Source: Bacteroidaceae bacterium
Lineage (GTDB): Bacteria; Bacteroidota; Bacteroidia; Bacteroidales; Bacteroidaceae
Assembly (NCBI GenBank): GCA_017448825.1
Contig: JAFSKR010000013.1
Span: forward strand, 1 to 56,183
DNA: 56,183 nt
Direction of reading: 5' to 3'
Position numbers and translations under genes: made by a program. Positions 1 through 56,183 of the stretch are shown piece after piece (within the stretch, counting starts at the first letter, position 1; each line of letters starts with the position of its first letter). Below the pieces are notes generated by a model. The model ran no database searches. It was not told where the DNA came from and saw only the letters and a list, made by a program, of their open reading frames with translations.

Positions 1-320
1 TATAGAAACCAGTGCACTCCAGAACAACATCTACATCGAGCTTGCCCCAAGGAAGCTCAGCAGCGTTAGGAATAGCGTAGATAGTGATCTCCTTACCATC
101 AACGATGATAGAGTTGTCAGTTGCCTCAACAGTGTGCTTGTTCTCACCGAACTTGCCACAGAAACCACCCTGAGCAGTGTCATACTTAAGGAGGTGAGCC
201 AACATCTTAGGACTTGTCAAGTCGTTGATAGCGATTACTTCATAACCTTCAGCCTCGAACATCTGACGGAATGCGAGGCGACCGATACGGCCAAAGCCGT
301 TAATTGCTACTTTTGTCATG
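1..320 (-). CDS. gap: Glyceraldehyde-3-phosphate dehydrogenase, N-terminal part (cut by window edge)
   Basis: The first 106 codons of a type I glyceraldehyde-3-phosphate dehydrogenase, the cytoplasmic glycolytic enzyme making 1,3-bisphosphoglycerate with NAD. It begins [20 protein letters not shown], the GxGxxGR dinucleotide-binding loop, followed by the INDL strand end and the AHLLKYDT segment typical of the family. It runs off the left edge before the catalytic Cys, so integrity cannot be judged. The start is fixed by the family N terminus; a TAnnTTTG promoter element lies about 120 nt upstream, giving a rather long untranslated leader. Confidence 0.96.
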
Positions 321-658
321 GATTTAATAATTTATAAGTTAATACTACTAACTGTATATGTAATTATATATTAGTTTCTTTATGTTATGTCGGGACTCAG
401 AGGAAACCTTAGTCAAGGCTTCCACCCTCTCTTTCCGACTGCAAAGTTACGAAAAAAAATATCAATGCCAATCACTTTACTCGCATTTTCTTCAAAAAAT
501 AAGTGTATCGAACTTGAAAAACCTCCGATTGTCAAGCCTCGGAAAGAGGTTGTATCTGTTTTTGCCAACTTCGGGTTGCAAAAGATGAGTGTTACCCACG
601 CCCTTTCCAGTGTCTCGCCTATCGTTCTGATGATGTCCCTTATATAAATAATGTGTGG
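321..658. other. Intergenic region between gap and the C10 protease pair
   Basis: Holds the gap leader and promoter. The rest shows no convincing gene. A perfect GTGGTC-ACTT-GACCAC palindrome at 655-670 overlaps the stop codon of the neighbouring protease gene and is followed, in that gene's direction, by AT-rich sequence; it may be a weak terminator. Confidence 0.4.
442..471 (-). promoter_or_regulatory. Bacteroidota promoter for gap
   Basis: On the minus strand TAACTTTG (442-449) matches the -7 consensus TAnnTTTG, with TTGG 18 nt further upstream (468-471) as a possible -33 element. Transcription should begin near 435, giving a leader of about 115 nt before the gap start codon. Confidence 0.65.
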
Positions 659-2866
659 TCACTTGACCACCTTTCTCCCGTGGTGGATGTAGAGGCCTTT
701 CTGTACAGGGGCACCTTTCAGTTTGATGCCGCTGATGGTGTACCACGCAGCATCGTTGTCCTCCGTGTTCTGCTGGGTGGGCATAACGGTCTTGATGCCT
801 GTGCTCGCCTCATAGGTGAAATATCCGGGATTGTCCTCACCGCCGTCGGTGTGGGCATAGTTGGCATCGGTGTGTGCTGAGTTGTACACCGTTCCGTTCC
901 CGCCTGTCAGCAAGGAACAACCTCTGAACATGGCAGTTGAGGAAGTCACGTTCGTCGTGCTCCATGCGTTGCCGACGTAGATGGTTCGAAGTGCTTTGCA
1001 TTCCGAAAACATATTGTTCATCATCGTCACCTGTTGGGTGTCGAAGTTGTTGAGGTGTAAGGTCTCTATGTTTTCGCAATTGTAAAACATCGAGTTCATA
1101 TTGGTCACGTGGTGGGTGTCAAAATGGCTCAACAGCTCATTGACGTAGGTGAGTTTCTTGCAGTTGTAGAACATTCGCTGCATGGTGGTCACGTTCTTGG
1201 TGCTGAAGTTTTCATTGTCGCAGAAGATGGCATGGAGCGAAGAGCAATCATAGAACATATTGCTCATGTTGACAACGTTCTGGGTGTTGAAATGGACTAA
1301 GTTCACGCTGCTCAACGATAGGCAACCATGAAACATGTTGCCCATCGTTCTGACCTTTTCGGTGTTGAGCGTGGTGAGGTCTATTTCTTTCAGTGCGGTG
1401 CAGTTGTAGAACATCCGCTGCATACTGTTCACTTGGTTGGTCTCAAGTTGTTCGAAGTTGGTAAGGGTTTTCATGCTTGAGCATCCCTCAAACATACTTT
1501 CCATCGAGGTCACGCAGGACGAGTTGATGTTTTGGATATCACTCACGTAGTTCAATTGGGAGCAGTTCTTGAACCATCCTTCCAGTGTGAAGGGTATGTA
1601 GTCGGCAAACGAAGGCATGAAAGTGATGTAGATGATGTTGTTTTTCTCCTTCAGCCATTCCCGTTTTTGGTTGACGCTATAGGTGATGGTGCCGGGCATT
1701 TGGTCAAACTGTTTGCGGTTGTTGTCATAATAGAACATCAGGGTGGAGTATCTGGTTCTCAGTACAGCGTAGGCTTGGGGCGCATCGGGATTGGGTGGCT
1801 GGATGCCGACCACTGCCACCTGATTGTCTGTGTATTCGCGCAGGGCAGAAAGCAGGAAGTAACCGTCGTAGGTGCCTCCCCATCCCCAGTTCACATGAAA
1901 GTAGTCGCCGCGGTCGTAGCCGTCAATCACGAAGGCGTGTCCTCCCGTGTCGTGGTAACCGCTATAGAGGACAGGACGCTGCTGGGCCAGTTCTCTGTAG
2001 ATGATTCGGTTCCAGCAATCGTCATCGTAGTTGTTTTTTCTGATGACTGCCATGTCCTTATGGTAGTCGAAATAGTTTTCGAGGGCATAGGCGACGGTGT
2101 CAATGGTGGCATTGCTCCCCGTCTGGTCATAATCCATGAGGATGGAGGCACCACACAGTTGCATCAGCGTGGCGACGGCATCCGTCTCTTCCGAAGTGGA
2201 TGCCGTGAAGTAGTTCGGTCGGATGTGGCTCCAGTTTATGACTGTCGTGTCGATGGCGCCCACAGGAATGTGGTGTGTGGCAGTGGTATAGGCTGGAATC
2301 TTGCGGATGGTCTTCTGTGGCCACTGGTGATAATACATGATTTGACCCATTGCCGTGGCCACACATCCCGTGATGGTTGGGCTGCCTCCAAGGGTGGGGC
2401 ACAGGTTGTTGTAAGGGCTGTATTGGTGCCATTGGCAGTCGAGCATCGGACTGATGGCTGTGTCTGCCACTGCCTGTTGCGAGACAGCTCTTGCCGCGTT
2501 GTCGGTGTTGAGGTATGCCGCTTGCTTCCTGTAACCATTGAGCCACGCTTGCAGGTTTTCGGGAAGGCTGTCGGCACAGAAGGTGCCTGTATAGGCATAG
2601 CCCAAGACTTCGGGCATTCGGTCGTCGCCACTCACGATGACAAACCCTTCGTCCGTTCCTATATTGAACACATACAGGGCCTCGTCGTTCATGGCGAGCC
2701 GGAGCGACGGGGCGGTGCTCTTCCCTCGGCGTGCTTGGGCACCCTTGTTGGCGTGTTGGACGAACGTGAGGGCTTTCTGCCGTGCCGCCTCTTGCCCGAC
2801 GGGGTGAGCTGTCAGGAAGATGTGGGCACTGAGGCACAATAGGAGTATGGATAGGCGTTTGTGCAT
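659..2866 (-). CDS. Secreted C10-family (streptopain-like) cysteine protease fused to BspA-type DUF285 repeats
   Basis: A 735-residue exported protein. A signal peptide (residues 1-20) is followed by a Spi-like propeptide, then a C10 peptidase domain with the nucleophile in GCVATAMGQ (Cys168), catalytic His310 in GGHAFVIDGY and the NWGWGG motif after it. Residues about 450-670 carry eight DUF285 units of the pattern NVxxMxxMFxxC, the BspA/leucine-rich surface type. The last 50 residues form a compact tail ending GLYIHHGRKVVK, resembling the short C-terminal tails of exported Bacteroidales proteins. Family knowledge predicts a secreted or surface endopeptidase; the repeats may bind host or bacterial surfaces (inference). 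It lies 1 nt after the stop of a paralogue, in the same operon. Confidence 0.9.
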   Translation of the reverse strand: MHKRLSILLLCLSAHIFLTAHPVGQEAARQKALTFVQHANKGAQARRGKSTAPSLRLAMNDEALYVFNIGTDEGFVIVSGDDRMPEVLGYAYTGTFCADSLPENLQAWLNGYRKQAAYLNTDNAARAVSQQAVADTAISPMLDCQWHQYSPYNNLCPTLGGSPTITGCVATAMGQIMYYHQWPQKTIRKIPAYTTATHHIPVGAIDTTVINWSHIRPNYFTASTSEETDAVATLMQLCGASILMDYDQTGSNATIDTVAYALENYFDYHKDMAVIRKNNYDDDCWNRIIYRELAQQRPVLYSGYHDTGGHAFVIDGYDRGDYFHVNWGWGGTYDGYFLLSALREYTDNQVAVVGIQPPNPDAPQAYAVLRTRYSTLMFYYDNNRKQFDQMPGTITYSVNQKREWLKEKNNIIYITFMPSFADYIPFTLEGWFKNCSQLNYVSDIQNINSSCVTSMESMFEGCSSMKTLTNFEQLETNQVNSMQRMFYNCTALKEIDLTTLNTEKVRTMGNMFHGCLSLSSVNLVHFNTQNVVNMSNMFYDCSSLHAIFCDNENFSTKNVTTMQRMFYNCKKLTYVNELLSHFDTHHVTNMNSMFYNCENIETLHLNNFDTQQVTMMNNMFSECKALRTIYVGNAWSTTNVTSSTAMFRGCSLLTGGNGTVYNSAHTDANYAHTDGGEDNPGYFTYEASTGIKTVMPTQQNTEDNDAAWYTISGIKLKGAPVQKGLYIHHGRKVVK

Positions 2867-2867
2867 C

Positions 2868-4958
2868 TTATTGGGTCACTTTCTTTCCTTGGTGGATGTA
2901 GAGGCCTTTCTGAGTAGGCGCTTGATGGAGTTTGATGCCGTTGATGGTGTACCACGCATCGTTGTCCTCGGCAGCCGATTCGGGTGCAACGACGTCAACG
3001 CTTGGCCTGTAGGTGAAGTAGCCTGGCGTGTCGGCTCCTTCGTCATATCGGGCATAGCTGGCATCAAGGTAGAGGGCGTTGTAGGGTGTTCCTTTGCCAC
3101 CCTTCAGTGACGTGCAGTTCTTGAACATATTGGAAGAGTTAGTCACCTTTTCATTACTCCACTCGTCGCTGGCATAGATGGTTTGCAGTTTGGTGCATTC
3201 GCCAAACATACCCTGCATGTTTTCCACGTTTTGGGTGTTGAAGTTCTTCAGGTTCAATTCTTGCAAGTCTGAACAGCCATAAAACATGTTCGCCATCGTT
3301 GTCACATTCTCTGTCCGGAAGTCTTGCATGTCTATCCAGAAGAGCGTTTTGCAATTGTAGAACATCTGCTTCATGTTGGTCACGTGGTGGGTGTTGAAGC
3401 GGCACGTCGTGAAATAGTTGGGGTCGAGGGCTTCGCAGCCATAGAACATTCTGCTCATGCTGGTCACGCTTCGGGTGTCAACGGTCGCCATGTTCAGTTC
3501 TTTTAGGTTTGTACACCCCATGAACATATTCGCCATCGTTGTCACTTTCTCTGTGTTGGCAAAGCTGATATTTAGCGAGGTGAGCTGGGAGCACTTATAG
3601 AACATACCATTCATGTAGGTCACCTTGGCGGTGTTAAGCTTGCTGATGTCTAACGTCTGCAATTTGCTACAGCCGTCAAACACATGAATCATGCTGGTCA
3701 CATTTTCCGTATTAAGTAGGTTAAGCTCTTTGAGGGATATAAGTGACGTGCAGTTCTGGAACATATTGTTCATGGACGTGGCGTAGGTGGTGTTGAAATT
3801 TTCCAGAAAGTTGAGCGTTTGTAGGCTCTTGCAATTTTTGCACCATTCGTCCAGTGTATATAGCGTATAGTCGGCAAACGAACCCCTGAAATTGAAATGT
3901 TGGATGCTTTCAGCAATATCGCGCCAACTCTTGATGGTGTAGGTCTCTTTTTGAAAAGCCAGTTCGGGGTGGTTGTTGATGTCGCAGTCATAATAGAAAA
4001 GAAGTGCCTTGGAGGGTACGTTCAGAATGGCATAGGCTTGGGGAATATCATACGCTATCTCTGGCTGAATGCCTGCAAAGACGTATTGACCGCCATCATA
4101 CGTTTCAAGGATGGACAGCAGGAAATAGCCATTGTAGGCACCATCCAGTTCCCAGTTGATGTGGAAATAGTTGTCAGGGGCGTAGCCATCGACCACAAAG
4201 GCGTAGGTGGTGCTGTCTTGCGACAGGCCTCCATAGACGACGGGACGTTTATCCCTCAATTCCCTGTAGATGATTTGTTCCCAATGTTCAGACGAATAGA
4301 AGCTCCGCCGCACGTGGTGTATGTCATCATAGCAGCCAAAGTCGTTGACGAGTGTCTGGATGATGTCTTGAGGAGTGTTTGCCGACAAGACGGAATCTCG
4401 CAAGGCAGTGATGGTGCTGGCTTGCACTTGTGACTGGCTCGTGACTTGCTGATGATAGCACACAATTTCAGCCAGAGCCGTTGCCATGCTTCCGCTTGAA
4501 GCCAAGGAATCGGTGAAGAGAGCACCCAACGCCTCATCGACAGCCATACGTTGCAGCATGGGACTGACCGATATCTTTGACACCGTCTTGTGTGAGACAG
4601 GACTCGCCTCTGGCAGAGTCCTTAGACACTCCAACTGTGCCGCGTAACCGTCCAGCCATCCGTGCAGACACTCAGGAACGCTGTCGGCATTGAACGTCCC
4701 CGTGTCGGCATACCCCAAGATGTCGGGCATCAGGTCGTCTCCACCGACAATCACAAAACCGTCGTGCTGATTGATGTTGAACACATAGCAGACCTCGCTC
4801 CTCATGGCGAGTTCCAGTGAGGAATCCTCGGTGTCCTCAGAAACCCTGCTTTGGACGAACGCCAAAGCCTTCTGTCGTGCCGCAGCCGGTTCAATCGGCA
4901 TGGCCTGCAGAATGGCGCAGGCGCACAGCAGCAAATAGGATGCCAAGATTTTCTTCAT
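2868..4958 (-). CDS. C10-peptidase/DUF285 paralogue with both catalytic residues replaced (probable pseudoenzyme)
   Basis: A 696-residue paralogue of the downstream gene with the same order: signal peptide, propeptide, C10-like domain, nine DUF285 units and a tail ending GLYIHQGKKVTQ. Where the active paralogue has GCVATAMGQ this one reads GSMATALAE (Ser157), and GGHAFVIDGY is replaced by TTYAFVVDGY (Tyr252). NWGWGG is also changed, to NWELDG. Both dyad residues are therefore absent, although the frame is intact. The start at 4958 is preferred over an in-frame ATG at 5015, because the TATCTTTG promoter box (5013-5020) overlaps the latter and a signal peptide begins at 4958. It is the first gene of a two-gene operon; possible roles are an adhesin, decoy or inhibitor/chaperone of the active protease (inference). 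Confidence 0.88.
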   Translation of the reverse strand: MKKILASYLLLCACAILQAMPIEPAAARQKALAFVQSRVSEDTEDSSLELAMRSEVCYVFNINQHDGFVIVGGDDLMPDILGYADTGTFNADSVPECLHGWLDGYAAQLECLRTLPEASPVSHKTVSKISVSPMLQRMAVDEALGALFTDSLASSGSMATALAEIVCYHQQVTSQSQVQASTITALRDSVLSANTPQDIIQTLVNDFGCYDDIHHVRRSFYSSEHWEQIIYRELRDKRPVVYGGLSQDSTTYAFVVDGYAPDNYFHINWELDGAYNGYFLLSILETYDGGQYVFAGIQPEIAYDIPQAYAILNVPSKALLFYYDCDINNHPELAFQKETYTIKSWRDIAESIQHFNFRGSFADYTLYTLDEWCKNCKSLQTLNFLENFNTTYATSMNNMFQNCTSLISLKELNLLNTENVTSMIHVFDGCSKLQTLDISKLNTAKVTYMNGMFYKCSQLTSLNISFANTEKVTTMANMFMGCTNLKELNMATVDTRSVTSMSRMFYGCEALDPNYFTTCRFNTHHVTNMKQMFYNCKTLFWIDMQDFRTENVTTMANMFYGCSDLQELNLKNFNTQNVENMQGMFGECTKLQTIYASDEWSNEKVTNSSNMFKNCTSLKGGKGTPYNALYLDASYARYDEGADTPGYFTYRPSVDVVAPESAAEDNDAWYTINGIKLHQAPTQKGLYIHQGKKVTQ

Positions 4959-5012
4959 TGTCTCGATATGCAAAACTTCATCGTTTCGATATATATAAAG
5001 TGAAAGTCGCCA

Positions 5013-5044
5013 CAAAGATACGGAAAATCGAGTGAAAAGCCAAA
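5013..5044 (-). promoter_or_regulatory. Promoter of the C10/DUF285 operon
   Basis: On the minus strand TTTG (5041-5044), 20 nt, then TATCTTTG (5013-5020): a full match to the Bacteroidota -33/-7 pattern. The start site near 5006 excludes a translation start at 5015. Confidence 0.75.
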
Positions 5045-7364
<2,320 letters not shown>

Positions 7365-7400
7365 TTTTTCGGCATCTCTGTCATAAAAAGTGTGAAACGC

Positions 7401-7431
7401 TTGACTTTTATAGAAAAAAGTTCTATCTTTG
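7401..7431 (+). promoter_or_regulatory. Promoter of rpoD
   Basis: TTGA (7401-7404), 19 nt, then TATCTTTG (7424-7431). The predicted start near 7438 gives a very short leader before the ATG at 7454, with no Shine-Dalgarno sequence, as is usual in this phylum. Confidence 0.7.
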
Positions 7432-7453
7432 CAGGGTTTTTGCAAAAATATCT

Positions 7454-8323
7454 ATGAGACAACTAAAGATTACGAAAAGTATCACGAACCGTGAGAGTGC
7501 TTCGTTGGATAAGTACTTGCAGGAAATCGGTCGTGAGGAGTTAATCAGTGTAGAAGAAGAGGTGGAGCTTGCCGCCAAAATCCGTAAGGGTGGTCCCGAT
7601 GCGCGCCGCGCGCTGGAGAAGCTGACGCGTGCGAACCTGCGTTTTGTCGTATCGGTGGCGAAGCAATACCAGAACCAGGGCTTGAGCCTGCCAGACCTCA
7701 TCAACGAGGGCAATCTGGGCCTGATTAAGGCTGCTGAGAAGTTTGATGAGACACGTGGCTTCAAGTTCATCAGTTACGCTGTTTGGTGGATTCGTCAGTC
7801 GATTCTGCAGGCCTTGGCTGAGCAGAGCCGTATTGTGCGTTTGCCGCTGAATCAGGTGGGGTCACTCAATAAGATAGGCAAGGCGTTCTCGAAGTTTGAG
7901 CAGGAGAACGAGCGTCGCCCGTCGCCCGAAGAGTTGGCCGCTCAGTTGGATCTTCCCGTTGATAAGGTGGCTGACACGATGAAGGTGAGCGGTCGCCACA
8001 TCAGTGTGGATGCACCCTTTGTAGAGGGTGAGGACAATAGTCTGTTGGATATCCTCAGTAACCCCGATTCGCCATCGGCTGACCGCACGCTGGTGACGGA
8101 ATCGTTGCAGAAAGAGATTGAGCGCGCACTCGACACGCTGACCACTCGCGAGAAGGAAATCATCAAGATGTTCTTTGGATTGGGTGAGGCTGAGAAAACG
8201 CTGGAAGAGATTGGAGACCGTTTCAATCTTACTCGTGAGCGTGTGCGCCAGATTAAGGAAAAGGCGATTCGTCGTTTGAGAACGCAGTCGAAGAGCCGCT
8301 TGCTGAAGACTTATTTGGGATAG
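7454..8323 (+). CDS. rpoD: Primary RNA polymerase sigma factor (short Bacteroidetes type)
   Basis: A 289-residue sigma-70 family protein starting [17 protein letters not shown], the conserved N terminus of the Bacteroidetes housekeeping sigma, which lacks region 1.1. Visible in order are region 1.2 ([11 protein letters not shown]), region 2 ([46 protein letters not shown]), region 3 (RRPSPEELA) and region 4.2 ([18 protein letters not shown]). It directs the polymerase to the TAnnTTTG promoters seen throughout the window. Length is normal. The next gene starts only 9 nt after the stop and could be read through from this promoter. Confidence 0.96.
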
Positions 8324-8332
8324 AAAGGACTG

Positions 8333-8797
8333 ATGAGAAAAATTCTGTTAACGTTGACTTTGGTGCTGGTGGCATCGGTGGCTTTCGGCAAGAAGAAGCC
8401 CAAGACGGAAAACATCTACGGCAAGGGAAAAGGAATCGTGTATGTGTTTGGCGTGGGTCAGATGCTGACCGACTCAGTCGTCTATATTACCACCATCCAG
8501 GCCTTGGACAGCATAGACCTTGAACCGAAGACGGGTTTCCTGCCGTACCGCTCGGAGTTGAGCCTCCAACTGAAGGAGTATTTGGAGGGAACGGAGCATC
8601 TGAAGCACCAGACAACTTGTATGTTCTATGCGGCGAAGCGCAAGAAGCTGTCAAAGCAGTATTACAAAATCAAGAAACGCTATTTGGATAATCCGGAGAC
8701 GAAGCTCTTTATGATTGATGACCAGCGTTTCCAGTTCAGACATCCTTTGGATGCATATATCGTTCATGAAGGAGATCAGCAATCAGAGAAAGAATAG
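8333..8797 (+). CDS. Small exported protein of unknown function
   Basis: A 154-residue protein with a clear N-terminal signal peptide (MRKILLTLTLVLVASVAFG) and a basic, soluble mature part rich in Lys and Tyr; no lipobox and no further membrane segment. I do not recognise a family. It sits 9 nt after rpoD and 10 nt before the clostripain-like gene, so it is probably co-transcribed with both and could be a partner or substrate of that protease, which is only positional inference. The frame is intact and codon use matches the neighbours. Confidence 0.75.
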   Translation: MRKILLTLTLVLVASVAFGKKKPKTENIYGKGKGIVYVFGVGQMLTDSVVYITTIQALDSIDLEPKTGFLPYRSELSLQLKEYLEGTEHLKHQTTCMFYAAKRKKLSKQYYKIKKRYLDNPETKLFMIDDQRFQFRHPLDAYIVHEGDQQSEKE

Positions 8798-8807
8798 CCT
8801 CCGTCAG

Positions 8808-10058
8808 ATGGGCGTGGACAGATGGTTCAACATAGTTGCAGCAATGCTTTTATGCGTTGTTGCAACTTGTTCGTTTTCAGCCTGTGAGAAAGATAAAGAA
8901 GCTCCCGACGTGCCGAGTGACCCCAGCTATGCGCCAAGCCGCACGGTGCTGGTGTATATGGTGGCTGAAAATTCACTGAACGGTCAGGTGTCAAGTGACA
9001 TCTCCGAGATGTTGAATGGGATGAGGGATTCGACTTTCTATCCGAATGACCGTTTGGTGATATACCTGGATGATATCGGCCTGCCACGTATCTATGTGGT
9101 GGAACGCTACACAAAGGCGAGGACTTTGTCGGATTTAACCCCATCGAAGACTTGGTCGGAGGATGTCAATTCGTCGTCGCCTCAGCAACTGGCGGAGGTG
9201 TTAGAATACACGAAGTCGATGTGTGGTGCCTCCAGTTATGGGTTGGTGATGTGGTCTCATGCCTCAGGGTGGATTCCCTCATCGTATGGCGAGGACAGGT
9301 TGGCTCCCAGAAGGACTTTCGGGTTGGATAACGGACGGAACTCGAGTTCCTCGTCTTTGGATGGCAATCAGATGGCCATTGAGGACTTGGCACGTGTGGT
9401 GGAAGACTTCGGCGGGGTGGATTTCATCTTTTTTGATGCTTGTTTCATGCAGAGCGTGGAAGTGGCATACACGTTGCGGAATGCTGCAAAATACATTATT
9501 GCTTCGCCAGCAGAGATACCTGGGCCTGGTGCCAATTATCAGACAATGGTGAAGGCAATGATGAAGATGGACGATTATGCGGACAAGATATTGACGGCTT
9601 ACTATGACCAATATGGCAGCGAAGGTGATAATTATGGAATTGTTATTTCGTCGGTGAAAACTACTGCTCTGAGTCATTTTGCCGCTTATATGAAAACGGT
9701 GGTGGCAAACCATCGTGAAGACTTGTTGAATGCCAATTATGAGAATGTGCAGGACTATTTCCGATATGATGTCTGGGCTTCGGTCTATCCAGACTTTTAC
9801 GATATGAAGGGGGTGATGAAACAGGTGTTGAGTGATGAGGAGATGGTGCAATGGGAGGAAGAGGCTGCTAAGGTTGTGAATCTGAAGACATCCTACACAT
9901 GGTATAGTGCTTTTAATCGCTTGCTGAACGGAATCGACAAGGAGCAGTGTTGTGGAGTTTCGATGTTTGTGCCTCTTGACAAATATGCCGGTTCTTCAAA
10001 TCGTTTCGACGAGGAGTATCTGGATACTGAATGGGCACAGGATGTGTGGGTGGAATAG
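8808..10058 (+). CDS. Clostripain-like (peptidase family C11) lipoprotein
   Basis: A 416-residue exported cysteine protease. The lipobox FSAC (Cys26) follows a hydrophobic stretch, predicting a lipid-anchored protein. The C11 dyad is present: His151 in MWSHASGW and Cys212 in IFFDACFMQS. Family members cleave after Arg or Lys and are usually self-activated. The frame is open from 8715, inside the previous gene, with another ATG at 8766. The ATG at 8808 is chosen because it follows the upstream stop at 8797 and gives a normal lipoprotein signal peptide. It stands just before an HprK/S26/PqqD cassette, raising the possibility that it matures a modified peptide (inference). Confidence 0.88.
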   Translation: MGVDRWFNIVAAMLLCVVATCSFSACEKDKEAPDVPSDPSYAPSRTVLVYMVAENSLNGQVSSDISEMLNGMRDSTFYPNDRLVIYLDDIGLPRIYVVERYTKARTLSDLTPSKTWSEDVNSSSPQQLAEVLEYTKSMCGASSYGLVMWSHASGWIPSSYGEDRLAPRRTFGLDNGRNSSSSSLDGNQMAIEDLARVVEDFGGVDFIFFDACFMQSVEVAYTLRNAAKYIIASPAEIPGPGANYQTMVKAMMKMDDYADKILTAYYDQYGSEGDNYGIVISSVKTTALSHFAAYMKTVVANHREDLLNANYENVQDYFRYDVWASVYPDFYDMKGVMKQVLSDEEMVQWEEEAAKVVNLKTSYTWYSAFNRLLNGIDKEQCCGVSMFVPLDKYAGSSNRFDEEYLDTEWAQDVWVE

Positions 10059-10099
10059 ACACAATGAGTCATGATTGCATATTAGGATAAAGACAGACA

Positions 10100-11032
10100 A
10101 TGACCGAAGCATATTATCAAGTGGGGCGCCACAACTATTGTGTCCGTTTTTGCGATGAGGAGAACACGGTGGATTTACTGCCTTCCAGTGAACCTTTTCG
10201 TATGGATGCACAGAAAGGGAATGCTGCGGACGCCCTTCTTTTCACCTTGTCGGTGGATGACACTTGGCATCCAGCAGTGAAGGGAATGGAAATCGGGCGT
10301 TTCGATGGGGGTGATGAGGTGTTTGATGTCTGTCAGTTGGACAATGGAGGGTATCAGATATTGGCGATGGACAAAAATGTGGGTCATCTATGCCTGTTGG
10401 AGGCGGAAGCGGATTTTTCGTTGGGAACGGTGCGACTGATGGGGGATAGTGCCACACGTTTGCAGGGGCTGAACACTGCGCTGATGTTGATGTATGCCTT
10501 TGCTGCGGCTGATAAAATGACGGTGCTTGTCCATGCATCGGTGGTGAGGAAAGACGGACGGGGCTACCTCTGTCTGGGCAAGAGCGGCACGGGCAAGAGC
10601 ACTCACACGGCAAATTGGCTTCGGTACATAGAGGGCACTGATTTGATTAATGATGATAACCCTGTGGTGCGGGTGTGTGAGGATGGTGTGGTGCGTGTGT
10701 TTGGTTCGCCGTGGAGTGGAAAGACCCCCTGTTACCGCAATGTGGAAGCCCCAGTTGGTGGATTCCTGCAGTTGAAACAGGCACCTTACAACCGAATTCG
10801 TCAGATGGAAACAGTGGAAGGGTTTGTTGCGTTGTTGTCATCGTGCTCGGTGATGAAGTGGGATGGACGAGATTACCAGGGGGTATGTGATACGGTGGTT
10901 CGGTTGATGGAGATGATGCCTGTGTATGAGATGGAGAATTTGCCAAATGAAGAAGCTGTGAGGATGAGTTATGGGGTGATGAGTGGAAAGGTTGAAGCGG
11001 AGTCGATGATGAGCGAACATGAAGATGGATAG
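10100..11032 (+). CDS. HprK-like / PEPCK-type P-loop ATP-binding protein
   Basis: A 310-residue cytoplasmic protein whose C-terminal half has the HPr kinase/PEP carboxykinase fold signature: Walker A GKSGTGKS (160-167), an acidic NDDNP (184-188) like the HprK metal-binding site, and GSPWSGKT (202-209). The N-terminal 140 residues lack the HprK N-domain, and no PTS genes are near, so it is not the carbon-catabolite HprK. Proteins of this type occur beside PqqD-like and peptide-maturation genes, for example the HprK-like kinases of some lasso peptide clusters. Here an S26-type peptidase and PqqD-like protein follow within 25 and 13 nt. A role in peptide modification or phosphorylation is inferred. 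Confidence 0.8.
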   Translation: MTEAYYQVGRHNYCVRFCDEENTVDLLPSSEPFRMDAQKGNAADALLFTLSVDDTWHPAVKGMEIGRFDGGDEVFDVCQLDNGGYQILAMDKNVGHLCLLEAEADFSLGTVRLMGDSATRLQGLNTALMLMYAFAAADKMTVLVHASVVRKDGRGYLCLGKSGTGKSTHTANWLRYIEGTDLINDDNPVVRVCEDGVVRVFGSPWSGKTPCYRNVEAPVGGFLQLKQAPYNRIRQMETVEGFVALLSSCSVMKWDGRDYQGVCDTVVRLMEMMPVYEMENLPNEEAVRMSYGVMSGKVEAESMMSEHEDG

Positions 11033-11056
11033 GGAATTATAAAGAATCAATGAGAT

Positions 11057-11536
11057 ATGCAGAGACGTTCGTTGGCCAATGAGGTGTTCCTGCCCGAAGT
11101 CGTAAAACTGATAGAAGAGGGTCATCTTGCCACCATCATTGCGAGGGGTAACAGTATGATGCCGTTTGTGGAGGACAGCCGTGACCTGCTTGTGCTGGGG
11201 AAGGCCGACCATCTGGCTGTGGGTGACGTGATATTGGCAGAAATAACCGAAAAGCATTTCGTTTGCCACCGAATAGAGAAAATGGAGAATGGCATCGTCA
11301 CGATGCGTGGTGATGGCAACATCAAGGGCACCGAAGTGTTTCCAATCACTTGCGTGAGAGCGAAACTGGTGAAAATTGTTCGCAAGAATAAGACCTATGA
11401 GTTGGCGACTTCGCGGGCGTGGAGGATGTATTCTGCTGTGTGGCCCCGATTGCTTCCTATCCGCCGATACCTGTTGGCATTGTATAGGTTGCTGTGGAAT
11501 CATCAGTTGCCGAAGCGCTGGATGAGAAAGGCATAA
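11057..11536 (+). CDS. S24/S26-type serine peptidase (SipW/Sec11-like, Ser-His)
   Basis: A 159-residue protein with the signal-peptidase fold motifs: nucleophile Ser33 in ARGNSMMPF, then HRIEK with His71 where bacterial SPase I has the general-base Lys, and the GDGN box (85-88). A Ser-His arrangement is typical of SipW and eukaryotic Sec11. There is no N-terminal membrane anchor; the C-terminal region (residues about 125-150) is hydrophobic and basic and could be membrane-associated. Family knowledge predicts cleavage of a leader or signal peptide. Its place between the HprK-like and PqqD-like genes suggests a dedicated maturation protease (inference). Confidence 0.8.
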   Translation: MQRRSLANEVFLPEVVKLIEEGHLATIIARGNSMMPFVEDSRDLLVLGKADHLAVGDVILAEITEKHFVCHRIEKMENGIVTMRGDGNIKGTEVFPITCVRAKLVKIVRKNKTYELATSRAWRMYSAVWPRLLPIRRYLLALYRLLWNHQLPKRWMRKA

Positions 11537-11549
11537 AAAATAATATCCT

Positions 11550-11816
11550 ATGAAGATAAAACCTGGTTTTGATATGCGCAAAGTGTGTGGTGAGCACATC
11601 ATCATCGCTCATGGCGTAAAGAACATAGACTTCACTAAAGTCATTACCCTTAACGAATCTGCGGCAATGCTGTGGGAGTCGGTGAAGGGTAGGGAGTTCA
11701 CCGAAGCGGAATTGGTGGATGCGCTGCTGGAGGTATATGAGGTGGAGCGTCCGAGGGCGGAACAAGATGTGAAGGAGATGCTTGCCCAATGGCGTGAAGT
11801 AGGTTTGGTCGAATGA
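11550..11816 (+). CDS. PqqD-like peptide chaperone (RiPP recognition element)
   Basis: An 88-residue protein with the full PqqD fold pattern: a beta-strand N terminus, VITLNESAAMLWESV, a linker, then AEQDVKEMLAQWREVGLVE. Stand-alone PqqD proteins bind the leader of a ribosomal peptide and present it to a modifying enzyme. It starts 13 nt after the S26-type gene and ends the three-gene cassette. No radical SAM, YcaO or asparagine-synthetase-like enzyme and no recognisable precursor peptide lie nearby, so the substrate may be encoded elsewhere or may be a larger protein. Confidence 0.85.
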   Translation: MKIKPGFDMRKVCGEHIIIAHGVKNIDFTKVITLNESAAMLWESVKGREFTEAELVDALLEVYEVERPRAEQDVKEMLAQWREVGLVE

Positions 11817-11860
11817 TAATCACCCATTAATATAGATTCGCTAACAATCTAAAAAGAATC

Positions 11861-12526
11861 GTGGCAAAGGTACAGATAGAAGCATCGTGGCTTGCAAAAC
11901 TTCAGCCAGAGTTTGATAAGCCTTATTTCGAGCAGTTGATACAGTTCGTGAAAACGGAATATGCCCAAGGCACGTGTTATCCTCCGGGCAAGTTGATTTT
12001 CAATGCATTCAATCTTTGCCCCTTGCCCAACGTGAAGGTGGTGCTTATCGGTCAGGATCCCTATCATGAGCCAGGACAGGCGCACGGACTTTGTTTCTCG
12101 GTCAACGATGGCGTTCCGTTCCCTCCCTCTCTTCGCAATATCTTCGAGGAAATCCGCACAGACCTTGGCACGCCTGTTCCCTCGTCGGGTAATCTGACCC
12201 GATGGGCGCAACAGGGAGTCCTCTTGCTCAACGCGACGCTGACAGTGCGTGCCCATGCTGCCGCCAGTCATCAGAGACGTGGGTGGGAAGATTTCACCGA
12301 TGCTGTCATTCGTCTGGTCAGTGCCGAACGGGAGCATGTGGTCTTCATCCTGTGGGGCAGTTATGCGCAGAGCAAGGCACCTCTCATAGACACAGCAAAA
12401 CACTGTATTCTGCGCTCTGCCCATCCCTCACCGTTGTCTGCTTATCGCGGCTTCTTTGGCAACCATCATTTTAGCGTTTGCAACCAATACTTGCAACAGC
12501 ATGGAATTTCACCCATAAACTGGTAA
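11861..12526 (+). CDS. ung: Uracil-DNA glycosylase (family 1), GTG start
   Basis: A 221-residue base-excision repair enzyme that removes uracil from DNA. It has the water-activating motif GQDPYH (64-69, Asp66) and the DNA-intercalation loop [13 protein letters not shown], plus NPSSGNL-like and LLLNATLTV family segments. Length is normal. No ATG fits the family N terminus; the start is GTG at 11861, reading [10 protein letters not shown]. It lies 44 nt after the PqqD-like gene and 4 nt before an SGNH hydrolase, so it is probably part of the same transcript. Confidence 0.95.
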
Positions 12527-12530
12527 CAAT

Positions 12531-13271
12531 ATGAAAAAAATCTACTTGACAATTTTTCTTTCCATCTTTGCTTTCAGCCTTTCGTTTGCTCAGAAAGATG
12601 TTCGCAAGTCGGTCACCATCTTCGGTGACAGTTATTCCACCTTTGAGGGGTACATCACCCCCGCTACCAACGAGCCGTGGTACTTGGCCGACCATCGGCA
12701 GAAATCCAACGATGTGACATCGGTGGAGCAGACATGGTGGCACTTGCTGCTGAAGAAGAACGGTTGGAAACTTTGCACGAACAATTCCTACAGCGGATCC
12801 ACCATTTCGTCTTCGGGCTATCGTGGCGAGGACTATACACCGCGTTCGTTCGTCACCCGTGCTTCCAACCTTGGCAATCCCGACATCATTTTCATCTTTG
12901 GTGCCACCAATGACTCATGGGTGCCGTCACCGATTGGCGAGTATAAATATGCCGATTGGACGACCGAAGACCTCAAATCGTTCCGCCCTTCGTTGGCTAA
13001 AATGTTGGATTATATGAAGAAACGCTACTTGGGTGTGGAAATGTATTTCATCCTCAATAGCGAGCTTTCTGATGCCATTGATGCCTCTGTCTTTAAGATT
13101 TGTGACTATTATGATGTACCAGTCATTGCCCTTCACGATATTGACAAGCAGGCTGGACACCCTTCCATCGCTGGTATGAAAGCGATAGCGGATCAGGTAG
13201 ATATGTTCATGAAAAAGGCACATAAGAAGCCTGGCAAGGATTCATCGAAAAAGGGTGATAAGAAACGCTGA
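12531..13271 (+). CDS. Secreted SGNH/GDSL-family hydrolase
   Basis: A 246-residue exported esterase-type protein. Signal peptide MKKIYLTIFLSIFAFSLSFA, then block I FGDSYSTFEG (Ser34 nucleophile), block III IFGATNDSW and a C-terminal HPSIAG carrying the catalytic His. SGNH enzymes remove acetyl or acyl groups from carbohydrates or lipids; the substrate is not evident. The C terminus is a very basic Lys-rich tail. Its TGA stop overlaps the ATG of the next gene (TGATG at 13269-13273), so the two are translationally coupled. Confidence 0.87.
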   Translation: MKKIYLTIFLSIFAFSLSFAQKDVRKSVTIFGDSYSTFEGYITPATNEPWYLADHRQKSNDVTSVEQTWWHLLLKKNGWKLCTNNSYSGSTISSSGYRGEDYTPRSFVTRASNLGNPDIIFIFGATNDSWVPSPIGEYKYADWTTEDLKSFRPSLAKMLDYMKKRYLGVEMYFILNSELSDAIDASVFKICDYYDVPVIALHDIDKQAGHPSIAGMKAIADQVDMFMKKAHKKPGKDSSKKGDKKR

Positions 13272-14485
13272 TGAAAAGGTTTCTGTTCATATTGTTTGTA
13301 CTGTGTTCTGCTGTGCTTAGTGCCCAGACGTCCGACTCCATCATGGCAGCCCATCTGCGTCAGCGCGATGTGCCCATCAGTGACGGTAATTCGGTGGTGC
13401 TGCTCAAGACGGGACACGAGAAGTTCGTTGATTTGTTTGAGGCGGTTAGAAACGCCAAATCGTTTATCCATCTGGAGTATTTTAATTTCCGCAACGACTC
13501 CATTGCCGGACTTCTCTTCCACCTTCTCGCACAGAAAGCCGCCGAGGGTGTGGAGGTGCGTGCCCTTTATGATGCCTTTGGCAATGCTTCTAACAATCAG
13601 CCAATTAAGCATCACATGCACGACTCCATCAATGCGTTGGGCATTCATCTGGTCAAGTTCGACCCTATCCGATTCCCGTGGGTTAACCACATCATCCCGC
13701 GTGACCACCGCAAAATTGTGGTCATCGACGGTGAGGTGGCATACACGGGCGGCATGAACGTGGCTGACTATTACATTGAGGGCATCCCTGAAATTGGCGA
13801 CTGGCACGATATGCATATGCGCATCGAAGGGCCTGCCGTGAACGACCTGCACGAGATTTTTTGCCGTATGTGGTACAAAGCAACTAAGGAGTATTTGACA
13901 GGGGCGAAATACTTTCCTGCTCATAAGAAGGTTGGTAATCAGCGAGTCGCAATCGTTGACCGCCATCCTCTCCGCAGTGCAGATGCCATCCGCGACCTTT
14001 TCGCTGAGATGCTCAATACCGCTCAGCATAAGGTGCTGCTTATCAACCCCTATTTCGTGCCTACCCACCGTGTGCGCAAGGCACTGAAACGTGCCATTGA
14101 CCGGGGAGTGGAGGTGCAGATTCTCCTTTCTGCCAAAAGCGACATTCCGCTCACACCCGAGGCTTCCCATTATGTGGGCAACAACCTTGCCAAGCGTGGT
14201 GCCAAGGTCTATCTCTTCCACGGCGGTTTCCACCACACCAAAATCATGATGGTCGATGACCTCTATTGTACCGTCGGTTCCAGCAACATGGATGCCCGTT
14301 CGTTGCGTTGTGACTATGAGGTCAACACTGTGATTTTCAGTCAGAAGACGACTGATGAACTGACCCACCTTTTCAACGAGCAACTCAAGTCGTCCACACA
14401 GATGGAGAAGGGCTACTGGGGCACCCGTTCAGCGGGTAAGAAATTTCAAGGTTGGTTCGGCAACTTGTTGACCCCCTTCTTGTAG
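13271..14485 (+). CDS. Exported phospholipase D / cardiolipin synthase-like protein
   Basis: A 404-residue protein with two HKD motifs (HxKxxxxD): His146-Lys148-Asp153 in DHRKIVVIDG, and His322-Lys324-Asp329 in FHHTKIMMVDD. Each is followed by the family GG/GS-N segment (TGGMN, VGSSN). Bacterial cardiolipin synthases usually begin with two membrane spans; this one has a cleavable-looking signal peptide (MKRFLFILFVLCSAVLSAQ) and would act in the periplasm or be only loosely attached. It could make cardiolipin or act as a phospholipase; sequence alone does not decide. Its start codon overlaps the stop of the SGNH gene. Confidence 0.88.
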   Translation: MKRFLFILFVLCSAVLSAQTSDSIMAAHLRQRDVPISDGNSVVLLKTGHEKFVDLFEAVRNAKSFIHLEYFNFRNDSIAGLLFHLLAQKAAEGVEVRALYDAFGNASNNQPIKHHMHDSINALGIHLVKFDPIRFPWVNHIIPRDHRKIVVIDGEVAYTGGMNVADYYIEGIPEIGDWHDMHMRIEGPAVNDLHEIFCRMWYKATKEYLTGAKYFPAHKKVGNQRVAIVDRHPLRSADAIRDLFAEMLNTAQHKVLLINPYFVPTHRVRKALKRAIDRGVEVQILLSAKSDIPLTPEASHYVGNNLAKRGAKVYLFHGGFHHTKIMMVDDLYCTVGSSNMDARSLRCDYEVNTVIFSQKTTDELTHLFNEQLKSSTQMEKGYWGTRSAGKKFQGWFGNLLTPFL

Positions 14486-14516
14486 AAATTGATTTTTATT
14501 AATACACATAATAAGT

Positions 14517-16007
14517 ATGAAACATCTTTTTTCTTTGCTGTTTTTCTTGTGTTCCACAGTGTCCATGCTGAGTGCCGCCAACCCCAAACGTGAGTTTCGT
14601 GGCGCATGGATTCAGTGTGTCAATGGGCAATATCTTGGTAAATCGCCAGCACAGATAAGGACGATGCTCTCGTCGCAGTTGGATACATTGCAGCAGTGTG
14701 GCATCAACGCCATCTTGTTCCAAGTGCGTGCGGAAGGCGACGCGCTCTATAAGTCCAGTTATGAACCTTGGTCCCGTTTCCTTACTGGCACACAGGGATT
14801 GGCTCCATCTGATGGATGGGATCCATTGGACTGGATGGTAGAGCAGTGTCATCAACGCAATATGGAGTGCCATGCATGGATTAACCCATATCGTGCCAAG
14901 ACGAAGTTTACGAAAGAACTGGCGGCAGACCATCCTGCCGTGCGCCATCCTGAGCGTATTTTTGAGTACGATGATCTCTATATCTTCAACCCTGCGTTGG
15001 AGGAAAACCGCCTCTACACCTGCATGGTGGTGGAGGACATCTTGGAGCATTATGATGTCGATGGCATCCACATGGACGATTATTTCTATCCTTATCCCGT
15101 GGCAGGGCAGCCTCTCCCCGATCAGCGTTATTTTGAGGCTGACCCACGTGGATTCACTGACATCGCTGACTGGCGACGCGACAACGTCAGTCAACTCATT
15201 CGCGACCTCCATCACCTTGTGCGTGCCATCAAGCCGTGGGTCAAGTTCGGCATCAGTCCCTTCGGCATCTATCGGAATAGTCCCACGGGTGAGAACTGTC
15301 GTGAGGGAAGTGCCACCAGCGGTGGACAAAATTATGACGACCTCTACGCCGACGTGGTGCATTGGGTGAAGCAGGGTTGGATTGACTACAACATCCCCCA
15401 AATCTATTGGAACTTGGGTACTAAAGCTGCTGACTATGAGAAGCTTATCTACTGGTGGAACGACTATTGCAACCAGCGTCCGCTGTTCATCGGTCAGGAT
15501 GTGGAGCGCACCGTGAAGGGTGCCGACCCCAACGACCCCTCATCACACCAGATGCGTATCAAGTACGACTTGCAACGTGCCCTTGCCCATGTGCAAGGCT
15601 CCTGTCAATGGTATGCTGCTGCCGTGGTGAACAATCCTGGCAACTACCGCACCATGCTGGAGAAAGTTTACCATTCGACTCCAGCTCTTCAACCTCTCAT
15701 GCCCTTCATCGACAGCAAGGCACCCGGCAAGCCACGCAATGTCAATGCCGCCACCTACGCTATGACCGGCACCATCCTCTCATGGGAAGCTCCCAAGGCG
15801 AAGAAGGAAATGGACAAGGCGCGTCACTATGTGGTCTATCGTTTCAAACAAGGGGAGAAAATCAACCTCAATTCGGCTGAGAACATCATTGCCGTTACCC
15901 AAGACACGCGCCTCACGCTGCCCTCCGTTCGACGTGGCACCACCATCGTGGTCACTGCCCTCGACCGTCTGCACAACGAGTCGAAACCTGTCAAGGTGAA
16001 ATTATAA
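14517..16007 (+). CDS. GHL10 / YngK-type glycoside hydrolase-like protein
   Basis: A 496-residue exported protein of the DUF187/GHL10 group. Signal peptide (MKHLFSLLFFLCSTVSMLSA), then the characteristic start EFRGAWIQCV, a TIM-barrel domain with INAILFQVRAEGDALY, ECHAWINPYR, the acidic DGIHMDDYFYPY, KFGISPFGIYRN and a C-terminal beta-sandwich-like domain of about 100 residues. Some family members cleave peptidoglycan-related or other glycans; the substrate here is unknown. It is the last gene of the plus-strand run and is followed by a strong terminator. Confidence 0.88.
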   Translation: MKHLFSLLFFLCSTVSMLSAANPKREFRGAWIQCVNGQYLGKSPAQIRTMLSSQLDTLQQCGINAILFQVRAEGDALYKSSYEPWSRFLTGTQGLAPSDGWDPLDWMVEQCHQRNMECHAWINPYRAKTKFTKELAADHPAVRHPERIFEYDDLYIFNPALEENRLYTCMVVEDILEHYDVDGIHMDDYFYPYPVAGQPLPDQRYFEADPRGFTDIADWRRDNVSQLIRDLHHLVRAIKPWVKFGISPFGIYRNSPTGENCREGSATSGGQNYDDLYADVVHWVKQGWIDYNIPQIYWNLGTKAADYEKLIYWWNDYCNQRPLFIGQDVERTVKGADPNDPSSHQMRIKYDLQRALAHVQGSCQWYAAAVVNNPGNYRTMLEKVYHSTPALQPLMPFIDSKAPGKPRNVNAATYAMTGTILSWEAPKAKKEMDKARHYVVYRFKQGEKINLNSAENIIAVTQDTRLTLPSVRRGTTIVVTALDRLHNESKPVKVKL

Positions 16008-16061
16008 TCTCACCCTTTCTTTATAGGAAACGAAGCTGATTCCTTGCTTCCTCCTCAACAT

Positions 16062-16108
16062 CGACAAGCCCCACATCGGATTTCCAATGTGGGGCTTGTC
16101 GCTTTTTT
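16062..16108 (+). terminator. Rho-independent terminator after the GHL10 gene
   Basis: Perfect 15-bp stem, CGACAAGCCCCACAT (16062-16076) with its complement at 16087-16101, a 10-nt loop and a T6 run at 16103-16108. Confidence 0.9.
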
Positions 16109-16206
16109 ATATGAGGTATGTCGATTGTTTCTATTCTTCCATTCTTTCTTCTTCCCTTTGTGCTTTCTCTGCTTTCCCTTGTGCTCGCAAGGAACGGGTC
16201 TGTGTA

Positions 16207-17367
16207 TTATTCTCCCAAAATTTCCACCAGTTTCCCTTTCAGTTCATCCACGCTATTCGGCACGGCAAGGATATTTCCAAGGCGGTCGATTAGGAACAGG
16301 GCACTGTTGGCGGTACCGTGCTTCTTGAACACTCCGAACTCGTCGTCGAGGTCAACGAGGCAGGGCCACGGATAGCCATTGCGTTCGACAGCCTTACGCA
16401 TGGCATCTGTCGATTTGAACTCGTGGGCGAGGCTGAACACGTTCAAGCCACGGTAGTGATACTGGTTGTAAAGGGGAATGATGTCGTTGGCCTCTCGGAT
16501 GCATGGAGCACACCACGATGCCCAGCAGATGACGAGCGTTAAGCGGTCTTGATAATAATTGGAAGCGCGGACTTGCTGACCGTCCATCGTGCGGACATCG
16601 TAGTCGTTGTACTTGCGTCCACAAATCTGATAGTCTTTGGCTTCCTCTGCTGCGATACTTTGGTGAACGGGATGGTTAGCGTAAAGGTTGGTGTATTGCT
16701 GGTGATAGATGTCAAGCATGGAAGCAAGACCAGTATCATTGAAATGGAAGCCCTTGAGCCGCCCATTAAGTTCCAGCAGGAAACCCAACATCGGGTGAGC
16801 CTTATAGTAATCGAGCATCCACTGATGGTATTGGTTTTCCACTTCGTTCATTGCCGCCTCGTCATCTTCGTCCAGCGCTTCATAGGCAGGCATGAACTTC
16901 GCCTCTGCCGCTTCCTCCATTACCTGCCATTGCTGATACTCCTTGCCCGTAGAAGTGACCTTGAACTTGTCGCCATCGAGGCTGATGGTGACAGTCGCCC
17001 CATCCTCGGAAAAGAATGCACCGCTACGGCTCGTCATGCCTTTCTCCAGTACTTCACCGAAGTCCACGATGTGCCACCGTTCAATCTGCGTGTCCTCCAC
17101 ATCGCACTCGAAATGCCCTTCCTTCACGGTCAGTTTCAGGGGACTGTCCTTCGGGTCAGTGCCATCGCGATAGATGACAAGTCCGACGGCTTGTGTCCCC
17201 TCGGCAATAGAACCCGCTACATGGCATTTTACTTGCCCATGCCCCGTCAATGCGACAAGGGCGAGTAGGGTGGTGATAATAGATTTTGTGCCGTCAGCAC
17301 TCTTGGTCAGCATGAGGTGCTTAACTTTCAGCAAACTTTGTATGCTGAACTCCCTATTTAACTTCAT
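16207..17367 (-). CDS. TlpA-like thioredoxin-fold lipid- or periplasm-associated protein
   Basis: A 386-residue exported protein. After the hydrophobic segment (residues about 29-42) come a DUF4369-like beta-sandwich domain, a helical linker, and a TlpA/AhpC-type thioredoxin domain with redox motif WCAPC (Cys286, Cys289) and a cis-Pro-like region near GTANSALFLIDRLG. Such proteins act as periplasmic thiol:disulfide reductants in this phylum. The start is uncertain: the ATG at 17367 gives a long n-region, while an in-frame ATG at 17313 gives a more usual signal peptide. Confidence 0.87.
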   Translation of the reverse strand: MKLNREFSIQSLLKVKHLMLTKSADGTKSIITTLLALVALTGHGQVKCHVAGSIAEGTQAVGLVIYRDGTDPKDSPLKLTVKEGHFECDVEDTQIERWHIVDFGEVLEKGMTSRSGAFFSEDGATVTISLDGDKFKVTSTGKEYQQWQVMEEAAEAKFMPAYEALDEDDEAAMNEVENQYHQWMLDYYKAHPMLGFLLELNGRLKGFHFNDTGLASMLDIYHQQYTNLYANHPVHQSIAAEEAKDYQICGRKYNDYDVRTMDGQQVRASNYYQDRLTLVICWASWCAPCIREANDIIPLYNQYHYRGLNVFSLAHEFKSTDAMRKAVERNGYPWPCLVDLDDEFGVFKKHGTANSALFLIDRLGNILAVPNSVDELKGKLVEILGE

Positions 17368-17405
17368 TTTATAACTCTAAAAACTTGAATTCAAGGAATA
17401 AATGT

Positions 17406-18303
17406 TCATATCGCATCGATATTGCCGCGCTTCTGCTCCAACGGAATGCGACGAAAGGCCATGAGGCAGGCCAACATAACCACAACAGCTACCACAACAG
17501 CCACCACATAAGTCGTCAAGGGCATCGTGTCCATTATCCAATCCACCTCCTGCAGGGATGGGATTTGTTCAAGCACTACGACCGTCCCGTTGTTTACGAA
17601 ATGCAGGAGCATGGTGAGCCATAGGCTACCCGTCTTGTAATACACATACCCCATCAACAGACCGAGAAGGAAGCAATTCAGACCCTGTCAGGGGTTCATG
17701 TGGATGAAGGCGAAGAACAGGGCCGATATGACGATGGCCCACACGGGACTCATCTTGGCGAGAAGACCACGAAGCACTATACCTCGGTACAGCCATTCTT
17801 CAAAGATAGCGGCAAGGATAGCAGTCACTAATAAATTGCTCCAAAACGGGCCACTCCCAGCCTCATTAAAAGCCTCTTTAATTAAGTCGGAGAAAGTTTG
17901 CATGCCTGGCATGAGCATAGTAAGCTTAAAATTCCAGTAATTGAGCAAGTCGGCTGATAACATATAGGCCAAGGCAAGCACTACGGTAATCAGGGCTATC
18001 TGCCAGCCCTTGAACGGGCTAAAGTGGCTGCTGTTGACCCTGTAGCCAGTCTCGGTCAGCCTGTTGTGCTGGCTCTTTCGGTACACATAAATCATGACGG
18101 GCAGGTACTTCAGAATTTCCGTCAACACCCCTACGTAGCTCTGCATCACATTCTCCGACACGAATTTTTTTAAGGAAATACTCACTATGAGTCCCAACAG
18201 GTTTCCCACCATAATCCAGCCCAAAAGGACGAACATGCCTTTTATACCTGGGACATACCAAGCGTGGCTGGCATAAAGCTCGCATTTTTTTTGTTTCCAT
18301 CAT
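17406..18303 (-). pseudogene. CAAX-type membrane protease (CPBP family), disrupted by a frameshift and a nonsense codon
   Basis: Reconstructed, this is a multi-span CPBP/Abi intramembrane protease with EEWLYRG, FIHMNP and HFVNN motifs. Two lesions are visible. First, the natural N terminus (MMETKK then CELYASHAWYVPG) needs one A fewer in an A8 run (18285-18292 on the plus strand); as written the ATG frame does not enter the protease frame. Second, after FIHMNP a TGA (17688-17690) stands where relatives have Trp (HMNPWQ), and the same frame continues with QGLNCFLLGLLMGYVYYKTGSLWL to 17406. A product starting at the internal ATG at 18236 would end before the third motif. A consensus promoter remains upstream. 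A sequencing error, phase variation at A8 or true decay are all possible. Confidence 0.85.
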
Positions 18304-18365
18304 TTAGTTTTTAGTTGGTGTTATGTCAAGTGAAATGGAGCCTATGTGAGACCCCAATTTTGACA

Positions 18366-18396
18366 CAAAGGTAGTTAAAGCATTTTGTTTTGCAAA
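18366..18396 (-). promoter_or_regulatory. Promoter of the CAAX protease pseudogene
   Basis: On the minus strand TTTG (18393-18396), exactly 19 nt, then TACCTTTG (18366-18373): a textbook Bacteroidota promoter that is still intact. Confidence 0.75.
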
Positions 18397-18601
18397 GAAA
18401 GATGCGATTTTCTTCGACTTATTCTCATTTTCCTCTTTTTCCCCGTATTTTGCCAGACCTAAAAACACAGAAAATGGCAAAACAAACTTTAATTGTCGTC
18501 GAACAGACCTTAATTATCGAAACGCCCAAAGAGTTGTTCGGGCACCTCGGTCATTCATGCATGATGAATCTCGTTGCTGCGTCGTTTGAGGTGAAGGGGG
18601 A

Positions 18602-18641
18602 TAAAAGAAATGGGGTTGTGCAATGGTTGGCACAACCCCAT
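18602..18641 (-). terminator. Terminator after rpiB
   Basis: Perfect 12-bp stem (18610-18621 with 18630-18641, ATGGGGTTGTGC) with an 8-nt loop; on the minus strand it is followed by TTTCTTTTAT. It closes the arabinose/pentose transcript. Confidence 0.8.
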
Positions 18642-18704
18642 CTTGCGAATTTTAAGAGGCTTTTGTTGCGAATGTTGACTCTGCGGCAAACACAGAGTTT
18701 GATG

Positions 18705-19145
18705 TTACTTGCAGGGGATGTCTTCAATGCGTTGCTGGTGGCGACCACCTGCAAATTCGGTGTTGAAGAACTCGTCGAGACATTGACGGCATACGTCTTC
18801 GGAGATGAAACGACCAGGGAAGACGATGACGTTGGCGTTGTTGTGCTCACGGATGAGGTGGGCAATTTCTGGCTGCCAAACAAGGCCTGCACGGATGCTC
18901 TGGTGCTTGTTGAGGGTCATGGAGATGCCTTCGCCCGAACCGCACATGGCGATGCCTGGATAGACTTCGCCTTTCTCGATGCCTTCGGCCAAAGCGTGAC
19001 CGTAGGTGGCATAGTTGCAGGACTCTTCAGTATAGGTGCCGTAGTCCTTGTAAGCTAAGCCTTTCTCTTCGAGATACTTCTTGACAAATTGTTTTAACGG
19101 AAATGCCGCATGGTCAGAAGCAATTCCAACTGTCTTTATTTCCAT
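18705..19145 (-). CDS. rpiB: Ribose-5-phosphate isomerase B
   Basis: A 146-residue cytoplasmic enzyme interconverting ribose 5-phosphate and ribulose 5-phosphate. It has GIASDHAAFPLK at the N terminus, the anion-hole/catalytic MCGSGEGISM (Cys68) and NKHQSIRAGLV. The start is ATG at 19145 (MEIKTVGIASDH), matching the family; an upstream in-frame ATG at 19229 would add 28 residues encoded by an inverted repeat and is rejected. Last gene of the pentose locus, followed by a terminator at 18602-18641. Confidence 0.95.
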   Translation of the reverse strand: MEIKTVGIASDHAAFPLKQFVKKYLEEKGLAYKDYGTYTEESCNYATYGHALAEGIEKGEVYPGIAMCGSGEGISMTLNKHQSIRAGLVWQPEIAHLIREHNNANVIVFPGRFISEDVCRQCLDEFFNTEFAGGRHQQRIEDIPCK

Positions 19146-19163
19146 ATCAATAAAAAATTGATG

Positions 19164-19236
19164 ATAATTCGTGGTTAATTCATGATAATTTATGTTTTTC
19201 TTTAACACGAATTCCCATGAATTAGCCACGAATTAT
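19164..19236. repeat. 21-bp inverted repeat between tkt and rpiB
   Basis: Arms 19164-19184 and 19216-19236 pair over 21 bp with one mismatch (core ATTCGTGG / CCACGAAT), enclosing 31 nt. Further fragments of the same words follow (TTCATGAATT at 19235-19244). It could form an RNA hairpin that separates expression of tkt and rpiB. A similar hairpin lies between serC and serA. Confidence 0.7.
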
Positions 19237-19248
19237 TCATGAATTATT

Positions 19249-21273
19249 TTATGCGAACAGTTTATTTACTTGTGCATAGACGTTTTCTGCTGTGTAGCCG
19301 AGTTTCTCGTCGAGCACCTTGTAGGGAGCTGAGAAACCGAAGGACTCGAGACCCCAAATGCTGCCTTCTGCCTCTGGCACAAGGCCGAGGAGGTTGACTG
19401 GCAGACCTGCGGTGAGACCGAACTTCTTTACGCCCTGTGGGAGCACGCTCTGCTGGTATTCCTTCGGCTGCTGACGGAAGAGACCTTCGGATGGCACGCT
19501 AACGATGCGAACTTTCTTGCCGTCCTTGCGGAGAAGTTCTGCACCAGCCACGAGGGTGGAAACCTCAGAACCTGTAGCCACGAGGATAACGTCTGGGTTC
19601 TCATCGGAGCCAGCCACGATATAGCCACCCTTGGCTGCTTGGCAGTAGTCGTTGCCAGCGGGCAGGTTGTTGATGTTCTGACGAGAGAGGATGAGTGCTG
19701 ATGGGGTGGCCATGTTGTCCATGGCGAGTGCCCATGCAGCGGTGGTCTCTTGTGCGTCGGCTGGACGGAGAACGAGCACGCTGGGCTTGCCAGAGTGGTT
19801 CTTCAGCTTCTCCATGAGACGAATCTGTGCCTCCTGCTCAACGGGTTCGTGAGTAGGACCGTCTTCGCCCACTCGGAAGGCATCGTGTGTCCAGATGAAC
19901 TTCACAGGAAGCTCCATGAGGGCTGCCATGCGAACGGCTGGCTTCATGTAGTCGGAGAACACGAAGAAGGTACCGCATGCAGGGATGACACCTCCGTGGA
20001 GTGCCATACCGATGCAGCAGCAAGCCATCGTCAGCTCAGCCACACCTGCCTGGAAGAAGGCACCTGAGAAGTCGCCCTTTGTGAAGGCGTGGGTCTTCTT
20101 GAGGAAGCCGTCTGTCTTGTCGGAGTTGGAGAGGTCGGCAGATGCACAAATCATGTTGGGCACTTGCTCTGCGAGGACAGAGAGACAAGCGGCGGATGCG
20201 GAACGAGTGGCATCGTTGTCCTTCTGTACGCATTTGCTCCAGTCAATCTTTGGAGCCTTGCCGCTGAACCATTCAGCCTGTGCAGCAGCCTTCTCTGGGT
20301 TGGCAGCGGCCCAAGCCTTTTCTTCAGCATAACGCTCTGCACAGATGCCTTCGAGCTGCTTGGCGCGGTTGGCATAGAGTTCCTTCACGTCATCGAAAAT
20401 CTGGAATGGATTCTCTGGGTCGCCACCGAGGTGCTTGATGGTGTTGATGAAGGCATCGCCACCGAGTGGGGCACCATGTGTCTTACAGTTGGCCTCGTAT
20501 GAAGTGCCGTCTGCCTTGAGGGCCCCCTTACCCATGATGCACTTACCGATGATGAGGGTTGGCTTGCCTTGCACCTTCTGAGCGGCATCGAGCGCCTGAC
20601 GAATCTGGGCAGCATCGTTGCCGACGATTTCAATCACCTCCCAACCGAGGGCACGGTACTTGGCGGCGGTGTCCTCTGTCATAACTTCCTTTGTTTCAGT
20701 GGAAAGCTGAATGTCATTGGAGTCATAGAACATGATGAGGTTGTCGAGGCCGAGGGTGGCAGCAATACGTGCACCGCCCTGAGAAATCTCTTCCTGCACA
20801 CCACCGTCGGAGATGTATGCATAGATGGTCTCCTTGGCAAAAGTTGGGTTGCCTGTGTGGGCAGCCAAGAACTTGGCAGCGATGGCAGCGCCGATGGCGA
20901 ACACATGACCTTGACCGAGAGGACCAGAAGTGTTCTCTATACCACGGGCAATCTCAAACTCGGGGTGACCCGTAGTGGGAGAGCCCCACTGGCGAAGCTG
21001 TGCCAACTCTTCGAGCGAGAACTTGCCGATGAGGCAAAGCTGAGAGTAGAGCATGGGAGCCATGTGGCCAGGGTCGAGGAAGAAGCGGTCGCGACCTACC
21101 CATTCGGGGTTCTTAGGGTCGTATTTCAGATATTCAGAATAGAGAACGTTGATAAAGTCGGCACCGCCCATGGCACCACCAGGGTGACCAGACTTTGCCT
21201 TTTCCACTGCACTGGCTGCCAAAATACGGATGTTGTCGGCAGCGTGATTCAAAACACTAATAGAATTTGCCAT
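19249..21273 (-). CDS. tkt: Transketolase
   Basis: A 674-residue thiamine-diphosphate enzyme moving two-carbon units between sugar phosphates in the pentose phosphate pathway. It has the N-terminal KSGHPGGAMGGAD, the ThDP motif beginning SDGGVQEE and ending in FYDSND, the pyrimidine domain FIWTHDAFRVGEDGPTHEP and a C-terminal domain ending VNKLFA. Length is normal. It starts 23 nt after araB and consumes the xylulose 5-phosphate made by the arabinose enzymes upstream, working with rpiB downstream. Confidence 0.96.
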   Translation of the reverse strand: MANSISVLNHAADNIRILAASAVEKAKSGHPGGAMGGADFINVLYSEYLKYDPKNPEWVGRDRFFLDPGHMAPMLYSQLCLIGKFSLEELAQLRQWGSPTTGHPEFEIARGIENTSGPLGQGHVFAIGAAIAAKFLAAHTGNPTFAKETIYAYISDGGVQEEISQGGARIAATLGLDNLIMFYDSNDIQLSTETKEVMTEDTAAKYRALGWEVIEIVGNDAAQIRQALDAAQKVQGKPTLIIGKCIMGKGALKADGTSYEANCKTHGAPLGGDAFINTIKHLGGDPENPFQIFDDVKELYANRAKQLEGICAERYAEEKAWAAANPEKAAAQAEWFSGKAPKIDWSKCVQKDNDATRSASAACLSVLAEQVPNMICASADLSNSDKTDGFLKKTHAFTKGDFSGAFFQAGVAELTMACCCIGMALHGGVIPACGTFFVFSDYMKPAVRMAALMELPVKFIWTHDAFRVGEDGPTHEPVEQEAQIRLMEKLKNHSGKPSVLVLRPADAQETTAAWALAMDNMATPSALILSRQNINNLPAGNDYCQAAKGGYIVAGSDENPDVILVATGSEVSTLVAGAELLRKDGKKVRIVSVPSEGLFRQQPKEYQQSVLPQGVKKFGLTAGLPVNLLGLVPEAEGSIWGLESFGFSAPYKVLDEKLGYTAENVYAQVNKLFA

Positions 21274-21296
21274 AGAACTTTGTTGAATTAGGAATG

Positions 21297-22886
21297 TTAT
21301 TTCTTGTTATCGACTGCGGCTTGCTCGATGGCAAGGCCTGCCTTGTAGTTCTCGATGTAAGCGTTGAAGCCTGCCACGTCGGCTGGGTCTGGCTTGATTT
21401 CAACACCAGCGTTGCCAGCGAAAACAACTTGGTCAAGGTAATCGGCCAAAGCAAGTTTCTTGTCGTTGTTCACTGCGTATGCTGCAAGGAGAGCGATACC
21501 CCAAGCACCACCTTCACCTGCAGTCTCCATCACAGAGATGGGAGAGTTGAGTGCAGCCGCCAACATCTTCTGACCTACTTGTGGGGTGGTGAAGTAGCCA
21601 CCATGTCCCATGATGCGGTCAACCTTCACGTTCTCCTCGTTGAAAAGAACGTCGTTGCCAATCTTGAGCACGCCGATGGCTCCGTAGAGGTGGGCACGCA
21701 TGAAATTAGCAAGGCTGAACTTGTCATTGGCAGAACGCACGAAGAGTGGACGACCATCGGCAAGACCCGTCACTGGTTCACCCGATACATAGTTGTACGA
21801 GATGATGCCACCGCAATCGGGGTCACCCTTGAGGGCTGCATTGAAGAGGTTGGTGTAGAGTTGATAGGTGTCAACTGGTACGCCGAGAATCTCTTGGAAC
21901 TCCTTGAAAATCTTCACCCATGCGTTGATGTCAGAGGTGCAGTTGTTGCAGTGTACCATTGCCACGAGCGAACCGTCAGGTGTGGTCACCATGTCAATCA
22001 TTTCGTATGGCTTGGAAAGTTCCTTCTCCAGTACAATCATTGAGAAAGAAGAAGTACCAGCAGAAACATTACCAGTACGTTGCTTCACGGCGTTGGTGGC
22101 CACCATGCCTGTACCTGCGTCACCTTCTGGAGGACAAACAGGGATGCCTGGTTTCAAGTGGCCGGATACGTCGAGACGGAGGGCACCCTCGGGTGTGAGG
22201 AAACCTGCGTTCTCACCAGCGTTGAGCGATTTGGGCAGGATGTCGAGCAGTTTCCAACTGAAGCCTTTTGGCTCAATCAGTTTGTCGAACTTCTCCACCA
22301 TTGTGGCATCATAAGTCTTGGTCTTGGGGTCAACAGGAATCATACCCGAGGCATCGCCGACGCCCAGCACCTTCTGACCTGTAATCTGCCAATGGATGTA
22401 ACCTGCGAGTGTGGTCAGGAACTCGATGTCAGCCACGTGTTCCTCGTTGTCGAGAATGGCTTCGTAGAGGTGTGAGATGCTCCAACGGAGTGGTATGTTG
22501 TAGTTGAACAGTTGGGACAGTTCAGCCGCTGCCTTACCAGTATTGGTGTTACGCCAAGTGCGGAAAGGAACGAGAATGTCGTTGCCCTTGAATGGCATGT
22601 AGCCATGCATCATGGCACTGATGCCGATGGCTGCCAAGGTCTCAATTTCCACTTCGTATTGGTCGAGAACATTCTTACGGAGCTGGGCGTAGCAGTCCTG
22701 AAGTCCATACCAGATAGCCTCTGTGCTATAAGTCCAAAGGCCATCCACCAATTGGTTTTCCCACGTGTGGCTTCCCTGTGCAATAGGCTTGTTTTCCTGG
22801 TCAATCAGGACAGCCTTGATACGTGTAGAGCCAAATTCGATACCGAGGATGGCTTTACCTGCTTCTATTGTTTGTTTTGCGGTCAT
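21297..22886 (-). CDS. araB: Ribulokinase-type FGGY carbohydrate kinase
   Basis: A 529-residue FGGY-family kinase expected to phosphorylate L-ribulose to L-ribulose 5-phosphate. It has the N-terminal phosphate loop LGIEFGSTRIKAVLID, GISAMMHGYMPF, the DASGMIPVD segment and GNVSAGTSSFSMIV, with a C-terminal adenosine-binding AGEGGAWGIALLAAY. The sequence alone would allow another pentulose, but the position between araA and tkt, as in the Bacteroides arabinose operon, supports the call. A 99-nt gap to araA contains TTAGGAA repeats. Confidence 0.9.
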   Translation of the reverse strand: MTAKQTIEAGKAILGIEFGSTRIKAVLIDQENKPIAQGSHTWENQLVDGLWTYSTEAIWYGLQDCYAQLRKNVLDQYEVEIETLAAIGISAMMHGYMPFKGNDILVPFRTWRNTNTGKAAAELSQLFNYNIPLRWSISHLYEAILDNEEHVADIEFLTTLAGYIHWQITGQKVLGVGDASGMIPVDPKTKTYDATMVEKFDKLIEPKGFSWKLLDILPKSLNAGENAGFLTPEGALRLDVSGHLKPGIPVCPPEGDAGTGMVATNAVKQRTGNVSAGTSSFSMIVLEKELSKPYEMIDMVTTPDGSLVAMVHCNNCTSDINAWVKIFKEFQEILGVPVDTYQLYTNLFNAALKGDPDCGGIISYNYVSGEPVTGLADGRPLFVRSANDKFSLANFMRAHLYGAIGVLKIGNDVLFNEENVKVDRIMGHGGYFTTPQVGQKMLAAALNSPISVMETAGEGGAWGIALLAAYAVNNDKKLALADYLDQVVFAGNAGVEIKPDPADVAGFNAYIENYKAGLAIEQAAVDNKK

Positions 22887-22985
22887 AAGCTTAATTAGGA
22901 AAGAGGAATTAGGAAAGAGGTATTGGTTGTTAAAAACGGATGGAAATCCATTCCTAATGCCTCATTCCTAATTCCTAATTTTTCA
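22887..22985. repeat. TTAGGAA direct and inverted repeats between araA and araB
   Basis: AATTAGGAAAGAGG occurs twice in tandem (22892-22919), and its inverted form TCCTAAT/TTCCTAA recurs near 22952-22979, so the spacer can fold on itself in the mRNA. Low-complexity spacer repeats of this kind may tune expression between operon genes, or be neutral. Confidence 0.55.
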
Positions 22986-24521
22986 TTACTTCAGGGCCTT
23001 GTTCAGCATGTAATAAACCTCGTTCATCTGGAGATCATGCTTGAACTCGCTGATAGTTGTGTTCTTGTTAATCTTCACATACTCGATGCCCAGCATCTCA
23101 GCGAAATCCTCCCAATACTCCTCTGTGATGTCGTAAGAGAAGGCGCTGTGGTGTGTACCACCGGCGAGAATCCATGCTCCTGCACCGATTTCGAAGGTTG
23201 GCTGTGGAACCCAAAGAGCCGATGCAACGGGAAGGTTGGGCATGGGCTTTGGCTCGATGCACTCAACTTCCTGAGAGATGAGACGGAAGCGGTTACCCAG
23301 GTCAACGACGGTAGCCTTGATACCACGACCCACCTTAGAGGTGAAGACGAGGCGAGCGGTCTGCTGCTTGCGGATACCGATGCCGAGGAAGTGAACTTCG
23401 AGCTTGGGTTTGTCAACAGCGATGAGCGGACAAACCTCCAACATATGGCTCTGGAGACAAGAAGAACGGTCGCCAGCGAAGTTAAGGGTGTAGTCCTCGA
23501 GGAAGGAGCAACCGATAGGCATGCCCTGCTGAATCACCCATAGTGTACGATAGAGGCAAGCTGTCTTCCAGTCACCTTCGGCACCGAAGCCGTAACCTTC
23601 TTCCATCAGACGCTGTGAAGCGAGGCCTGGAATCTGGTCGAAGCCCACAAAGTTAGGATCGTTGATGTCAGCATCACCGAGGTCGTCGAAGTTGGTGGTG
23701 AAAGCAGTAGCACCTTCATCTTTCAGTACACGGCGAAGAGCGATTTCAGCCTTGGCGGCGTTTTTCACCTTCTCCCAATATACCTGCTCGCCACTCTCGT
23801 CAATCTTGATGGTGTATGCCTTCTTGTACTCTTCAACAAGTGCATCAGCTTCAGCTTCAGTCACCTGCTTGAAGTACTCCATGAGAGAAGAAACAGGGTA
23901 GTAGTCAACGTGGTAGCCCAGACGCTGCTCAAATTCTACGCGGTCGCCATCAGTTACGGCAACGTTGTTCATGTTCATACCAAACATGAGGCAGCGCACG
24001 TTCTTTGCGTCAGCAACACCAGCTGCTACACGTGCCCAAACGGCAATCTGCTTCTGAGCCTGTTCGTCTTTCCAGTAGCCACACACAACCTTGCGAGGAA
24101 CACGCATACGGGTGCAGATATGACCAAACTCGATGTCACCATGGGCTGATTGGTTGAGGTTCATGAAGTCCATGTCCATGGTCTCCCATGGAATCTCAGC
24201 ATTGTACTGAGTGTGGAAGTGGAGGAGTGGCTTCTGGAGGTCTTGCAGACCCTTAATCCACATCTTGGCAGGAGAGAAGGTGTGCATCCAAGTGATAACA
24301 CCTACGCACTTGTCTTCATTGTTGGCAGCCTTCATCACGTCTTCAACTTCCTTAGAAGAGTTGGCTGTGCCTTTGTAAACCACTTTGATTGGAATGAGGC
24401 CACCTTCGTTCAGACCTGCAACCATTTCTTTTGAGTGAGCGTCAACCTGTACGACTGCGTCACCACCATAGAGCAACTGTGCACCAGTCACCCACCATAA
24501 TTCCAAATTTTCAAATGTCAT
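22986..24521 (-). CDS. araA: L-arabinose isomerase
   Basis: A 511-residue cytoplasmic enzyme converting L-arabinose to L-ribulose, manganese-dependent in the family. It begins ENLELWWVTGAQLLYGGDAV and shows WMHTFSPAKMWI, the active-site acids in GFGAEGDWKTA and FLEDYTLNF, SHMLEVCP, and the C-terminal GTHHSAFSY with its ligand His. The frame is complete and of normal length. It lies 89 nt after araD; that gap has two TTTTTATGATAT copies (near 24573-24598). Confidence 0.96.
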   Translation of the reverse strand: MTFENLELWWVTGAQLLYGGDAVVQVDAHSKEMVAGLNEGGLIPIKVVYKGTANSSKEVEDVMKAANNEDKCVGVITWMHTFSPAKMWIKGLQDLQKPLLHFHTQYNAEIPWETMDMDFMNLNQSAHGDIEFGHICTRMRVPRKVVCGYWKDEQAQKQIAVWARVAAGVADAKNVRCLMFGMNMNNVAVTDGDRVEFEQRLGYHVDYYPVSSLMEYFKQVTEAEADALVEEYKKAYTIKIDESGEQVYWEKVKNAAKAEIALRRVLKDEGATAFTTNFDDLGDADINDPNFVGFDQIPGLASQRLMEEGYGFGAEGDWKTACLYRTLWVIQQGMPIGCSFLEDYTLNFAGDRSSCLQSHMLEVCPLIAVDKPKLEVHFLGIGIRKQQTARLVFTSKVGRGIKATVVDLGNRFRLISQEVECIEPKPMPNLPVASALWVPQPTFEIGAGAWILAGGTHHSAFSYDITEEYWEDFAEMLGIEYVKINKNTTISEFKHDLQMNEVYYMLNKALK

Positions 24522-24610
24522 AATTAAGATAGATTTTAAAAGTTAATAAAAATAATGAATCTGTTTGGTGTTCTTTTTATGATATCTTTTTATGATATGT
24601 TTTCTTTGTT

Positions 24611-25321
24611 TTAGTGCTTCTGACCTTTTTGGCCATAGTAAGCGTTGGGGCCATGCTTGCGGTTGTAGTGCTTCTCGACCAAGAGTTGGTTCATGGTCAA
24701 GTTCGGGTTGACAGAGAAGGCAACGAAAGCCATCTTGGCGCACTGCTCCATCACCTTGGCGTTGTAAACAGCGTTGTCAGGAGATGTACCCCAAGAGAAC
24801 GGCCCGTGGTTCTTCACCAGCACAGCAGGGGTGTGGTCGGGGTTAATCTTGCGGATGTTGAGGATTTCGTCAACAATCACATTGCCTGTCTCCAGTTCGT
24901 ACTGGCCTTCCACCTCTTCCTTGGTCATGTCGCGGGTGCATGGAATGGCCTTGTAGAAATAGTCAGCATGGGTGGTGCCGATATTAGGAATGTCCTTGCC
25001 TGCTTGGGCGAAGGCTGTTGCATAGGTGGAGTGCGTATGAACAACGCCTTGGATGTTGGGAAATGCCTTGTACAACACAAGGTGGGTGGGGGTGTCGGAA
25101 GAAGGGTTGAGGTCGCCCTCTACAACTTTTCCACTCTCAAGGTCAACGACCACCATGTCACTTGCCTTCATCTCGTCGTAGCTTACACCAGAAGGCTTGA
25201 TGACTACAAGTCCTTTTTCACGGTCAATGCCTGAGACGTTACCCCATGTGAAGATGACGAGTCCCTGCTTCACTAAATCAAGGTTAGCCTTGAATACTTT
25301 TTCTTTCAGTTCTTCTAACAT
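24611..25321 (-). CDS. araD: L-ribulose-5-phosphate 4-epimerase
   Basis: A 236-residue class II aldolase-fold enzyme converting L-ribulose 5-phosphate to D-xylulose 5-phosphate. Substrate and zinc motifs are clear: [21 protein letters not shown] with Asp76, His95 and His97 in VVHTHSTYA, and His172 in KNHGPFSWG. It is 54 nt downstream of the NUDIX regulator, and that gap carries an imperfect palindrome proposed as its operator. Length is normal. Confidence 0.95.
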
Positions 25322-25343
25322 AGTATTGTCTTTTTTAAGTGTT

Positions 25344-25360
25344 ATGTAAATGATTTATAT
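25344..25360. promoter_or_regulatory. Candidate AraR operator upstream of araD
   Basis: ATGTAAATGATTTATAT is a 17-bp palindrome with a perfect TAAAT-G-ATTTA core and one mismatch in the outer arms. It lies 23 nt before the araD start codon, between araR and its presumed target genes. Confidence 0.5.
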
Positions 25361-25375
25361 GTATTTAATTCTTCG

Positions 25376-26011
25376 TTACTTGAATTTGTAGAGTGTCGCT
25401 CCTCGACGGGAGGTGCGGTCTATCAAGTTGGTTGCTTGAATATAGTCCTTCTCAGAAATGGAACGGCGGAAGTTTCGTTTGTCAATAGGAGTGCCGAGAA
25501 TACTTTCATAAAGGCTCTGGAGCAGACTCAACGTAAAGTATTGGGGCATGAGGTTACTGCCTATGGGTTCGTTTTTGATGGTTTCGCTAATCACTCTTCG
25601 CGCTTTCTGAACCATATCGTTGTGGTCGAAACAAAGAGTTGGAAGGTTGTCGATGTCCACCCATTTAGCATTGTGAATCTTTGACAATCTTTCGTCATAA
25701 TTGTCCACATTGATAAGCGCATAATAGACAATGCTGATGACTCGCTCGCCTGGGTCACGCTCAATTTCTCCATAAGTGGCCAGTTGCTGCATATAGACAT
25801 TGTCAAGCCCCGTGAATTCTTTTAGGATGCGTTTGGCGGAGGCATCCACACTTTCATCCGTTTGTACAAATCCTCCAATCAGTGAAAGCTCACCTTTCGC
25901 AGGTTCGTAGGGACGCTGGTGTATGAGCACATTCAGATGCCCATCTTTGAATCCGAAAATGGCACAATCGACAGATACGAAAAACTTCGGATATGATTTA
26001 TAAGCTGTCAT
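25376..26011 (-). CDS. araR: NUDIX-type transcriptional regulator of arabinose use (AraR/NrtR family)
   Basis: A 211-residue protein with an N-terminal NUDIX fold (FVSVDCAIFGFKDGHLNVLI) and a C-terminal winged-helix region (residues about 150-205), the NrtR architecture. The NUDIX box is degenerate: G47, E53 and R61 remain, but the first and third Glu of REUXEE are Ile62 and Phe66, so hydrolase activity is unlikely and the fold probably serves as a ligand sensor. In Bacteroides thetaiotaomicron an AraR of this family represses an arabinose locus of the same gene content. A palindrome before araD is the likely target. Confidence 0.88.
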   Translation of the reverse strand: MTAYKSYPKFFVSVDCAIFGFKDGHLNVLIHQRPYEPAKGELSLIGGFVQTDESVDASAKRILKEFTGLDNVYMQQLATYGEIERDPGERVISIVYYALINVDNYDERLSKIHNAKWVDIDNLPTLCFDHNDMVQKARRVISETIKNEPIGSNLMPQYFTLSLLQSLYESILGTPIDKRNFRRSISEKDYIQATNLIDRTSRRGATLYKFK

Positions 26012-26054
26012 TGACTGGATGTTGTTTATTTATAATATATAATGAGTAAATGTA

Positions 26055-27992
26055 TTACCAGAGTAGTGCGTAGAGCAGAATCGTGATGGTTGCAATTCCC
26101 ATGGTGCCATACGTGTAACCACGAGTCGTCTTAAAAAGGCGAAGGTCAATCGGCAGTGCATTGGGAGCGGCTTTTTTGTCCTTCACGTTACTGTAGAGCC
26201 AAATCGCATTGCAGCCGATGAGTACACCAAAGAAAATAAATGCCTGAAAGCCGATATCATTCAGATAGGCTGTAACGGCAGTCGTTTCCCCCATCGTCAC
26301 TACAATAATGGCGATGGTGATGAAAAAGAGTCCAATGCCACCAAGAATACCAGCCCATTGAAGCATGGATTGTTGGTCTTTCTGAGCAGGTAGGTCAACG
26401 CTGATATACTTTCTGTCCATGTAACTGACAAGGATAAAGAAGGTGACGAGGATGATAAAGACGTAGCCAGCACGGAACTGGAAGGCAACATCTGGCATGG
26501 TCACCTTGAAAAGCACCCCCATCGGGATCGTGAGGATAGCAGTCCAGACGGCGGCTGTAGAGGAGGCACGTTTCCAGAGTAGGCCAAGGCCGAACACAAT
26601 CGTAATGCCTGGATAGAGGAAACTTGAGTATTCCTGAATGTATTGGAATGCTTGGTCGATTTCTCCCAAAAGTGGCTTCGCAGAGATGGTGGCGATGATG
26701 AGGACTACAATAGCAACGATACGCCCCACTTTGACGAGCACCCTGTCTGATGCACCTTTATTGATGTACTTTTTGTAGATGTCCATCGTAAAGAGGGTAG
26801 AGGTGCTATTGAGCATAGATGCCAGCGAAGAGATGATGGAGGCCGTAAGAGCTGCAAACGAAAGTCCCTTGATACCTGTTGGAGTAAAATTGCGGATAAG
26901 CCAAGGATAAGCTTCGTCTGCCACATCAATAGAACCTTGTATGTGCGGGTATAGGTCTGCATTTTGTACCATATAGAAGGCACAAATACCTGGTACCAAT
27001 ACGATGAAAGGAATGAGAATTTTCAGGAAACCTGCAAAGATGAGTCCCTTCTTGGCTTCATTTATGTTCTTGGCTGCCAGACCTTTTTGGATGATGTATT
27101 GATTGAATCCCCAGTAAGCAAGATTCGTGAGCCAAATGCCTCCCACGAGGGCAGCGATGCCTGGTACATTGGTGTAGGCACTTTCGTTGTGGCTTTGCTG
27201 AATGACAAGATGGAAATGGCTGTCATTGGCATAATCGCCAGTGGTTAAATAGGTATAAACCTTGCTGAACCCATCAAGGATGGAACCTTCATAGCCAGCT
27301 ACCGAAATAAGGGCGAAGCCTGCCGTAATGAGACCTCCACCCATCAAGAATGTCACCTGCATCACATCAGTCCAAGCTACAGATGCCAGCCCACCGTTGA
27401 TGGAGTAAATACCAGCGATGAGGAAGAGTCCAATGATGATGAATGTACGTATGGAGATGTCCAAACAGCCAATAGAAATGACTATTTCTTGTAGCCCCAA
27501 AATCTGTTCAATGGCGAGTGCACCTAACCATGACACGGAGGTCAGATTGACAAACACATAAAGAAAAATCCACAAGATGGAAAAAGCCAGACCCACACCA
27601 TCATTGTATCGTTCGCGGAGGAACTGAGGGATGGTGAAAATCTTTCGCTTAATCATGATGGGAAGCAGGAACTTGCCGATGACGACTAATGCCATTGCCG
27701 CCATGATTTCGTATGCAGCAATGGCTATACCATCTGCATAGCCCGTGCCTGACATTCCGATGTATTGTTCTGCTGAGATGTTGGCAGCAATGAGTGACGC
27801 ACCGACAGCCCACCATGTCAGCGTGTTGCCAGCGAGAAAATAGTCGTTGGCACTTTTTCCCTCGCCTTCATGGTCGTGACTCAGGAACATCCCTAAAGTC
27901 ACAAGAAGGATGATGTAAACAACCAAAATGATAAAGTCGATGGTCTCGAAACCACTTTGGCTGATTGCTTCGGTGAAACTCTGTTGCTCCAT
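26055..27992 (-). CDS. Sodium:solute symporter (SSS family), probable arabinose/sugar importer
   Basis: A 645-residue inner-membrane protein with roughly 13-15 hydrophobic spans. It shows SSS-family features: YFLAGNTLTWWAVGASLIAANISAEQ in the first helices, the conserved core SWTD-like VAWTDVMQ, GGLASV and YWGFNQYIIQKGLA. The ligand is not readable, but the position between a second symporter and araR in an arabinose locus argues for L-arabinose or arabinose-containing sugar uptake with sodium. It starts 169 nt after the other symporter; a hairpin lies between them. Confidence 0.87.
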   Translation of the reverse strand: MEQQSFTEAISQSGFETIDFIILVVYIILLVTLGMFLSHDHEGEGKSANDYFLAGNTLTWWAVGASLIAANISAEQYIGMSGTGYADGIAIAAYEIMAAMALVVIGKFLLPIMIKRKIFTIPQFLRERYNDGVGLAFSILWIFLYVFVNLTSVSWLGALAIEQILGLQEIVISIGCLDISIRTFIIIGLFLIAGIYSINGGLASVAWTDVMQVTFLMGGGLITAGFALISVAGYEGSILDGFSKVYTYLTTGDYANDSHFHLVIQQSHNESAYTNVPGIAALVGGIWLTNLAYWGFNQYIIQKGLAAKNINEAKKGLIFAGFLKILIPFIVLVPGICAFYMVQNADLYPHIQGSIDVADEAYPWLIRNFTPTGIKGLSFAALTASIISSLASMLNSTSTLFTMDIYKKYINKGASDRVLVKVGRIVAIVVLIIATISAKPLLGEIDQAFQYIQEYSSFLYPGITIVFGLGLLWKRASSTAAVWTAILTIPMGVLFKVTMPDVAFQFRAGYVFIILVTFFILVSYMDRKYISVDLPAQKDQQSMLQWAGILGGIGLFFITIAIIVVTMGETTAVTAYLNDIGFQAFIFFGVLIGCNAIWLYSNVKDKKAAPNALPIDLRLFKTTRGYTYGTMGIATITILLYALLW

Positions 27993-28097
27993 GTCGTATG
28001 TGTCAGTTGGGTGTAAAGTGTTTTGTACACTGTCCTTGGCAAAGAGGAGATACGCGCGCTTGTAGCAATGATAGGTTAAGCCTTTTTCTTGAGGAAA

Positions 28098-28147
28098 GGT
28101 TCATCATGCCACCTCTCTCTTGGGGAGAGACGTGTACATGATGAACC
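28098..28147 (-). repeat. Long hairpin between the two symporter genes
   Basis: Arms GGTTCATCATG (28098-28108) and CATGATGAACC (28137-28147) pair perfectly and enclose a second stem, CTCTC...GAGAG. In the direction of transcription it is followed by TTTCC and a further CC-TTT/AAA-GG stem. It may be an attenuator, processing site or partial terminator separating symporter expression levels. Confidence 0.65.
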
Positions 28148-28161
28148 GAGCGTTATGTATA

Positions 28162-29892
28162 TTACCAGAAGTACCAGTAGAAGGTTGCGCAGAGACCTAC
28201 AACGAGGAGGGTGCCCAGGATGTCCCAAATGCCCCAACTTTCACGGATGCTCTTCTTGAAGTCAGAAGTGAAGGTGATAGCCTCTACCTGAGCCTTTGAT
28301 GGAGCAGGTGTGAAGAAGCTGACAGCCACCATGAGGAGGACGATGAATACCAGCAGCCAGCACTCGAACACGAGCCAGTTGGTCTGCCAGAACCATGCGG
28401 TGTTCTCCCAGAAAGCACCTTCCATGACAGCCTTGCCTGTGTCGGTGAAGACGTTGGTGATAAGACGGAGCATACCCACAATGAAACCGCCGATAAGACC
28501 CCATTCACCAGCCTTTGGCGTAATCTTCTTCGAGAAGATACCCAGGGTGAACACAGCCACCATTGCAGGAGCCAACAGCGACTGGATGCCCTGCAAGTAG
28601 CTATAGAGGGTGTCCATTGACATCATCACGGGCATCCAAGCCAAACCGAGCAACACCACAACAACTGTGGCGATACGGCCGACGAGCACGTAATGCTCTT
28701 CGCTCTTACCCTTCTTCATGGGCTTGTAGAAGTCCTCTGTGAAAAGGGTTGCACATGAGTTGAAGAATGCTGCCAGCGATGCAACCAGTGCGCATACGAA
28801 ACCGATGGTCACGATACCCTTGATGCCAGCAGGCAGGATGTTCTTCACCATCAGGGCGAAGGCAGCGTCGGTGTCGTCCATCACAAAGCCGTTGATGCCA
28901 CGCTGAGCCAGCGCTGCAGCAATCATGCCAGGGATAAGGAACATGAAGCAAGGGAGAATCTTGAAGAAACCGGCGGCGATAGTACCACGACGGGCACGAG
29001 CCATCACTTTCTTGTTATCCTCGCCAGGCACCTGACCGAGTACACGCTGAACGATGTGCTGGTCAGTACACCAGTACCAGAAGCCGATGATGCAGGCACC
29101 GAGGAATACCACATAACCTGGATACTCACGATACATTGGGTCACCTGGGTCAGTGTGGAACATGTGATTGATGCCATAACCGTCATGCATCTGACGGGCT
29201 GTTTCCATCATGGTGCTCCAACCTTCAGCGACACTACCGCCACCAAGCGTAGCCAATCCGAGGAAAAGCACGAGGAAAGAGCCGATGATAAGAATAGGTG
29301 TCTGGATAGAAGACAGCGTCATCACGCCTTTCATGCCACCAAACACAGTAAACACGGCGGTGACGGCAATCAGACCAATGGCACCCACCCAGAAGTTCAG
29401 GCCAAGCAGATACTCGAAGAAGATACCACCTGTGAAAGCGGTCACAGAAACCTTCGTGAGCACGTATGCCACCAGCGTGATGATGGAAAGCCATGAACCC
29501 GTGCGCTGGGTGTAGCGGAACTTCAGGAAGTCGGGCATCGTGATGATTTTGCCCATTTTGTTAATCAGCAGCTGATAGAAGGGGACGAAGAGCCAACCGA
29601 GGATGAGAATCATCCAGCCCTGCATCTCCCAGTGTGCCATACCCACACCGTCTTTTGCGCCTGTACCGGCAAGGCCCACAAGGTGTTCAGAACCGATGTT
29701 GGCGGCAAAGATAGCCATACCAATCACATACCAAGGCTCGCCTTTACCAAAAAGGTAAGCTGAAGAATCTTCGCCCTGCTGGGCTTTTTTGTCTTTCCAG
29801 ATAGCATACCAGACGGCAGCCACCACTCCTAACAGGCCGATACCTAAAATCGTCCAGTCAAGCCAAATAAATTCATTTGATGACCAATTCAT
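28162..29892 (-). CDS. Sodium:solute symporter (SSS family), second copy
   Basis: A 576-residue inner-membrane transporter with about 14 spans and SSS-family motifs: AYLFGKGEPWYVIGMAIFAANIGSE near the N terminus, GGMKGVMTLS, YWCTDQHIVQRVLG and GFVCALVASLAAFFNSCATLFT. It belongs to the SGLT-like sugar branch rather than the proline branch by overall appearance. It sits 37 nt after the mutarotase gene, a pairing common in Bacteroidales where the mutarotase prepares the sugar anomer for uptake. It is only moderately similar to the neighbouring symporter, so it is not a recent duplicate. Confidence 0.87.
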   Translation of the reverse strand: MNWSSNEFIWLDWTILGIGLLGVVAAVWYAIWKDKKAQQGEDSSAYLFGKGEPWYVIGMAIFAANIGSEHLVGLAGTGAKDGVGMAHWEMQGWMILILGWLFVPFYQLLINKMGKIITMPDFLKFRYTQRTGSWLSIITLVAYVLTKVSVTAFTGGIFFEYLLGLNFWVGAIGLIAVTAVFTVFGGMKGVMTLSSIQTPILIIGSFLVLFLGLATLGGGSVAEGWSTMMETARQMHDGYGINHMFHTDPGDPMYREYPGYVVFLGACIIGFWYWCTDQHIVQRVLGQVPGEDNKKVMARARRGTIAAGFFKILPCFMFLIPGMIAAALAQRGINGFVMDDTDAAFALMVKNILPAGIKGIVTIGFVCALVASLAAFFNSCATLFTEDFYKPMKKGKSEEHYVLVGRIATVVVVLLGLAWMPVMMSMDTLYSYLQGIQSLLAPAMVAVFTLGIFSKKITPKAGEWGLIGGFIVGMLRLITNVFTDTGKAVMEGAFWENTAWFWQTNWLVFECWLLVFIVLLMVAVSFFTPAPSKAQVEAITFTSDFKKSIRESWGIWDILGTLLVVGLCATFYWYFW

Positions 29893-29929
29893 TGTTTTTG
29901 TTTAGTTAGTTGTTAATATGTTTTAGTTT

Positions 29930-31165
29930 TTATTCTTCTACAACCGAGAATGCATACTTGCAATAGCTGTGGTATGGCTTTTCGGGGGTGATGAAAGGAT
30001 TGCTGCCTTCCCAACCTGGCATCATGCACTTGTTGGGAGAGTCAGGGTACTTCTGGCTTTCCAGACAGATGGCGCAATGCTTCTGATACATGATGCCGCC
30101 CTTGCCCGGACGTGTGCCGTCTTGGAAGTTGGCAGAATAGCACTGGATGCCTGGCTCGTTGGTGTACACGTCCAACTTGATGCCCGAACGTGGGTCAGTC
30201 ATTGTGGCTGCAATTTCGTCTTGATTGCCCTTGGTGTTGAGGCACCAGTTGTGGTCGTAACCACCACCTACAGAAATCATCTCGGGATCGTTCTTGTCGA
30301 AGTCTGTGCCGATAGCCTTTGGAGTGCGGAAATCAAACACGGTGCCTTCCACAGGGCGAATCTCACCTGTTGGGATGAGGAAACGGTCGCCAGGTGTATA
30401 GTTGTCAGCGTTCACATAGAGGACAGATTCATCAATCGTGTTGTTCAGGTCGCCCGACAAGTTGAAGTAAGTGTGGTTCGTCATGTTGAGCACCGTAGGA
30501 GCATCCGTCGTTCCGTCATAGTTGATAACGATGGCATTGTCATCGGTCAACTCAAACTTCACGGTAGCCTCCACATTGCCAGGGAACTGATTGTCGCCAG
30601 CAGGAGATACTCGCTTGATGGTGAGCGACTGGTCGGTAGCCTCCACCACGTCATACACCTGATATTGCCAACCCGTGTAGCCGCCATGCAGACAAGCCAC
30701 GCCGTTGTTGTTCTTGGGCAGGGTCACGGTTTCGCCGTTGTAGCTGTACTTGCCGTCATTGATGCGGTTGGCATAGCGACCTACAGAGCAGCCAAAGTCT
30801 GTTTCAAAGTTCCATGGGAAATAGTTCTCCACCTTGTCGAAGCCGCAAGCCACATCCACGAACTCTCCGTCCTTGTTTGGAACCATGATGCTCACGATGC
30901 GACCGCCGAAGTTGGTGATGCACACCTCCATGCCGTTGGCGTTGGTTAAGGTGTAAAGTTTCACCTGCTTCCCATTGGCGGAATCAGCCACAAAAGTTCG
31001 GTTCTCGTTGTCGTAAGCCACGGCAATTACTGTGTCATAATCAGCAGGATTGATGCCAGATTTAGTCAACTCAACCTCTGCTGCAGGTTTTGGTGCTGAG
31101 TTACAAGCACATAGGAAGGCTACGGCCGCAGCACTCCCCATCAAAATCGATTTAAGATTTTTCAT
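29930..31165 (-). CDS. Aldose 1-epimerase (mutarotase) lipoprotein
   Basis: A 411-residue exported mutarotase. The lipobox LCAC (Cys21) predicts a lipid-anchored periplasmic protein. The galactose-mutarotase fold is marked by ITNFGGRIVSI, GRYANRI, CLHGG, catalytic His in NMTNHTYFNLSG and catalytic Glu in CLESQKYPDSPN. It interconverts alpha and beta anomers of aldoses such as arabinose, galactose or glucose. It is the first gene of the minus-strand arabinose locus, with a promoter box 41 nt upstream and a palindrome behind that. Confidence 0.93.
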   Translation of the reverse strand: MKNLKSILMGSAAAVAFLCACNSAPKPAAEVELTKSGINPADYDTVIAVAYDNENRTFVADSANGKQVKLYTLTNANGMEVCITNFGGRIVSIMVPNKDGEFVDVACGFDKVENYFPWNFETDFGCSVGRYANRINDGKYSYNGETVTLPKNNNGVACLHGGYTGWQYQVYDVVEATDQSLTIKRVSPAGDNQFPGNVEATVKFELTDDNAIVINYDGTTDAPTVLNMTNHTYFNLSGDLNNTIDESVLYVNADNYTPGDRFLIPTGEIRPVEGTVFDFRTPKAIGTDFDKNDPEMISVGGGYDHNWCLNTKGNQDEIAATMTDPRSGIKLDVYTNEPGIQCYSANFQDGTRPGKGGIMYQKHCAICLESQKYPDSPNKCMMPGWEGSNPFITPEKPYHSYCKYAFSVVEE

Positions 31166-31205
31166 AATTTTGGGTTAGAAATGTGTTAGTTTATAAACTA
31201 ATCGC

Positions 31206-31213
31206 CAAAGTTA
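31206..31213 (-). promoter_or_regulatory. Promoter -7 box of the mutarotase/arabinose locus
   Basis: TAACTTTG on the minus strand; the predicted start near 31199 leaves a leader of about 34 nt. No clear -33 TTTG, which would fit an activated promoter. Confidence 0.65.
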
Positions 31214-31245
31214 CGGCTTTTTATCGGCTTGGAATTGCTTGAAAA

Positions 31246-31261
31246 TATGTTATAAAACATA
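31246..31261. promoter_or_regulatory. Candidate regulator site upstream of the mutarotase promoter
   Basis: TATGTT-ATAA-AACATA is a perfect 16-bp palindrome, 47-62 bp upstream of the predicted transcription start. That is the usual position for an activator site. Its sequence differs from the araD-proximal palindrome. Confidence 0.4.
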
Positions 31262-31448
31262 AAGTGTGTTTTCGACACTCATACAATCGCTTTTCCCCAC
31301 TTTAATCTCCTCGAATTTGCGTTTTGCCATGTTGATTGTCTATTTGTAGGGCTTACGGGTGCATACGTAGGGGAGGGTAGAGTGGGGTTGCTCGATGGGA
31401 AATCATAAAAAATGTGGATTTTTGTATGTGAATGTCACGGAAAAAGCC

Positions 31449-31456
31449 TAACTTTG
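31449..31456 (+). promoter_or_regulatory. Promoter -7 box of the DUF1015 gene
   Basis: TAACTTTG, predicted start near 31462, leader about 95 nt. The 235 nt between this and the divergent mutarotase promoter hold only the palindrome described separately. Confidence 0.65.
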
Positions 31457-31555
31457 CACTCGCTAACACCCATTTGGTATTGTTGGGCATGGTGTTCAGC
31501 TGAAAGAAGTGAATTGTAAGGTAAATTATAAATCGTAAAAATACTCAATCAATTT

Positions 31556-32824
31556 ATGGCTATTGTAAAACCTTTTAAGGGAGTGCGTCCACCGAAGCAG
31601 TATGTGGAACAGGTGGAGAGCCGCCCATACGATGTGCTCGATTCTGAGGAAGCACGTGCAGAGGCTGGCGACAACGAGAAATCTCTCTATCATATCATCA
31701 AACCGGAAATCAACTTTGAACCAGGCACCAGCGAGTACGACCCTCGCGTGTATGAAGAGGCTGCCCGTCAGTTCGCCAAGTTCCAAGAGAAGGGGTGGCT
31801 GGTGCAGGACGAGAAAGAGCAGTATTATATCTATGCACAGACCTCATGCCTGCCCGCCAACGGAGGGAAGGAGAAAACCCAATATGGCATCGTGGTGGGT
31901 GCTTATAGTGGCGACTACCAGACGGGTGTCATCAAGAAGCATGAGCTGACTCGTGCTGATAAGGAAGAAGACCGCATGAAGCATGTGCGTGTGAACGATG
32001 CCAACATCGAACCCGTCTTCTTTGCTTATCCCGATGACGAGGTGCTTTTGAAACTGATTGACAAGTATGCCAAGACCACGCCCGAGTATGATTTCGTAGC
32101 TCCCATTGATGGCTTTGGGCACAAACTCTGGGTGGTGAGCGATGATGCCGACATCAAGACCATCACCGAGCGGTTTGCCAAGATGCCCCACCTCTACATT
32201 GCCGATGGTCACCATCGTAGTGCCGCAGCGGCCCTTGTGGGAGCCGAGAAGGCAAAGCAGAACCCTAACCATCGGGGTGACGAGGAGTACAACTACTTCA
32301 TGGCGGTGTGCTTCCCTGCCAGCCAGTTGACCATCCTCGACTATAATCGTGTCATCAAGGATTTGAACGGAATGACTTCTGCCGAGTTTCTTCAAGCATT
32401 GGAGAAAAACTTTGTGGTGGAGAAGAAGGGTACGGCAGAGTATCGTGCGCAGGAACTGCATGAGTTTTCGCTCTATCTGGATGGGGAGTGGTATTCGCTC
32501 AAAGCCAAGCCGGGCACATACGACGAGAACGACCCCATCGGTGTGCTCGATGTCAGCATCTCTTCCAAGCTGATTCTTGACGACATCCTCGGCATCAAGG
32601 ACTTGCGTCGTGACAAGCGCATCGATTTCGTAGGAGGTCTCCGAGGTTTAGGAGAACTGAAACGTCGTGTGGATAGTGGCGAGATGAAGACAGCCCTTGC
32701 ACTCTATCCTGTCACGATGAAGCAAATCATGGACATTGCCGACTCTGGCAACATCATGCCTCCCAAGGCAACATGGTTCGAACCCAAACTGAGGAGCGGG
32801 TTGGTCATACATAAGTTAAGTTGA
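31556..32824 (+). CDS. DUF1015 family protein
   Basis: A 422-residue cytoplasmic protein with the complete DUF1015 pattern: IVKPFKGVRPPK at the start, SRPYDVLDSEEARA, YGIVVGAYSGDYQTGVIKKHELT, the diagnostic IADGHHRSAAAALVGAE and a C-terminal VIHKLS. Function is not established. In many Bacteroidota and Clostridia the gene is beside serC and serA; here those are about 9 kb away on the same strand. It ends 123 nt before the YigZ-like gene. Confidence 0.92.
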   Translation: MAIVKPFKGVRPPKQYVEQVESRPYDVLDSEEARAEAGDNEKSLYHIIKPEINFEPGTSEYDPRVYEEAARQFAKFQEKGWLVQDEKEQYYIYAQTSCLPANGGKEKTQYGIVVGAYSGDYQTGVIKKHELTRADKEEDRMKHVRVNDANIEPVFFAYPDDEVLLKLIDKYAKTTPEYDFVAPIDGFGHKLWVVSDDADIKTITERFAKMPHLYIADGHHRSAAAALVGAEKAKQNPNHRGDEEYNYFMAVCFPASQLTILDYNRVIKDLNGMTSAEFLQALEKNFVVEKKGTAEYRAQELHEFSLYLDGEWYSLKAKPGTYDENDPIGVLDVSISSKLILDDILGIKDLRRDKRIDFVGGLRGLGELKRRVDSGEMKTALALYPVTMKQIMDIADSGNIMPPKATWFEPKLRSGLVIHKLS

Positions 32825-32947
32825 TGAGATGTACGATGTGGAATGGACGGTGTACGATGCGCCGTGCGGTTTGCTTGCATCGCCTTAATTCCGCATTGTC
32901 CATCGCCTGTCGTTCATCGTTCATTGTCCATCAAACCTCTTTCTTCA

Positions 32948-33538
32948 ATGGATTGTTACAAGACCATCAAGGCTCTTTCTGAGGGCACTTACAGCGAGAA
33001 ACGCAGCAAGTTTCTCGCTTTTGCCATGCCCGTCTGTTCTGTGGAGGAAGTGAAGCAACTGGTGGCGGAGTATCAAAAGAAATACTACGACGCCCGCCAC
33101 GTCTGCTATGCTTATATGTTGGGGGCTGAACGTCTTGACTTTCGTGCCAACGACAATGGCGAGCCTTCTGGCACAGCTGGCAAGCCCATTCTCGGACAAA
33201 TCAACTCCAATGAACTCACCGACATCCTCATCATCGTGGTGCGCTATTTCGGCGGAGTGAAGCTCGGCACCTCGGGACTCATTGTTGCATACCGCCTTGC
33301 TGCTGCCGAAGCCATCGCTGCCGCTGAAATCATCGAAAAGACTGTTGACGAGGACATCACTTTTCTGTTCGAATATCCCTACATGAACGACGTTATGCGC
33401 ATCGTCAAGGAAGAAAATCCACAAATCATCTCCCAGTCCTACGACAACGACTGCTCCATGACCCTCCGCATCCGCAAGGACTCCATGCCTCGCCTAAAAG
33501 CCCGTCTGGAGAAAGTGACTTCCCTCCGTTTCCCCTAA
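32948..33538 (+). CDS. yigZ: YigZ / IMPACT family protein
   Basis: A 196-residue protein with the UPF0029/IMPACT domain: EKRSKFLAFAMPV, ARHVCYAYMLG, DNGEPSGTAGKPIL, VRYFGGVKLGTSGLIVAYR, then a C-terminal ferredoxin-like domain ending RLEKVTSLRFP. Related to the yeast Yih1/IMPACT regulators of Gcn2, but the bacterial role is unclear. The start at 32948 (MDCYKTIK) fits the family; 35 more in-frame codons upstream are low-complexity and rejected. A terminator follows. Confidence 0.92.
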   Translation: MDCYKTIKALSEGTYSEKRSKFLAFAMPVCSVEEVKQLVAEYQKKYYDARHVCYAYMLGAERLDFRANDNGEPSGTAGKPILGQINSNELTDILIIVVRYFGGVKLGTSGLIVAYRLAAAEAIAAAEIIEKTVDEDITFLFEYPYMNDVMRIVKEENPQIISQSYDNDCSMTLRIRKDSMPRLKARLEKVTSLRFP

Positions 33539-33603
33539 AGCCCTGTGGTCTTCCCCGACCTTCAGTCTTACTTACGAATTTTAGCTACTTGCTGTTCACG
33601 TTA

Positions 33604-33642
33604 GCCGCTAAGGAAAAGAATCCGTAGCGGCTTCTTTCTTTT
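33604..33642 (+). terminator. Terminator after yigZ
   Basis: Stem GCCGCTA (33604-33610) with TAGCGGC (33625-33631), then TTCTTTCTTTT. Confidence 0.7.
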
Positions 33643-33666
33643 GTGGGTGTCTCACACCCTTCGAAT

Positions 33667-33758
33667 CGACGTGCCCCACATCGGTCGACCGACGTGCCCC
33701 ACGTCGGTTTACCGATGTGCCCCACGTCGCCTTACCGATGTGCCCCACGTCGGTTTAC
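33667..33758. repeat. Four tandem 23-bp units, each a hairpin
   Basis: Units 33667-33689, 33690-33712, 33713-33735 and 33736-33758 share the pattern CGAyGTGCCCCACrTCG plus a 6-nt tail. Within a unit CGACGTG and CACGTCG can pair around CCC, so the array is a row of small palindromes. No interruption by unique spacers, so it is not a CRISPR array. Confidence 0.9.
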
Positions 33759-34113
33759 CCCTGTGTTCATGTCTTCAACCAACTCGCAGACGAGTCCTCA
33801 GAAAGCACATCGAAACCGCCACTTGTCTCTCTCTGAAAACATCACCTCAGAAGACACGAGCCTGAAAGCGGAGTGATGACGAGCATGAGGACAAGGTAAT
33901 CATATCAGGCGAGTTTCTTCAGGGATTCCGCCCTTATCTGGACTTCACACCCTACATAAGGTCTGTAGTCCCTTTGAGGGGACTTTGGTGGACGATTGCG
34001 GATAATCATTATGAATAGTTGTTCATGGATTTGTTGTGTGTTCGCAAAAATAGGCATTTCTTTTCAAATGACTGATGGAAACGAGGAAAAAATCACTTTT
34101 CTCTCCACAGATG

Positions 34114-34144
34114 TTTCATACACGGAAAAACTTTTGTAATTTTG
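34114..34144 (+). promoter_or_regulatory. Promoter of glnS
   Basis: TTTC (34114-34117), 19 nt, then TAATTTTG (34137-34144); predicted start near 34151. Confidence 0.65.
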
Positions 34145-34196
34145 CAGTCGACTTTGAATTTCTGTAACACATTAATTTATTATATAAGGAGATATT

Positions 34197-35978
34197 ATGA
34201 GTGTAGAAAAGACTGAAGAGATGATGGTTGAGGACGGCAAGCGAGAGTCTATCAACTTCATTGAGGAACAACTGTTGAAGGATTTGGCTGAAGGTAAGAA
34301 TGGTGGGCGGATGCAGACGCGTTTTCCCCCTGAACCTAATGGCTATCTGCATATTGGTCATGCTAAGGCGATTGCCCTTGACTTTGGCATGGCAAAGAAA
34401 TATGGTGGTGTGTGCAACTTGCGTATGGACGACACGAATCCTCAGAAGGAGGACACGGAATATGTGGAGGCCATTAAGCGCGATATTGAGTGGCTGGGCT
34501 TCAAGTGGGGCAACATTTACTATGCCAGCGATTACTTCCAGCAGTTGTGGGACTTGGCGGTGGCACTCATCAAGCAGGGTAGGGCATACATTGACGAGCA
34601 GACGGCGGAACAGATAGCTGAACAGAAGGGAACGCCGACACAGGCGGGCACCAATTCGCCTTATCGTGACCGCCCCGTGGAGGAGAGTTTGCGCCTGTTT
34701 GAAGAGATGAATTCGGGCAAGATGGAGCCGGGGAAGATGGTGCTGCGTGCTAAAATTGATATGGCAAGCCCCAATATGCACTTCCGTGACCCCATCATGT
34801 ACCGTGTGCTCAATATGCCCCATTGGCGCACAGGCACGAAGTGGAATGCCTACCCCATGTATGACTTCACGCATGGACAGTGTGACTATTGGGAGGGGGT
34901 GACTCACTCGTGGTGTACGTTGGAGTTTGTCAGCCACCGTCCGTTGTATGACTTGTTTGTTGATTGGGCAAAGGAGACGGACGGAACGGACAACCCGATT
35001 GATGACAACCGTCCCCGTCAGACAGAGTTCAACAAACTGAACTTGACGCACATCTTGCTCTCGAAACGTAATTTGCTGGTGCTGGTGAACGAGGGAGTGG
35101 TAAACGGGTGGGATGACCCACGTATGCCGACCATCTGCGGTTTCCGCCGTCGTGGGTACAGCCCTGAAGGCATCTTGGCATTCATCGACAAAATTGGTTA
35201 CACGAAGTTTGATGCATTGAACCAGATGTCGCTCTTCGAGGCAGCTGTGCGCGATGACCTCAACAAACGTGCGCAACGTGTGAGTGCGGTCATCAACCCT
35301 GTGAAGCTCATCATCGACAACTTCCCAGAGGGAGAGACCGAGACTTACACAGCCATCAACAACCCAGAGAATGAGGCGGACGGCACTCACGAAATCACGT
35401 TCAGCAGGGAGTTGTGGATAGAGCGTGAGGACTTCATGGAGGATGCCCCGAAGAAGTTCTTCCGTTTGGGCCCCGGCAAGCAGGTTCGCCTGAAGAATTC
35501 CTACATCATTGAGTGCTCAGAGAACATTGAGGAGTGTGTGAGAAAGGATGCTGAGGGCAACATCGCGGAGATTCATGCTCGTCTGATTCCTGACACGAAG
35601 ACGGGACAGGCAAACAGCGACATGAAAATCAAAGGTAAGACCATTCATTGGGTAAGTTGTCACCATTGCCTGGAGGCAGAGGTAAGAAACTACGACCGCC
35701 TGTGGATGGTGGAGAACCCTCGCGATGAGGTGGCTGCCTACTCGAAGGCACATGGCGACGTGCGCGGTATCGAGGCGATGCGCCCCTTCTTGAATCCGAA
35801 CAGCTTGGACATCAAGAAAGCATTCGTGGAGCAATGGCTCGCCACCCGTAAGCCGATGGACTATTTGCAGTTCCAGCGTATTGGCTACTACAATGTTGAC
35901 CCCGATTCCACACCTGGACATCTGGTGTTCAACCGTACCGTCGGCTTGACCGATGCTTGGAAGAAAATCAATAAATAA
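34197..35978 (+). CDS. glnS: Glutaminyl-tRNA synthetase
   Basis: A 593-residue class I aminoacyl-tRNA synthetase charging tRNA-Gln. The HIGH motif is in PPEPNGYLHIGHAKA, the MSK-type motif in ILLSKRNLLVLVNEG, with VTHSWCTLEFVSHRPLYDLF typical of GlnRS. The C-terminal beta-barrel anticodon-binding domains are present to the end (VFNRTVGLTDAWKK). Start and length match the family. It is followed after 14 nt by a TPR gene likely on the same transcript. Confidence 0.95.
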   Translation: MSVEKTEEMMVEDGKRESINFIEEQLLKDLAEGKNGGRMQTRFPPEPNGYLHIGHAKAIALDFGMAKKYGGVCNLRMDDTNPQKEDTEYVEAIKRDIEWLGFKWGNIYYASDYFQQLWDLAVALIKQGRAYIDEQTAEQIAEQKGTPTQAGTNSPYRDRPVEESLRLFEEMNSGKMEPGKMVLRAKIDMASPNMHFRDPIMYRVLNMPHWRTGTKWNAYPMYDFTHGQCDYWEGVTHSWCTLEFVSHRPLYDLFVDWAKETDGTDNPIDDNRPRQTEFNKLNLTHILLSKRNLLVLVNEGVVNGWDDPRMPTICGFRRRGYSPEGILAFIDKIGYTKFDALNQMSLFEAAVRDDLNKRAQRVSAVINPVKLIIDNFPEGETETYTAINNPENEADGTHEITFSRELWIEREDFMEDAPKKFFRLGPGKQVRLKNSYIIECSENIEECVRKDAEGNIAEIHARLIPDTKTGQANSDMKIKGKTIHWVSCHHCLEAEVRNYDRLWMVENPRDEVAAYSKAHGDVRGIEAMRPFLNPNSLDIKKAFVEQWLATRKPMDYLQFQRIGYYNVDPDSTPGHLVFNRTVGLTDAWKKINK

Positions 35979-35992
35979 CAGGAGCATTTCTG

Positions 35993-37615
35993 ATGGCAAA
36001 AGACTATTTCAAGTCAGACGAGTTTCTGGAAATCTTGACCGCTTACGAAGATGCCAGAGATGGAGGTCAGAACATCTATCTTGATGCCGACGATTTCGCT
36101 GACATCGCCGACTATTATCTCAGTCAGGATGCCCCATACATGGCGCATGAGGCTGTTGACATCGGGCTGACCATTCATCCTGACGATGATGTGCTGATGG
36201 TGGTGAAAGGTGCCGTCTACATCTACCAGCGTCTGTTTGATGAGGCAGAGGATGTGCTTGACGACTTGGATCCCGAAAATTCAGATGTCGTCTATCAGAG
36301 GGCGCAACTTCAGTATGCCAAATACATGGACACGGCAAAGGCGGAAGAGATTTGGCGAGAATGGTTGCTGCTTGACAACGGGGATCGTCCGACGGAGGAA
36401 CAAAGAAGGGATAACTATATTCACATCATATCTTCGTTGATAGAATTGCGGGACGATGACAGTTTGGAGGACGAGCATCGTTGGGATTTGGAAGCGGTTC
36501 GCCGATGGATTCGTGAATATATCGACCAGTTTCAGCCGTTAGGCAAATATGATGAAGATGTGCAGATAGCGGACATCTGTCGGGAGAACGAATTGGCTGA
36601 CCTGATGTGCGAGGTGCTTACGCAGGTGCTGGAGGAACGGCCTTACCTCAAGAAGGGGTGGGCGAATTTGGCGTTGGCGCAGTATATGATTCAAAAGAAT
36701 GAGCAGGCACTCGAATCTTGTGACTTTGCGCTCGCTATCAATCCCAAAGACTTGGAGACCCTCTTGACCAAAGCTCATGCGTTGAATGCGCTCAATAATC
36801 ACCAGGGTGCCAAGGAGGCCTTCAAGGAATACCTTGACAAGGGTGGCGACCCTGTGCAAATCATTCCGCTCGCAGAGATTCTGTTCCTGCTGGGCGAAAA
36901 GGATGAAGCGATTTCTCAGTTGGAACGGCTTGCCCAGCGTTTCGATGATGACAAAGAGGTGGTGGAAACGGCGGGACATGGTAAGATAAAGAAAATCATC
37001 CCCAAGCAGCATTATGCTCTCATTGACCAGGGGTGTGAGGCTTTCATGGATCTTTATGTGAAGGTGTTTAGTGATATGGGCGACCTGCTTCACCGCAATG
37101 AGTGTTTTGAGGAAAGTTTGCAGGCTTACATGAAAGTTGTCGAGACGGATAGCCATTGTGCGGAAGCCTATTTTATGTTGGGTATTAACTATCTGGCACT
37201 TGAAGACTATGAGAAGGCTGCACGAAACTTTTCTTTTGCCTTGAAGAATGCCGAAGACCAAGTCATGATGGGTATCGACATCGCACTCACCTTTGTGTTG
37301 AACAATTTCGACCATATTGCCATCGAAGTGCTCAGCGCTATCGAGAAAATCGCTCTCTATAACGATAGCCCCTATACAAAGAATATCCCAGCTGCCAAAT
37401 CGCTTACCTATCTCAAATTGGGTGACACCAAGCAGTTCCTGGAAAACTTCAAGATTGCCTGTCAGCAGACTCCTGACCTCATAGGGAAAGTATATGAGGG
37501 CTATTTCCCTGAAAATATGCCTATCAGTCAATGGAGCGATTATGCGGAGAAAGACATGGACAAACTGATGAAGAACTTCAACAGCGAGGACTTGTATCTG
37601 AAAGGCTTTTCTTGA
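35993..37615 (+). CDS. Tetratricopeptide-repeat protein
   Basis: A 540-residue acidic cytoplasmic protein made of helical repeats. TPR units are readable at several places, for example LEERPYLKKGWANLALAQYM, NEQALESCDFALAINPKDLE, HCAEAYFMLGINYLALEDYE and KAARNFSFALKNAED. No signal peptide, membrane span or catalytic domain. TPR arrays mediate protein contacts; the partner is unknown. It begins 14 nt after glnS. The dapA promoter lies just after its stop codon. Confidence 0.85.
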   Translation: MAKDYFKSDEFLEILTAYEDARDGGQNIYLDADDFADIADYYLSQDAPYMAHEAVDIGLTIHPDDDVLMVVKGAVYIYQRLFDEAEDVLDDLDPENSDVVYQRAQLQYAKYMDTAKAEEIWREWLLLDNGDRPTEEQRRDNYIHIISSLIELRDDDSLEDEHRWDLEAVRRWIREYIDQFQPLGKYDEDVQIADICRENELADLMCEVLTQVLEERPYLKKGWANLALAQYMIQKNEQALESCDFALAINPKDLETLLTKAHALNALNNHQGAKEAFKEYLDKGGDPVQIIPLAEILFLLGEKDEAISQLERLAQRFDDDKEVVETAGHGKIKKIIPKQHYALIDQGCEAFMDLYVKVFSDMGDLLHRNECFEESLQAYMKVVETDSHCAEAYFMLGINYLALEDYEKAARNFSFALKNAEDQVMMGIDIALTFVLNNFDHIAIEVLSAIEKIALYNDSPYTKNIPAAKSLTYLKLGDTKQFLENFKIACQQTPDLIGKVYEGYFPENMPISQWSDYAEKDMDKLMKNFNSEDLYLKGFS

Positions 37616-37674
37616 CATTCGCTCCACAAGAGCTCATTTTGATGCGGCAATCAAAAAGAAAAAGCGGGCATTCT

Positions 37675-37705
37675 TTTGTATTGTGCTCGCTTTTCCGTAA
37701 CTTTG
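37675..37705 (+). promoter_or_regulatory. Promoter of dapA
   Basis: TTTG (37675-37678), exactly 19 nt, then TAACTTTG (37698-37705): full consensus. The start site near 37711 fixes translation at the ATG at 37732, not at earlier in-frame ATGs inside the TPR gene. Confidence 0.8.
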
Positions 37706-37731
37706 CACCCGAAAACGTTTTCATCACATAT

Positions 37732-38634
37732 ATGGTACATAACAAATTCAAAGGATTAGGCGTTGCGCTTATCACCCCCTTCACAAAGGAAGGAAAGGTG
37801 GATTTCACTTCTCTTAGACGCCTACTCGATTACCAACTTTCCAACGGCATTGATTTTGTCTGCCTTTTGGGCACGACCGCCGAAACACCCACGCTTTCAG
37901 CCGAAGAACGCCAACAGGTGAAAGACCTGGTGGTGGAGAAGGTGAACGGTTCTGTGCCCATCCTGATGGGATGTGGAGGCAACAACACCGCTGCTGTCGT
38001 TGAACAGATTGAAAGAGGCGACTTTAGGGGCATCGAGGGCATCTTGAGCGTCTGTCCTTACTATAACAAGCCTTCGCAGGAAGGACTTTACCAGCATTTT
38101 AAGGCTATAGCAACTGCTGCCGCCGCACGTAATCTTTCTGTGGTGCTCTACAACGTTCCCGGACGTGTGGGTGTCAATATGACTGCAGAGACCACTCTCC
38201 GATTGGCTAATGAGTGTGAAAACATCGTTGCCATCAAGGAGGCCTCGGGCAACTTTACGCAGATTGACGATATTATCAAGAATAAGCCAGCCAATTTCGA
38301 TGTCATCTCGGGTGATGATGGCATCACGTTTCCACTAATCACGCTGGGTGCAGTCGGTGTCATCTCCGTCATAGGCAATGCGCTTCCCAAGGAATTTAGC
38401 CGCATGGTGCGTTTGGCTCTGAATGGTGACTACAACAATGCCTTGACCATTCATCATCAATTCACCGAGTTGTTCAAGCTTCTCTTCGTTGATGGCAATC
38501 CAGCAGGTGTGAAAGCTATGCTCAACTCGATGGGGCTGATTGAAAATGAACTCCGTCTGCCTTTGGTTCCATCCCGTATCTCTACGATGGAAAAAATATC
38601 GTCCATAGTGAAAGACCTGAATATCAAGTGTTAA
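37732..38634 (+). CDS. dapA: 4-hydroxy-tetrahydrodipicolinate synthase
   Basis: A 300-residue class I aldolase condensing pyruvate with aspartate semialdehyde, the first committed step to diaminopimelate and lysine. Schiff-base Lys169 is in IVAIKEASGN, catalytic Tyr140 in VLYNVPGR, and Thr48-Thr49 in GTTAETPT (most relatives read GTTGE; the Gly-to-Ala change is small). SVCPYYNKPSQEG carries the other active-site Tyr. It is followed after 31 nt by a tagaturonate reductase gene, an unrelated pathway. Confidence 0.95.
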   Translation: MVHNKFKGLGVALITPFTKEGKVDFTSLRRLLDYQLSNGIDFVCLLGTTAETPTLSAEERQQVKDLVVEKVNGSVPILMGCGGNNTAAVVEQIERGDFRGIEGILSVCPYYNKPSQEGLYQHFKAIATAAAARNLSVVLYNVPGRVGVNMTAETTLRLANECENIVAIKEASGNFTQIDDIIKNKPANFDVISGDDGITFPLITLGAVGVISVIGNALPKEFSRMVRLALNGDYNNALTIHHQFTELFKLLFVDGNPAGVKAMLNSMGLIENELRLPLVPSRISTMEKISSIVKDLNIKC

Positions 38635-38665
38635 AGCTTCAAATCAACTAACTATCAATAACCTC

Positions 38666-40144
38666 ATGGCACTCAAAGCATTGAACGCTCGCACGGCTCC
38701 GAAGAGCCATGCACCCGAGAGAATCATCCAGTTTGGCGAAGGAAACTTCCTGCGTTGTTTTGTTGACTGGATTATCTACAACATGAACCAGAAGACCGAC
38801 TTCAATTCTTCGGTGGTCGTCGTGCAGCCGATTGAACGCGGTATGGTGGATTGGCTGAATGGGCAGGACTGCCTCTATCATGTCAATCTGCAAGGTCGTC
38901 TGAACGGTGAGAAGGTGAACTCCCTCACTCGTGTTGACTGCATTAGCCGTGCTCTCAATCCTTACAGTCAGAATCAGGCTTTCATGGCATTGGCCGAACA
39001 GCCAGAGATTCGCTTCGTCATCTCTAATACAACCGAGGCGGGCATTGCTTTCGACCCCGAATGCAAGTTCGCAGATGCCCCCGCTTCTTCCTATCCGGGC
39101 AAGCTCACTCAGCTGCTCTATCGCCGTTTCAAGACTTTTGATGGTGCGGCTGATAAGGGACTCATCATCATGCCTTGCGAGTTGATTTTCCTGAATGGAC
39201 ACCACCTGAAAGAGTGCATTTATCAGTATATAGAACTTTGGAAGGACGACTTCGGTGCCGACTATGCCGCTTTCAAGGACTGGTTCACTAAATATAATTA
39301 TGTGTGCGCCACGTTGGTTGACCGCATTGTGCCAGGTTTCCCACGTAAGGAGATAGCCGAGATTCAGCAAAAGGTTTGCTATGCCGACAACCTCGTTGTG
39401 CAGGGTGAAGCCTTTCATCTTTGGGTTATCGAGAAGCCTGAGAACATGGACATCGATGCCCTCAAGGCAGAGTTCCCTGCCGAAAAAGCTGGCTTGAATG
39501 TGCTCATTGCTCCCAGCGAGAAGCCTTACCACGAAAGAAAGGTGACTTTGCTGAATGGTCCCCACACGGTGCTTTCGCCTGTTGCCTATCTCAGCGGCAT
39601 CAACATTGTGCGTGATGCCTGCAACGATGAGGTGGTGGGCAAGTACATCCACAAGGTGCAGTTTGACGAGCTCATGCAGACACTCAACCTGCCGATGGAA
39701 GAGTTGCAGCAGTTCGCTACCGATGTCTTGGAGCGTTTCAACAACCCATACGTTGACCATCAGGTGACGAGCATCATGCTCAACTCGTTCCCCAAGTATG
39801 AGACACGTGACCTTCCTGGTGTGAAGGTGTATCTGCAGCGCAAGGGCGAGCTTCCACAGGGTCTCGTCTTTGGCTTGGCGGCCATCATCACCTACTACAA
39901 GGGCGGCACTCGTGCCGACGGTGCCCCTATCGAGCCAAACGATGCACCCGAAATCATGCAGCTGCTCAAAGACCTTTGGGCAACAGGCGACACACAGAAA
40001 GTGGCTGAAGGAGTGTTGGCAGCCGAGAACATCTGGAAGGAGAATCTCAACAAGACCATTCCAGGCCTTACGGCTCTTGTCAAGAAAGACCTTGACCTCA
40101 TTCAAGAGAAGGGTATGTTGGAGGCCGTGAAGACCATTTTGTAA
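38666..40144 (+). CDS. uxaB: Tagaturonate reductase (altronate oxidoreductase)
   Basis: A 492-residue NAD-dependent polyol/hexuronate dehydrogenase of the mannitol dehydrogenase superfamily. It shows IIQFGEGNFLRCFVDWIIY for nucleotide binding, VISNTTEAGIAFD, CELIFLNGHHLKECI and CATLVDRIVPGFPR, the UxaB-type pattern. It reduces tagaturonate to altronate in galacturonate catabolism. The partner genes uxaA and uxaC are not in this window, so substrate choice among related uronates rests on sequence resemblance only. A terminator follows. Confidence 0.9.
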   Translation: MALKALNARTAPKSHAPERIIQFGEGNFLRCFVDWIIYNMNQKTDFNSSVVVVQPIERGMVDWLNGQDCLYHVNLQGRLNGEKVNSLTRVDCISRALNPYSQNQAFMALAEQPEIRFVISNTTEAGIAFDPECKFADAPASSYPGKLTQLLYRRFKTFDGAADKGLIIMPCELIFLNGHHLKECIYQYIELWKDDFGADYAAFKDWFTKYNYVCATLVDRIVPGFPRKEIAEIQQKVCYADNLVVQGEAFHLWVIEKPENMDIDALKAEFPAEKAGLNVLIAPSEKPYHERKVTLLNGPHTVLSPVAYLSGINIVRDACNDEVVGKYIHKVQFDELMQTLNLPMEELQQFATDVLERFNNPYVDHQVTSIMLNSFPKYETRDLPGVKVYLQRKGELPQGLVFGLAAIITYYKGGTRADGAPIEPNDAPEIMQLLKDLWATGDTQKVAEGVLAAENIWKENLNKTIPGLTALVKKDLDLIQEKGMLEAVKTIL

Positions 40145-40168
40145 AGAAAGGCAGCAGAAAAACAGGAA

Positions 40169-40204
40169 GTGCTTGCAACTTTTCTGGTTGCAAGCATTTC
40201 TTTT
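40169..40204 (+). terminator. Terminator after uxaB
   Basis: Stem GCTTGCAAC (40171-40179) with GTTGCAAGC (40187-40195), then TTTCTTTT. Confidence 0.8.
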
Positions 40205-40217
40205 CAAAAAAAATGCT

Positions 40218-40225
40218 TACCTTTG
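40218..40225 (+). promoter_or_regulatory. Promoter -7 box of corA
   Basis: TACCTTTG, right after the uxaB terminator. The predicted start near 40231 leaves an unusually long leader, about 190 nt, before the corA ATG. Confidence 0.65.
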
Positions 40226-40291
40226 CACCTGATTTCCAGCTAAGGCTTGAAATCGTACAGAAAAAGAGAGTAATAACTAATCAAAACAACT

Positions 40292-40333
40292 ATGGACGAT
40301 TATCCGGCGAATAGTACCAATTGCCTGGGATAA
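40292..40333 (+). CDS. Possible 13-codon leader peptide upstream of corA
   Basis: ATG at 40292 opens a short frame reading MDDYPANSTNCLG and ends in TAA at 40331-40333, inside the corA leader. The stop codon touches the left arm of a hairpin (AGACTCA 40333-40339 with TGAGTCT 40359-40365), so ribosome position at the end of this frame could change folding. No proof of translation. Confidence 0.3.
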   Translation: MDDYPANSTNCLG

Positions 40334-40421
40334 GACTCACCTCTCACGCGGAGTTGCATGAGTCTTTGCCCCTCATTTTGTATTATTCTACATCGACAAG
40401 AAAGCAAAGGTTCAAACAACA

Positions 40422-41348
40422 ATGCGGACATTCTGGAATTTTAATGGCGGCATCAAGCACATTGACGCTTGGGAGCCAAATTGTTGGGTGCAGGTGACGT
40501 GCCCAGTGGATGACGATAGGGAATTTCTGGAGCAGCAACTTGGCATGCCCGACTATTTCATGGACGACGTTTCGGATGCTGACGAGCGCGCACGTTACGA
40601 CATGGATGAGGGTTGGCTCATGATTATCTTACGTGTTCCACATCTGAAAAGCGTCAGTTCCCGTAGCCCTTATACGACCATCCCGTTGGGTATCGTGTTG
40701 AAGGGTGACAAAATCATCACCATTTGCAATCAAGAGACGCGGATGATGCTCGACTTCGTGAACCACCAAATGCGTCGTGCGGAGGGGTTCACCGATGCGG
40801 CTGACTTGGTGTTCCGCCTCTTCCTGAGTGCTTCGGTGTGGTATCTGAAATATCTGAAGCAGGTGAACGGCATCATTGAGAAGGCGAAACGCGACCTTGA
40901 CAAGCACATCGACAACAAAGACCTCGTCAATCTCTCTCGCCTGCAAGACTCGCTCACCTACTTCGGCACGTCCATCCGGGGCAACGAGTCGCTGCTCAGC
41001 AAGCTGAAGTTCCGCCTGCCTGTGGACGAACTGGATGCCGAACTCATCGAGGACGTGAACATCGAGATGAATCAGGCACGCGAGACGACCGCCATCTACA
41101 TCAACATCCTTGACTCGACGATGGACACCTACGCGAACATTATTAATAATAACATGAATACGGTGATGCGCCTGCTCACATCGCTCAACATGATTATCCT
41201 TTTCCCCACCTTCATCACCTCCATGTTTGGCATGAACCTCATCAACGGCATGGAAAGGTGGACGATGGGTTTCCCTATCGCCATTATAGCCTGTGTGGTT
41301 TGTACGGCCGTATCGCTCTGGTGGTTCCGAAGGAAGAGGTGGCTGTGA
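40422..41348 (+). CDS. corA: CorA-type magnesium/divalent cation transporter
   Basis: A 308-residue inner-membrane channel. A long cytoplasmic N-domain of mixed structure and helices is followed by two C-terminal membrane spans (LLTSLNMIILFPTFITSMF and FPIAIIACVVCTAVSLWWF) separated by the signature GMN in SMFGMNLINGMERW, and a basic C terminus. It carries Mg2+, possibly Co2+ or Ni2+, inward. The start is the ATG at 40422, some 190 nt from the promoter. Confidence 0.94.
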   Translation: MRTFWNFNGGIKHIDAWEPNCWVQVTCPVDDDREFLEQQLGMPDYFMDDVSDADERARYDMDEGWLMIILRVPHLKSVSSRSPYTTIPLGIVLKGDKIITICNQETRMMLDFVNHQMRRAEGFTDAADLVFRLFLSASVWYLKYLKQVNGIIEKAKRDLDKHIDNKDLVNLSRLQDSLTYFGTSIRGNESLLSKLKFRLPVDELDAELIEDVNIEMNQARETTAIYINILDSTMDTYANIINNNMNTVMRLLTSLNMIILFPTFITSMFGMNLINGMERWTMGFPIAIIACVVCTAVSLWWFRRKRWL

Positions 41349-41351
41349 GGC

Positions 41352-41420
41352 GCGCCCTTCATCGCAATTACCTTGTGCCCTTCGTCGCAATTACGTTGCG
41401 CCCTTCATCGCAATTACGTC
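41352..41420. repeat. Three tandem 23-bp units downstream of corA
   Basis: Units 41352-41374, 41375-41397 and 41398-41420 follow GyGCCCTTCrTCGCAATTAC plus 3 nt, starting 3 nt after the corA stop. They share only unit length with the 33.67-kb array, not sequence. Confidence 0.88.
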
Positions 41421-41569
41421 TGTCGGCACCAAGGAATCGGGCAGGTCTTTCTGCTTCGCGATGATGATACTGCAACATGGACGTACCAATTTTTATGTGT
41501 GTGCGCCCTTTTTTATGTTTTCGGGCATAAAAAGAGGAGGAGATGCCGTGCCGTTTGGTGATTTATTTG

Positions 41570-41577
41570 TATTTTTG
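41570..41577 (+). promoter_or_regulatory. Promoter -7 box of serC
   Basis: TATTTTTG, predicted start near 41583, leader about 49 nt. Confidence 0.6.
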
Positions 41578-41631
41578 CAGTCGGTTTTATGGTAAAAAGA
41601 GACATATCATTTATCTAACAATAACATCAAA

Positions 41632-42699
41632 ATGAAAAAGTACAATTTTAATGCAGGACCTTCTATCCTTCCACGCGAGGTGATTGAACAGACTGCACAG
41701 GCTTGTCTTGATTTCAACGGGTCAGGACTTTCTTTGATGGAAATCAGCCACCGCGCCAAGGATTTCCAGCCAGTAGTTGACGAGGCAGTAGCACTCTTCA
41801 AGGAACTTCTCAACATTCCAGAGGGTTACTCCGTGCTCTTCCTCGGCGGCGGTGCAAGTCTTGAGTTCTGCATGGTTCCTTACAACTTCCTCGAGAAGAA
41901 GGCTGCCTACCTGAACACAGGTGTGTGGGCAACCAAGGCCGAGAAGGAAGCGAAGGCATTCGGCGAGGTGGTGGAAGTGGCTTCTTCTGCCGACAAGAAC
42001 TTCACCTACATCCCACGCAACTTCGAGATTCCTGCCGATGCTGACTATCTGCACATCACAACCAACAACACGATTTATGGTACTGAACTTCGCGAAGACC
42101 TCGACTCTCCCATCCCTGTGATTGCCGATATGTCTTCTGACATTTTCAGTCGTCCCGTTGATGTGAGCAAGTACGCCCTCATCTATGGTGGTGCTCAGAA
42201 GAACCTCGCTATGGCTGGCCTCACCTTCGTCATCGTGAAGGAAGACGCTCTGGGCAAGGTGTCTCGTCACATCCCCACCATGCTTGACTATCGCACTCAT
42301 GTGAAGAAGGGTTCCATGTTCAACACGCCTCCTGTGGTGCCCATTTATTCAGCCTTGATGAACCTTCGCTATCTGAAGGCTCACGGCGGTGTGGAAGCCA
42401 TGCAGAAGTTGGCTGAGCAGCGTGCCGAAATCGTCTATAACGAAATTGACCGCAACAAGCTCTTCGTCGGCACAGCCGAGAAGGACAGCCGTTCACTCAT
42501 GAATATCACCTTTGTCCTGAAGCCAGAGTATCAGGATTTGCAGGACGAATTCCTGAAGTTCGCCACCAGTCAAGGAATGGTGGGCGTGAAGGGTCACCGC
42601 GACGTGGGCGGTTTCCGCGCTTCTTGCTACAACGCTATGAGCATCGAAGGTGTGCAGGCCCTCGTGAAGTGCATGCAGGAGTTTGAGGCTCAACACTAA
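41632..42699 (+). CDS. serC: Phosphoserine aminotransferase
   Basis: A 355-residue PLP enzyme converting 3-phosphohydroxypyruvate to phosphoserine. It begins [13 protein letters not shown], with [25 protein letters not shown], and PLP lysine Lys190 in [12 protein letters not shown]. The C terminus has [20 protein letters not shown], which binds substrate phosphate. Length and start are normal. It is paired with serA 107 nt downstream, two successive steps in reverse pathway order. Confidence 0.96.
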
Positions 42700-42734
42700 T
42701 TTGATTGTTTGATTTTTAACATATAATGCCCATA

Positions 42735-42785
42735 AATGCCCATGAATCATCATGAATAAAATACTTATGAACATTCGTGGGCATT
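42735..42785. repeat. Hairpin between serC and serA
   Basis: AATGCCCATGAAT (42735-42747) pairs with ATTCGTGGGCATT (42773-42785) over 13 bp with one mismatch. The words ATTCGTGG and CCATGAAT recur in the tkt-rpiB inverted repeat. Confidence 0.6.
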
Positions 42786-42806
42786 CATGTAAAAAAATAG
42801 AGAAAA

Positions 42807-43727
42807 ATGGCAAAAGTACTGATTGCTACAGAAAAACCATTTGCGGCAGCAGCTGTCAATGGAATCAAAGAGATTATTGAAGGTGCCGGCTTCGAGTTGG
42901 CACTCTTGGAGAAATATACAGAGAAGGCACAGCTCTTGAAGGCTGTGGCTGATGTGGATGCCATCATCATCCGTTCCGACATCATCGATGCTGAGGTGAT
43001 GGATGCTGCCAAGAACCTGAAGATTGTGGTTCGTGCAGGTGCAGGTTACGACAATGTTGACCTCGAAGCTGCTACCGCTCACAAGGTGGTGGTCATGAAC
43101 ACCCCTGGCCAGAACGCCAATGCGGTGGCAGAACTGGTGCTCGGCCTGCTCGTCTTCACCGTTCGCAACTTCTACAACGGAAAGGCTGGCTCCGAACTGA
43201 TGGGCAAGAAGCTTGGCATCCTCGCATTCGGCAACGTGGGTCGCAACGTGGCTCGCATCGCCAAGGGCTTCGGCATGGATGTGTCTGCATACGACGCTTA
43301 CTGTCCAGCAGAAGTGATTGAGGCTGCTGGCGTTCATGCTGCTGCATCTCAGGCAGAACTCTTCGAGACTTGCGACATCGTGTCTCTCCACATCCCTGCC
43401 ACCGACGAGACGAAGGGCAGCATTGGCAAGACACTCGTGGGCAGCATGAAGGAGGGAGCCATCCTCATCAACACCGCCCGCAAGGAAGTCATCAACGAGC
43501 CTGAACTCATCGCACTCCTCAAGGAGCGCACCGACCTCAAGTACATCACCGACATCAAGCCCATTGCCGATGCCGAGTTTGACCAGTTCGAAGGCCGCTA
43601 CTACTGCACTCCCAAGAAGATGGGTGCCCAGACAGCTGAGGCCAACACCAACGCAGGTCTTGCAGCAGCCAATCAGATTGTCGGCTTCATCAAGGACGGC
43701 ATCACGAAGTTCCAGGTGAACAAGTAA
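42807..43727 (+). CDS. serA: D-3-phosphoglycerate dehydrogenase, short form without ACT domain
   Basis: A 306-residue NAD-dependent enzyme making 3-phosphohydroxypyruvate, the first step of serine synthesis. It has VVRAGAGYDNVD, the Rossmann loop FGNVGRN and NTARKEVINEPEL with the catalytic Arg. Where most relatives have the catalytic His in TPHxG, this protein reads TPKKMGAQT (Lys270-271), the Lys variant (type III-K) also described for the Entamoeba enzyme. It lacks C-terminal ACT/ASB regulatory domains, so serine feedback through ACT is not expected. A strong terminator follows. Confidence 0.95.
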   Translation: MAKVLIATEKPFAAAAVNGIKEIIEGAGFELALLEKYTEKAQLLKAVADVDAIIIRSDIIDAEVMDAAKNLKIVVRAGAGYDNVDLEAATAHKVVVMNTPGQNANAVAELVLGLLVFTVRNFYNGKAGSELMGKKLGILAFGNVGRNVARIAKGFGMDVSAYDAYCPAEVIEAAGVHAAASQAELFETCDIVSLHIPATDETKGSIGKTLVGSMKEGAILINTARKEVINEPELIALLKERTDLKYITDIKPIADAEFDQFEGRYYCTPKKMGAQTAEANTNAGLAAANQIVGFIKDGITKFQVNK

Positions 43728-43761
43728 AAGCCAATCTTCGGAACAATAAAGGACATCAAAG

Positions 43762-43793
43762 AAAAAGAGGGACGTAGTTGCGCCCCTCTTTTT
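43762..43793 (+). terminator. Terminator after serA
   Basis: Perfect 10-bp stem AAAAAGAGGG (43762-43771) with CCCTCTTTTT (43784-43793), ending in a T5 run. Confidence 0.85.
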
Positions 43794-43800
43794 GCATCCT

Positions 43801-43943
43801 CTTATATTCCCCCATGCAGGCGGCATCATCTTTCCGATAATCTTATATCCCCCATGCAGGTGGCATCATACAGAACACTCCGAAAGCCAACGTCCCCTGA
43901 CCTTGCTTATATTCCCCATGCAAGCGGCATCATCTTTCCGATG
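43801..43943. repeat. Three dispersed copies of a 30-40-bp repeat
   Basis: Copies begin at 43801, 43842 and 43906 with CTTATATTCCCC, ATGCAGGCGGCAT, then CATC; copies 1 and 3 extend through TTTCCGAT. The core ATGC-N5-GCAT can form a small stem. Together with the serA terminator and the fucosidase promoter this accounts for most of the serA-fucosidase gap (43728-44068). Confidence 0.8.
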
Positions 43944-44040
43944 AGTGAAAATCTGTTTCCTTTTTGATGAAAAAGGCTTATGGAAACCATTTTTTCCTAT
44001 TTCCGACTCATCGTTTCCCTTCACTTCTGAAAAAAAATGA

Positions 44041-44048
44041 TACCTTTG
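44041..44048 (+). promoter_or_regulatory. Promoter -7 box of the fucosidase gene
   Basis: TACCTTTG; the predicted start near 44054 lies 15 nt before the ATG at 44069, which excludes the in-frame ATG at 43964. Confidence 0.7.
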
Positions 44049-44068
44049 CACCAACAAATACCAAAACT

Positions 44069-45853
44069 ATGAATGCATTGAAATTTCCACTTCCGTTATT
44101 GATGGCTTTATTGCCGTTCACCGCCCTTGCTTTCTTGTTGACAACGGCATGCGCACAAGCCCAAGTGTCCACCCAGCCAATCCCCTGCGGCCCCGTGCCA
44201 TCCGAGAACCAGCTGCGGTGGCAGGACATGGAAATGTATGCCTTTATTCATTACTCGCTGAATACCTATACCGATGAGGAATGGGGTTTCGGCAATGAGA
44301 AGTTGGAAATGTTCAACCCCTCCGACCTCGATTGCCGGCAATGGGCAAGAGTCTGTAAACAGGCGGGTATGAAGGGCATCATCTTCACAGCCAAGCATCA
44401 TTGTGGCTTCTGTATGTGGCCATCTGCCTATACCGAGTATTCCGTCAAAAATACTCCATGGAAAAACGGCAAGGGGGATGTGGTGCGAGAACTTGCCGAT
44501 GCCTGCCGAAAGGAAGGGCTCAAATTTGCCGTCTATCTCTCGCCCTGGGACAGGAATCATCCCGATTATGGAAAGCCTGAATACATCACATATTTCCGTA
44601 ATCAACTACGTGAACTGCTGACTCAATATGGCGACATCTTCGAGGTGTGGTTTGATGGCGCGAATGGTGGTGATGGTTGGTATGGAGGTGCGAATGAGAC
44701 ACGACGCATTGACGGCAAGACTTACTACAAGTGGGCTGAAACCTTTCGTATGATTCGTGAATTGCAGCCAAACGCCGTCATCTGGAACGATGGTGGCGAC
44801 AGGGGCGACCTGCGATGGGTGGGTACCGAAGCTGGCAATGTGGGAGAAACCAACTGGAGCCTGCTCAACGAAGAGGGCGAGGTCACTTGGCCCATGTTGC
44901 ATTATGGCTTGGAGGATGGTGACTCATGGGTGCCGGGCGAGACAAACACCAGCATCCGTCCTGGCTGGTTCTACCACGATGCGGAGAACGCTCATGTGAA
45001 AAGCCTCTCAAAGCTGATGGACACCTACTACAAAAGTGTTGGCCGCAACTCTACGCTTCTGCTCAACTTTCCAGTCGCCCCCAACGGACGCATCCATCCT
45101 AACGACAGCTTGCGCGGCATCGCCTTCAATAAGATGATACACGAAGTGTTCAAGGACGACCTTGCCAAGAAGGCAAAAATCAGTCGTGCCGATGACAATG
45201 CCACTTTCGTCATAGACTTCAAGAAACCCGTGACTTTCAATCGCTTCGTGGCGGAAGAAGACATCCGCTACGGGCAACGGGTCAAGAAATTCAGCCTTGA
45301 AGCCGAGGTTGACGGTCGGTGGCAACCCTTGAAAGACGAGTTGGCAGAAAACGGTGACGGCCTGACCACCATTGGCCATCGTCGCATTGTCTGCTTTCCC
45401 CGTGTTACAGCCACGTGCCTCCGTTTCAGGGTGATTGACAGCAAGTGCAATCCTATGATTAAACGCACCTCGGTCTTTCTGGCTCCAGAGCTGACGGCTG
45501 ATATTCCTGATTCTGGAGAGAAGAAGTCATCCAATCTGCACATTTTCTTCTCCAACTCCAAGCAGATGATGATTGACTACGACCAAGAGCGTACTGTCAC
45601 AGCCTTCCGCTATCTTCCTCCACAAGACACGCGTGACGGGCTCATCACCCACTACACCCTTTGGGTTTCCAACGATTGGCAAGAATGGCGGAAAGTGGCG
45701 TCGGGCGAATTCTCCAACATCGTGAACAACCCCATTTGGCAAACCATTAAGTTTCCATCTCCCGTTAGAGCGAAAATCCTCCGTTTCGAGGCTGACCGTC
45801 TGGCCGAAGGGGAACGCATGGGGTACGAAGATGTGGAAGTGGTCGGCGAATAA
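44069..45853 (+). CDS. Exported alpha-L-fucosidase (GH29)
   Basis: A 594-residue secreted enzyme. An N-terminal hydrophobic signal (residues 1-28, ending TTAC or AQA) precedes a GH29 catalytic barrel: AFIHYSLNTYTDEEWG, IIFTAKHHCGFCMWPS, LKFAVYLSPWDRNHP and nucleophile Asp196 in FEVWFDGANGG. The C-terminal 200 residues look like a discoidin/CBM32-type sugar-binding domain (LWVSNDWQEWRKVASGEF). It releases terminal L-fucose from glycans such as mucin or xyloglucan. With the GH2 enzyme 100 nt downstream it can strip successive sugars. Confidence 0.92.
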   Translation: MNALKFPLPLLMALLPFTALAFLLTTACAQAQVSTQPIPCGPVPSENQLRWQDMEMYAFIHYSLNTYTDEEWGFGNEKLEMFNPSDLDCRQWARVCKQAGMKGIIFTAKHHCGFCMWPSAYTEYSVKNTPWKNGKGDVVRELADACRKEGLKFAVYLSPWDRNHPDYGKPEYITYFRNQLRELLTQYGDIFEVWFDGANGGDGWYGGANETRRIDGKTYYKWAETFRMIRELQPNAVIWNDGGDRGDLRWVGTEAGNVGETNWSLLNEEGEVTWPMLHYGLEDGDSWVPGETNTSIRPGWFYHDAENAHVKSLSKLMDTYYKSVGRNSTLLLNFPVAPNGRIHPNDSLRGIAFNKMIHEVFKDDLAKKAKISRADDNATFVIDFKKPVTFNRFVAEEDIRYGQRVKKFSLEAEVDGRWQPLKDELAENGDGLTTIGHRRIVCFPRVTATCLRFRVIDSKCNPMIKRTSVFLAPELTADIPDSGEKKSSNLHIFFSNSKQMMIDYDQERTVTAFRYLPPQDTRDGLITHYTLWVSNDWQEWRKVASGEFSNIVNNPIWQTIKFPSPVRAKILRFEADRLAEGERMGYEDVEVVGE

Positions 45854-45929
45854 TAAAGGATAACTTCGAGCGAAGCGATAACTTCGCTAACTTCGTTAAC
45901 TTCAAAGATATACAACTTGCAAAACTTAA

Positions 45930-49076
<3,147 letters not shown>

Positions 49077-49114
49077 GACATGAGGGGCTGCAACGCCGCT
49101 TGTGGGGAATGCAA

Positions 49115-49163
49115 AAGAGAGGGCAACCATCCATTGACGGGGTGGTGCCCTCTCTTGTTTTTT
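49115..49163 (+). terminator. Terminator after the GH2 gene
   Basis: Perfect 11-bp stem AAGAGAGGGCA (49115-49125) with 49146-49156, followed by a T6 run at 49158-49163. The left inverted repeat of the island begins within it. Confidence 0.85.
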
Positions 49164-49190
49164 GAACTGTAGCACTGTAGCACTGCAACG
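49154..49190 (+). repeat. Left terminal inverted repeat of the island
   Basis: A 37-nt sequence containing GAACTGTAGCACTGTAGCAC then TGCAACG, with an internal GTAGCACT duplication. Its reverse complement lies at 56095-56130, with only one T fewer in the T run. Confidence 0.9.
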
Positions 49191-49240
49191 CCGTGTGCCT
49201 GCCACTTGCGAACGTTCCTCGGGGTCTTTAGTCCTCCCGC

Positions 49241-49630
49241 TCACTTTCGCTTCTTCTTGTTCACGTTGATGGGCGTGCTCTTCGGGAAGGCGATGGAGTA
49301 GGCGGCATCGAGGGCTTTCAGGTCGATTTGCTGGTAGAAATTGATGCCGAGCCGAATGGCGACGATTGCCCTGAGCAGTTCGCGGTGCTTGCGGGGGTAG
49401 AGCCGAGGTGGCGGCAGTTCGTCCCATCCGCACACATCCTCATCGAGCATCAGAGAAGCCTGATGGCACACCTCCCAGATGAAGTCGTCGTTGGCTTCGC
49501 TGCCAAACCAGTATTGTAGCACCCTGCGGATGCAGAACCGCCTGTACTGCTCCCGGAAGAGCCGCCTCGTGTGCTCCAGCCGAAGCCAGAGCTGCACGAA
49601 GCATGCCTGAGTGTTCTTGATTTCCATCAT
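49241..49630 (-). CDS. Island protein of unknown function (129 residues)
   Basis: A basic, Arg/Lys-rich protein with several Trp residues and a Lys-rich C terminus (NVNKKKRK); no signal peptide or membrane span. I do not recognise it. It is the last gene of the minus-strand island, after the primase gene; the 44-nt gap between them holds two CACTTATCACTT copies. Confidence 0.6.
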   Translation of the reverse strand: MMEIKNTQACFVQLWLRLEHTRRLFREQYRRFCIRRVLQYWFGSEANDDFIWEVCHQASLMLDEDVCGWDELPPPRLYPRKHRELLRAIVAIRLGINFYQQIDLKALDAAYSIAFPKSTPINVNKKKRK

Positions 49631-49674
49631 AACGTAGCAAATTTTTCACTTTTCACTTATCACTTTTTCACTTA

Positions 49675-52164
49675 TCACTTCCCTCCGAATTTCTGTTTAT
49701 ACGCTTCCGTCTTGCAGTAGCCGCCCGTCACCTCGTCAAGGGCGATGTAACCGCGACTTGTCCATGTGCGCAGGGTGGAGTCGCCGTCTCCCGTGCGTCC
49801 TTGGCTTTGGCGCATCTGGCGGTACTGCTCGCGTGTGAACTCGTTGGGCAGGAGGTTGAGCAGGTTTTGGGGGCCTGATTGACGTTGCATCTCCACCTCC
49901 TCACGCAGTTCCTTTTCCAGCTGCTGACCGAAATAGAGCATCTTGCACCAGAGGTTATACTGCTCCGTCCAGCGGACGAAGTCGGCGATGGTCTTGTCCC
50001 ACTTGTATCCATGCGCCACGTAGAGCACCATGCCTTTGAGCCATGCGATGACGTTGGCACGATAGGAGAACACCCTGTAAGCCTCCGAGTCGTAGAGCTT
50101 TGCCGTGTCTTGGTTCTCCTGCTTCATCTCCAGCGAGAGCTTCTTGGCTTCGCGGCATTCGATGAGGCCGTTGGCGGCATCGAGGCGGTCGATGTAGGGC
50201 TTCAGCGCTGTGGCGAAGGAGTGGTCGTAGATGCCCAAGATGGGGGCGGTGTCATCGTCGTCGTCCGAACGGATGATGGTGCTGATGTCGAGTCGGCTCA
50301 CGGTGCCGTCGTTCACCATCTTGTGGAAGAACTTGCGGGCATTGGGCGGAGTGGTGGAGGCGTTGAAGTTCCATCGCAGAGGCGCAATGCCACTCACCGA
50401 GTCGGCACCCACACGCTCCTGACCTGCCATCGAATTGTCGAACGCCTTGCGGATGAGCAGCCCCACTTCATCCGCCGTTCCTTTCGATGTCACCTTCTTC
50501 AGGGCATCTATCTCGTCCACAATGGTGTAGATGTACCGTTCGCCGTTGTTGTGGGCATCCACAATGCGCTGGTTGAACACCGCATCGGTCAGGTTGTCGA
50601 TGAGCATCTGGATACAGATGTCCGTCGGGCGTGGGTCTTTCTTCTGCTTCGCACCCGGGTTCTTCTGCTTCCACTCCGCTTCACGCTGGCGGTTGGGAAT
50701 GTCGCGCTGACGGATGTCCTCCATGATGAACTCGATGGGCTTCCTGATGCTGCCCTTGCCAATGCTCTGCCGTCCGATGAGCACGTTCATGAAGGTGGCC
50801 TCATGCTCCACGTTGTCCCAGTAGCGGAACTTCACGCCGTGCAAGTGGGCAGCCAGCGCAGGGAACACGGCATTCGCCACGGCGGGCTTGTAGAACCAGG
50901 GCACATTGCGTGTGAGCAACTTGATGAGTGCCGGCAACCGCTTGGGCATGGGTGGGGGAGCGGTCAGCGTGCCGCCACAAGCCTTCACGCCAGCCATCGA
51001 TTTCAGGGCAGCGAGCACTTGCTTCAAGCGGTAGGGCATCCCCTTACGAGGCTCCTTCAGCGCGTTCTCGATGGTCTTGCGCCATTCAAGACCCTCTCCC
51101 CGCTCCCCCTCTATGGGGAGAGCCTTGCTACGCTCATGTTTCGAGAGCCAGTAGTTGGGAATCACCTCCAGCATCTTCTCCAGAGAATAGTCGCAGATGC
51201 TACGCAGGGTCATCGCCAACTCGTAAGTCTTCACGTTGCGGTCACCCTCCACAGGCTCCTTGCCGTCGTTGAACAGCTCCCAGTACTTCTGGATGATGTC
51301 GGAGAAGGGCACCCCGTTGTAGTGAAGACCAAGACCTCCTCTGTCCTGTCGGACATCTCCCCCTCCAAGACCCCCTCTGTCCTGTCGGACATCTCCCCCT
51401 CCAAGACCCCCTCTGTCCTGTCGGACATCTCCCCCTCTATGGGGAGAGCCTTCCGGCTTGTTCTCAATGAATTCCTCACCGCACAATGCCTCACATCCCG
51501 CATGAGAGAGGGTTGGGGTCTTTTCCCCCAATGCCTCACATCCCGCATGGTCTCTCCCCATAGAGGGGGAGATGCCCGAAGGGCAGAGGGGGTCTGCGGT
51601 CCTTGCCTGCTCAAACACCTCATCGTCCAAGAACAGCAACTCACGCTCGTCCGCCGTCGTGGTGAAGAACACCCGTGTGATGTCCTTCGCGCCCTCGTCA
51701 AACTTCACGCCCAGCAGGTCGCTTGCCCACCGCAGGTTCTCCTCCTGCGAGAGGTCTTCATGGCGACGGAACACAAGGTGGTAGCCCTTCGATGCCGAAC
51801 GCTCCAGCATGAGCAACCCCAACGCCTCCCGTTTCTCCATCACCAATGCCGGCACACTCGCCATCTTCTCATCCATCCAAGCCTTCCGCTCCTCGTCCTG
51901 CAACCCTTCAGGAGCCACGAAGTCGATGTCCATGCCCACCGAGCGCGACGGGGTCTTGCATCCTCTGAGGGCACCATCCTCGCCAGGGATGCACGAGTAG
52001 TTCATCTGCACGAGCCGATGCTTCTGCCGAGCGTCGCCCTCCCTCACCTGTTTCAGAATCGCCTTCTGCTTCTCACTTCCGCGCAGACGCAGATACTCGT
52101 CTCGCGAGAGGACGGGGCGCATCTTCTTCGCCCCATCCTGATAATAGATTTGAAAAACACTCAT
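49675..52164 (-). CDS. Primase/VirE-like protein with DUF3987-type P-loop domain
   Basis: An 829-residue protein. The N-terminal part resembles the BT4734/VirE_N archaeo-eukaryotic primase-like domain: acidic VGMDIDF (Asp79, Asp81) and SKGYHLVFRRH (His129). The C-terminal half is a P-loop ATPase with Walker A IGRQSIGKGS (463-472) and Walker B YTIVDEIDAL. Such proteins start replication of mobile elements. Residues about 188-279 are an odd low-complexity insert between DDEVFEQ and HYNGVPF, encoded by inverted and tandem DNA repeats, with a smaller related insert near residues 346-360 (KALPIEGERGEGLEW). Both keep the frame. The start at 52164 follows the upstream gene by a few nt. Confidence 0.82.
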   Translation of the reverse strand: MSVFQIYYQDGAKKMRPVLSRDEYLRLRGSEKQKAILKQVREGDARQKHRLVQMNYSCIPGEDGALRGCKTPSRSVGMDIDFVAPEGLQDEERKAWMDEKMASVPALVMEKREALGLLMLERSASKGYHLVFRRHEDLSQEENLRWASDLLGVKFDEGAKDITRVFFTTTADERELLFLDDEVFEQARTADPLCPSGISPSMGRDHAGCEALGEKTPTLSHAGCEALCGEEFIENKPEGSPHRGGDVRQDRGGLGGGDVRQDRGGLGGGDVRQDRGGLGLHYNGVPFSDIIQKYWELFNDGKEPVEGDRNVKTYELAMTLRSICDYSLEKMLEVIPNYWLSKHERSKALPIEGERGEGLEWRKTIENALKEPRKGMPYRLKQVLAALKSMAGVKACGGTLTAPPPMPKRLPALIKLLTRNVPWFYKPAVANAVFPALAAHLHGVKFRYWDNVEHEATFMNVLIGRQSIGKGSIRKPIEFIMEDIRQRDIPNRQREAEWKQKNPGAKQKKDPRPTDICIQMLIDNLTDAVFNQRIVDAHNNGERYIYTIVDEIDALKKVTSKGTADEVGLLIRKAFDNSMAGQERVGADSVSGIAPLRWNFNASTTPPNARKFFHKMVNDGTVSRLDISTIIRSDDDDDTAPILGIYDHSFATALKPYIDRLDAANGLIECREAKKLSLEMKQENQDTAKLYDSEAYRVFSYRANVIAWLKGMVLYVAHGYKWDKTIADFVRWTEQYNLWCKMLYFGQQLEKELREEVEMQRQSGPQNLLNLLPNEFTREQYRQMRQSQGRTGDGDSTLRTWTSRGYIALDEVTGGYCKTEAYKQKFGGK
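51088..51122. repeat. Truncated copy of the intragenic palindromic repeat
   Basis: CTCCCCCTCTATGGGGAGAG (51103-51122) is identical to 51429-51448, and the preceding AAGACC-like segment matches the same arm with a shortened middle. It lies in the primase gene, in frame. Confidence 0.8.
51329..51436. repeat. Three tandem 36-bp units inside the primase gene
   Basis: Units 51329-51364, 51365-51400 and 51401-51436 are identical except for one T/C difference in the first. Each encodes GGDVRQDRGGLG in frame. The unit is part of the inverted-repeat arm that ends at 51448, so the array looks like local amplification of that arm. Confidence 0.92.
51401..51596. repeat. Inverted-repeat-bounded insert of about 196 bp in the primase gene
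   Basis: Arms 51401-51448 and 51552-51596 are inverted copies, with a perfect 23-bp inner match (51426-51448 with 51552-51574) and divergence only at small hairpin tips. Between them a 21-bp direct repeat occurs at 51484-51504 and 51529-51549, encoding HAGCEAL twice. The structure resembles a small palindromic or MITE-like element accepted in a coding sequence. Confidence 0.82.
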
Positions 52165-52169
52165 AATCG

Positions 52170-52535
52170 TTAATTACAGATTAGTTCTCTCAATACTTTT
52201 TGTGCAATCGCACTCGCCTGACGCACCAACTGTTCGGGCAACTTCCTTATCTGTTCCTGTGGCATCGAGAAATAAAAATAGTACCTTCCGTCCTGCCCCA
52301 GGCTGAACGAACTATTGTCGTCGCGGAATATCGCCTTGTTCCTGACACGTCGGGGAAGTTCGGTGACATACATGTTCCCATCACGCAGACGCTGTACCTT
52401 GCATTGTGCCACGAAGGATTCCAATTCCACGTCCTCGCAACACTCGAAGTCCATCGTGCGGAGTCCGTTTCCCAACTGGGCGAAGACCATCATGCCTTCC
52501 ACCGTGACCTGTCTCTCTTTTAGTAATTCTTTCAT
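52170..52535 (-). CDS. Island protein of unknown function (121 residues)
   Basis: A soluble protein with no signal peptide; alternating beta-like segments (GNMYVTELPRRVRNKAIFRD, DGRYYFYFSM) and a helical C terminus (ASAIAQKVLRELI). Not recognised. It ends 5 nt before the primase start, so the two are probably translated from one mRNA, and it may be a replication accessory or DNA-binding protein (inference from position only). Confidence 0.65.
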   Translation of the reverse strand: MKELLKERQVTVEGMMVFAQLGNGLRTMDFECCEDVELESFVAQCKVQRLRDGNMYVTELPRRVRNKAIFRDDNSSFSLGQDGRYYFYFSMPQEQIRKLPEQLVRQASAIAQKVLRELICN

Positions 52536-52728
52536 ACATTAAATTTATTAATAAAAAATTAATTAAAAGCATCGTGCGCACTTTGCCGTAGTCGATGAAG
52601 ATGTGTTTGCAACCACATTCCTCATGTCCGTGAGAGATTGTTGGAGCGGTTCAAAGATGTGGGCACAAAAAAGTTGCGCCCCGAAAGTTCAGAAGCCATT
52701 TTGTGTGCTTCTTTTCCTTTCGACGGTG

Positions 52729-52758
52729 CAAAGTTCGGGAGAATGCCACAAAGCCAAA
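52729..52758 (-). promoter_or_regulatory. Probable promoter of the primase operon
   Basis: On the minus strand TTTG (52755-52758), 18 nt, then GAACTTTG (52729-52736), one mismatch from TAnnTTTG. The leader would be about 190 nt. Confidence 0.5.
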
Positions 52759-52822
52759 AATGCAAGAAAAGGAAAGTTCTGTCAAAGTTTTGTTGGCACT
52801 TTGTCAGTTGAAAATCAGCAAG

Positions 52823-52855
52823 AAAAAAGACGCTGACAAAACTTGCCAACGTCTT
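52823..52855 (-). terminator. Terminator after the unknown gene pair
   Basis: On the minus strand AAGACG (52850-52855) pairs with CGTCTT (52827-52832), extended by partial inner pairing, and runs into T6 (52823-52828). Confidence 0.6.
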
Positions 52856-52881
52856 CCCTCTTTTAATTTTCTATTTTCTTG

Positions 52882-53844
52882 TCAGAGTGGCGTCCCCGAT
52901 TGTGCCGAAATGATTTTCTCGATTCTTTCACATTGTTTTTTCGTGAATATGCAGTTTGACACTCCGAAATCCTTACACTTAGCAATGTAGTCACGGTGTG
53001 GCTTGCCCTCGATGGCATCACTGATTTTACTCACATTGTTTTCAATCAGTGTGTCTTTCTTGCCGTCCTGCTCTATGTGTATGTCCTTCATCAATCCCAA
53101 GACGTTGCACACCATTTTCAGATTCTTCCCCCAAGCATTGTTCCGAGGCTCCATTTTTCTCAGCAGTTCCATCATGCCGTTCTCCGCACAGATGGTTCGC
53201 CAGATGGATTCGTATGTATCCCATTCGATTCTGCACAATGCCCTCACTCCTTTCGTCAACTCCAACACATCCTTCACCATCGCCTCAATCTCTCCACGTG
53301 CCACCTCATCTATACGTTCCAAAGAGTTCTCCATCTGCATGTAATCGGTGATGGGCAGAACAATTTCCTTTCCTTCATTGTCTTGTTTAACACATGTGAA
53401 AGCCTTGATCAGCTTCTCTGGGTATTCCTTGTATGTGGGGTTTGTGATAATCTTTGCAAGTGCCCTGCACATGGCTTTGTGAGGATGGGTTTCCACATCA
53501 TTGCCAGCGTCGCACAATTGAGAAAACAGCACCGTCATCACACACAGAGCCGTAGCCGTCGCTGCATCCTCGCTTCGTTTCGTCAGCTCCTCGCCATGCT
53601 GAAAAATGCTGTACCTATCCATCAATTCCTTCATGAAGAAGTGCATCTCCATGTCACGGTGCTCTGGAACTTCCGATAGCCGCACACGCAACAGTTCTGC
53701 CTCGTTCCATATTTCCACAGGGTTCAACTCGCCCTTCAACTCTAACAGAGAGAGTGTTTCCACCCATGTACGAAACAAATCGTCACCGAGATAACGATGA
53801 CGACAACTGTCCAACTGTTCCTGTGTGAATCTAACAAATGGCAT
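52882..53844 (-). CDS. Unrecognised island protein (320 residues), second of a pair
   Basis: A largely helical, soluble protein with no signal peptide. Visible are an N-terminal FTQEQLDSCRHRYLGDDLF, a central stretch ATALCVMTVLFSQLCDAGND that may be a buried helix, and a C-terminal cysteine-containing segment (AKCKDFGVSNCIFTKKQCER). No known catalytic motif is seen. It starts 2 nt after the 305-residue gene, so the two are almost certainly co-expressed and may work as a complex. The location beside an HNH endonuclease makes phage defence one possibility (inference). Confidence 0.72.
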   Translation of the reverse strand: MPFVRFTQEQLDSCRHRYLGDDLFRTWVETLSLLELKGELNPVEIWNEAELLRVRLSEVPEHRDMEMHFFMKELMDRYSIFQHGEELTKRSEDAATATALCVMTVLFSQLCDAGNDVETHPHKAMCRALAKIITNPTYKEYPEKLIKAFTCVKQDNEGKEIVLPITDYMQMENSLERIDEVARGEIEAMVKDVLELTKGVRALCRIEWDTYESIWRTICAENGMMELLRKMEPRNNAWGKNLKMVCNVLGLMKDIHIEQDGKKDTLIENNVSKISDAIEGKPHRDYIAKCKDFGVSNCIFTKKQCERIEKIISAQSGTPL

Positions 53845-53846
53845 AA

Positions 53847-54764
53847 CTATTCAAACACGTCTGGCAAATTCTTCATGAATATTTTCACCTTGTCGTATGG
53901 TGTCGTTGCCATGTTCTTCAGCGTCGTTTGGTCACCAACCAACTGTTCGAAGACTTTATCGTCCAGTTCCTTCACTACGTATTGCCCTTTGCCACAAAAG
54001 ATACGTTTTTCCCCATTCGGGTACATGACAATCCATGCTCCTGTTCCCGAAGCACCATCCACTAGTGCTTCCTTCCGTTCCTTGTTTTTCTCAAGGTCGA
54101 GAGCCCCTCCTTCGTCTGCACCAAACGAAAATTCGAGGTCACTATTCCAATCATCACGCACTTCTGTCAAGAATCCATCCATCACCTTTCTCAAGCGTTC
54201 AAGATTCAAATGCGGGAAATGGAATGTAATCTTTTTGAACCCTTTGGGATATTCTTTTACAATCCGCCAGAACTCATGTTTCGGATAAGGAGCCTCCAAC
54301 AACACCTTCAGGCGGTAGCGTTTCAGCAACACGTTCAATGTTGCCTCCAGAATGCCCGCCACCGTTTGTGTCTTCTGGAACACCTTCGTCTTCTTCTCAA
54401 TCGCAATCCGTTGGATTCCCTTTCGGTTATCAATAATGACCAGACAATTTCTATAGTCTTTCACAATTTCCTCCTTCAGTTGCTCATTCGTGATGCTCAG
54501 GTTCCGCACGTTCGCCACCCTCATCACATACACCCCATCCTGCGGCTCCACAATCTGCTTGTGCCAATACTCCCATCCCCGCTTGTTCACAAAGTGCACC
54601 GTCTGCCGATAGTCAAAATCCAACACCTCATCCAGAATCTCCTGCCGCTTCGCAAAAGACTCCTCCACATCCACCGCTCTCCAATCGGGGAACTGAATCT
54701 GATACTGCTCGTCAGGTTCAATGATGCGGGCAAACTGATAGTTGTAGATAACAAAATTAGCCAT
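53847..54764 (-). CDS. Unrecognised island protein (305 residues), first of a pair
   Basis: A soluble protein beginning MANFVIYNYQFARIIEP, with mixed strands and helices, a Lys-rich segment IEKKTKVFQKTQTVAG in the middle and a glycine-rich DGASGTGAWIVMYPNGEKR near the C terminus. I could not place it in a family. It is 27 nt downstream of the 104-residue gene and 2 nt upstream of its partner. No membrane segment or secretion signal is seen, so it acts in the cytoplasm. Confidence 0.72.
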   Translation of the reverse strand: MANFVIYNYQFARIIEPDEQYQIQFPDWRAVDVEESFAKRQEILDEVLDFDYRQTVHFVNKRGWEYWHKQIVEPQDGVYVMRVANVRNLSITNEQLKEEIVKDYRNCLVIIDNRKGIQRIAIEKKTKVFQKTQTVAGILEATLNVLLKRYRLKVLLEAPYPKHEFWRIVKEYPKGFKKITFHFPHLNLERLRKVMDGFLTEVRDDWNSDLEFSFGADEGGALDLEKNKERKEALVDGASGTGAWIVMYPNGEKRIFCGKGQYVVKELDDKVFEQLVGDQTTLKNMATTPYDKVKIFMKNLPDVFE

Positions 54765-54791
54765 GTATGTTCTATTTTTACTTCTTAAACC

Positions 54792-55106
54792 TTATCTGCA
54801 AATTCTGTTTGGTGTAAACTCTGAACAGTATGCTTTTGTGAGTGCTTTCTCATAGTATGCAGACAACGCCTCCTTGGCAAAGTTGGTCTCCAAGTCAATT
54901 AGTCTCTCCAATACAAGCTGTTTGTCTCCCCTATGATACTGATTAATCCATTCCAAATCCTTATCCCACACTTCCTCATCTGACACGTAACGAGTGAGAA
55001 TATCACTCTCCAAGACATCATTCCTTGAGTAATATCCGGGAAGCCATTCTGCAATGAAGTTCCAGAAACTGTGATAAGTTTCATTGTCTTTGTCTATATC
55101 TTTCAT
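54792..55106 (-). CDS. Small island protein (104 residues) overlapping the HNH gene
   Basis: An acidic, Tyr/Trp-rich soluble protein beginning MKDIDKDNETYHSFWNFIAE. The start at 55106 overlaps the end of the HNH gene by 26 nt, suggesting translational coupling; an upstream in-frame ATG at 55214 would deepen the overlap with no supporting features. Not recognised. Coupling to a nuclease gene would suit an immunity or regulator protein, but nothing in the sequence proves this. Confidence 0.6.
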   Translation of the reverse strand: MKDIDKDNETYHSFWNFIAEWLPGYYSRNDVLESDILTRYVSDEEVWDKDLEWINQYHRGDKQLVLERLIDLETNFAKEALSAYYEKALTKAYCSEFTPNRICR

Positions 55107-55854
55107 AATGTATTGATAACAAGTCTTTGTCTGGTGAGAATTTCTCTGGCAATCTGACAGGTGTTCCTGTGAGCCTCTGCAAATATTGGCGGAACATCTC
55201 TTCTTGAGTGGCATCTATCATTTGCTCTGAGATGACGATGGCGTAGTCGGGAGTCACCGTCATCATGTATTTATCGAAAGCACGATGGAATAATGGGTTC
55301 ATGCATAATCCATTCTTCGGATTCGTACGGTTCTTCACATCTTCTTTCCATGAAGATATATGACAAGCTTCCAACAATGAGGGCAGGTTGATGCCTGTGA
55401 TACAACAACGGCTCTCGTAGGAGCAGAGCACGGCATCGTGGAAAAACTTCTGGTTTACACGTTGTCGTACGATAGTTGTGCGTTCAGCCCCTTCTGGAAG
55501 GTTTCGCTGGTCAATAGCCGAAGATACCTCAATAGGCTGGTGCTTGAATTCTGCGATAATCTTCTCACTCTCATAAGCCAACTTCTCAGGATTATCAAAA
55601 AAATCATTCCAAACTTCTTCATCCATCTTGCTTGTATGAGCCAAGCCCACAATTCCCTTTTCTCTTAACACAGGGTCGAAACTGCCAAGATTGCCAATTT
55701 TCAGATTCAAGGCAGCAGGTGTACGACCAATTATTTGAGCGTATTCCTTAATCATCGGATGCCTTGCGCTGCTGTTTCTGAACGGAATCTTGCAGTACAC
55801 GTTCAAGGCAACGATGAGTTGTTCTCTTGTCCAATTATTTGCCTTACCACTCAT
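55081..55854 (-). CDS. HNH endonuclease (HNH_2 type)
   Basis: A 257-residue protein. The C-terminal half has the HNH nuclease core: a Cys pair region YESRCCITGI, LLEACHISSWKED with the first His, then NPKNGLCMNPLFHRAFDKYM with Asn and the last His. The N-terminal half (ANNWTREQLIVALNVYCKIPF, LNLKIGNLGSFD) is a helical domain often found in putative restriction endonucleases of this type. No methyltransferase is near, so it is either a modification-dependent or solitary nuclease (inference). It is the first large gene of the island. Confidence 0.85.
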   Translation of the reverse strand: MSGKANNWTREQLIVALNVYCKIPFRNSSARHPMIKEYAQIIGRTPAALNLKIGNLGSFDPVLREKGIVGLAHTSKMDEEVWNDFFDNPEKLAYESEKIIAEFKHQPIEVSSAIDQRNLPEGAERTTIVRQRVNQKFFHDAVLCSYESRCCITGINLPSLLEACHISSWKEDVKNRTNPKNGLCMNPLFHRAFDKYMMTVTPDYAIVISEQMIDATQEEMFRQYLQRLTGTPVRLPEKFSPDKDLLSIHYERYRQRQ

Positions 55855-55908
55855 GCCTTCGTTAGATTCCCATTATTCTTATTGTTCTCATTATTCTTGT
55901 TATTCCAA

Positions 55909-55983
55909 TTATTCCACTCTCTCCCGTTCATCCACCTCCTCGGGGAAATCCGCCAGTTTTATTGCTTTTTTCTTCTTCGCCAT
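55909..55983 (-). CDS. Possible 24-residue peptide at the head of the island operon
   Basis: ATG at 55983 opens a frame reading MAKKKKAIKLADFPEEVDER then four more residues before TAA. It lies about 16 nt after the predicted transcription start and 54 nt before the HNH gene; the gap is a low-complexity AATAATG-rich stretch. It could be a true small protein, a leader peptide or chance. Confidence 0.35.
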   Translation of the reverse strand: MAKKKKAIKLADFPEEVDERERVE

Positions 55984-56005
55984 ATCAGTTTATTTTCTTT
56001 TTTTG

Positions 56006-56036
56006 CAAAGATACGACATTCTTTCCACATCCCCAA
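56006..56036 (-). promoter_or_regulatory. Promoter of the island HNH operon
   Basis: On the minus strand TATCTTTG (56006-56013), with TTGG 19 nt upstream (56033-56036). It would drive the HNH, 104-, 305- and 320-residue genes as one unit ending at the terminator at 52823-52855. Confidence 0.65.
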
Positions 56037-56094
56037 CAAATCCTTCGCAAAAAATTTGTCCGTGCCTGTTGTCACAGCAAAAATGGTGCCGTTG

Positions 56095-56130
56095 CGTTGC
56101 AGTGCTACAGTGCTACAGTTCAAAAACAAG
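56095..56130 (-). repeat. Right terminal inverted repeat of the island
   Basis: Reverse complement of 49154-49190 with one T missing in the T run; contains two AGTGCTAC copies. Beyond it the window ends in AT-rich sequence with no gene. Confidence 0.9.
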
Positions 56131-56183
56131 GGATGGGAAAGTCAAAAGAAATTTTTATATTTATATATATAATATTATATATA

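Follow-up and report, generated by a model that had tools for sequence, protein, structure and literature searches.

A Bacteroidaceae bacterium carries a run of genes, among them one for a possible primase, between two inverted copies of a short repeat, and this arrangement raises the question of whether the repeats are the borders of a mobile island or have another role within it. The stretch analysed (the window) is 56,183 nt long and its features are collected in Table 1. The inverted arms 49159–49191 and 56094–56126 are complementary at 33/33 positions, and exact 33-nt inverted matches are expected about 4e-13 times in 7.7 kb of random sequence; the longer reading, 49154–49190 against 56095–56130, was confirmed by eye to hold a single T difference. 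The inverted repeat of the original prediction is thus real. Its observation that all genes inside lie on one strand was also borne out (seven ORFs were taken as genes, 49241–55854, all minus), and neither an integrase nor a transposase was found among the seven using Pfam, NCBIfam, PADLOC and PHROGs scans.

Table 1. Features of the island in the window (positions are those of the window).
Feature	Position	Strand	Remarks
Terminator-like hairpin and T-tract	49139..49162	+	stem 49139–49151, tail CTCTTGTTTT; follows presumed GH2 gene, just outside left array
Left repeat, iteron-like array GCGTTGCAGTGCTACAGTGCTACAGTTC	49154..49191	-	co-directional with operon, 49 nt past p1 end
p1, 129 aa, partner gene of primase	49241..49630	-	five helices in predicted model
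Putative primase-helicase, 829 aa	49675..52164	-	AEP-like N-domain, disordered linker, ATPase-like region, C-terminal winged-helix-like domain
Coding linker of primase, residues 187–280	51325..51606	-	built from dispersed genomic repeats
p3, 121 aa, small gene upstream of primase	52170..52535	-	no family match
p4, 320 aa	52882..53844	-	no family match
p5, 305 aa	53847..54764	-	no family match
p6, short ORF	54792..55106	-	inner ATG assumed as start; no Pfam family
HNH endonuclease, restriction-type	55081..55854	-	PADLOC HNH model E 3e-80
Right repeat	56094..56183	+	arm 56094–56126, variable spacer, start of AT-rich palindrome; contig end cuts putative two-armed element

The same scans named the HNH endonuclease and left most of the other genes without a family. 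No methyltransferase was detected among the seven scanned genes and none matched a family of PICI master regulators (rpr/stl or alpA), several of the proteins being without any family. The predicted model of p1 matched no PDB fold at E 0.001. The p4 and p5 genes occur together in three relatives (72–86% identity) and distantly in a fourth, and in relatives distant p5 homologues adjoin the restriction systems SacI and HpaII. The left repeat had been expected to overlap the terminator of the neighbouring gene, which we take from its sequence to be a GH2, beta-galactosidase-like gene. A hairpin does precede the repeat; the region holds 12 terminator-like sites versus 7.0 in shuffles. No confirmation was obtained for the promoter expected beside the right end: the scan, which does not cover Bacteroidales promoters, returned 6 sigma-70-like sites versus 6.1 in shuffles.

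In the case of the primase, Pfam BT4734-like_N was matched by 4/6 aligned proteins (best E 0.0012), the window protein itself having no match, and the best Foldseek matches were Prim-Pol structures at E 0.05 at best; this weak family and fold evidence hints that the 829-aa protein is primase-like, and to that extent the predicted primase stands. The window primase type had no Toprim match and Pfam named no ATPase domain in it; the motifs of the ATPase-like region were read by eye, and DUF3987 was found in two members with a second type of C-terminal domain (C-domain). The full-length model was poor (mean pLDDT 57). Its predicted C-terminus, within a winged-helix-like domain at about residues 771–820, has the order H-H-H-E-E with pLDDT 75–82 over residues 781–820. 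Matches to the primase family were found in 38/45 genomes of the genus, and at loci L271 and L272 no primase ORF was obtained. Peptide patterns matched 1 and 66 stretches of viral contigs, none of which was confirmed, a search of 72,556 plasmid records found no relatives, and 50,697 phage records gave one weak match (27.6%).

Both window repeats consist of arrayed G[CT]T[AG]CAGT octamers. Many relatives have such an array behind the primase gene or behind p1, and the left copy is its counterpart. The right repeat stops 57 nt short of the contig end and is probably the first arm of a truncated two-armed element, consisting of an array, an AT-rich palindrome and an inverted array. Among the 15 genus relatives fetched, six have such an element upstream and a seventh has a truncated one; the element sits 0.8–6 kb upstream of the primase, and at the 3′ end there is only the array. 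The window island probably continues on contig C52, where two genes at the contig start (for a 181-aa-type protein and an HU-like protein) are probably the part of the island past the window; here we infer the C72–C52 join. In a contig-overlap test C54 and C12 shared a 19-nt overlap, and C40 and C12 shared a 10-nt overlap too.

These observations bear on the idea of terminal inverted repeats, according to which a non-autonomous, transposon-like unit would end at the two repeats and be moved in trans by a recombinase. The exactness of the inverted match, the lack of a recombinase among the genes found inside and the different genes that adjoin the island gene set in relatives would all suit such a unit. 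In relatives, however, the equivalent of the right copy lies inside the island, followed by an inverted second arm and more island genes; the same presumably holds for the window, where the contig ends and the further genes would be on C52. The repeats also occur alone, and in relatives arrays lie within the primase gene itself. We consider terminal repeats highly improbable, and the inverted repeat is probably not the island border that had been predicted. The flanking motif TGTCAACCAAAATCAGGAAAAGACA was rejected as an outer terminal repeat, its core being present on one side in 18/62 elements and on both sides in none, with a background of about 2% per 110 nt.

The proposal of a mobile island fared better. 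The gene set has different neighbours in relatives, a given site can be occupied in one genome and empty in another (three stretches upstream of mutS2 being at most 2 kb), and no recombinase was found; the part that was not supported is the role of the repeats as terminal inverted repeats. The cargo slot holds different restriction-modification sets in five relatives and a methylase-type protein in a sixth, cargo ORFs having been family-scanned in 6/16 regions only. No integrase was found among the 18 scanned cargo ORFs of these six relatives, and no attachment site was recognised. In Bacteroidales the repeat is probably the mark of a whole family of islands with restriction genes that occupy different chromosomal sites.

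The arrays follow the type of C-domain that the primase carries. With an array spacing that was relaxed after the sequences had been seen, and with duplicates L048, L053 and L054 left out, a co-directional octamer array was present within the primase ORF or at most 700 bp downstream in 16/16 genus primases with the window's C-domain type versus 0/34 with other types, four of the 34 loci having no downstream sequence and some being short; an earlier, stricter pattern gave 12/16 versus 0/34. No antidirectional arrays were seen at genus primases. The array lies inside the linker in 8/15 genus relatives sharing the window's C-domain type, and the linker of the window primase has none. When all 74 clustered primases were grouped by C-domain, octamer arrays were found in 22/25 (a window cluster that includes five loci fetched by the repeat), 0/20 and 1/29; locus L162, from a different C-cluster, has an octamer array. 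The original prediction had named related strains with the same genes but without the repeats as evidence against it: there are none among the 16 window-type primases of the genus, whereas 3/4 window-type primases from other genera have no array.

The second C-domain type has an array of its own, made of GTCA units. Under a rule that was also chosen after the sequences had been seen, a GTCA array was found at the stop in 0/25, 16/20 and 0/29 members of the three clusters, that is in 16/20 versus 0/54 over all 74 primases, duplicates L053 and L054 included, and in two of the four exceptions no sequence is available past the stop; a first count, on 63 of the 74, gave 16/18 versus 0/45. Three genomes (G015, G037 and G051) hold both primase types, each with its own array. 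The loci in these counts are related, such that Fisher p-values overstate their independence, and the association could partly be linkage, with a 3′-terminal array being inherited together with the end of the gene. Linkage does not explain the upstream element, nor a match in the one-contig genome G275, where a solitary element at 3.52 Mb has 39 nt identical to the array behind the primase at 0.81 Mb.

The repeat recurs elsewhere in the genome as small, dispersed intergenic elements that look like origins. Within genome G000 arrays at other sites outnumber its one island, a count that rests on searches and fetched stretches; a plain replicon does not predict this surplus. Among 110 stretches chosen by a 17-mer alone, nine had a primase or p1 gene, and in all nine a co-directional copy lay either in the linker (three) or at most 135 bp past the primase or p1 stop (six); one of them, L119, also has an upstream two-armed element. 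Cultured carriers of the repeat include the Xylanibacter (Prevotella) ruminicola strains D31d, Ga6B6 and KHT3 (loci L087, L099, L113 and L119). The exact window 17-mer occurred in only 3/31 sampled genomes, the window's own included, and a strict pattern for the element of dialect 2 matched in 1/25 genomes. Two stretches in viral contigs carry the 17-mer, one of them (L262) as a full two-armed element, and no island genes were seen in the ORFs of these two. Repeats at sites unlinked to islands had been named in advance by the original prediction as evidence against it, and such copies were found.

Such dispersal would be expected if the arrays and two-armed elements were MITE-like, spread by a host transposase with no tie to the primase, so that the island merely collected some of them. 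The primase linker gathers other dispersed repeats too, and a tandem-repeat MITE of Porphyromonas gingivalis, BrickBuilt, resembles the elements in being dispersed, intergenic and built of tandem repeats with inverted ends in a member of the Bacteroidales (PMC4596501); it differs in having a 23-nt unit, and the abstract describes no primase link. A freely spreading MITE would not, however, readily account for arrays in a single orientation at 16/16 window-type primases of the genus and at 0/34 of the others, nor for a second matched type, and among copies within one genome the arms are kept while the interiors differ (by eye). We regard this explanation as distinctly unlikely. Regulation offers a further explanation, in which the arrays would serve as operators or RNA sites for autoregulation of the operon, or as its promoters in both directions, and would not be origins. 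In support, the cargo operon of relatives begins at the element, which also stands upstream of primase-less operons at L213 and L218 (restriction or methylase genes by ORF reading), the arrays are co-directional with transcription, and the elements fold as stem-loops (z -6.9 to -15.5 in four examples). Against this, some solitary elements occupy sites where no restriction genes were read in the ORFs, and the array type tracks the helicase C-domain; a regulatory role is unlikely. A phase-variable invertible promoter was also considered because the AT-rich core is flanked by arms that point towards each other, and was set aside: in the small sample of L070, L074, L075, L076 and the window, the interior has, by eye, the same orientation towards the operon.

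We lean, with modest confidence, towards a replication module of the PICI, P4 or pRN1 kind that carries swappable defence cargo, has no integrase that we could find and is accompanied by solitary origin-like copies in the chromosome. According to this model, the island core would consist of the primase-helicase, its partner p1 and the octamer arrays, which would most likely be binding sites of the primase-helicase, and the array behind p1 and the two-armed element would act as iterons and origin. The C-terminal domain would bind the arrays, the AT core would then melt, and the ATPase and primase domains would then start replication. Exchangeable restriction genes, here the HNH endonuclease, lie between core and element, and elements of this kind are also found by themselves elsewhere in the chromosome. 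We infer origin function, binding, excision and integration.

Each of the known systems shares part of this design. PICI origins are described as an AT-rich region between two iteron sets, just 3′ of rep (PMC6092414), and 62 elements with two arrays flanking an AT-rich core have this anatomy. The window island differs from PICIs and SaPIs in that no integrase, master regulator or attachment site was found, in the solitary elements elsewhere in the chromosome and in a primase that, on weak evidence, is of the BT4734-like/AEP kind. The alpha protein of phage P4 is outlined as joining primase and helicase to a winged-helix domain for binding of origin repeats (PMC4234260), as predicted here for a single protein; that outline places its primase in the bacterial Toprim class, whereas no Toprim match and no P4 integrase were found here. 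ORF904 of pRN1 combines an AEP primase, a helicase and a C-terminal winged helix, a likeness that rests here on weak family and fold evidence, and its origin is summarised as a downstream stem-loop of ~100 nt with poorly conserved sequence (PMC4234260). That origin is without iterons and belongs to a plasmid, whereas here the system is chromosomal, the arms of the stem are made of arrays, and arrays are found again at the gene end and in the linker. The named families of AEP primases include a BT4734-like one, and mobile elements carry AEP primases with fused DUF3987 ATPase domains (PMC5862659); the passages concerned make no mention of cognate arrays or solitary elements.

A more speculative extension, which we hold to be doubtful, is a mobile system without a recombinase, in which the replication sites themselves would serve as joints. 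Domains, cargo and location would be exchanged by recombination at, or replication from, the arrays, and an array dialect for each C-domain type would let systems coexist unmixed in one genome. The arrays would then sit at module borders, namely in the primase linker, at the primase or p1 end and between the cargo and the HU-side genes, as well as in the solitary elements, a placement that we put forward just as tentatively.

If the replication module is real, it would provide a handle on how restriction-modification systems that lack their own integrase pass from one Bacteroidales chromosome to another, and it would tie an uncharacterised primase family to a defined DNA site. The two matched dialects of protein and site would make origin recognition directly testable. 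Outside the islands, bacterial chromosomes would carry small origin-like sequences, with possible effects on local replication.

The inverted repeat of the original prediction was recovered, its two arms matching at 33 of 33 positions and, with the flanking T/A tract, at 36 of 37 with one extra T. The seven ORFs between the arms all lie on the minus strand, in agreement with the claimed single strand, and no integrase or transposase was found among them; the proposed primase is a large protein, primase-like on weak evidence. The linker of this protein consists of dispersed genomic repeats read in frame (three tandem 36-nt units and copies of CTCCCCCTCTATGGGGAGAG), and a stretch of contig C32 from the same genome (G000) resembles it and contains four in-frame stops. 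Residues ~663-717 of MutS2 match scattered stop-containing stretches in several genomes.

Coordinates and content of island features and related loci
Feature	Location	Coordinates	Strand	Evidence or content
Left arm	window	49159-49191
Right arm	window	56094-56126
Primase linker	window	51325-51606		in-frame repeats
HNH endonuclease	window	55081-55854	-	PADLOC E 3e-80; Pfam HNH_2 E 4e-13
Linker-like stretch	G000:C32	5712-5909
Solitary uvrA-mutS2 element	L062 (G000:C54)	13630-13800
Element with downstream operon	L213	4475-8650
Element with downstream operon	L218	6610-8400
Stretch with element beside YYGD gene	L226	7423-8419
Cargo	L070			EcoRII enzyme + C5 methyltransferase (family scan)
Cargo	L073			SacI enzyme + C5 methyltransferase (family scan)
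Cargo	L074			HNH + two C5 methyltransferases (family scan)
Cargo	L075			DpnII + two methyltransferases (family scan)
Cargo	L076			HpaII + C5 methyltransferase (family scan)
Cargo	L078			one N6-methylase-type protein (family scan)

The repeat is itself an array of octamers, GTTGCAGT-GCTACAGT-GCTACAGTT. The 17-mer GCTACAGTGCTACAGTT has 11 exact copies in the 75 contigs of G000, ten of which point toward a contig end no more than 157 bp away, and most contigs ending at these copies terminate in AT-rich sequence. The exact 17-mer was present in 3 of 31 sampled genomes, the window's own counted, with variants used elsewhere. A 17-mer scan across named genome contigs matched at least 110 stretches, including at least 36 facing pairs separated by under 400 nt; the majority of these were judged by eye to enclose an AT-rich palindrome. 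Among the collected loci we distinguished 62 such two-armed elements, which measure 73-148 nt when their 13-nt inner arms are counted; 55 of them are 110-150 nt long. One strict pattern detected at least one element in 13 of 45 genus genomes and 18 of 399 genomes of the family sample, and gave no matches when run backwards as a control; it found none in G000, where the copies sit at contig ends. Because ten of the 11 copies are so placed, draft assemblies can hide these elements, and given the facing pairs and complete elements elsewhere, the window's right repeat is the first half of a two-armed element severed by the contig end.

A flank motif like TGTCAACCAAAATCAGGAAAAGACA, searched only with GACA facing the element, was found on one side of 18 of the 62 elements and never on both. 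The first arm of the solitary uvrA-mutS2 element lies inside a ~69-nt tandem duplication. At L213 and L218, elements lie directly 5' of operons that we read from sequence as coding for methyltransferases or type I restriction enzymes, and no primase was seen in either stretch. At L226 the element adjoins a YYGD gene, with no HU-like match in the stretch, and the outer neighbours resemble, by eye, genes beside the full island in two other genomes (G036, G056).

Primase matches occurred in 38 of 45 genus genomes, and the island gene p1 in 26 of 301 family genomes and 9 of 30 genera. Sixteen regions around good primase matches were fetched, all but one (L084) having the C-terminal domain type of the window. 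An array was present in the primase linker in 8 of these 15, and no more than 700 bp past the primase stop in 12 (8 by the strict pattern, 4 with 9-nt spacing); a complete two-armed element lay upstream in six, and a cut one in a seventh. A family scan of the cargo covered 18 ORFs from 6 of the 16 regions. The restriction cargo of the window is the HNH enzyme only, and this could be modification-dependent or an orphan; it showed weak similarity, far under the model cut-off, to a phosphorothioate-DNA restriction model. No methyltransferase was seen among the scanned neighbours of its gene. Relatives of p4 and p5 occur in L070, L072 and L074, with distant ones in L078, and p5 also has distant homologues in the island with SacI (E 1e-11) and in that with HpaII (E 1e-10).

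Several primases share 54-62% identity with the window's in the N-domain and 24-29% in the C-domain, whereas others share 30-53% and 71-77%, respectively. The primases therefore look modular, with domains probably exchanged at the linker. Four further primases (L077, L263, L266, L270) have a related C-domain and an N-terminal part without a reported match to the window's. Among genus primases, 16 of 16 of the window C-type and 0 of 34 of other types had a co-directional array, placed inside the ORF or up to 700 bp downstream of it (12 of 16 versus 0 of 34 with a first, stricter spacing); no antidirectional arrays were found in or after genus primases. When 74 primases were clustered by C-domain, the octamer array accompanied 22 of 25 in the window cluster, five of the 25 having been fetched through the repeat itself, 0 of 20 in a second cluster and 1 of the 29 remaining primases; a GTCA array at the stop accompanied 0 of 25, 16 of 20 and 0 of 29, respectively. 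Two members of the second cluster match Pfam DUF3987, and three (L263, L268, L274) have upstream AT-core elements whose unit resembles the arrays of that cluster. Both C-types coexist in three genomes (G015, G037, G051), each with its own array. Further array dialects in other clusters are possible; by eye, short tandem repeats also seem to surround the primase stop in L394, L405, L406, L400, L397 and L402.

Two observations speak against strict pairing: a window-type array lies 133 bp past a primase of another cluster (L162), and of the four window-type primases outside the genus, three lack an array. Linkage and shared descent can account for some of the pattern at the 3' ends but leave unexplained the matching upstream elements and a solitary second-dialect element in G275, a genome in one contig, which has an exact 39-nt match to the array behind one of the primases of that genome. 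The genes flanking this element are, as read from sequence, presumably uvrC and dtd. The primase-helicase C-terminus has a predicted H-H-H-E-E domain, and its weak Foldseek matches, listed without the matched part of the model, include proteins that we take to be winged-helix regulators. Published work describes origin DNA bound through such a winged-helix domain in P4 alpha and pRN1 ORF904 (PMC4234260), PICI origins with an AT-rich region between two iteron sets, by rep (PMC6092414), and replication of the satellite PLE beginning at iterons bound by PLE RepA (PMC7145576). The two-armed element resembles the PICI origin in anatomy, with arrays around an AT-rich core. By this anatomy the element would most likely be an origin and the remaining arrays additional putative binding sites, while a regulatory site or a plain MITE is also possible. 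Without a known integrase, an island with such an origin may move by recombination at shared arrays or by carriage on other elements, and both fit.

To the left of the island lies a GH2 gene whose best matches (62-82% identity), putative orthologues, were read in 19 relatives: tblastn found no window island genes in any fetched stretch, and the 4.2 kb immediately downstream (1.9 kb for one stretch) contained no array. A second site lies between genes read from sequence as presumably uvrA and mutS2. Here, G040 carries a full island and G000 the solitary element, as judged from a 19-nt overlap between contigs C54 and C12 (C40 and C12 also have one, of 10 nt). The mutS2-upstream stretches of 20 other genomes (three of 2 kb or less) contained no window-type array or island gene; uvrA lies upstream in eight of them, one of which (G041) shows, by eye, an other-dialect AT-core element between the two genes. 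That the filled site differs between G000 and G040, and that the sites lack islands in the other genomes read, argues for gain of the island.

Past the element, the islands of six relatives carry a YYGD gene (181-aa type; no Pfam family matched), and four of these also an HU-like gene, whose G012 copy matches Pfam HU-HIG. Contig C52 of G000 begins with both genes (69% and 80% identity to G040), preceded by an arm of opposite polarity, and its first 480 nt align with the G040 stretch, 353 of 407 aligned positions being identical. The window right arm is the closest in G000 to the G040 arm (89.9%, versus 70-87% over shorter alignments for eight others). We therefore infer that C52 is probably the right neighbour of the window; no overlap was found between the ends of these contigs.

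Searches of open-access literature, covering few subscription journals, returned no array/C-domain pairing of this kind, which is weak evidence of novelty. The component parts are of known kinds; their combination, of integrase-free restriction islands, cognate array dialects and solitary origin-like elements, looks new.
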